DNA of 32,582 nucleotides, taken from contig JAFGUF010000023.1 in NCBI GenBank assembly GCA_016938675.1, positions 1 through 32,582 of the forward strand. The letters are read 5' to 3'. The notes below the pieces were generated by a model. The model did no database searches. It had not been told where the DNA came from and saw only the letters and a list, made by a program, of their open reading frames with translations. Of the stretch, positions 1 through 32,582 are shown in pieces; the stretch's first letter is position 1, and the number at the start of each line of letters is the position of its first letter. This DNA is from Clostridia bacterium (GTDB lineage Bacteria > Bacillota > Clostridia > Christensenellales > UMGS416). A program made the translations under genes and the position numbers.

Positions 1-87
1 GATGGCAGAGTCTGGTTGAATGCACCGGTCTTGAAAACCGGCATAGGGTTAAACCTATCTAGGGTTCGAATCCCTATCTCTCCGCCA
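1..87 (+). tRNA. tRNA-Ser(UGA), 5' end missing
   Basis: The anticodon loop CTTGAAA gives anticodon TGA. A long variable arm, the T arm GGTTCGAATCC and an encoded CCA end (85-87) are all visible, as expected for a class II serine tRNA. The 3' acceptor strand TCTCTCC at 77-83 needs a 5' partner GGAGAGA, but the window opens at its last two bases, so about five bases of the gene lie outside. A terminator follows directly. Confidence 0.95.
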
Positions 88-91
88 CCAC

Positions 92-126
92 AAAAGCCGT
101 TAAACAATTTGTTTATTGGCTTTTTT
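92..126 (+). terminator. Terminator after tRNA-Ser
   Basis: AAAAGCC (92-98) pairs with GGCTTTT (118-124), and an inner AAAC/GTTT stem closes a short loop. The stem runs into a T tract at 121-126. It begins five bases after the tRNA CCA end, so the tRNA is probably the last gene of its transcript. Confidence 0.75.
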
Positions 127-127
127 A

Positions 128-420
128 TATGCCTATTATTTCTACCCTTATACTTTTTGTTCCGTTATATCTAGGCAAAACTAGCGAAAAAATAAAAGCA
201 TTCAAAGCGGCGTAGAGTACATAATGTATAGATAAATATATTTATATATAAAAATGTACTGATAAAAAATATTAGATAAGCCACTACTTTGTACAAGAAC
301 AAATTACATCCTATATATATGGCTACTTTATTATACTTTAATATTATATTTTGAGTCGAAAATTGACTGGTGCATTTACTTACTCTTCATAAATGCAGAT
401 TACTACAAATCATACCACCT
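128..420. other. AT-rich intergenic stretch with two inverted repeats
   Basis: No open frame with a ribosome binding site is visible. AGTACAT (216-222) faces ATGTACT (254-260) across a very AT-rich loop. TGCATTTA (371-378) faces TAAATGCA (390-397), 23 bases past the stop of the minus-strand pentapeptide gene. The second hairpin has no U tract on the minus strand, so it is at best a weak terminator or an RNA-stabilising stem. Confidence 0.4.
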
Positions 421-1287
421 TCACCAATGACTCGGCCTATCAATGATAAACGGCAGTTTCGTCGAATTGTCTCCTTTTGCAGAGTTTACTTGCGATTGCG
501 TTAAAAATAAGCAATCTGCAAGATTCGCTCCTTTAATATTTGCGTCTCTCATGTCCGCACTAATTAAATCAGCACCCGTCAGATCAATCCCGCTCAAATT
601 CGTCGCTATCAGGCAGGCTCCTCGTAAGTCTGCACCTATCATATTTGAATTTCTCAAATCAGCACCGAAATAATCCGCCCCTCCTATGCTTTTCTCAGAT
701 GCTTTCTCGCAAGCTTTGCCTCGCACTAAATCGCTTGTAATGCTCAGGTATCTATTCACGTTATTCCTATGTGTCTCTTGGTCTAGTGAAACCAATGAAT
801 CGGCATCTCCTTCTGTAGTCTGCTCAATACTTTCAAGCAATGCACATATCTCGTCTTTTATGCTCTGGTTTGTCTGTAAGCAATATGCTTGTGCTAGATA
901 CCACATCATCTCATGAAGCTTTCTCATAATCAGAAAAGCTGAAAACATCTTCTCTTTGTTTTCAGGAAACTGCATCCAGTCTTCTCCATTGAAAGTCACT
1001 TGAGATATCTTTTGTCCTGCACCAAAGCAATCATATCCAAGGCATCCTTTGAAACCTTTATTTTTAAGATTTTTATAATCAGCACAGGTATAGTCAGGCC
1101 TAAGATTTATGCAAGGCTTACCTGCTTTTTTATCTTCAGGGAAGCCATCGGATTCCGAGAAATATAACGCTGCACAGCATAAACCAAAGCAATTCTTGCA
1201 ATCAATTTTCAATAATTCAAATAGTTCTTCATTATCTTTCTTTTTCAATTTATATGCCTCTCTGAGCGGAATGATAACCTGTACCAA
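421..1287 (-). CDS. Pentapeptide-repeat protein with N-terminal cysteine cluster
   Basis: The C-terminal third (about residues 201-262) is a run of A(D/N)LxX pentapeptides such as GADLR, GADLI and GANLA, which form a right-handed quadrilateral beta helix in known families. The N-terminal 90 residues hold eight cysteines (30, 33, 37, 38, 59, 68, 82, 87), beginning CxxCxxxCC. That pattern resembles metal- or Fe-S-binding cysteine clusters such as YkgJ-like proteins. A helical middle section joins the two. No signal peptide or membrane segment is seen. The given start is a TTG with no clear Shine-Dalgarno. A second TTG at 1246-1248 (residue 14) sits eight bases after AGAGAGG and may be the true start. 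A TATAAT -10-like box lies at 1332-1337. The role is unknown; gyrase protection (Qnr/MfpA type) seems unlikely because the repeat is short. Confidence 0.8.
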   Translation of the reverse strand: MVQVIIPLREAYKLKKKDNEELFELLKIDCKNCFGLCCAALYFSESDGFPEDKKAGKPCINLRPDYTCADYKNLKNKGFKGCLGYDCFGAGQKISQVTFNGEDWMQFPENKEKMFSAFLIMRKLHEMMWYLAQAYCLQTNQSIKDEICALLESIEQTTEGDADSLVSLDQETHRNNVNRYLSITSDLVRGKACEKASEKSIGGADYFGADLRNSNMIGADLRGACLIATNLSGIDLTGADLISADMRDANIKGANLADCLFLTQSQVNSAKGDNSTKLPFIIDRPSHW

Positions 1288-1476
1288 TGTAACATGTGTT
1301 AATATTTATAGCGCTATTCATTCAAATTAATATTATATCACGCTTTTGCGCTACAAATCCTAATACATATTATAAAACTTATTTGACAATGTTATTGATG
1401 GTTTAATTAAGAATCAAAGCTAGAATAGAAACTAGCTCTTATTGATAAAGAATATTAAATAATATCGTATTCTTTA

Positions 1477-1505
1477 TTGATTTTTTATTTGATGTATGCT
1501 AAAAT
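1477..1505 (+). promoter_or_regulatory. Promoter of tRNA-Gln
   Basis: TTGATT (1477-1482), a 17-bp spacer and TAAAAT (1500-1505) with an extended -10 TG at 1497-1498. The predicted transcript starts about 35 bases before the mature tRNA. An upstream AT-rich 10-bp hairpin (1445-1477, ATAAAGAATA/TATTCTTTAT) abuts the -35. Confidence 0.7.
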
Positions 1506-1547
1506 CTACTAGCGTCAATTTGATGCACACCGCATTAAAACGCATAT

Positions 1548-1622
1548 TGGGGCGTCGCCAAGTGGTAAGGCACTGGACTCTGACTCCAGCATCCGCAGGT
1601 TCGAATCCTTCCGCCCCAGCCA
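1548..1622 (+). tRNA. tRNA-Gln(CUG)
   Basis: The acceptor stem TGGGGCG (1548-1554) pairs with CGCCCCA (1612-1618), followed by discriminator G and encoded CCA (1620-1622). The anticodon loop CTCTGAC gives anticodon CTG. The first base pair U1-A72 is the weak pair typical of glutamine tRNAs. The T loop TTCGAAT is present. Confidence 0.96.
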
Positions 1623-1630
1623 TAAACATT

Positions 1631-1659
1631 AAAAAGAGAACAGGTTTTGTTCTCTTTTT
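1631..1659 (+). terminator. Terminator after tRNA-Gln
   Basis: Perfect 11-bp stem AAAAAGAGAAC (1631-1641) / GTTCTCTTTTT (1649-1659) with a seven-base loop, ending in T residues. It is placed nine bases after the tRNA. Confidence 0.85.
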
Positions 1660-1713
1660 GTTATCTATGATATTAGTATATATAAAAGTAACTGTAATTT
1701 GTTAGTTTCACCT

Positions 1714-2205
1714 TTACAGCAGCTCAATTTTTGAAAAATCAATTTTTCCATCCTCTGCAATCGAATCCGAAGGAGCATGCACATATTCTACTTTGCCAAT
1801 AAACATTTCATGCGAACCTGTAACAATGGAATCAACAATTGTGCACTCTATGTTAACAGGACAATCTAATAATATCGGTGCGTCAACTACCTTGCCGTCA
1901 GCTATATTCATTTTAAGCTTTTTAAGCTTATCTTCGTCTCGGCCGCTGTGGCTGCCTAGGTAATCATATGCCTCCTTGTTATGTGGCGATGCTAAGTTTA
2001 TTATAAAGCAGCCGCTTTCTTTTATCAGTTTATAGGAGTGGCGCGAGGGCACAATTCCTACCATAGCCATCGGTGGGTCATAGCTGCAGTTACTTGCATA
2101 TGCCACAACCAAAGCATTGTTCTGCCCGTCTTTTCCTCTGCATGATACGATTACCGGTGGTTTGGGCATAACATATGTGCCCATAGCTGCCTGTTTCTTT
2201 TCCAT
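1714..2205 (-). CDS. Flavin reductase-like FMN-binding protein (flavoredoxin type)
   Basis: A 163-residue protein of the flavin reductase-like/FMN-binding split-barrel family. The N-terminal part (MPKPPVIVSCRGKDGQNNALVVAYASNC-type region) matches the segment where family members set up the flavin site. It is followed by the family-typical VGIVPSRHSY and GCFIINL strands. Known members reduce or carry FMN/FAD, or act as electron carriers in anaerobes. The substrate cannot be told from sequence. The start ATG is preceded by GAGGAG eight bases upstream. A near-perfect palindrome overlaps the likely -35, suggesting a repressor. It appears to be a single-gene unit, since the MerR terminator lies just upstream. 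Confidence 0.85.
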   Translation of the reverse strand: MEKKQAAMGTYVMPKPPVIVSCRGKDGQNNALVVAYASNCSYDPPMAMVGIVPSRHSYKLIKESGCFIINLASPHNKEAYDYLGSHSGRDEDKLKKLKMNIADGKVVDAPILLDCPVNIECTIVDSIVTGSHEMFIGKVEYVHAPSDSIAEDGKIDFSKIELL

Positions 2206-2251
2206 CGTTTGCTCCTCTTCATTAATTATTTCTTATTAATACCAAAGTTAT

Positions 2252-2280
2252 ATTATACTCATTATTAACATATGTCAATA
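2252..2280 (-). promoter_or_regulatory. Promoter and operator-like palindrome of the flavin reductase gene
   Basis: On the minus strand TTGACA (2273-2278) precedes TATAAT (2252-2257) with a short 15-bp spacer. An 18-bp near-perfect palindrome, TATTAACATATGTCAATA on the plus strand at 2263-2280 with one mismatched pair, covers the -35. The layout suits a repressor or redox regulator binding over the promoter. The regulator is not identifiable. Confidence 0.5.
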
Positions 2281-2296
2281 TTAAGCTGTGTATAAT

Positions 2297-2324
2297 AAAA
2301 AAGCCGTCGACATTAATCAACGGC
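2297..2324 (-). terminator. Terminator of the MerR-family gene
   Basis: Read on the minus strand, GCCGTTGA and TCGACGGC form a stem (2303-2324) followed by six T. It starts 22 bases after the merR stop. Confidence 0.8.
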
Positions 2325-2345
2325 AGTTTCTTTAATTATAAGCGT

Positions 2346-3062
2346 CTATTCATCATAAGTTTCAACACAGTAATCTTTGTTGCCACAGCTAGGGCAGGTC
2401 AATTTTCTCGTTCTTGGCGTGTGTGCTGCAAATAAAAATTCTTTTCTGCCCGGTTTGAATTTCGTCTCACAATTCGCGCAAATGTATGCAGTATTTTTGT
2501 AGTAAATGCGCAGCAGCAATATTCCTATTGGAATATTAAGAAGCATCACAGCGGCAAAGGGTATCCAATTGCCTTTAGTTATCCATATAACAATTGCTGC
2601 TATTTCAGCCACGCCCATTATTGCTCCGAGAATTCCCATTTTCACATAGGCATTTTTGAGTTTTTTCTTTCCGTTCATTATTTTTTTTATATCACTTAAT
2701 GAATTTACTGTGACCTTTGCCGAGCTAAGGATATTATTTTTTACTATTTCTATTGCGCTAAGCTGCCTCTTTTTTTTCTCTATTTCTTCCTGCACATGCT
2801 TCTCCTGCTCTTCAAGCAGCATCAATGTTATCTTGCTTGAATTTTCGCTTTCAATTATGCCCATAATAGAATCCAATGAAAGCCCCAAAGCCTTGAGAAG
2901 CAAAATATGATTCATCTTCTTCAAGTCATCTTCGCAGTATAGCCGCCTGCCACCATCTGATAATTCAGCAGGTTTTAGAAGCCCTTTGCTGTCATAGAAC
3001 TGAACGGTTCTCACCGAAATACCACATAGCTTTGCGATGTCGCCAGTAGAGTATTGTGACAT
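2346..3062 (-). CDS. MerR-family regulator with two membrane segments and a C-terminal zinc ribbon
   Basis: Residues 4-75 form a MerR winged helix (YSTGDIAKLCGISVRTVQFYD, then the wing GGRRLY). A charged coiled coil, rich in E/K, covers about 82-135. Two hydrophobic helices follow (about 143-161 and 166-187), then a zinc ribbon with CxxC pairs at 195/198 and 223/226. The ATG at 3060-3062 was chosen because AGGAGG lies eight bases upstream; a longer frame opening with GTG at 3071 would start inside that Shine-Dalgarno. The architecture suggests a membrane-tethered regulator, with the ribbon sensing metal, redox state or a partner; that is inference. Its own promoter carries a MerR-type 19-bp spacer, so it is probably autoregulated. 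Confidence 0.85.
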   Translation of the reverse strand: MSQYSTGDIAKLCGISVRTVQFYDSKGLLKPAELSDGGRRLYCEDDLKKMNHILLLKALGLSLDSIMGIIESENSSKITLMLLEEQEKHVQEEIEKKKRQLSAIEIVKNNILSSAKVTVNSLSDIKKIMNGKKKLKNAYVKMGILGAIMGVAEIAAIVIWITKGNWIPFAAVMLLNIPIGILLLRIYYKNTAYICANCETKFKPGRKEFLFAAHTPRTRKLTCPSCGNKDYCVETYDE

Positions 3063-3083
3063 AGAATTCACCTCCTAATGCCT

Positions 3084-3129
3084 ACTATAGAGCATTACGC
3101 AGCGTAATGAGCAATACCTTACGTAAGGT
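3084..3129 (-). promoter_or_regulatory. MerR-type promoter with 19-bp spacer and two palindromes
   Basis: On the minus strand, -35 TTGCTC (3109-3114) and -10 TATAGT (3084-3089) are separated by 19 bp, the overlong spacing that MerR proteins correct by DNA distortion. The spacer holds a perfect 8-1-8 palindrome CATTACGC-A-GCGTAATG (3093-3109). A second perfect palindrome, ACCTTACGTAAGGT (3116-3129), lies immediately upstream of the -35. Both share TTACG half-sites. The downstream gene is the MerR regulator itself. Confidence 0.8.
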
Positions 3130-3147
3130 GATTTTTTTATTTTTAAA

Positions 3148-5562
3148 TTATTTTTTTAATAAAAGCGAAATACCCCTAAACAGCCTTCTGTTTGCAAGGG
3201 CCGCAATTGCCTCCGTTATGTATGGCGGCGTTCCGCTTCCTGTCATCATGCCAAATGATTTTAGAGGCATCTCTTTTGCGATATTAACCATCATTACATA
3301 CGTTGTGTAGTCCCTGTCTCCAGTTTCTGAGGTAAGCATTTTCTTCAGCTGACTGCTGACTACTTTGTTTAGAACCTTTCCTGCCAGAGTCTTCTGTATA
3401 TCCGTAAGCGTTGAATTGGCGTCATACGGCGCTTTTTTGTCCCTTTTCCTTGGCGGGAGCTTTCTTCTCAGCAGTTTTTCAAAATCGCACTCGTCTATTT
3501 CTAGTGTTTCATTCTTAAGGTTGTAATAGCACTCAAGCTCTTTCCTATAATCAGGCGTCTCAATGTCATCCTTTGCATCAATTTTTATTTCGCCATCCAG
3601 CCTTATATCTCTTGATGAGCTGCCTATAAGCACACCATATGTTCCGCTCTCAGCATGCCAGTCTTTAATATTGATATTATAATACGCAAATGAACGCTTA
3701 TTAAGACTGATCTCAACGCTTTTCTTTTCGCCCTTCTTCAGAAATACTTTCGTAAATCCTTTCAGTTCCTTTTCAGCTTTGAAAATTACTGATTCGTTGT
3801 TCTTGATATATAATTGTGCTATTTCTGCTCCGTCATACTCTCCAATGTTTTCTATATCAAATGATACAATATAGTCGAAGTCAGCTTTTTTCTTTATTCT
3901 CAGATTAGTATACTTGAATTTTGTATAGCTTAATCCAAATCCAAAGGGAAAGAGAACATCTTTTTTCGCTGTGTCATAATATCTATAGCCGACATATATG
4001 CTTTCTCTGTATTCTACGCTCGTTTGGTAACCCGGAAAATAATTGTATGAGGAATTATCTTCAAGCTTAATTGGAAATGTCTCTGCCAATTTTCCTGAAG
4101 GACACACGTCCCCGAAAAGAATATCAATTATTGCTCCTGCCCCAGCCTGTCCGTGAAGATACCCTTCCAGAACTGCTACTGTGCTTTCAATCCAAGGCAT
4201 TGCAACCGGAGCTCCATTAGCCAGCACAACAATTATTTTGTTGTTTACTTTGCTGACTGCTTCAATTAACGCAATCTGATTGGCAGGTATGTCTAGAGTA
4301 TTTCTGTCGAATCCCTCTGATTCATATGCGGCAGTTAGCCCTGCATACAGCAAAACAAACTCGTGCTCTTTCGCTATATTCACTGCTTCTTGGATTAGGT
4401 CTTCTTCTATTTCGTCGGTTTTTATTGAATACCCCTTTGCGTATTCGAAAAAATAACCTCTTTCTTTCATTACGTCGAATGCATTGTCCATTTTGCTGGG
4501 GTTAATCAGGCTTGAACCCGCCCCCTGATAGCGCGGTACTTTAGCAAATTCACCAATCAAGGCTATATCGCTGTTTTTCTGCAATGGCAGTGTATTATCG
4601 TTTTTCAGCAGCACTGCTGACTGCTCAACAATTTCTTTAGCCAGCTGATGATGCGCCTCCGCATCGTATTTATATCCGTCATTAATAGATTCCTGAGACT
4701 TCAGAATTAATGTGACTACATTCTCTACAGCCTTGTCTAGGTCTTCAATCTTTAGCTCGCCGTCATTTACAGCCTTTATTATAGCTCGAGTGTTTTTCGG
4801 TCCGCTTGCCGGCATCTCAAGATCAAGACCGGATTTTATGCCCTCTGCCCTGTTGTTTACCGCACCCCAGTCAGTCATCACAAGGCCGTCATAGCCCCAC
4901 TCGCCGCGCAGAACATCCGTCAGCAGCCTTTTGTTTTCGCTGAGATATTCGCCATCAACTTTGTTATACGAGCACATCAAAGTCCATGGATTTGCCTGCT
5001 TAACGCATTTTTCAAATCCTGCCAGGTATATTTCTCTCTGTGCTCTTTCATCAACCACTGCGTCTATTGTCATACGCAGTTTTTCCTGATTATTCATTAC
5101 GTAGTGCTTAAGTGAAGTACCTATGTTTTTGCTCTGCACTCCTTTTACAAAGGCCGCCGCCATTTCTCCGGTCTGGAACGGATCTTCAGAAAAGTATTCG
5201 AAATTCCTGCCGCATAATGGTGACCTTTTTATGTTCGCTCCCGGGCCTAGAACTACAGATACCTTTTCCTGAAGGCACTCCTCGGCAATTGCTTCACCCA
5301 TTTTTTCAAGCAAATCTATATCCCATGAGCTAGCTGTAGTGCATGCAGTTGGAAAGCACGTAGATGGCACGCTATCATTCAGCCCTGCCTTCTCCGACTC
5401 CACCTGCTCCTTGCGCAGCCCATGAGGCCCGTCTGCAACCATTATATCCCCAAGTCCCAGTCTTTCAACTGAAACCAAATGCCAAAAATCTTTTCCCATG
5501 CATAATGCTGCCTTCTCCTCAAGTGTCAGCTTTGATACTATTTCTTTTGCTCTATCAGCCAT
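3148..5562 (-). CDS. Glycoside hydrolase family 3 beta-glucosidase
   Basis: Full GH3 architecture is present: the N-terminal barrel (about 1-290) with the KH motif at 152-153 and the nucleophile Asp231 in VMTDWGA, and the alpha/beta sandwich (about 310-545) with SEGFDR, where Glu416 is the likely acid/base. A fibronectin-III-like domain (about 555-660) and a 140-residue helical tail of the kind seen in clostridial GH3 enzymes complete it. No signal peptide is present, so it acts in the cytoplasm on imported beta-glucosides. The NagZ-specific HxG loop is not seen, which argues against beta-N-acetylglucosaminidase. The ATG follows AAAGGAG at seven bases. The upstream rhamnose-isomerase-like gene ends in its own terminator, so the GH3 gene probably has its own weak promoter (TATAAT close to the start). 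Sugar specificity is not determined. Confidence 0.92.
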   Translation of the reverse strand: MADRAKEIVSKLTLEEKAALCMGKDFWHLVSVERLGLGDIMVADGPHGLRKEQVESEKAGLNDSVPSTCFPTACTTASSWDIDLLEKMGEAIAEECLQEKVSVVLGPGANIKRSPLCGRNFEYFSEDPFQTGEMAAAFVKGVQSKNIGTSLKHYVMNNQEKLRMTIDAVVDERAQREIYLAGFEKCVKQANPWTLMCSYNKVDGEYLSENKRLLTDVLRGEWGYDGLVMTDWGAVNNRAEGIKSGLDLEMPASGPKNTRAIIKAVNDGELKIEDLDKAVENVVTLILKSQESINDGYKYDAEAHHQLAKEIVEQSAVLLKNDNTLPLQKNSDIALIGEFAKVPRYQGAGSSLINPSKMDNAFDVMKERGYFFEYAKGYSIKTDEIEEDLIQEAVNIAKEHEFVLLYAGLTAAYESEGFDRNTLDIPANQIALIEAVSKVNNKIIVVLANGAPVAMPWIESTVAVLEGYLHGQAGAGAIIDILFGDVCPSGKLAETFPIKLEDNSSYNYFPGYQTSVEYRESIYVGYRYYDTAKKDVLFPFGFGLSYTKFKYTNLRIKKKADFDYIVSFDIENIGEYDGAEIAQLYIKNNESVIFKAEKELKGFTKVFLKKGEKKSVEISLNKRSFAYYNINIKDWHAESGTYGVLIGSSSRDIRLDGEIKIDAKDDIETPDYRKELECYYNLKNETLEIDECDFEKLLRRKLPPRKRDKKAPYDANSTLTDIQKTLAGKVLNKVVSSQLKKMLTSETGDRDYTTYVMMVNIAKEMPLKSFGMMTGSGTPPYITEAIAALANRRLFRGISLLLKK

Positions 5563-5621
5563 TGTTTTCTCCTTTAACTATTATATACTTATATACTTAT
5601 TATTTATTTATATTGAACATT

Positions 5622-5648
5622 AAAAAAGAGGATATAATGATACCCTCT
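5622..5648 (-). terminator. Terminator of the rhamnose-isomerase-like gene
   Basis: On the minus strand AGAGGGTAT and ATATCCTCT form nine pairs (one G-U) around the loop CATT, followed by six T. It begins a few bases after the stop at 5655 and separates this gene from the GH3 gene downstream. Confidence 0.85.
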
Positions 5649-5654
5649 CGTTTT

Positions 5655-6857
5655 TTAGCCGCTCATGTGGTTTCCCGAGTCCAGCCATTCCATCCCGACA
5701 GGCACATTCATAATTAAGCAGAAATAATCCCACACCGCCCCGAAAGGATATGTATTGATCTCATCAATTAATGCCTGCTTTGTGCTGTAATCCTCAGCTG
5801 CATCGCAACGCTTTAAGTATTCGCCTGGCTCAAGAAGGGCCGTTAAATATGCTTTCTGCATTGCGCGAGCTCCCAATACCCAATTTTTCACCTTGCCTAG
5901 TTCGTCTGCCTTTGTTTTAAAATCCAGGCAAATCTGCACTCTTTCCAGCAAATTATTATGCACTATATGCGTTGCTAGATTAATAGTAGTGTCATTAAGG
6001 GTTATCATATTATCTTTGCTGCTTCCCGGAAGCAGATTTACTATTATTTTATCCGAGAATGAAGAAGCAGAATTAATTTTCTGATATATTTCCTTTTCAT
6101 CGCTTGTTTCTGATATCTCAACTGTTGTATAAAGGTTATTTTTAACTGAATAATTTACGCAGAAATTTTCATTAACAAGAGGCATAATGCTGCGGTCGCA
6201 GCTATTAAGCCCCGTAACAAGCGAATCTTTAACAAAATTCTTGTTTCTTTTTTCAGCGTATATTTTATTAAGGGAATCAATCAGCAGCTCGTGGGAAGCT
6301 ACGCTCTCCACAGGGACGCTCTCAAAGAAGTCATTAATGCTTATTGTCGTAATACATTCACTTCCAAGTTGCTGCCCTATATATTCGCCCACTATCCTGC
6401 AGCGCTGGCAATGCTCCACCCAAAAATAACGTAAATCCTTATTTAAATTTGCAAGGGCAAAACCTTTATCGGATTTTTCATGCCTCAGCATAGATGTAAA
6501 TAAATCAATACCGCAAGTGTTGACTTTTGCCCAGCTTATCCATTTTTCATAGTGGCATGCTTCGATTTCGTCAAGTTCAACATATTCTTCTGTGTCCATG
6601 TGCAGCGCATTAACACAGACCCTGTGTTTTCCGGGTATCATTTTCAGCGCTTTTTCCAAACTCTGACGCACCTTTGGCGAGCTCCTGTGTTCGCTCCTGT
6701 AGTCGGATGTGTCATTTCTGTTTTCTATGTCTATTGCATCACAGCACTTCAGTGAAAAAACGACTTTTTTCAGTTTTTCGAGAGCATCCTCAGTGTCTAT
6801 CCCTATCTCGTTGTACTTCTCTTTAGCGCTTTTATAATTTTCTGTAACTAAACCCAT
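5655..6857 (-). CDS. L-rhamnose isomerase-fold protein, catalytic residues lost (probable pseudoenzyme)
   Basis: The frame matches L-rhamnose isomerase (RhaA) from end to end: ALEKLKK (25-31), LEKALKMIPGKHRV (67-80), GIDLF..HEKSDKGF (116-133), ERVQICLDF (305-313), WVLGARAMQKAYLTALLEP (326-344) and TYPFGAVWDYFC (369-380). The segments that carry RhaA metal and substrate ligands are rewritten. CWQGDD became CCDAID (38-43), NIWIPDG became TISINDF (171-177), and the SESY segment and the GHFHPTE motif are absent. WDSDH became SKDN (280-283), and LDFFDAS became LDFKTKA (311-317). The gene is nonetheless an undamaged 400 codons with GGAG before ATG, a TATAAT box at 6881-6886 and its own terminator. 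No rhamnulokinase or aldolase gene is nearby. I infer a non-catalytic binding, scaffold or regulatory protein; a new reaction is possible. Confidence 0.85.
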   Translation of the reverse strand: MGLVTENYKSAKEKYNEIGIDTEDALEKLKKVVFSLKCCDAIDIENRNDTSDYRSEHRSSPKVRQSLEKALKMIPGKHRVCVNALHMDTEEYVELDEIEACHYEKWISWAKVNTCGIDLFTSMLRHEKSDKGFALANLNKDLRYFWVEHCQRCRIVGEYIGQQLGSECITTISINDFFESVPVESVASHELLIDSLNKIYAEKRNKNFVKDSLVTGLNSCDRSIMPLVNENFCVNYSVKNNLYTTVEISETSDEKEIYQKINSASSFSDKIIVNLLPGSSKDNMITLNDTTINLATHIVHNNLLERVQICLDFKTKADELGKVKNWVLGARAMQKAYLTALLEPGEYLKRCDAAEDYSTKQALIDEINTYPFGAVWDYFCLIMNVPVGMEWLDSGNHMSG

Positions 6858-7042
6858 TTAACACTCCAACCTGTAAAACTATTATACATTATTCTACTAC
6901 TGATTATTTAATTTTACAATAGCGAGTCCCACGAAAAATCACAAAAGCAGATAACATTTTGAGCCATTCTTATTATATCGGCTAAAAAACTAATTTATTT
7001 TCGCTTTGCACTACCCGCATATTCAAATCAGTCGCTTAGTCC

Positions 7043-7071
7043 TTGACTAAAAAACAATTCCCTATTAAAAT
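7043..7071 (+). promoter_or_regulatory. Promoter of leuS
   Basis: TTGACT (7043-7048), 17-bp spacer, TAAAAT (7066-7071). The roughly 68-base leader contains one small hairpin (CTAAGTT 7110-7116 / AACTTAG 7122-7128) and AGGGA before the start. It is too short for a T-box, and no GGTGG-type antiterminator sequence is present. Confidence 0.8.
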
Positions 7072-7145
7072 GTAATCTAATAGTTTGAGAAATAATACCA
7101 TAAGAAAGGCTAAGTTAGTAAAACTTAGAGTATCAGGGAATACCG

Positions 7146-9560
7146 ATGTCAGTACCAGAATACAATTATAGTGAAATAGAAAAAAAGTGGCAGAAAATTT
7201 GGGCGGATGAAAAAGCCTTCTGTGCGTCAGACAGCTTTGATAAGCCGAAGTATTATTGCCTTATCGAGTTTCCATACCCTTCGGGAGCAGGGCTGCACGT
7301 CGGGCATCCTAGGTCTAATACAGCGCTTGACATAATATCAAGAAAGCGCCGCATGGAAAGATATAATGTATTGTATCCTATAGGATGGGATGCATTTGGG
7401 CTGCCAACAGAAAACTATGCTATTGATAACAACATACATCCTTCTATTGTAACTGAAAAGAATATTAATCATTTCAGAGAGCAGCTTCAACGGATTGGAT
7501 TTTCCTTTGATTATTCAAGAGAAGTAAATACAACTGATCCAAAATATTATAAATGGACTCAATGGATTTTCCTTAAGCTCTTCGAAAACGGACTGGCATA
7601 TAAAGACAAGATAAACATAAACTACTGCCCAAGCTGCAAGGTCGGCCTCGCAAATGAGGAGGTTGTAGACGGCGAATGCGAAAGATGCCACAATAAAGTT
7701 GTAAGAAGAACAAAAGAACAATGGATGCTGAAAATAACAGATTATGCGCAAAAGCTTCTAGATGGCCTTGACGACATAGACTTCATTGAGCGCGTAAAAA
7801 TACAGCAGCGCAACTGGATAGGCCGCAGCGAAGGCGCGGAAGTGGACTTTGCAATAGCCAATAAGGACTATAAATTAAGAGTCTTCACCACGCGCCCTGA
7901 TACGCTTTTCGGCGCTACATACATGGTAATATCCCCTGAGCATCCTATACTTGATGAATTCTCCAGCGATATTAAAAATATTGATGAAGTAATTAAATAC
8001 AGAGAAATAACTGCCCTTAAATCCGATATGGAACGCACAGAGCTGAATAAAGACAAAAGCGGTGTTGAGCTTAAGGGAATAAAGGCGATTAATCCAGTAA
8101 ACGATCATGAAATCCCTATCTTCGTTTCAGATTATGTATTGATGAGCTACGGCACGGGCGCAATAATGGCCGTTCCGGGGCATGACACCCGCGACTATGA
8201 ATTCGCAAAGAAATTCAATCTTCCGATTATTGAAGTTGTTTCCGGCGGAAATATTGAAGAAGAAGCATATACCGACAGTGAAAACGGCGTGCTCATTAAT
8301 TCAGGATTATTAAACGGGCTCAAAGTACCTGATGCTAAGAAAAAGATCATACAATTTTTAACGGATAAAAACGCTGGTGAGAAGACCATTAACTATAAGC
8401 TGCGTGACTGGGTTTTCTCCAGGCAGCGCTACTGGGGCGAGCCGATTCCATTAGTCAAGTGTGATACCTGCGGATGGGTACCTCTGCCATATAACCAACT
8501 GCCATTAACGCTTCCTGAGGTTGATGAATTCAAGCCCGGTGAAGGCGGAGAATCCCCTCTGGCAAACGTCACTGACTGGGTAAATACAACATGTCCCAAA
8601 TGTGGAAAGCCTGCCACACGGGAAACAGACACTATGCCTCAGTGGGCAGGATCGTCATGGTATTTCCTTCGCTATATCGACCCGCACAATGATGATGAGC
8701 TAGCCGCCAAAGAAAATCTTAATTACTGGCTGCCGGTTGACTGGTATAACGGCGGAATGGAGCACACCACACTGCACCTGCTGTATTCAAGGTTCTGGCA
8801 TAAATTCCTCTATGATATCGGCGTTGTAACATCCCCTGAACCATACCAGAAGAGAACAAGCCATGGCATGATTTTGGGCGAAAACGGCGAAAAGATGAGC
8901 AAATCCCGCGGCAACGTCGTAAATCCTGACGACATGGTGGATGAATATGGTGCAGACGCATTTAGAATGTACGAGATGTTCATGGGTGCATTCGATCAGC
9001 CTATTCCCTGGTCAACGCACGGCGTTAAGGGCTGCAAGCGTTTCCTAGACAGAGTATGGCGCTTGCAGGAAAGCATCGAAGGCGAAGAAATAAGGCCTGA
9101 TATGGAGTCCCTGACTCACAAGATGATAAAGAAAGTCAGCCAGGACTACGAAGCAATGAAATACAATACGGCTATTGCCACGATGATGAGCTATGTAAAT
9201 GATGTCTACGCTAAAGAAACAATATCAAAGCGGGAATACTTAACATTGATTACGCTGCTTAACCCGGTAGCCCCTCATATTACTGAGGAAATTTATCATA
9301 ACCTCGGAGGGGAAGGCCTGCTCTCGCTTAGCGAATGGCCGAAATGGGATGAATCCAAGTGTGAAGACGCTGTAAAGGAGATTGCCGTTCAGGTAAACGG
9401 AAAGCTCCGCGGAACGATCGTTATCCCTGCTGATGCTGATGAAAAGGCTATTGAAGGTCTGGCTTTGGATCAAGAAAATGTAAAGAACTATATTGAAGGC
9501 AAGACCATAGTAAAGATAATTGTTATTAAGGGTCGAATAGTAAATATAGTTGTAAAATAG
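7146..9560 (+). CDS. leuS: Leucyl-tRNA synthetase
   Basis: Class I synthetase of the bacterial LeuRS type, 804 residues, the usual Firmicute length. The HIGH-type motif is HVGH at 51-54 within [13 protein letters not shown], and the KMSKS loop is at 583-587. A zinc knuckle (CPSC..CERCH) follows in the catalytic region. The CP1 editing domain lies roughly at 225-420 and includes the family-typical [11 protein letters not shown] and [12 protein letters not shown]. The anticodon-binding and C-terminal domains close the protein. It charges tRNA-Leu in the cytoplasm and hydrolyses mischarged products. The start follows AGGGA at six bases. It stands alone between its own promoter and a strong terminator. 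Confidence 0.98.
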
Positions 9561-9569
9561 GATAATTTT

Positions 9570-9596
9570 AAAAGGCTGCATTTGCAGCCTTTTTTA
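9570..9596 (+). terminator. Bidirectional terminator between leuS and marR
   Basis: AGGCTGC (9573-9579) and GCAGCCT (9584-9590) form a GC-rich stem with loop ATTT, flanked by A and T tracts. It can terminate leuS from the left and the convergent pirin-marR operon from the right. Confidence 0.9.
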
Positions 9597-9620
9597 TTAG
9601 TAAATTTTAATTAAGACATA

Positions 9621-10058
9621 TTATTGAAGTGCCTTTTTCTTCTCGATACATTTTCCGAATGCTTTTATCTGCTCAATAAATGTGAGCTTTTCTTGTTCAG
9701 AAAAATCCGATAGCAGTTTGTCCAGATACTTCATATGCTCATCATTTACACGCAGAAATTCCCTTCTGCCGGCATCCGTAATTTCAACCCAGAAAACTCT
9801 TTTGTCCTTTTCGTCCTGCACTTTTTTTACATATCCGTTTTCTACAAGCTTATTTACAATATGTGTAATAGTACCGCTTGTTATTACAGCGACTTCGCCC
9901 AGTTTCTGCGTCTTTGCTCTGCCAACTTCATTGAGATGCGCAAGCATAGGGTATGCGCTCGCAGTCATGCCCAACTGTTCCAAATTTTTTGAAAGCTCAT
10001 TCATAAAAGCATAATTCAGCTTATTAAGCACAACCATCAGCTTCACATTTGTTGTCAT
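9621..10058 (-). CDS. MarR-family transcriptional regulator
   Basis: A 145-residue MarR winged-helix protein. Recognition helix and wing are at about residues 58-92 (TSGTITHIVNKLVENGYVKK, then DEKDKRVFWVEIT), with dimerisation helices at both ends. AGGAG lies six bases before the ATG. It is the second gene of a two-gene operon, nine bases after the pirin stop. Two identical palindromes around the operon promoter are MarR-type operators, so autorepression relieved by a phenolic, quinone or oxidant signal is likely. A cysteine (Cys137) exists near the C terminus, but redox sensing cannot be claimed from it alone. Confidence 0.92.
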   Translation of the reverse strand: MTTNVKLMVVLNKLNYAFMNELSKNLEQLGMTASAYPMLAHLNEVGRAKTQKLGEVAVITSGTITHIVNKLVENGYVKKVQDEKDKRVFWVEITDAGRREFLRVNDEHMKYLDKLLSDFSEQEKLTFIEQIKAFGKCIEKKKALQ

Positions 10059-10067
10059 AAAAGTCTC

Positions 10068-10883
10068 CTATACAAAATTATTTGTCTCAATATCCGTAAA
10101 GGCCTGAATAATCTCTTCTCTGGTGTTCATTACGACCGGGCCGTACCAAAAAATCGGTTCGTTCAGAGGAGTACCTTCTGCATAAATAAACTGCATTTTA
10201 TTCTGTGCCTTTACTTTTAGTTCTCCTCCTGCCAAGGTATAGGCAGTCATCTCATCTGTATTTTTGTCTGCAACCTTTCCGCTACCCTCAAATACAAATA
10301 TAAAGCCCTGTTTATCCTTATCTCTTGATAGGCTAATCTCTGCACCTTCTTCAAGAATCACATGCAGTAAAGTTATTCCCTTGTCGGACTTGTCTATCGG
10401 CCCATTTTGACCTTTATACTCACCGGATATAATGTTTACTGTGCTTCCCGCCTCATTAACCTGCTTCATCTCGCCTTTTCTTATATACTGGTATTCAGGC
10501 GATTTATTCTTTTCAGTGCTTTTCAGGTTTATCCAAAATTGAAATCCCTGTATGCCGTCTGAATCTGTCTTTAGCATCTCCTGATGCATTATTCCCTTGC
10601 CTGCGCTCATCCACTGCAATTCACCAGCGCTTATTACGCCTTTGCTTCCGATGCTGTCTTCATGTTCTCCGGAGCCTTTCAAAAGGTATGTTATTGTTTC
10701 CATTCCCTTGTGCGGATGCCACGGGAATCCCGGAAGGTCTCTGTTTTTATCCTCTTTAAAGTAGTCAAGCATCAGAAATGGATCGAACTCTTTGGTTTCA
10801 TTGTTTCCAAATACTCGGTTTACAACCACTCCTCCGCCCTCAACTACCTGTTTTGCTTTATATCTATTTAAAATGATTGACAT
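10068..10883 (-). CDS. Pirin-family cupin protein
   Basis: The two-cupin pirin fold is present. The N-terminal cupin keeps all four metal ligands of the family: His56 and His58 in HPHKGMETITYLL, His100 and Glu102 in GIMHQEM. The C-terminal cupin is degenerate, as usual. Bacterial pirins bind Fe or other divalent metals, and some have quercetin 2,3-dioxygenase activity; the natural substrate here is unknown. Length (271 residues) is in the normal range. It heads the pirin-marR operon, and AAAGGAAA lies ahead of the ATG. Control by the co-transcribed MarR suggests a role in response to aromatic or oxidative stress. Confidence 0.92.
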   Translation of the reverse strand: MSIILNRYKAKQVVEGGGVVVNRVFGNNETKEFDPFLMLDYFKEDKNRDLPGFPWHPHKGMETITYLLKGSGEHEDSIGSKGVISAGELQWMSAGKGIMHQEMLKTDSDGIQGFQFWINLKSTEKNKSPEYQYIRKGEMKQVNEAGSTVNIISGEYKGQNGPIDKSDKGITLLHVILEEGAEISLSRDKDKQGFIFVFEGSGKVADKNTDEMTAYTLAGGELKVKAQNKMQFIYAEGTPLNEPIFWYGPVVMNTREEIIQAFTDIETNNFV

Positions 10884-10900
10884 AATAATTTTCCTTTCTA

Positions 10901-10954
10901 TATCTTGATGTCAAGATAATTCTAACATTTATATATCTTGATGTCAAGATATAT
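10901..10954 (-). promoter_or_regulatory. Promoter of pirin-marR with two identical MarR-type operators
   Basis: On the minus strand TTGACA (10942-10947), 17-bp spacer, TAGAAT (10919-10924). The 18-bp palindrome TATCTTGATGTCAAGATA occurs twice, at 10901-10918 (over the predicted transcription start) and at 10934-10951 (over the -35). The distal copy extends to a 24-bp perfect palindrome at 10931-10954. The copies are 33 bp apart, about three helical turns, so two dimers would bind on one face. Confidence 0.88.
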
Positions 10955-11058
10955 TTATCTTTTAAGCAATGATATGTATGCGAATAATCGTATGTTATAA
11001 AATATATTTGGAATTTCGGAATCCACCAGAGAATAGTTTAGTAATAGTTATCTGCATC

Positions 11059-11094
11059 AAAAATAAATCTCCGGCAAGCCAGAGATTTATTTTT
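11059..11094 (-). terminator. Terminator downstream of gdhA
   Basis: A 13-bp perfect stem AAAAATAAATCTC (11059-11071) / GAGATTTATTTTT (11082-11094) with an inner GGC/GCC stem and flanking A/T tracts. It lies 35 bases past the gdhA stop and works in either direction. Confidence 0.8.
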
Positions 11095-11129
11095 ATTTTA
11101 TATAAAGTTTTTATATTTTTCGAAAAGTA

Positions 11130-12470
11130 TCAGACTATTCCCTGAAAATACATTGCCTCCGCAACCCTTACAAATCCCGCTATGTTCGCGCCTACAATAA
11201 GGTTATATCCGAACCCGTATTTTTCAGACGCTTCTGCTGCACTGCTATGTATCCTTACCATGATTTCTTCCAGCTGCTTATATACCTGGTCTGCATTGAA
11301 TACTGTCTTTTCCGCATTTTGCCTCATCTCAATGCATGAGCACGCTACTCCGCCTGCATTGGCAGCCTTTGCAGGGCCAATGATTACATTGTTCTTTTGC
11401 AGATAAGCTGTTGCTTCATTTGTGGTCGGCATGTTCGAGCCTTCGCAAATATATCTGCACCCATTGGAGACCAGCATTTCAGCATCTTCCATTAATATCT
11501 CATTCTGAGTTGCGCACGGAATATAAATATCTGCCTTTACTTCCCATGGTTTTTTACCTTTAAAGAATTTAGCATCCGCAAATTTTTTCGCATACGGCTC
11601 GCATATATCCTGGCAGGAGCTTCTTAATTCCAGAAGGTAATCTTCCTTTTCACCCTTGATACCATTCTCATCAAGTATATATCCGTCCGGACCGGAAATT
11701 GTGATAACTTTTGCGCCGAGTTCATTAAGCTTGTTGATTGTGCCCCATGCAACGTTTCCGAATCCTGAAACAACAACTGTCTTTCCTTTTACTTCCTCAC
11801 CAAAATGCTTAAGCATTTCTCTTACAAAGAATACTATGCCGTATCCGGTGGCCTCTACACGGCCTTTCAACCCACCATATGCCAAGCCTTTACCTGTAAG
11901 CACGCCTTCAAACCTGTTCGCTAATTTTTTGTACTGACCGAATAAATACCCTATTTCTCTTCCGCCTACTCCAATGTCGCCAGCCGGTACGTCACTTTCC
12001 GGTCCTATATGTCTGTATAATTCATTCATGAATGATTGGCAGAATCTCATAATTTCGCCGTCAGATTTGCCTTTCGGGTCAAAATCAGAGCCGCCCTTGC
12101 CGCCTCCTATGGGTAGGCCTGTAAGTGAGTTTTTAAATGTTTGCTCGTATCCTAAGAATTTGATAATGCTGATGTTAACTGATGGGTGGAACCTTAGCCC
12201 CCCTTTATATGGGCCGAGAGCACTGTTAAACTGGACCCTGAATCCTCTGTTAACCTGCACTACGCCGTCATCATCAACCCACGGAACTCGGAAAATTATC
12301 TGCCTTTCCGGTTCAACTATCCTGTCAAAAATGCCCGCTTCAACCCATTCAGGGTGCTGCTCAGCCACAGGTTCCAGCGACTCCAGCACTTCATGTACGG
12401 CTTGATAGAATTCGGGTTCGCCTGGGTTCCTCTTTGCAACTTGATCCATAGTTTTCGAAAGAGTCTTCAT
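11130..12470 (-). CDS. gdhA: NADP-type glutamate dehydrogenase
   Basis: A 446-residue hexameric Glu/Leu/Phe/Val dehydrogenase of the small bacterial GDH class. The catalytic signature LPIGGGKGGSDFDP (119-132) holds the active-site Lys125, and Lys89 in GPYKGGLRFHP is a substrate-binding lysine. The Rossmann domain contains VVVSGFGNVAWG. The length and the motif context favour the NADP(H) biosynthetic form (2-oxoglutarate + NH3 to glutamate), although cofactor choice needs an assay. It is a monocistronic unit with its own extended -10 promoter and terminator. The neighbouring receiver-PPDK gene lies upstream on the same strand, 110 bases away. Confidence 0.95.
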   Translation of the reverse strand: MKTLSKTMDQVAKRNPGEPEFYQAVHEVLESLEPVAEQHPEWVEAGIFDRIVEPERQIIFRVPWVDDDGVVQVNRGFRVQFNSALGPYKGGLRFHPSVNISIIKFLGYEQTFKNSLTGLPIGGGKGGSDFDPKGKSDGEIMRFCQSFMNELYRHIGPESDVPAGDIGVGGREIGYLFGQYKKLANRFEGVLTGKGLAYGGLKGRVEATGYGIVFFVREMLKHFGEEVKGKTVVVSGFGNVAWGTINKLNELGAKVITISGPDGYILDENGIKGEKEDYLLELRSSCQDICEPYAKKFADAKFFKGKKPWEVKADIYIPCATQNEILMEDAEMLVSNGCRYICEGSNMPTTNEATAYLQKNNVIIGPAKAANAGGVACSCIEMRQNAEKTVFNADQVYKQLEEIMVRIHSSAAEASEKYGFGYNLIVGANIAGFVRVAEAMYFQGIV

Positions 12471-12516
12471 AATAGTACCCCCGATATGAAATTTTATTGG
12501 TTTAAATTACGTTAAA

Positions 12517-12545
12517 ATTATATCACTGCGGTTTATAATTGTATA
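12517..12545 (-). promoter_or_regulatory. Promoter of gdhA
   Basis: On the minus strand an extended -10, TGATATAAT (TATAAT at 12517-12522), with a weak -35 TATACA at 12540-12545 and 17-bp spacing. A G-rich GGGGG sequence serves as the Shine-Dalgarno before the gdhA ATG. Confidence 0.6.
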
Positions 12546-12580
12546 TGTTCTCAATAAAACTATTCATTAAGTAAAGCGTT

Positions 12581-15577
12581 TTATCTTTTCTGCTTTTCTT
12601 TATAAATTATCCCCTCTGATGTTCCGGCATCAATCTTAACAATAAAAGGATTGTCGCTTCTGATAAGTTTCACATGTTCTGTTTCCTTGTATGCCCTCTC
12701 GCTTCTCAGCCTATCCCAGTCTACATATTCATTGCTTGTTTTCATAGCATTGATATGAAAATAACCCATTCTCAATGATGTAAGATTATGATAGAAGTGA
12801 CTGCCAAGTGATGGCTCAGCCTGCAGGTTGACAATGTCGTTTTCGACAACAACCATCGCCTGGGACATCTGCGCCCATGTCAGGGGAATGCCCAGCCATC
12901 TGTCATATGTGCCCACGCGTCCGAATCCAGAAAGTATGCATTTTCTGCCTTCATCAAATAGAAGTTTATTCAGGTATTCTATTTCTTTAGCGATATTTTC
13001 AGTCTCTTTAATGTCGAACTTTTCAGGGTCAACATAGATCATATCATATATACCATTGTAAACACCGTTTCCAATGGTATGGGCACTTCTTGCATAGGCA
13101 TTCTGCTTCTCTTCTTCTGATATTTTAGTCTGTACCGACTCGCTTCCGACAACCATAGGGCGAACTTGCAGGAAATAAAATTGCTTCGGCTTTGAATCAT
13201 CTTCCGGGAAATTTACAGCGAATTCTATCTCCACATCGCATCCGAATGCGCGCTTCCCTAGGGCAAGCATATCAATGATTACCTTATTGAGATTGACCTG
13301 ATGCTGCTTTAGTATCGGCGCGAAAGTTATAACTTTTGGCCCTTCGAAATTTACATTGTCAATTATTCTGTCATTTTCCGGTGAATATGTAGACGCAACA
13401 TACCTGAATGAATTGCTGGCCTCAAGCTCAGATACAGGTAGCGTTGCATAGCAGCTGGATTCCTTTATCATCCGCCTGTCTTTCATATCCTCATTATTAA
13501 CATAGATATCCTTTGTCTTCTCCAAATCCAATGCATAAAAACTAGATTGCAGTTTTTCAATGAATTCCCTCGGCCCTGAATATGGAGGCGGCTTTTTAGG
13601 ATATGTTGGGCTGTATCTGTAGACTTTGCCTCCCTCGGCTATTAATCTGCCAAACCCCAGTGCTATGCTGACGGTGCCGTCCTTAGGCTGAATATTAGAA
13701 TACGGATAGAAATTATATGACTGTGCAACGCCTGATATGAGAGGATAAAAATAATTTTCATGCTGCTGACCGACAAGTTCCTGTATTATTACAGCCATTT
13801 TCTCCTCTTCAATGCGAAGATCTGCATTCTTTGCATACTGCTTTGGCGAATTATAGAAAACTGAGCTGTAGACAAGACGTACGCTGTCGCAAATATGCTT
13901 CAGCCTTATTTCAATGTCCGGGTCGTTATTGGGAATGATATAGGTATTATATATGCCCGCGAATGGCAATGTCTGCGAATCTTCCAGTATGCTCGATGAG
14001 CGGACAGCCAAAGGAGAATTTATCTTTTCTGCAAGCTTACGTAAATCGTTTTTTATCTTTTCCGGCAGATCCGCCTGCAGGAATCTTTGCGCAATTGCGT
14101 CCTCGTCATTTGTGCCCATTGCGAATTCGTACAGATTATTTGCCTCTACAAAATCATCAAATGCATCTGCGCATATTACGAAAGTCAAAGGAATTAAGAC
14201 TTGTATGTTCTCGTATTTATTTTGAATACTGTTCTGCTTGATAATGTGGTTTAGGAAGGCAATGCCTCTGGCCTTTCCACCCAATGAGCCGCTGCCTATT
14301 TTAAGGAAAGCATTTTCTATCCCCAGCTTTGTGGAGTCGAATTCAAGTATTTCTCCGCTCCTGTAGTTTTTGAGGTATGACTGAATTTTATATAGTATTA
14401 TTTCTCGCAGTTCTTCAAGGTCTGTGTAATTACGAATATCTATTTTTCGCAGTTCATTCGCTATTTCAAATGCTGTTCTTGCCCTGAACCATCTGGAAAA
14501 ATGATTGTGCAGTCCGTGATAATACAAGCTTGCAGACGGTATGGTCTTTACCTGATAGATAAATTCCTCAATATCAATTGCCTTTCCCAGCACCTCTCCA
14601 TTCGCATAGCGAAAAACAAACTCTCCAAAGCCATATTCATCAAGTACAGATTTTCTAATATCATATAGAAGATTCGGGGAGTTTTTGTCAAGAAAGCTGA
14701 TTTTCAGTTTTTCAGCCTTTTCCCTGTTCTGCTCCTCTTCGGACTGCATAAGCACTGGTATGTCGGGAATAGTTTTCTTTATTAATTTAATCAGCTCTAT
14801 TCCTGCCTCGGAGTACATGTCTCCGTCTTTAGGAAATCTTACATCTGTTATCACGCCCAGAAGGTTTTCTTTGTGCTTATTAATGGCATCAACTGCCTCT
14901 TCATATGTCTCCGCAAGAATAATTTTCGGCCTTGCACGTACACGCAGCAGCTTATTTGCTGTGTTTTCCGCATGAACAACAAGGTAACGTGTCTGTTTCA
15001 TGAGTTCAGCATATATAATTGATAAAAACTGTGAATAATAAGCAGGAGAATCCTCAACAACTAATATTACCTGAATCCCCTGGCTGCAGTCATCATCTAG
15101 GTTCTTTTTGTCCTCAACATATTTAATAACAGCAAGTAATATGTTGCTCTCGCCCGACCAATGGAACACTCTGTCAATGCTTGGATTTTCCCTTACCTGC
15201 TTTATGATTTCAGGCGTCAGCCTTTCGTAGCTAAGCATCACGATAGGCAGGCTGGGATGCCCTGCCTTCACCTTGTCGCAGAAGTCGAAAACATTGGTCT
15301 CGCCAATATGCGACATTACTATTACCATATCGTAGTTTCGCTTTCTTAGCGCGGAATAGGCATCCTCTACGCGTATAACCCTTTTTATGCGCGGAACATA
15401 ATAGATGCTCAGGTCATAATACTCATTGTATATCCGTTCGGCCAGTCTGCCGTCCTCTTCCAGAACAAAGCCGTCATACTCTGTTGACACTATCAGTATC
15501 TCACGTACGCGGAATTTCATCAGGTCATGAAAACTTAGTGGCTTTTGCTGGCTTATGATTTCATTGTTATCAATCAT
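12581..15577 (-). CDS. Tandem receiver domains fused to a PPDK/PEP-synthase ATP-grasp domain
   Basis: Residues 25-157 form a receiver-like domain lacking the phospho-acceptor (MVIVMSHIGET where the Asp should be, and no switch Lys). Residues 168-312 form a second receiver with all key positions: Glu175-Asp176, Asp245 in VITDVRF, Ser279 and Lys298. From about 425 an ATP-grasp domain of the PPDK/PEP synthase N-terminal type follows, with GSLGGKARG (430-438), AVRSSS..LPFAG (524-541), GFGRLIAEGG (641-650), VEIEF (782-786) and LQVRP (803-807). The phosphohistidine swivel domain and the PEP/pyruvate barrel are missing; about 190 residues of family-specific sequence with GSHFYHNL replace them. It therefore cannot be a normal dikinase. 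A phosphorelay-controlled ATP-dependent phosphotransfer or signalling role is inference. Similar proteins, uncharacterised, are known in other anaerobes. AAGGA lies seven bases before the ATG. Confidence 0.85.
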   Translation of the reverse strand: MIDNNEIISQQKPLSFHDLMKFRVREILIVSTEYDGFVLEEDGRLAERIYNEYYDLSIYYVPRIKRVIRVEDAYSALRKRNYDMVIVMSHIGETNVFDFCDKVKAGHPSLPIVMLSYERLTPEIIKQVRENPSIDRVFHWSGESNILLAVIKYVEDKKNLDDDCSQGIQVILVVEDSPAYYSQFLSIIYAELMKQTRYLVVHAENTANKLLRVRARPKIILAETYEEAVDAINKHKENLLGVITDVRFPKDGDMYSEAGIELIKLIKKTIPDIPVLMQSEEEQNREKAEKLKISFLDKNSPNLLYDIRKSVLDEYGFGEFVFRYANGEVLGKAIDIEEFIYQVKTIPSASLYYHGLHNHFSRWFRARTAFEIANELRKIDIRNYTDLEELREIILYKIQSYLKNYRSGEILEFDSTKLGIENAFLKIGSGSLGGKARGIAFLNHIIKQNSIQNKYENIQVLIPLTFVICADAFDDFVEANNLYEFAMGTNDEDAIAQRFLQADLPEKIKNDLRKLAEKINSPLAVRSSSILEDSQTLPFAGIYNTYIIPNNDPDIEIRLKHICDSVRLVYSSVFYNSPKQYAKNADLRIEEEKMAVIIQELVGQQHENYFYPLISGVAQSYNFYPYSNIQPKDGTVSIALGFGRLIAEGGKVYRYSPTYPKKPPPYSGPREFIEKLQSSFYALDLEKTKDIYVNNEDMKDRRMIKESSCYATLPVSELEASNSFRYVASTYSPENDRIIDNVNFEGPKVITFAPILKQHQVNLNKVIIDMLALGKRAFGCDVEIEFAVNFPEDDSKPKQFYFLQVRPMVVGSESVQTKISEEEKQNAYARSAHTIGNGVYNGIYDMIYVDPEKFDIKETENIAKEIEYLNKLLFDEGRKCILSGFGRVGTYDRWLGIPLTWAQMSQAMVVVENDIVNLQAEPSLGSHFYHNLTSLRMGYFHINAMKTSNEYVDWDRLRSERAYKETEHVKLIRSDNPFIVKIDAGTSEGIIYKEKQKR

Positions 15578-15644
15578 TTGAATATCCTTCTTAATAGCTT
15601 GTTATATCTATATAATACAAACTGACTGCGGTTATTCTATAAAT

Positions 15645-16439
15645 CTAATTATTCTTTGCGAAAATATCTTTTCTAAGCATATCTCTTTTTGTAAATGATA
15701 TATTTACGGCTATCCTTAGCATTACAGATATTCCGGTGTACTGCAGTATAAATATCGCAGCCATTATAATTATCTGATATGCAATTGCAGTGAGCGGCAA
15801 TGAACCGCCCAGCATCTGTCCTGTCATCATTCCAGGCAGAGACACAAGGCCTATCGTCATCATGGTGGCTATTGCAGGCTTAAGGGCTGCCTCCATCGCC
15901 TTGATAATCGTTGGCTTAACAGCCTGTGCCCTTGAAGCGCCAAGTGATAGGTAAAGAAGGTAGGTGTCCTCGTTTTCCCTCATATCATTATAGAATGTAT
16001 TGAAGCTAATTATGATGGAGCGCATGCAGTTGCCAAGCAGCATTCCGCTCAATGTTATTGTGTATCTTGCATCAAACATATTGTCTATCTGCAAGACAAC
16101 GCCTGTAAGCAGAAAAACAGAAGCGAAAAGCGGGATCCCTATTCCGGCAAACAACAAAAGGAAAAACCTGCTCTTTTTCAGCTTGCAGGATTTTATAATA
16201 GTCATTGCTGACACTATTACCATAATGCCGATATAGAGAATATTAAGCCATGCATAATTCCACTGGAAAAGGAACTGCAAATATATTCCCACAAGCAGCA
16301 GCTGTACAATCATCCTAGCAACTGATATGATCATTTCCTTGTTTATATTTAGGCCTATTATTCTGTTAGAGATAACAATCGGAATAAAAAATGCCAGAAG
16401 TATGCCTATGCCCCATATGGTTATTTGCTCAGATACCAT
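15645..16439 (-). CDS. fetB: FetB-type ABC transporter permease
   Basis: A 264-residue polytopic protein of the UPF0014/FetB family, with about seven hydrophobic helices. It carries the family signature MLLGNCMRSIIISFNTFYNDM and the cytoplasmic coupling segment LSLGASRAQAVKPTIIKAMEAALKP. In E. coli FetAB exports iron and protects against oxidative stress; the metal here is not proven. The gene overlaps the fetA stop by 11 bases, so the two are translationally coupled. The receiver-PPDK gene starts 67 bases downstream, with no terminator between. Confidence 0.9.
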   Translation of the reverse strand: MVSEQITIWGIGILLAFFIPIVISNRIIGLNINKEMIISVARMIVQLLLVGIYLQFLFQWNYAWLNILYIGIMVIVSAMTIIKSCKLKKSRFFLLLFAGIGIPLFASVFLLTGVVLQIDNMFDARYTITLSGMLLGNCMRSIIISFNTFYNDMRENEDTYLLYLSLGASRAQAVKPTIIKAMEAALKPAIATMMTIGLVSLPGMMTGQMLGGSLPLTAIAYQIIIMAAIFILQYTGISVMLRIAVNISFTKRDMLRKDIFAKNN

Positions 16440-17073
16440 TTGCTTTTACCTCCATTTCGCGAAAATCCCCTACCCCAATATGCCGCGCGTCATGGGAAAT
16501 AAATATTATACTTAAATCCTTCTTTCCAGACAGGTAGTTAAGCACTCTTCCCGCTCTGTCTATATCCACGCCGGAGAGCGCTTCATCAAGCAAAAGTATC
16601 TTTTTGTTCATAGCAATAACAATAGCCAGCATCAGCCTTTGCTTCTCTCCGCCTGACAGAGAACTCAGCTTCATGTTGCATACGTCATCGGGCAGCTGAA
16701 GCTCTTTAAATAAATTGTTCAGTATATCAATATCAAGGCCGAGCTCAGCATTCGCGTCAAATTTCTCAATCATTTCAACGAACTGCTTTAGCGTTATATT
16801 AGGCAGAGCCATATTCTGCGGAAGGAAAGCTATTCTGCTTCGCACATCTTTTGCAGTATCTTCATTTACTTCCACTCCGTCTACAATCACGCTTCCGGAA
16901 TCGGGCTGCACATACCCCATTATCATGTTAAAAATCGTGCTCTTGCCAAATCCTGAAGGCGCATTGAAAATCAACTTTTCCCCGTATCCAACAGAGAAAG
17001 ACAGATTTTTCAATACCTGTCTCCCATCAAAAGAATGAACAATATTATTTAATACTATAACTTTATTATTCAT
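16429..17073 (-). CDS. fetA: FetA-type ABC transporter ATPase
   Basis: A 214-residue ABC ATPase with Walker A as APSGFGKST (38-46; the first Gly of the usual motif is Ala), the Q loop Gln82, signature LSGGEKQR (135-142), Walker B LLLDE (156-160) and switch His190. The short length and the coupling to the FetB-type permease identify the FetA partner. AAGGA lies eight bases before the ATG. Its promoter is probably at 17103-17131, with a perfect palindrome in the spacer. Confidence 0.9.
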   Translation of the reverse strand: MNNKVIVLNNIVHSFDGRQVLKNLSFSVGYGEKLIFNAPSGFGKSTIFNMIMGYVQPDSGSVIVDGVEVNEDTAKDVRSRIAFLPQNMALPNITLKQFVEMIEKFDANAELGLDIDILNNLFKELQLPDDVCNMKLSSLSGGEKQRLMLAIVIAMNKKILLLDEALSGVDIDRAGRVLNYLSGKKDLSIIFISHDARHIGVGDFREMEVKANGI

Positions 17074-17102
17074 ATTTTTATTCCTTATCCGTATTCAAAA
17101 TT

Positions 17103-17131
17103 ATTCTACAGGTTAATATTAACATTTTGAA
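17103..17131 (-). promoter_or_regulatory. Possible fetAB promoter with palindromic spacer
   Basis: On the minus strand TAGAAT (17103-17108) can act as -10 with a poor -35 TCAAAA (17126-17131) at 17 bp. The spacer holds the perfect 12-bp palindrome GTTAATATTAAC (17112-17123). The -35 is weak, so the assignment is tentative. Confidence 0.35.
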
Positions 17132-17201
17132 TCTTGGTTGTCCACTCATTGAATGATTAATAACTTTTTTTATTTTATTACTTTTATTTGGAAAATTCCT
17201 C

Positions 17202-17230
17202 TTAATTTATATCGTTAATTATGATAAAAT
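17202..17230 (+). promoter_or_regulatory. Promoter of the degV-family gene
   Basis: Extended -10 TGATAAAAT (TAAAAT at 17225-17230) with weak -35 TTAATT (17202-17207), spacer 17 bp. AAAGGA stands before the ATG at 17282. Confidence 0.55.
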
Positions 17231-17281
17231 ATATTTACATTTATTCATATATTATTTGCAAAAGAAGAAAGGAAAATAAAT

Positions 17282-18130
17282 ATGGCGGTAAAAATAGTTG
17301 CTGATTCAACATGTGACATTACAGGCGAACTTGCCAGAAAATATGACATTGATATTATCCCTCTGCACGTTATACTCAATACTGAAACCTTCAAAGACGG
17401 AGTTGATATCAAGTCGGAAGATGTAATTGCGTGGTCAAACAAAAATAATTCCACCCCTAAAACCGCTGCACCTTCCATTGAAGCGTTTCAAAAAGTATTT
17501 CAAAAATATAGCGATGAAAAGCGTGATATTGTTCTCATTACAATATCCAGCGAGTTTTCAGGAACCATGCAGAGCGCTCAGGTTGCGAAAGCAGATTATA
17601 AAGATATTGACATTCGCATTGTTGATTCCAGAAATCTTTCAACCGGAATAGGACATCTGGTTCTTATAGCTGCTGAGCTTTCTGAAAAGGGATTAAGTGC
17701 GGCTCAGATTGAAAGCCAATTACTAGACATCATTCCAAAAGTACGTGCAAGCTTTTTTATAGACACGCTTACTTTCCTCTACAGAGGCGGCCGGTGCTCC
17801 GCATTACAGGCTTTCGGTGCAAACTCACTGAAAATCAAACCCCAGATAATAGTGGAAGACGGCAAAATGAAAACCGGTTCTAAGTTCAGAGGCCCTACTG
17901 AAAAGGTATGCCGACACTACGCTGACTTTGTCCTAGAAGACCTAGAGAAAATTGACCCAAAGAGAGTATTTATCACCCACTCACCTACCGATACTAAAAT
18001 CGTAGATATCGCATATGAAATAGTAAAGAGCAAGAATTACTTTGACGAAATACTCATAACAGAAGCCGGCTGCGTAGTTACCAGCCATTGTGGGGCGTCC
18101 ACGCTTGGTATATTATACATTGAGAAATAG
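17282..18130 (+). CDS. DegV-family fatty acid-binding protein
   Basis: A 282-residue DegV protein with the diagnostic opening VKIVADSTCDI, TPKTAAPS (58-65), SSEFSGT (89-95) and the DSRNLSTGIG and FLYRGGRCS segments. Family members bind a single fatty acid; in Firmicutes FakB proteins present it to the FakA kinase for phospholipid synthesis. No fakA-like gene is in the window, so assignment to FakB is by family only. The protein is cytoplasmic. The gene has its own promoter and terminator and points away from fetAB. Confidence 0.92.
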   Translation: MAVKIVADSTCDITGELARKYDIDIIPLHVILNTETFKDGVDIKSEDVIAWSNKNNSTPKTAAPSIEAFQKVFQKYSDEKRDIVLITISSEFSGTMQSAQVAKADYKDIDIRIVDSRNLSTGIGHLVLIAAELSEKGLSAAQIESQLLDIIPKVRASFFIDTLTFLYRGGRCSALQAFGANSLKIKPQIIVEDGKMKTGSKFRGPTEKVCRHYADFVLEDLEKIDPKRVFITHSPTDTKIVDIAYEIVKSKNYFDEILITEAGCVVTSHCGASTLGILYIEK

Positions 18131-18149
18131 CTTTTAAACAAAGCAGTAC

Positions 18150-18176
18150 GGCCGCTAAATTAGCGGCCTTTGTTTT
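18150..18176 (+). terminator. Terminator after the degV-family gene
   Basis: GGCCGCTA (18150-18157) and TAGCGGCC (18161-18168) form a strong stem with a three-base loop, followed by TTTGTTTTA. It lies between convergent genes and may also slow transcription of the lipase gene from the other side, though no T tract follows on that strand. Confidence 0.8.
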
Positions 18177-18207
18177 ATATATGAATCTATATGTAATGAA
18201 GAATTAG

Positions 18208-19623
18208 CTAAAAGCCTTTGTTTTTCAGTTCATTTACCAGCTTAACGTAAAATTCCCTTACGTCAAACCCCTTATAGTCGTTTCTCCTTAAGTCTATTAT
18301 ATCGCCGTGGGATATGCCTCTTGTCCTCTCTGTTTCTATAACACCTTTGAATTCACCCCACTTAGCAGACTCCGGCGCAACCAGCCCGTCGCTCTTTTGC
18401 CCCTGAAAGCGCCCTATCAGATACGGAAAAAACAAAATGAAATCACTATGTGCCCGGCTCATTATTGAGGTGTAGCTTTGATAATATACCTTATCAGAGT
18501 CCTTAACCTGCTCATTGAATTCCTTTGCATTTTCAGTCAAAAACTGCCTGCACGCCGTTTCAAAATCCGGGTTAGTATCGCCAATCTTTTTGAAATACTT
18601 GTTTGTCAGCCTTCCGATAAATGAAAATAGCTTTTTAGGCAGCTTTAGAGCAAAGTCCAGAATAAACGACCCTCTGTGCGGCGTCGATATTGTAGTAAGG
18701 CTGGCAACATAGTCATCCATACCCAGCTTGCTGATGGTATACCTTGCATCCAGCCCTCCCTTGGAATGCGCAATAATATTGACCTTGGCGCCTTTCTTTT
18801 CCTTTGTAATCTCCAGTATCTTTTTCTTTACATCCTCGGCATTTGCTTCTATTGTTCCCCATGCCTCCTGATTGCCGTAGTATACAGAAGCGCCATTTTT
18901 AACAAGCTGCTTTGGTATCCTTCCCCAATAATTTAAGTATTTCAGGTCACGGAATCCGACGCCATGCAAAAGAAGCAGAGGATATTTAGTTTTGCATATT
19001 TGCGAATCAACACGCCACGCATTCTGGTTTATTTTATATAATTCATGGTCTTTTTCTATAGTTGCTGCATGGTTAAGCGCCAGTATAACAAATAGGTTGA
19101 CAGGCGGAATCCATATTAAAAATGCATACAGCAGCTTTTTAAATATATTAAGCCTTCTCGACAGCAAAATTATCCGCCAGAATCCGTTGATAAAGAGCAT
19201 CAGTATAAATGCAATATTTATTATAATGTCCGCTATAATCCAATAATTATCAAACTGAATATTGAGTTTATAATTGAAATAAATAATGTATAAAACGCTC
19301 TGTGCCAGCAAAGCATATATTCCTGTAAGGAGCAGCTTCCTACCGCCTATTAATATATTCAGCCTTCTGTCAGTGCTGGGCTTCCCGGGATATGGCTTTA
19401 TATTGTATCGCAGCAGAATATAAAATATTAGAAGCACTAAAAGTACTGCAAGTATTATATTCAGAACAACACTTTCGTTATTCTGAAAAGCATATACAGA
19501 ATAAAGAAGGCTATGAGGCAAAAGAACAGACCAAATAGCTATCCAAAGCTTCTTTGTAATATTTATTACATTAAAAAGGCATAAAATGAAAACCAGAAAA
19601 AGTCCAATACAAATATACAGCAT
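18208..19623 (-). CDS. Membrane-anchored lipase-like alpha/beta hydrolase
   Basis: The first 185 residues are strongly hydrophobic with about six predicted membrane helices. From about 205 an alpha/beta hydrolase of the bacterial triacylglycerol lipase type follows. It has the oxyanion segment LLLHGVGF (217-224), nucleophile Ser287 in AHSKGG, the STPHRGS loop (313-319), probable Asp412 in SDGLVAPESA and His439 in GISHGD. The catalytic triad is therefore intact. Secreted lipases of this type normally have a signal peptide and one domain, so the polytopic N terminus is unusual. Whether the catalytic domain faces in or out is not settled by sequence. The substrate is probably lipid or ester. GGAG lies eight bases before the ATG. 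Monocistronic. Confidence 0.8.
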   Translation of the reverse strand: MLYICIGLFLVFILCLFNVINITKKLWIAIWSVLLPHSLLYSVYAFQNNESVVLNIILAVLLVLLIFYILLRYNIKPYPGKPSTDRRLNILIGGRKLLLTGIYALLAQSVLYIIYFNYKLNIQFDNYWIIADIIINIAFILMLFINGFWRIILLSRRLNIFKKLLYAFLIWIPPVNLFVILALNHAATIEKDHELYKINQNAWRVDSQICKTKYPLLLLHGVGFRDLKYLNYWGRIPKQLVKNGASVYYGNQEAWGTIEANAEDVKKKILEITKEKKGAKVNIIAHSKGGLDARYTISKLGMDDYVASLTTISTPHRGSFILDFALKLPKKLFSFIGRLTNKYFKKIGDTNPDFETACRQFLTENAKEFNEQVKDSDKVYYQSYTSIMSRAHSDFILFFPYLIGRFQGQKSDGLVAPESAKWGEFKGVIETERTRGISHGDIIDLRRNDYKGFDVREFYVKLVNELKNKGF

Positions 19624-19644
19624 TTAAAAACTCCGTTTTTATTT

Positions 19645-19653
19645 ATTATATCA
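19645..19653 (-). promoter_or_regulatory. Extended -10 promoter of the membrane lipase gene
   Basis: Minus strand TGATATAAT, with TATAAT at 19645-19650, 22 bases before the ATG. A consensus -35 is not evident; TTTAAT at 17-bp spacing is weak. Confidence 0.5.
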
Positions 19654-19693
19654 GTTTCAATGGAATAATTAAACATTTTTCATTTTTATATTT

Positions 19694-19716
19694 AAAAGGC
19701 GCGTAGTAAACGCACC
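19694..19716 (-). terminator. Terminator of the DUF438-hemerythrin gene
   Basis: Minus strand GGTGCGT and ACGCGCC form seven pairs (one G-U) around a five-base loop, followed by TTTT. It starts 23 bases after the stop. Confidence 0.75.
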
Positions 19717-19739
19717 AATGAAAACAATCAATTTGTAAT

Positions 19740-20987
19740 TTATTCTGAAAGCAGCCTTTTTTCGCCTTCCAGTTCAGTTATCGGCTTGATATTCTGAGAA
19801 ATTTCCAAAGTACCCATGAATTCACCCAGCTTGTTTCTTACAGCGAAATATCTGATATATACAAATAATCCGCCCATTCTGATCCAGAAATCTTCATGGT
19901 CCTTTTTTCCGCTCCGCAGGTCCTCTACTATCTGCTCCACAATGTGCACGCTCTTTGGCGGATGGCAGTTTTTCACTTCACGTCCTATTATAGTCTTTGG
20001 TCTTTCAAATATTCTTTCCTTGCCCTGAGTAAAGTATTTCACCCTGTTGTCCGCCCCCACAAATGTCATATCAATTGGTACAGTATTCAAAATGGCATTC
20101 AGCTCTTCTGCACTCAGGCTGCCTGCATCGAATTCTATTTGTGAGCTGCTGTTTAGCGAAGCAGAAGATGCCTTGCCTGTCTCTTTTTCTCTTGCTGCTT
20201 TCTCAATTTCATTCGAATCTGTTTTCCATCTGCCTACCTCACCTATCAAAGTGTAGCCTATTTCCTCGCTAGAGCCTTCAATTTCTACCCATTCATCCGT
20301 AGTAAATTTTTCTATGATCATCGGAATCATTATATTTTCTTCCTTGAAAATCATCTCTTTTACTCGCTCTGTAATAGTTGCGAGTTCTTCTTTAGATACT
20401 TCACCATCTGACTGCAATTTATTTAGTGCTGATTTTATCAGTTCCCGTATTTCATCATCAACTCCCCACATCACTTTCGGAGGGGCTGTGATGCCGTGCT
20501 TTTCCATATAGGGAAATATCAAATTTTCTTTCCGCTTGTAATGTTTATCTATCGTCGATAGCTTCTGAACGGCAAATAGCAGCGGTTTTCTTGTATGCGC
20601 TGACTTTTCATTAGCGTAGCCTTGCAGCGAATTCGGGATTTCTTCGTCTAAAATCTGTTCTATTGCCCTGTTTTCCATCTTGAAAACATTGAGAGGGTGC
20701 CAATCCTCGCTTTTGCCGAAATGGTTGTAGTCATCTTTGTGTATGTCATCAATGCTCCCCCTAAATACTGCTGAATGAACATCGCAGAGTCTCTGTATTT
20801 CGCTTACAGGCATGCCTTCATCCACCAGTACCTGCTCCATTTCAGTTATTTCAGACGCTGTGACTCCTTTGGTCAATATGCTGAACTCTTCTTTGACCTG
20901 CTCTACTGATGCTCCGTCGTGCAGTTTCATGATTAATTCTTTCAGTTTCTGCTGACGGTACTCCCTGTTATTGATTAATTCGCTCAT
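19740..20987 (-). CDS. DUF438 - hemerythrin-like - PAS protein
   Basis: Residues 1-70 form the DUF438 domain. Residues 82-230 form a hemerythrin-like HHE bundle with candidate iron ligands His97, His149, Glu154, His164 and Glu217 in motifs such as DKHYKRKENLIFPYMEKHG and FKEENIMIP. A PAS domain of the DUF438-associated type (about 292-400) follows, with CHPP at 341-344. Proteins of this make-up in anaerobes are thought to sense or handle O2 or NO; related HHE proteins (ScdA/YtfE) repair iron centres. The ATG at 20985-20987 was chosen because AAGGAGG lies six bases upstream; an in-frame ATG seven codons earlier precedes that site and is unlikely. A CRP/FNR-type operator at -41.5 points to control by a redox or NO-responsive regulator. 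Confidence 0.88.
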   Translation of the reverse strand: MSELINNREYRQQKLKELIMKLHDGASVEQVKEEFSILTKGVTASEITEMEQVLVDEGMPVSEIQRLCDVHSAVFRGSIDDIHKDDYNHFGKSEDWHPLNVFKMENRAIEQILDEEIPNSLQGYANEKSAHTRKPLLFAVQKLSTIDKHYKRKENLIFPYMEKHGITAPPKVMWGVDDEIRELIKSALNKLQSDGEVSKEELATITERVKEMIFKEENIMIPMIIEKFTTDEWVEIEGSSEEIGYTLIGEVGRWKTDSNEIEKAAREKETGKASSASLNSSSQIEFDAGSLSAEELNAILNTVPIDMTFVGADNRVKYFTQGKERIFERPKTIIGREVKNCHPPKSVHIVEQIVEDLRSGKKDHEDFWIRMGGLFVYIRYFAVRNKLGEFMGTLEISQNIKPITELEGEKRLLSE

Positions 20988-21054
20988 TTTTATCCTCCTT
21001 GTCCGCATGTTTGCGTAAAAATGTATTTTGCATTTTTAATTCATTGATGTCTTC

Positions 21055-21097
21055 AATATACTCCTAATTGCCGTGCACTCTTGTGACATGTATCACA
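21055..21097 (-). promoter_or_regulatory. CRP/FNR-type class II promoter of the DUF438-hemerythrin gene
   Basis: Perfect TGTGA-N6-TCACA at 21082-21097. On the minus strand the -10-like TATATT is at 21055-21060, predicting a start near 21048. The operator centre (21089.5) is then at about -41.5, the standard class II activation position, and no good -35 is present, as expected for an activator-dependent promoter. Confidence 0.8.
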
Positions 21098-21115
21098 TTT
21101 TTCATTTTGCCGCAC

Positions 21116-21150
21116 AAAAAAGCCCGCTATTAGTCAAAATAACGGGCTTT
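21116..21150 (-). terminator. Terminator of the Bce-type ABC operon
   Basis: Minus strand AAAGCCCG and CGGGCTTT form eight pairs, with further TATT/AATA pairing above a mismatch, followed by six T. It starts 19 bases after the permease stop. Confidence 0.85.
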
Positions 21151-21168
21151 ATCTTTATAATTCAGTTT

Positions 21169-23142
21169 TTAGTTTTGCTTATTCGAAACTATACGTATAT
21201 ATTTATACTTAGTAATTAAGTAGAATACGAAATATACTAGTGAATAAATGATATACATTACTGATGATGTCTTTAGCACCTCCAAATATGAATTCCCGTC
21301 CGTGTATATCATGTTGGAGAAAAGTATCGTGTCTGCACCCTTCATAGCAAAAACGGAGTGTATCAACCCCATAACAAGAGGTATAAAGAAAACCGGCCAG
21401 ATTCTGTTGGTGATGATCTTGTTCTCCTGGTCTTTGTCAATCCCTATTCTCCGCAGGCTTTCATACTGTGATATCTCCTCTGTGCCAATCGCTATCTGCT
21501 TAAAGTACAGCAGGCTTACACTCATCAGAATGAATACCGCACTGATAAAGTAACCGATAAAGCAAAGCAATCCAAACAGTGTCATGCTCTCTATATAGGT
21601 ATCGTACAAAATATGATATCCGTTTATCGTTTCATTACTTCTTAGAATTTCATTAAGCCCTGCCGCAATCTCTTTTGAATACAACGAATTTTTATAGTTT
21701 ATTCCGATGAATTCGCTGAGTTCTCTTCCATTGTCATTGCTTTTTACATATCCTAATCTATTAAGCATTTCGTAGTCTTTATCATTGAATATTATTGTTG
21801 CATAGCTGCCATTTGAGTATGTGTTTGGCAAAGGTTCAAATTCAGCTTTAATTGAAATGTCGCCATATTTCAATACCGGTTCGCCATGCTCGAAGTCCGC
21901 ATAATAGCCCGGGTAGGCAATGAGCGCAGTTCCCTCTTTTACGTCAACCATCGGATTGGAATCCTGCGAAGCCTCAGAAATTTTATTAAAAGTACTCTGG
22001 CTGTATGTAGAGAATGCCAGGCTGTCTCCTGAAAGCCATATGATACTTTCAGGGAAATTTTCGCCTTCCGGCTTTGTTACATACTGCTCAACTTTTATAA
22101 AATCCAGCGGCTCACTGCCATTTTTTTCGAGCAATTCGTATATCTCATTTTCAATTGTTTCATCGCCGCCGTAGTAATATACATCAAAACTGTTCAGCTC
22201 TTTTGCATTGTTCTCTGCGCTTTTGTAAAGAGTGTATCCAAATGCCATTGCTGTGGTGGAAGATGCTATAAGCACCGCTATTGTCCCCATTGTCGCGGCA
22301 AAGGTTTTTGCCTTGTGAGAAAGAAGAGAGACCGAAACAAGACGTGTCTTTTTGTAAAATATATTTTTGTTCTTTTTCACAATATCCAGCAGCTTCTGCA
22401 GGCCGCCAAAGAAGAAAAGATAAGTTCCGGCAATAGTCATGCCAATGACCAGAAACATATTCATAACAACTATATATGAGTGTTTATCTATAGCCAGTCT
22501 ATAGGCGACGATTATCAGAATCGCCGAAATTATAAGCAGGGCTATTGAGCCTTTTGTACGCTTTTCTGCTATTTTATCGCCCTTGAACAAATCCACCAAC
22601 TGAAACTTATTAATGACCCTCAACCCTGACAGCCCCATTATGCAATAAATTATAAAATATGCGGCAGAAGTCATGAGTATAGCATTCCACTCTATCGCGA
22701 ATGAGACCTCTGCTACCTCAGCAAGCACCATCTTCAGCAAAATCATTACCATTAGCTTGGAAAAGAAAATTCCAATGGCTATTCCAATAATAAGCGCTGC
22801 TGCGCCAATCACCAAGGTTTCAAAGAAAAGCATCCTACCGATTTTCCCATTTTCCATGCCGAAAAGAGCGTATGTCGATATTTCTCTTTTTCTATACCTT
22901 ATAAAGCTTTTATTAGAGCTTATTAGAAAGAACATAACAAAAATCAGGATAACTATTCCAAAGCCAATAAAAGTATTTTTATATTTAATGCTGCTTTGTA
23001 TGCTTTCACTTATCGTCTCTGAAAGGGCAAGATTAGCAAAGGAATACGTCGTAAAGACCGAAAAGCACATTGAGAAAAAATACATGGCGTAGTTTTTCAT
23101 ATTATGCTTTATGTTTGATATCGCAAGGGAAGTCAGTTTCAT
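21169..23142 (-). CDS. Bce-type ABC transporter permease (FtsX-like)
   Basis: A 657-residue permease of the BceB/VraG/YxdM type. It has about ten membrane helices and a large extracellular domain (about residues 300-510) between the seventh and eighth, the part that recognises peptide antibiotics in studied members. FtsX-like cores flank it, with signatures such as SNKSFIRYRKREISTYALFGM and the GTEEISQYESLRRIGI coupling segment. Start and ATPase stop overlap as ATGA, so translation is coupled. With the adjacent kinase and regulator it should form a flux-sensing detoxification module for cell-wall-active peptides such as bacitracin, mersacidin or nisin. The actual ligand is unknown. Confidence 0.92.
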   Translation of the reverse strand: MKLTSLAISNIKHNMKNYAMYFFSMCFSVFTTYSFANLALSETISESIQSSIKYKNTFIGFGIVILIFVMFFLISSNKSFIRYRKREISTYALFGMENGKIGRMLFFETLVIGAAALIIGIAIGIFFSKLMVMILLKMVLAEVAEVSFAIEWNAILMTSAAYFIIYCIMGLSGLRVINKFQLVDLFKGDKIAEKRTKGSIALLIISAILIIVAYRLAIDKHSYIVVMNMFLVIGMTIAGTYLFFFGGLQKLLDIVKKNKNIFYKKTRLVSVSLLSHKAKTFAATMGTIAVLIASSTTAMAFGYTLYKSAENNAKELNSFDVYYYGGDETIENEIYELLEKNGSEPLDFIKVEQYVTKPEGENFPESIIWLSGDSLAFSTYSQSTFNKISEASQDSNPMVDVKEGTALIAYPGYYADFEHGEPVLKYGDISIKAEFEPLPNTYSNGSYATIIFNDKDYEMLNRLGYVKSNDNGRELSEFIGINYKNSLYSKEIAAGLNEILRSNETINGYHILYDTYIESMTLFGLLCFIGYFISAVFILMSVSLLYFKQIAIGTEEISQYESLRRIGIDKDQENKIITNRIWPVFFIPLVMGLIHSVFAMKGADTILFSNMIYTDGNSYLEVLKTSSVMYIIYSLVYFVFYLITKYKYIRIVSNKQN

Positions 23143-23894
23143 TTTTCAGTTCCCCCTAACGCACTCATCACATTAAGAATAGAATTGAAAAACTCCTGCC
23201 TGTCGCCCTTGGAATGAAGGTGGTTATATATCTCGCCATCTTTTATGAATAAAATATTGTGGCAGTAGCTTGCGGCAAAAATATCATGTGTAACCATCAA
23301 TATGGTTGTTTTATAGTTCTGGTTTATATATTCCAGCATATTTAGCAGCTGTTTTCCGGATGCAGTGTCTAGGTTTCCTGTTGGTTCATCTGCCAGAATT
23401 ATTTTCGGTTCTGTTATCAGCGCTCTGCATGCGCTGGCTCTCTGCTTTTCTCCTCCTGAAACTTCATAAGGAAACTTAGGAAGAATATCTTTGATTTTCA
23501 GGTCATCTGCGAGAGCGTTCAGCTTATCTTTAATAACCTTTGCTTTCTCTCCGGAGAGTGCAAGCGGGAGCACTATATTTTCCTCAATAGTCATTGAATC
23601 CAGCAGGTTATAATCCTGAAAGATAAAGCCGATATTTTCTCTTCTGTGTGCGGCAAGCTGCTTTTTGCTAAGATCGCTTACATCTATTCCGTTCACTACC
23701 ACGCTGCCGGATGTCTGCATATCTATGCTTCCTATAATATTAAGAAGTGTGGTCTTGCCTGAGCCTGACGCCCCCATTATTCCCATGAAATCGCCGCTTT
23801 CAACATCAAAGGATATGTTCTTAAGCGCAGTGTATTTTTTATTCTTTTTTGATCCATATGTTTTGGATATATTCTTTAGTTCCAGTAGTCTCAT
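23139..23894 (-). CDS. Bce-type ABC transporter ATPase
   Basis: A 251-residue ATPase of the MacB/LolD/BceA group. Walker A is GASGSGKT (41-48), and the Q loop GFIFQDYNLLDSMT is typical of the group. The signature VSGGEKQR, Walker B with ILADEPTGNLD and the switch histidine in MVTHD follow. It pairs with the coupled permease gene downstream. GAGGTG precedes the ATG. Its promoter lies in the 75-base gap after the kinase gene, with a BceR-type operator placed inside the last codons of the kinase. Confidence 0.94.
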   Translation of the reverse strand: MRLLELKNISKTYGSKKNKKYTALKNISFDVESGDFMGIMGASGSGKTTLLNIIGSIDMQTSGSVVVNGIDVSDLSKKQLAAHRRENIGFIFQDYNLLDSMTIEENIVLPLALSGEKAKVIKDKLNALADDLKIKDILPKFPYEVSGGEKQRASACRALITEPKIILADEPTGNLDTASGKQLLNMLEYINQNYKTTILMVTHDIFAASYCHNILFIKDGEIYNHLHSKGDRQEFFNSILNVMSALGGTEK

Positions 23895-23923
23895 ATATTC
23901 ACCTCGTATAATTTTATAAATAA

Positions 23924-23997
23924 ATTATACCGTCTGACAGAAAAATAAAAAATCGAATAACCTTACAATTCAACCCGGCATGCTTACATTATTGTAA
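23924..23997 (-). promoter_or_regulatory. Promoter and BceR-type operator of the ABC pair
   Basis: TTACATTATTGTAA (23984-23997) is a perfect TTACA-N4-TGTAA motif, the core bound by BceR-type regulators. It lies within the 3' end of the kinase coding region. On the minus strand TATAAT at 23924-23929 is a good -10, while the -35 region is only a T tract, so activation is needed. A further TTACA half-site is at 23963-23967. Confidence 0.75.
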
Positions 23998-24980
23998 TAT
24001 TCATCACTGCTTTTAATAAAATGAAGAGCAAACTCAGCGTATTGACCTTTTTCAGAGACAGCGCTTAGCCTGTGCCCCATCTTCTCAGCTAATCTTTCTG
24101 AAAGGTAGAGCCCATATCCTGTTGATTTTTCCTTTCGCGCATTATACCCTGAATAGCCTCTTCTGAAAATATTTCTTATGTTTTCTTCGTCTATTCCCTC
24201 GCCTGTGTTTTTTATCTTTATGATTACTTCCTCATCCGTTTCTTCTGTATATATATTTATTTCTCCGCCTTTTTCGGTGTATTTTACAGCGTTAGATATG
24301 AACTGAGAAATAATATAGGTGCTCCACTTTTCATCTGTATATATCTTATAGTTTTCGTAATTGAGCGTAAGTGATATTGATTTATATGCGAAGAAAACAG
24401 CGTAGCTTTTCAGCGCACCCTTAATTATTGTTTGAGTGTCAGTTTCCTTTATTCTGTAGTCGTCATAGAAATTCTTTGATTTGATATGATATAGTATTTT
24501 CTGTATATTCTGGTCAATGTAATTAAGCTGCATTTGAATTAACTGGGCATCTTTGCTATATGTTTGCTCGGTAATAAGCTCTATTGCAGAAATCGGTACC
24601 TTGATATCATGCACCCATTTTGTTATAAACTCCAGTTCACTGCCGTGGTCTGTTTCCATCCTTCTTTTATACTCTTCTGTTTCTTTCACTATTTTTCTTA
24701 TCTCAGAAGCATACTTTATATCCAGTGGATAATTACTCCTTATTTCTTCAACGGCGTTATTAACCAAATATTCCTTCATATATTCTATTCTTGCCCTAAG
24801 CTTAATATAATCGACCAGCACGAAAACTATAAAGGCAGCTGAAGTTCCCTGAACAATGTATAAAAAACTCTTGTTCAAGATCAATCCGGAAGACCAACTA
24901 ACAAGAAAGGCAAAAACTCCTGCACCAAAAAAGATGCCGAACAAATACCATCTCTGTTTCAAGTAGTCTTTAATTCTCAT
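23970..24980 (-). CDS. Bce-type (intramembrane-sensing) histidine kinase
   Basis: A 336-residue kinase with two membrane helices (about 12-33 and 38-57) and almost no extracellular loop, as in BceS-like kinases that take their signal from the ABC permease. The H box FITKWVHDIKVPISAIELI contains His124. The N box has Asn230 in QFISNAVKYT, and G boxes with GEGIDEENI and STGYGLYLS follow. Its start overlaps the regulator stop by 11 bases. Proximity to the permease gene fits a kinase-transporter sensory complex. Confidence 0.93.
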   Translation of the reverse strand: MRIKDYLKQRWYLFGIFFGAGVFAFLVSWSSGLILNKSFLYIVQGTSAAFIVFVLVDYIKLRARIEYMKEYLVNNAVEEIRSNYPLDIKYASEIRKIVKETEEYKRRMETDHGSELEFITKWVHDIKVPISAIELITEQTYSKDAQLIQMQLNYIDQNIQKILYHIKSKNFYDDYRIKETDTQTIIKGALKSYAVFFAYKSISLTLNYENYKIYTDEKWSTYIISQFISNAVKYTEKGGEINIYTEETDEEVIIKIKNTGEGIDEENIRNIFRRGYSGYNARKEKSTGYGLYLSERLAEKMGHRLSAVSEKGQYAEFALHFIKSSDEYYNNVSMPG

Positions 24981-25650
24981 TCAGCTTATGTCCCTTTCCC
25001 TTTACTGTAATTATAAGTTCTCTCTCTGTTATATTTTTTAATTTATTTCGAATACGGTTAATATTTACAGTCAGCGTGTTTTCATCTATGAAATTCTCAT
25101 TATCCCACAGATATTTCATTATTTTCGACCTGGATACGATTTTCCCTGATGCCTTTATCAGCATGCTCATTATCTGGCACTCATTATGAGTGAGCTCGGC
25201 GGATTCCTTGCCGCAGCTTATCACTGACTTTTCTATATCAAGAATAATATCTCCATAAGATATTGTAGTATAGCTCATATCCAGATATGAATACGCTCTT
25301 CTCAGCATGGCCTTAATCTTCGTTATAAGCATCTCTATTGAAAAGGGTTTTTCTATGTAGTCGTCTCCGCCGCCTATGATTCCCCTGATTTTATCATTGT
25401 CGTCCGTTCTTGAGGATATGAAAATTATAGGGACATTTGATATATTTCTTATTTTTTCGCACCAATAAAAGCCGTCGTAATAAGGCAGGTTTATGTCCAT
25501 AAGCACAAGATGTGGCTGCTGGGAATTAAAATCGCTTAGAATATTTGAATAGTCAGCTGCAAGCTCGGCTTCAAAGCCCCATTTTCTCAGGCTTTCTGCT
25601 ATTATTACCGATATTGTGCTGTCGTCTTCTACAATAAGTATTTTATACAT
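24970..25650 (-). CDS. Bce-type OmpR-family response regulator
   Basis: A 226-residue regulator. The receiver domain (1-115) has Glu8/Asp9/Asp10, phospho-acceptor Asp52 in LVLMDINLP, and the switch Lys in YIEKPFS. A C-terminal OmpR/PhoB winged helix (about 128-224) ends with ELIITVKGKGHKL. First gene of the four-gene module. A perfect BceR-type operator lies just above its own -10, indicating positive autoregulation, in contrast to the constitutive bceRS of B. subtilis. AAGGAG precedes the ATG. Confidence 0.94.
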   Translation of the reverse strand: MYKILIVEDDSTISVIIAESLRKWGFEAELAADYSNILSDFNSQQPHLVLMDINLPYYDGFYWCEKIRNISNVPIIFISSRTDDNDKIRGIIGGGDDYIEKPFSIEMLITKIKAMLRRAYSYLDMSYTTISYGDIILDIEKSVISCGKESAELTHNECQIMSMLIKASGKIVSRSKIMKYLWDNENFIDENTLTVNINRIRNKLKNITERELIITVKGKGHKLNEN

Positions 25651-25671
25651 ACATTTTATGCTCCTTTAATT

Positions 25672-25715
25672 ATTATACCATAAATAGTTTATTATTTTCC
25701 CTTACATAAATGTAA
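25672..25715 (-). promoter_or_regulatory. Promoter and BceR-type operator of the two-component genes
   Basis: TTACATAAATGTAA (25702-25715) is a perfect TTACA-N4-TGTAA palindrome. On the minus strand TATAAT is at 25672-25677 and the -35 position reads GGAAAA, so the promoter lacks a -35 and has the operator directly upstream. Relative to the ABC promoter the operator is 30 bp closer to the -10, keeping the same helical face. Confidence 0.8.
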
Positions 25716-25776
25716 TCCATCACTTTATTCACGCTTTAATTTTCTTAAAAGCTCATCATCTGAAGCGCGCTTTGGA

Positions 25777-25805
25777 TTGCAAATTCACATTTTGTAATAT
25801 ATAAT
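25777..25805 (+). promoter_or_regulatory. Promoter of the LRR surface-protein gene
   Basis: TTGCAA (25777-25782), 17-bp spacer, TATAAT (25800-25805). An imperfect BceR-like sequence TTCACATTTTGTAA (25784-25797) lies in the spacer. If bound there it would repress rather than activate, but the match is poor. Confidence 0.65.
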
Positions 25806-25840
25806 ATTATCTATAAAATAATTACGAGGTAGAATTTATT

Positions 25841-27142
25841 ATGATATATTTGAGGAAAATACTAAAAGTTTTTACTATAGCTTTGGTTGTATGTGTACTT
25901 TTATTTTCTGTTATAAGTGCAAGCGCGGCATATGACCCGCCTATATATACATTCCTTCCTATTCAGACTATAGTTCCAACCCTGCCGCCGCAGTTTACTT
26001 TCTTTACATTTATTCCGTTCATCACGCCGGCTCCTTCGGATTCATCATCTCTTGTATATTTTGAGGACGCACATCTTCAAAATGCTATTGCTGTTGAGCT
26101 GGGAGTCCCTGCAAGTGACTTAACGAAAAATTACCTTAATTCTGTTACCGGAACGCTGGACTTAAGCAGATATGAAATAAGCAAATTGACGGGAATCGAG
26201 GAGCTGAAAAACCTTGACAACCTTATATTAAGAAACAATCCGATAGATTCCTACCGTGAGCTAAGGCAGCTGCAATATCTCACCAATCTAGAATACCTGG
26301 ATATCTCCGCCCTCAGCGTTACACAAATCCCAAGTGAAATTGGGAAGCTGACAGGCCTTAAGTACCTAGACATCAGCGCAAACAGGCTGGACACTCTTCC
26401 CAGCGCGCTTGAGGATTTAAGTCTTGACTATCTTGTATGCAACTACTGCTTCTTTGATATAACAGATTCTGCTTTTATAAATACTTTGATGGCATCGACT
26501 TCTGCTGCTGACTATCAGTATCAGCTTCAGAAGGTGGATTTCTACGCTATCTGCCAGACAGCGGGAATTGTAACCCTTAAGTGGGAAGAAATGCCCGATA
26601 TTTATTTCCCAAATGGCGCTGTAGCTCAAATCGAGAGATTCTCCATATGCGAGCCAAATCCGAACGGAAAACAGGGCAACTGGATAGACTCCGTATCAAG
26701 AAATACCACTTCATATACTTTTGATGGATTAAATTCAAGCCAGACATATTCATTTGATATCAGTGTTGACTACTATATTAAGAATACTCAATACGATGGC
26801 AAATTAATAAAGTTCTATGAAAAAGAGCTGTTCCAGCCCATACCGCAGGATACGCCGACTCCAAAGCCGACGGATACACCTGTACCGACAGACACCCCGT
26901 CGCCTACGGATACCCCAACGCCTGAACTTACAGCTGAGCCTACCAGCGCACCAGCGGAGATTATAACGATAAATCCAGGTGAAAATAACAATAATAACAA
27001 TTCATCGAATTCATCGTTCCTGTCAACACTTGTTGTGCTGCTGATTGTGCTTATTGTTGCAATATTCGGCCTTGTAATTGTTCTCTTCCTGCGCACTACA
27101 AAGCCGCCTGTCAGGCCTGATTCACAGGATCCGCCTAAGTAA
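25841..27142 (+). CDS. Secreted, membrane-anchored leucine-rich-repeat protein
   Basis: A 433-residue surface protein. A signal peptide (1-30: basic start, hydrophobic core, SASA cleavage region) is followed by a Pro-rich linker (31-68) and a leucine-rich-repeat block (about 72-200) with repeats such as LTGIEELKNLDNLILRNN and LTGLKYLDISANRLDTLP. A fibronectin-like beta domain (about 230-328) comes next. A stalk of TDTPxPT repeats (337-372), an Asn-run linker (382-387), a membrane helix (393-417) and a short Pro-rich cytoplasmic tail end the protein. The layout suits a cell-wall-spanning binding protein. The ligand is unknown. GAGGT precedes the ATG. It diverges from the Bce-type operon and shares its 190-bp upstream region. 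Confidence 0.85.
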   Translation: MIYLRKILKVFTIALVVCVLLFSVISASAAYDPPIYTFLPIQTIVPTLPPQFTFFTFIPFITPAPSDSSSLVYFEDAHLQNAIAVELGVPASDLTKNYLNSVTGTLDLSRYEISKLTGIEELKNLDNLILRNNPIDSYRELRQLQYLTNLEYLDISALSVTQIPSEIGKLTGLKYLDISANRLDTLPSALEDLSLDYLVCNYCFFDITDSAFINTLMASTSAADYQYQLQKVDFYAICQTAGIVTLKWEEMPDIYFPNGAVAQIERFSICEPNPNGKQGNWIDSVSRNTTSYTFDGLNSSQTYSFDISVDYYIKNTQYDGKLIKFYEKELFQPIPQDTPTPKPTDTPVPTDTPSPTDTPTPELTAEPTSAPAEIITINPGENNNNNNSSNSSFLSTLVVLLIVLIVAIFGLVIVLFLRTTKPPVRPDSQDPPK

Positions 27143-27161
27143 ACTAAATAAGATTCATTAT

Positions 27162-27198
27162 AAAAGCGGCTGCATCTTTCTGATACAGCCGCTTGTTT
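27162..27198 (+). terminator. Bidirectional terminator between LRR gene and dipeptidase gene
   Basis: AAGCGGCTG (27164-27172) and CAGCCGCTT (27186-27194) form a nine-pair stem, extended by ATC/GAT, flanked by AAAA and TTTT. It serves the plus-strand LRR gene and the convergent minus-strand dipeptidase gene. Confidence 0.88.
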
Positions 27199-28139
27199 TA
27201 TTCACTATCCCTTAGTACTCTCAGCACATTTTCATGCGTTATCTTGTCAATTTCATTGGCTGTGAATCCTTGGCTTTCAAGGGCATCAACTAGTTTATAG
27301 TGTTCCGAGGCGTCCTTTATCTCCAGTTCTCCGCCTATCCCGTCAAAATCAGAGCCTATGGCAATGCAGTCTATCCCGCCAACATTTTTAATATGCCTTA
27401 TATGCCTCACCATATCATCAATACGGCTCAAAGTGCCGCCGTCACATAGGAAATCATGATAAAAATTTATTCCCGTCACTCCGCCTGCATCGCTCAGCGT
27501 TTTTATCATGTCATCCGTTAGGTTTCTCGTGCTGTTTTTTATTGAGCGAGCATTTGAATGTGTCGCGACAAAGGGCTTTTTGCTTTGTTTTGAAACATCA
27601 TAAAATCCTCCATCTGACAAGTGAGAAACATCAATTATCATGTTGAGCTCATTCATTCTTTCCACTACGTCCATCCCGAATCCCTTTAGCCCCTTGTTCA
27701 TAATTGATGCATCAGAGGAGTTAGGATATCCTATTGAATTTTCATGATTCCAAGTAAGTGACAGAATTTTAAATCCCAGGTTATTCAGTTTATCGATATT
27801 TGAAATATCGTTCAGTATAGGTCCCAAGTCCTCAATCGTAGGTATGGCACATATCTTACCTTCATTCATTTTTGCCGTCAAGCTGTGCGCTCCGGAGTAA
27901 AAAAACAGATCCTCTTCAAAGAGCTTAAGGCCGTCAAACATGTAGCCGATTTTTTCATACATTTTATCTGTATCGTAGCCGTCGCCTTTTTCATTGTATA
28001 TGGCAAAGCACTGCGCAGCAACATGGCCTTTTTTCAGCTTTTCAAGGTCAATATGATACTCGTTTTTTCCGAATTCTTCTGCCTTTTTCCCATCACAATA
28101 CATTCTGATAAATGTATCGCAGTGAAGGTCTATAATCAT
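27198..28139 (-). CDS. Membrane dipeptidase-like metallohydrolase (peptidase M19)
   Basis: A 313-residue M19 (renal dipeptidase) family protein. The binuclear zinc ligands are visible: His6 and Asp8 in DLHCDT, Glu103 (IED here instead of the usual IEG), His173 in DVSHLSD, His194 in ATHSNAR and Asp264 in GSDFDG. The length is normal for bacterial members, and no signal peptide is present, so it is cytoplasmic despite the family name. It likely cleaves dipeptides, possibly including D-amino-acid-containing ones. AGGAGG lies four bases before the ATG. It follows rimI on the same strand by 112 bases without a clear terminator and may be co-transcribed. Confidence 0.92.
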   Translation of the reverse strand: MIIDLHCDTFIRMYCDGKKAEEFGKNEYHIDLEKLKKGHVAAQCFAIYNEKGDGYDTDKMYEKIGYMFDGLKLFEEDLFFYSGAHSLTAKMNEGKICAIPTIEDLGPILNDISNIDKLNNLGFKILSLTWNHENSIGYPNSSDASIMNKGLKGFGMDVVERMNELNMIIDVSHLSDGGFYDVSKQSKKPFVATHSNARSIKNSTRNLTDDMIKTLSDAGGVTGINFYHDFLCDGGTLSRIDDMVRHIRHIKNVGGIDCIAIGSDFDGIGGELEIKDASEHYKLVDALESQGFTANEIDKITHENVLRVLRDSE

Positions 28140-28251
28140 TTTGCCTCCTGTAATAATGCACTTCTAGTAATTTCATTTATTCAGCTTAGCTTAAACTGCG
28201 CTACTTGATTGTGATTTACTGTTTTGAGGATTTTATTTTATGAAGCCTTCT

Positions 28252-28707
28252 TCAGTGCATAATTTTCTTGAACATTATATATGCGTCTTCCCTGTTGTTC
28301 TCGTAGTACTTTTCGCGAACGCCGGCAACAAAAAAACCATATTTTCTATAAAGATTCTGTGCTCTGAAATTGCTGCGCCTCACTTCAAGAGCGATAATTT
28401 CAACCAATTCATCATTCTCTGCCCTCTCAATAAGGCGGGTCAGGATGCCCTGCCCTATTCCTGTGCCGCGGTATTCCTGCTTCACCGCTATATTGGTGAT
28501 ATGCATTTCCTTGATCACATGCCATAGCCCGCCATAGCCTACTAGCTCGCTGCCTTTAACCGCAACAATATAATACGCAATATTATTTTCCTCTACTTCT
28601 TTACAGAAAGATTCCCTCGACCAGGGCGTAGGGAATATTTCACTTTCAAGCTTTGCTACAGCGTCCACGTCCTCAAGCTTCATTTTTCTGTAAACTATAT
28701 TGTTCAC
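28252..28707 (-). CDS. rimI: Ribosomal protein S18-alanine N-acetyltransferase
   Basis: A 151-residue GNAT acetyltransferase with the RimI pattern: VYRKMKLEDVDAVAKLESEIFPTPWS at the start, the acetyl-CoA loop (Q/R)xxGxG as RGTGIG (80-85), and EVRRSNFRAQNLYRKYGF, which carries the catalytic Glu and a Tyr of the family. In E. coli RimI acetylates the N-terminal alanine of S18. It starts with GTG immediately after the tsaB stop TAA, so translation is probably coupled. The tsaE-tsaB-rimI order is widely conserved and supports the assignment. Confidence 0.93.
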   Translation of the reverse strand: MNNIVYRKMKLEDVDAVAKLESEIFPTPWSRESFCKEVEENNIAYYIVAVKGSELVGYGGLWHVIKEMHITNIAVKQEYRGTGIGQGILTRLIERAENDELVEIIALEVRRSNFRAQNLYRKYGFFVAGVREKYYENNREDAYIMFKKIMH

Positions 28708-29448
28708 TTACTTTTCACTGCTCCGTTCGGCTATTGTTTTGGCGGACGTGTCCTTTATATAGTTGGCCATAATGGGCTCCTTTTTAAGGCCATCCACAGA
28801 ATAATATCTTTTCAATGCTATTTCAGCGCCTGCAGAGGCTCTGGAATATACCATCGCATCATCAATAAACATAGCTCTGCCTTTGAGTTCTTTTTCTGCT
28901 CGTTCCCTGGCTTTGTACGCGCCGTAGCCAGCAAAAAGCAGCTTCCCTTCTGTTATCGAAAGATCATTTATTAAATCATCAACATTTTTCATTGAATCAT
29001 CAGAACTTTTTATCAGTCTGCCTCCTGCTTTATATGTGCAGGTATACGCTTCGTCTCTTCTCGCATCAATCATAGGCACAATTATTCCATCGAAATATCT
29101 GAAGCCATATGCTGCCGCCTCAAGCGTGTTAATCCCTGCAGCTAAAGCATCTGTGCTCTGTGCCATTGCATTAATTGTAGATATGCCAATCCTAAGCCCG
29201 GTGAATGAACCCGGGCCGTTGATGCAGGCATATATATCAATATCTTTAGCTTCCAGCCTGCATGCTGAAAGGCACTGGTCAATCATAGGTAAAATCTTCT
29301 CAGAATGCGTAAAGCCATCATTTAATAAAATGCTGCAGAGTATTTGAACATCCTTTCCATTCTCGCTTTTGCCTATAGCCACAGAAGCAGAATGTGAAGA
29401 TGTATCTATACACAGACATAGTGTATCATTTAGTTCTTTATGTTTCAT
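28708..29448 (-). CDS. tsaB: tRNA t6A biosynthesis protein TsaB
   Basis: An ASKHA-fold protein of 246 residues with the TsaB motif GPGSFTGLRIG (78-88) and the N-terminal CIDTSSHSASVAIG phosphate-loop-like strand. TsaB is the partner that organises TsaD and TsaE for threonylcarbamoyl transfer to A37 of ANN-decoding tRNAs. The ATG at 29446-29448 was chosen: it overlaps the tsaE stop as ATGA and has TGGAG five bases upstream. A longer frame from TTG at 29463 would start inside tsaE. tsaD and tsaC are not in the window. Confidence 0.93.
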   Translation of the reverse strand: MKHKELNDTLCLCIDTSSHSASVAIGKSENGKDVQILCSILLNDGFTHSEKILPMIDQCLSACRLEAKDIDIYACINGPGSFTGLRIGISTINAMAQSTDALAAGINTLEAAAYGFRYFDGIIVPMIDARRDEAYTCTYKAGGRLIKSSDDSMKNVDDLINDLSITEGKLLFAGYGAYKARERAEKELKGRAMFIDDAMVYSRASAGAEIALKRYYSVDGLKKEPIMANYIKDTSAKTIAERSSEK

Positions 29449-29891
29449 AATAGCTCCAGCCAATCCTTATATCTTTCGCCAAAGGGCACTAATTTTATCT
29501 CTCTTGAGTTATCATCAAGAATTTCTATAGAAATCTCAAGCCTGTCGTATTTGCTCCAGTCGAGCCTGTCCGCCCATTCCAATACGCACACTCCGCTCGA
29601 TTGAATATACTCATACCCTCCAATTTCGAAGAAATCGTCTTCGCCAGTTATTCTGTATAAATCAAAGTGATTCAGCGGCAGCCTGCCACTATGCTCAAAG
29701 AGAATAGTATAGGTTGGCGAGCTAACCGTTCCACCTACTTCTAAGCCTTTTGCAATCCCCTTGGTGAGATGCGTTTTCCCGCTTCCTAAATCGCCATATA
29801 GCAGAACAATCATGCCTGCAAAAGCATTTCTTCCTATTTTTTCTCCAAGCAATATTGTCTGCTTCTCACTTTGTGTTATTATACTTACCAT
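29445..29891 (-). CDS. tsaE: tRNA t6A biosynthesis ATPase TsaE
   Basis: A 148-residue P-loop ATPase with Walker A GDLGSGKT (33-40), SSPTYT (57-62), HFDLYR (75-80) and VLEWADR, all family signatures. It drives turnover of the TsaBDE complex that makes t6A. It starts six bases after the ribU stop. Its Shine-Dalgarno (GAGGAG) is about 15 bases off, so translation may lean on coupling. No promoter is visible in the gap, implying co-transcription with ribU under the FMN riboswitch, unless an internal promoter lies within ribU. Confidence 0.94.
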   Translation of the reverse strand: MVSIITQSEKQTILLGEKIGRNAFAGMIVLLYGDLGSGKTHLTKGIAKGLEVGGTVSSPTYTILFEHSGRLPLNHFDLYRITGEDDFFEIGGYEYIQSSGVCVLEWADRLDWSKYDRLEISIEILDDNSREIKLVPFGERYKDWLELL

Positions 29892-29897
29892 TACAAG

Positions 29898-30461
29898 CTA
29901 TTTCTTCTCCTCGCTCATTAGTGCGGTATTTTTTAGTGCTTTTGAAAGAGGAATATATAAAACAAATCCCAAAATAGAAATCGGTATCGCCTTTATTAAA
30001 TTGATAGGAATAATTCCCGCTAATATCATAGTCATCTTAGCTGTATGCTCGCCTATTCCCCAAAGCGGAAGGAAAATAAAGTAGTTTGCAACTGCACCTA
30101 CTGCAACCATCGTTATCACTCCGATAACAAGGCCTATAATTAGGCGAGGCAAAGTTTTTTTCTTCTTCATGATGATTGCTGGTGGAAATGTAAGTGCGCA
30201 GCCCACAATTAAATTGGCAAGATTACCGATGCCGCCGGTGCCATCATTTTTGACAAAAAAGTGAATGATGTTCTTTACGAATTCAATTGCCGCAGCTGCC
30301 CATGGGCCCATCAGTATGCCGCCTATCAGCGCAGGCAGGTCTGAAGCCTCAAATTTAAGAAATGGGTATGCCGGCAAAACGGGAATCTCCCAAAGCATCA
30401 AAATAAAGCTTAATGATGCAAGTACGCCGACTGTGACTGTGAATAACAAGTTTTTTTTCAT
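29898..30461 (-). CDS. ribU: Riboflavin ECF transporter S component RibU
   Basis: A 187-residue integral membrane protein of the ECF S-component type with about six helices. It carries the RibU-typical LWEIPVLPAYPFLKFEASDLPALIGGILMGPWAA segment and the later IKNIIHFF-like stretch, here VKNIIHFFVKND. It captures riboflavin and needs the general EcfAA'T module, which is not in the window. The ATG at 30459-30461 follows AGGAGG by seven bases. A longer in-frame reading from 30542 translates the riboswitch itself and is rejected. The FMN riboswitch directly upstream confirms the vitamin specificity. Confidence 0.95.
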   Translation of the reverse strand: MKKNLLFTVTVGVLASLSFILMLWEIPVLPAYPFLKFEASDLPALIGGILMGPWAAAAIEFVKNIIHFFVKNDGTGGIGNLANLIVGCALTFPPAIIMKKKKTLPRLIIGLVIGVITMVAVGAVANYFIFLPLWGIGEHTAKMTMILAGIIPINLIKAIPISILGFVLYIPLSKALKNTALMSEEKK

Positions 30462-30474
30462 AAACTGTCCTCCT

Positions 30475-30502
30475 AAAAAATTCCTAGGAATATGTCCTAG
30501 GA
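30475..30502 (-). terminator. Riboswitch expression-platform terminator
   Basis: Minus strand TCCTAGGA (30495-30502) pairs with a second TCCTAGGA (30482-30489) around a five-base loop. It is followed by six T and then at once by the AGGAGG of ribU. It is placed between aptamer and start codon, as in transcription-terminating FMN switches. Confidence 0.82.
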
Positions 30503-30532
30503 TTTTAAAGGCTTGATTATATAAATAATCGT

Positions 30533-30640
30533 CTTTTCCCATCCAGACTATAACTGTCGGTTTTGGAATTTCACCAAATCAACCTATTAAAGGCTCGCGG
30601 ACTATACCGCCGGTGAGGATTTTCACCTCGCCCCAAAGAC
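30533..30640 (-). promoter_or_regulatory. FMN riboswitch (RFN element)
   Basis: Read on the minus strand, the conserved RFN blocks appear in order: CTTTGGGGCGAGGTGAAAAT, CCTCACCGGCGGTATAGTCC, GCGAGCC, the ATTTGGTGAAATTCC segment, CCGACAGTTATAGTCTGGAT and GGGAAAAG. The aptamer binds FMN and turns off expression of the downstream gene when flavin is plentiful. The terminator at 30475-30502 is the likely expression platform. Confidence 0.96.
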
Positions 30641-30659
30641 ATATTCAAATTATTTGCTA

Positions 30660-30688
30660 ATTATATCACAGCTATGCTGAATATACAA
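30660..30688 (-). promoter_or_regulatory. Promoter of the FMN-riboswitch/ribU transcript
   Basis: Minus strand extended -10 TGATATAAT (TATAAT at 30660-30665) and -35 TTGTAT (30683-30688), spacer 17 bp. The -35 lies inside the 3' end of the amidohydrolase gene. The predicted start is about 13 bases before the aptamer. Confidence 0.7.
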
Positions 30689-31823
30689 CTTCTCCGTCCA
30701 CAAAAACTTTGACAGCTTTTGTCCTGAAGTCCAGTGGATTTCCATTGAATATCGCTATGTCCGCATCCTTTCCAACTTCCAATGAACCCACTCTGTCCTG
30801 AATCCCTACGATCTCTGCGGCATATATAGTAATGGATTTTAATGCTTCCTCTTCGCTTAAGCCCTCCCGGACGCTCAATGCTGCGCAAACAGGCAAAGCA
30901 TAAAGCGGAATTACCGGATGGTCTGTCATCATAGCAAATTTTATGCCTGCTTCGCTAATAACCTTAGGTGCCTTGAACGATAAATCCTTTAGCTCAATTT
31001 TTGACCTAGTTGATAAGAGCGGCCCGAGGATTGGCTTAACGCCTTCTTTTTTAAGAATATCTGCTATTCTGTATCCGTCTGTACAGTGCTCTAGTGTATA
31101 CTTAACGTTGAATTCTTTGCACAGCCTTATAGCAGTGCATATATCATCTGCCCTGTGGCAGTGTATTTTTAGATAGGTTTTGCCTTCAAGTACCTCCGCA
31201 AGCATTTCCTTGCCAAGGTCTCTCTCAAAGTCTTTGCCTTCGTCCTCCTTAGCAGCTTCTCTCTTTGTGATATAATCCTGCGCCTCTATCATTGCCTTGC
31301 GAAATTCCGCAGCGGTGGCCATTCTTGTTGATGGGCTGGTATCCTGCTCTGAATATACTCTTTTTGGGTTTTCTCCCAATGCGGCCTTAACTGCAAGAGG
31401 CTCCGTTATTATCATGTCGTCGACTCTGCGTCCAAATGTCTTCATCGCAACAAACTGTCCGCCAATTACGTTTGCGCTTCCCGGCCCTGTACATACTGAT
31501 GTGACTCCATGGCTTAATGCCTCGTAGAAGGCAGGGTCTTCTGGATTGACGGCGTCTATTGCCCTTAGTTCTGGTGTGATAGGCTTAGTTGCTTCATTTC
31601 CGTCTGCTCCCTCTTCTCCGATTTTGTCTTCCCACATTCCAACATGGCAATGCGCATCAATAAAGCCCGGCAATACCCACATGCCTGCCGCATCGAATGT
31701 TTCGCATTCAATATCAATTTTCTCAGCTATTTTTTGTATTTTTCCGTCATTAATTAAAATATCACCATTTTCATAATCCTTCTGCGCCATGGTGAGTATT
31801 TTAGCATTCTTTATAAGGTACAT
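30672..31823 (-). CDS. Metal-dependent amidohydrolase (imidazolonepropionase-like)
   Basis: A 383-residue amidohydrolase superfamily member. The N-terminal beta sandwich leads into LPGFIDAHCHVG with His58 and His60. Further metal ligands are His221 and His223 (KIHCHRADD), His246 (EHCTDG) and Asp301 (MTDHPV). The usual ending VGSLEVGKDADIAIFNGNPLD is present. The barrel metal site is complete, so it should hydrolyse a C-N bond, but the substrate is not evident. Closest known types are imidazolonepropionase-like and dipeptidase-like amidohydrolases. It starts nine bases after the PucR-family regulator stop and is probably in the same operon. The Shine-Dalgarno GGAG overlaps the end of the upstream gene, 12 bases away. 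Confidence 0.9.
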   Translation of the reverse strand: MYLIKNAKILTMAQKDYENGDILINDGKIQKIAEKIDIECETFDAAGMWVLPGFIDAHCHVGMWEDKIGEEGADGNEATKPITPELRAIDAVNPEDPAFYEALSHGVTSVCTGPGSANVIGGQFVAMKTFGRRVDDMIITEPLAVKAALGENPKRVYSEQDTSPSTRMATAAEFRKAMIEAQDYITKREAAKEDEGKDFERDLGKEMLAEVLEGKTYLKIHCHRADDICTAIRLCKEFNVKYTLEHCTDGYRIADILKKEGVKPILGPLLSTRSKIELKDLSFKAPKVISEAGIKFAMMTDHPVIPLYALPVCAALSVREGLSEEEALKSITIYAAEIVGIQDRVGSLEVGKDADIAIFNGNPLDFRTKAVKVFVDGEVVYSA

Positions 31824-31832
31824 TTATTATGG

Positions 31833-32582
31833 TTACTCCATTCTGTTATTAGAGGAAAGTGATTTCCCTATCATTATAACTGTCTTGAGCAAGACAGCGT
31901 CATCAAAATTTCTCAAATCAAGCCCTGTGGACTTCTGTATTTTTTCCAGCCTGTAAATAAGAGTATTCCTATGGATAAACAGCCTTCTGGCCGCTTCGCT
32001 TAAGTTTAGGTTATTTTCAAAGAAAGTAAGTACGGTAGTAAGCATTTCCTCATTCAGTATTTTTTTCAGTGATTCCGAATAGGCTAGATCGTAGAATTCT
32101 TTCCTTGTATCCCTTTGAATATTCTGCAGAAACCTTTCAAGCAGTAGCTTATGGAACATAAATATGCTTGACTTGCTCTGCTGCATAAGCCCTAGGTTAA
32201 TTGCCTCCTGTGCCTCGCAGAATGATTCCCTAATATTAAACAGCCCGCTTTTTACTCCGCCTACTCCTATGTGGGATTCTATCGCTATTTCATTTGCAAT
32301 GGTATCATTAAGTGCATTCACTAATTCGCTTAGTGAATCCATGTCAATATCTTCGTCAATTGTTTTTACAAGTGCCAGCACATAGCGGTTGAGCCCGACG
32401 ATAATGTCGCCCTCTTTCATGTGGAAAATTGTATGAAGCGCATCATAAATTTTGTTCGCCTCGTCATTAACGGTCTGCACTATTATAACGCACCTTGCAC
32501 AGTCAGTGTCAATGTTAAAGTCAGAGACAGCCTCCTGAATTTCCAAAACATCGGTTTTGTCGAGGATTATCCTTCTGAACAC
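31833..32582 (-). CDS. PucR/CdaR-family transcriptional regulator, 5' part outside window
   Basis: The 249 visible residues contain a degenerate GGDEF-like domain (about 20-160, with HIGVGG near the end). The family's C-terminal helix-turn-helix follows (about 180-240: FFENNLNLSEAARRLFIHRNTLIYRLEKI). The frame is open to the window edge and the visible GTG at the edge need not be the start; family members usually have 300 or more residues with an N-terminal ligand-sensing domain. Such regulators control purine, diacid or amino-acid catabolic genes, so the amidohydrolase downstream is the probable target. Confidence 0.88.
   Translation of the reverse strand: MFRRIILDKTDVLEIQEAVSDFNIDTDCARCVIIVQTVNDEANKIYDALHTIFHMKEGDIIVGLNRYVLALVKTIDEDIDMDSLSELVNALNDTIANEIAIESHIGVGGVKSGLFNIRESFCEAQEAINLGLMQQSKSSIFMFHKLLLERFLQNIQRDTRKEFYDLAYSESLKKILNEEMLTTVLTFFENNLNLSEAARRLFIHRNTLIYRLEKIQKSTGLDLRNFDDAVLLKTVIMIGKSLSSNNRME

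Follow-up and report, generated by a model that had tools for sequence, protein, structure and literature searches.

A complete gene in the window, by which we mean the whole 32,582-nucleotide stretch of DNA analysed here, encodes a member of the L-rhamnose isomerase (RhaA) family that has likely lost its rhamnose isomerase capability, judging from its changed metal ligands, sugar contacts and lid; an earlier note on this DNA, which had proposed a non-isomerase, is borne out to that degree. As most of the residues required for the reaction are changed, the gene was probably given another job. The best reading of our data, to which we assign a probability of roughly 0.57, is a repurposed, non-isomerase protein of RhaA fold, with a binding or scaffold role favoured over that of a new enzyme. 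The protein is a candidate pseudoenzyme from one genome, its lack of activity being deduced from its residues. The gene is an intact frame of 400 codons with neither frameshift nor internal stop, as the note had described. Its main features and surroundings are the following:

5655 to 6857, minus strand: RhaA-fold coding sequence, 400 amino acids, stop codon at 5655-5657 (ORF list and translation)
6711 to 6746, minus strand: site of the deleted lid, residues 38-49, where CCDAIDIENRND replaces CWQGDDV...GGIQVTG (alignments; 11 residues missing, gap placement ambiguous)
6012 to 6119, minus strand: codons E247 to D282 with the former ligand positions E247, E250, N274, S280 and D282 (alignment columns and codon positions)
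5922 to 5924, minus strand: codon of D312, a kept ligand position equivalent to E. coli D326 (alignment column and codon position)
6864 to 6867, minus strand: GGAG, putative Shine-Dalgarno-like element 6 nt 5' of the ATG (read from the DNA)
6881 to 6886, minus strand: TATAAT, putative -10-like element, clear -35 element absent (read from the DNA)
5626 to 5649, minus strand: terminator-like hairpin followed by a T run, 5 nt past the stop codon, between the RhaA-fold gene and the GH3 gene
3148 to 5562, minus strand: GH3 glycosidase gene, downstream neighbour on the same strand (Pfam GH3 N, GH3 C and Fn3-like)

The GGAG and TATAAT elements, which may be the ribosome binding site and -10 box of the earlier note, are both readable in the DNA, but a consensus promoter scan selected TTGTAA-17-TAGAAT at 6919-6891 and did not place TATAAT at 6886-6881 among its picks. 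The terminator had been called strong, which was overstated, because the 2-kb region holds two terminator-like sites where 1.3 are expected in shuffled sequences; in addition, only 3 of the 10 pairs of the hairpin found by the scan (5649-5626, loop of 4) are G-C.

A full-length member of the RhaA family

The protein matches Pfam RhaA (PF06134) along the whole domain and far above the curated cut-off (307.3 bits versus 22, E-value 2.6e-91, residues 5-394, model positions 4-405 of 417), which places it in the family. A phmmer search of the PDB gave an RhaA match at 1.7e-71, and the five PDB sequences matched are all L-rhamnose isomerases, from E. coli, Bacillus halodurans and Lactobacillus rhamnosus. 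With RhaA of this E. coli/Bacillus/Lactobacillus type (PF06134, TIGR01748; 1d8w, 3p14, 8jq3) it shares the same full-length homology and two identical metal ligands; its C-terminus is 6-7 residues shorter. Pfam recognised no domain besides RhaA, and NCBIfam added to its two RhaA models nothing but SLATT at an E-value of 0.23, without a recognised DNA-binding or membrane part. A sugar sensor carrying such a part was considered on this basis and rejected.

Both NCBIfam models for L-rhamnose isomerase matched the protein over their full length and missed their cut-offs by a wide margin: 302.6 bits versus 584.95 for the equivalog model TIGR01748 and 299 versus 572 for NF002203. TIGR01748 matched in 118 of the 386 genomes examined from the same order and exceeded its cut-off in 36. 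Near-full-length matches in these genomes (at least 400 of 414 model positions, rows counted by eye) comprised 111 others with 490.0-704.4 bits, compared with the 301.7 bits of the window gene. Many RhaAs of the order score 490-583, below the cut-off, and several of these have intact ligands, so that the size of the score gap weighs more than the miss itself. The family includes seven other genomes; two of them lack an RhaA, and the RhaAs of the remaining five all pass the equivalog cut-off, with 603-704 bits.

One of the nearest relatives, with about 35-37% identity to the window protein, is a canonical RhaA from a genome of the same family (G004, locus L003; about 705 bits to TIGR01748). Unlike the window protein, it has all seven ligands. 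Its gene adjoins frames which we take, from reading their translations, to be kinase-like and aldolase-like.

Altered metal site, sugar contacts and lid

According to the description of the L. rhamnosus enzyme (PMC10908623), the structural metal is bound by residues equivalent to E226, D259, H286 and D326 of the E. coli enzyme, and the catalytic metal by those equivalent to H262, D294 and D296 (L. rhamnosus numbers minus 2). In the order E226, D259, H262, H286, D294, D296 and D326, the window protein reads V, E, E, N, S, D and D. Five of these seven ligands are changed (E226V, D259E, H262E, H286N and D294S) and two are kept (D296 and D326). The residues in six of these columns are E247 (D259), E250 (H262), N274 (H286), S280 (D294), D282 (D296) and D312 (D326). 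The estimate in the earlier note that about two of seven ligands remain thus agrees with the count of identical residues, yet a carboxylate is found at four of the seven positions (E247, E250, D282 and D312), and D259E is a conservative change. Ligands kept at shifted positions, which the note had named as a refuting outcome, did not turn up: in the alignments, the lost ligands are not re-created nearby. Its statement that the catalytic site is erased fits the five changed ligands and is too strong otherwise, for E247, E250, D282, D312 and N274 still occupy ligand positions, and with them a different metal-dependent reaction remains conceivable.

The complete set E, D, H, H, D, D, D is intact in all 128 other aligned RhaA rows (125 distinct). 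These rows consist of 48 from taxon-wise genome searches and the best 80 of at least 574 relatives from a profile scan; the remaining order, class and phylum matches, including loci L141-L149, lie outside this set, and further inactive RhaAs may sit among them.

The same source names His97, Phe138, Trp187, Lys230 and Phe330 as neighbours of the sugar in the L. rhamnosus enzyme and residues 54-65 as the active-site lid loop. All five of these contacts are replaced in the window protein (H95N, F136L, W185S, K228G and F328K in E. coli numbering). The lid loop as delimited there falls within the 11-residue gap of the window protein, and lid positions 55 and 59 are absent. With two of seven ligands, none of five substrate contacts and no lid, the protein does not have the equipment of a functional L-rhamnose isomerase.

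Alignment with RhaA relatives also confirmed the erosion of the catalytic motifs singled out in the earlier note: CWQGDD has become CCDAID, the PDG loop NDF, GHFHPTE SETSDEK and FFDAS FKTKA. Likewise, NLLPGS--SKDN stands in place of HVSRPVRWDSDH. Two assignments in the note had to be corrected. It had counted the second Asp of LDFFDAS as a ligand; that role belongs to the first Asp, still present here, and the lost second Asp is not a ligand. SESY had been regarded as a ligand block, and the Glu ligand sits in DAVESK instead.

Distribution of the losses and simulated decay

The losses are concentrated at the catalytic site. Among columns conserved at 90% or more in 125 RhaA rows (L082, L126 and L034 left out), 9 of 50 are kept near the site, compared with 37 of the 71 that lie farther away (Fisher p 1.4e-4, a generous value because each deleted lid column counts as a separate loss). 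Near the site here means within four residues, in sequence and not in space, of 15 metal-, sugar- or lid-contact positions. Retention is poorest in b5-b6 (2 of 13 columns), around a6/WDSD (2 of 16) and at the lid (4 of 16); it ranks among the highest in the N-terminal helix (4 of 5) and in the C-terminal helices (14 of 22). Taken across its entire length, the protein retains the consensus residue in comparable proportions, 37-49%, whichever conservation class of 40% or more is considered; as read from the alignment, this looks like a broad release from the old constraint, beyond changes at the site alone. Out of 77 near-invariant columns the window protein keeps 28, while L082, L126 and L034, all with intact ligands, keep 52, 69 and 70, respectively.

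Neutral mutation was simulated from two RhaA genes (L003 and L037) to the identity of the window protein, with 60 runs per setting. At full divergence the simulated genes contained 14-21 stop codons on average and never fewer than 6; with no more than 35% of the amino acids changed, every run still carried at least 2, compared with none in the window gene. The core, comparable at 104 positions, had a hydrophobic fraction of 0.885 in the window protein versus 0.65-0.71 (sd 0.035-0.046) in the fully diverged simulations. Runs halted at 65% or 55% identity gave 0.77-0.84, with single runs of up to 0.904, above the value of the window protein, so that the core test taken alone is compatible with a shorter free phase. 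The replacements are also milder: at replaced sites, the mean BLOSUM62 values were -0.25 and -0.17 for the window protein against -0.75 and about -0.66 in the simulations (sd about 0.1). The codon-usage score of the gene (0.084) lies in the range of ten neighbouring genes (0.036-0.108), from which the reference table was itself built, and random synonymous codons gave -0.044 (sd 0.021). Its GC3 of 0.42 is likewise that of the neighbours (0.38-0.46), as against a G+C content of 0.27 in four intergenic stretches.

The absence of stops, codons like those of its neighbours, a largely kept core and losses clustered at the site give the gene an appearance unlike simple decay. On this point the earlier note is supported. 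Classification as a pseudogene fails on the missing stops and on a codon usage and a clustering of losses unlike neutral decay. One may nevertheless imagine a slow loss of the gene, in which rhamnose use is gone, selection is relaxed and the frame is still open by chance or because the release is recent. Such a course would account for the long terminal branch of the protein (3.48 changes per site versus a median of 0.29 in a 67-row tree), for a retention that hardly varies with conservation class (40% or more) and for the unrecognised pathway genes described below, and a genome of the same order (G114) does contain a broken RhaA with an internal TAA, unless this is an assembly error. We nevertheless hold it to be improbable, since every simulation acquired at least two stops, even at 35% amino-acid change, since codon usage and position-specific G+C resemble those of the neighbours, and since the core is kept beyond the neutral expectation at full divergence and the losses cluster at the site.

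Predicted fold

AlphaFold2, supplied with an alignment of 53 other RhaAs, predicted the (beta/alpha)8 RhaA fold with a mean pLDDT of 87.3, and the supplied alignment will have pulled the model toward this fold. The 53 relatives were a redundancy-filtered list of 55 minus L066 and L127; L082 and L126 had been dropped before the filter. Superposition of the model on RhaA of B. halodurans (3p14) gave a Z-score of 48.6 and an rmsd of 1.9 over 379 residues. The predicted protein is accordingly similar in fold to RhaA of E. coli, Bacillus and Lactobacillus, a (beta/alpha)8 barrel with extra C-terminal helices. The model also has the overall fold of the Pseudomonas stutzeri-type L-rhamnose isomerase (2hcv; Z 30.9, rmsd 2.8, 358 residues), to which the window protein is 12% identical. 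A prediction made without an alignment reached a pLDDT of 33 and is uninformative, as it had no control. RhaAs are known to form homotetramers, and the C-terminal helices are better kept than most of the rest of the protein.

After the two RhaA groups, the structural matches were mostly xylose/glucose isomerases. The xylose/glucose isomerase-type barrel hosts varied chemistries. The RhaA barrel could have been neofunctionalised for a different, perhaps metal-dependent reaction, with a hard divalent metal and a larger substrate in the lidless pocket. Asp or Glu at four of the seven ligand positions and Asn at a fifth would suit such an enzyme, as would these structural matches, and the retained helical scaffold is compatible with any folded product. 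We find this doubtful, as E226, D294 and the two His ligands have disappeared and no lost ligand has been re-created nearby in the alignment; moreover, a single sequence defines no conserved new motif.

Neighbouring genes and rhamnose pathway

The source genome (2.62 Mb in 45 contigs, about 96% complete) contains the window gene as the single RhaA found. No rhamnulokinase exceeded its cut-off in this genome, the best match having 55.3 bits versus 528. Four FGGY frames are present, of which three are over the cut-offs for xylulokinase, glycerol kinase and autoinducer-2 kinase, and the fourth (C17) matches xylulokinase below the cut-off. The model TIGR02624 for rhamnulose-1-phosphate aldolase had no match in the source genome; this model passes its cut-off in a single one of 14 control genomes and may therefore overlook other types of aldolase. 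The sole class II aldolase frame fits L-ribulose-5-phosphate 4-epimerase best and fuculose-phosphate aldolase next, both below the cut-offs. Unlike the situation in E. coli, Bacillus and Lactobacillus, rhaB and rhaD are not recognised in this genome, whose RhaA scores far below the equivalog cut-off, and at about 96% completeness pathway genes could fall in a gap. As a separate observation, the below-cut-off xylulokinase-like FGGY frame on contig 17 of G000 (about 142700-146700) lies beside a 350-residue frame, which has two stretches like class II aldolase, and near a glutamate-1-semialdehyde aminomutase-like frame, also below its cut-off.

A GH78 rhamnosidase-type gene is present in the source genome. 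It would suit a protein that still isomerises a sugar, albeit a different one and with a modified metal site, as would the whole-length homology and the two identical ligands plus one conservative change. We judge this very unlikely all the same: both His ligands, E226 and D294 are lost, the sugar contacts are replaced, the lid is missing and the downstream kinase and aldolase are not recognised.

The unusual sequence might also stem from an assembly or binning error, that is, a chimeric or foreign contig, in view of a single draft genome in 45 contigs that is the sole member of its genus in the collection. The gene, however, lies inside a 116-kb contig with a codon usage like that of 10 neighbours, and the genome yielded no second rhaA copy as a potential source of a mix-up; an artefact seems most improbable.

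Upstream of the RhaA-fold gene lies a divergent gene which, from its sequence, we take to be leuS-like. An operon with the downstream GH3 gene was considered; it is possible, but the terminator-like hairpin intervenes and nothing links the two genes. A conserved pairing of GH3 and RhaA found no sign either, as the closest GH3 homologues in two genomes of the family (G005 and G001) are on contigs other than those bearing RhaA, with no RhaA-like frame among the surrounding frames read by eye.

Relatives and orthologue search

Searches of genomes from the family (8), the order (396), the class (391) and the phylum (398), in samples that overlap and, above family level, represent part of larger groups, brought up no orthologue sharing the losses; the case for purifying selection on the new state is accordingly indirect. 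Over the columns compared, the RhaA of one genome of the class is identical to that of Ruminiclostridium hungatei, which makes the source organism clostridial. Six window-specific peptides retrieved 45 stretches from genome contigs and 5 from viral contigs, none of them relatives. A tblastn search of plasmids gave 51 records, all below 60% identity and with 29.6-32.2% among the matches listed. The profile scan of genome contigs gave at least 574 relatives, of which the best 80 all have intact ligands. In the tree, the window protein stands beside L003 without support, and the likelihood rises when it is grouped with L037 instead (p-AU 0.71), so that descent from the family's own rhaA is unsupported. 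The open-licence literature searched contained, in its accessible text, no report of an inactive RhaA or of an RhaA changing function.

Two further observations concern rhaA in the same order. In G114 the gene is in two pieces with an internal TAA (contig 8, 4872-6105), either a broken copy or an assembly error, and G059 and G079 each have two full-length RhaA copies, all four over the equivalog cut-off.

Other features of the window

An FMN riboswitch (30527-30644, minus strand, 117 bits) lies directly upstream of a membrane-protein-like frame of 214 amino acids (29898-30542). This frame matched no NCBIfam family at an E-value of 1e-5 and may, as guessed from its context, be a riboflavin transporter. 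On the minus strand, 12581-15577 encodes a 998-residue protein with a response-regulator-like region and a PEP-synthase/PPDK ATP-binding domain, 19740-21008 a 422-residue protein with DUF438, hemerythrin and PAS domains, possibly an oxygen or redox sensor, and 421-1287 a 288-residue protein with a Cys-rich N-terminal half followed by pentapeptide repeats. On the plus strand, a leucine-rich-repeat protein of 433 residues (25841-27142) carries a stretch rich in Pro and Thr as well as a hydrophobic segment at its C-terminus, and looks surface-protein-like.

Proposed function and significance

For the repurposed, non-isomerase RhaA-fold protein we propose the following course. The rest of the rhamnose pathway would have been lost in the lineage, leaving the ancestral RhaA without a role, and the protein would then have been retained for a new task. 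The lid loop would have been deleted and the five checked sugar-contact side chains replaced, turning the two-metal site into a lidless pocket with E247, E250, D282, D312 and N274. The product would be a folded (beta/alpha)8 protein, probably still oligomeric, that does not isomerise rhamnose and serves, most likely, as a ligand- or protein-binding scaffold made from its own short transcription unit without isomerase catalysis. We infer selection for a new function, and likewise the order of events, the oligomeric state and the nature of the function. The sugar sensor and the partner of another enzyme, given as examples in the earlier note, are conjectural roles. We put it at about even odds that the protein represents a new type derived from the RhaA family, whether it works as a sensor or scaffold without catalysis or as an enzyme whose pocket is all-carboxylate.

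The proposed role resembles that of published proteins which kept a metabolic or peptidase fold and lost catalysis. Those proteins have described binding or regulatory roles, whereas the window protein has neither such a role nor an orthologue in the genomes searched. The re-use of an enzyme fold after the loss of its pathway is a generally familiar kind of event. RhaA, in turn, looks highly uniform, with the same seven ligands in 128 of 128 other rows. The gene is a warning that homology alone does not justify the label L-rhamnose isomerase in the annotation of such genes. Intact, coding-like, far diverged and located in a genome that lacks a recognisable rhamnulokinase, it offers a testable case of a sugar isomerase fold changing its task.
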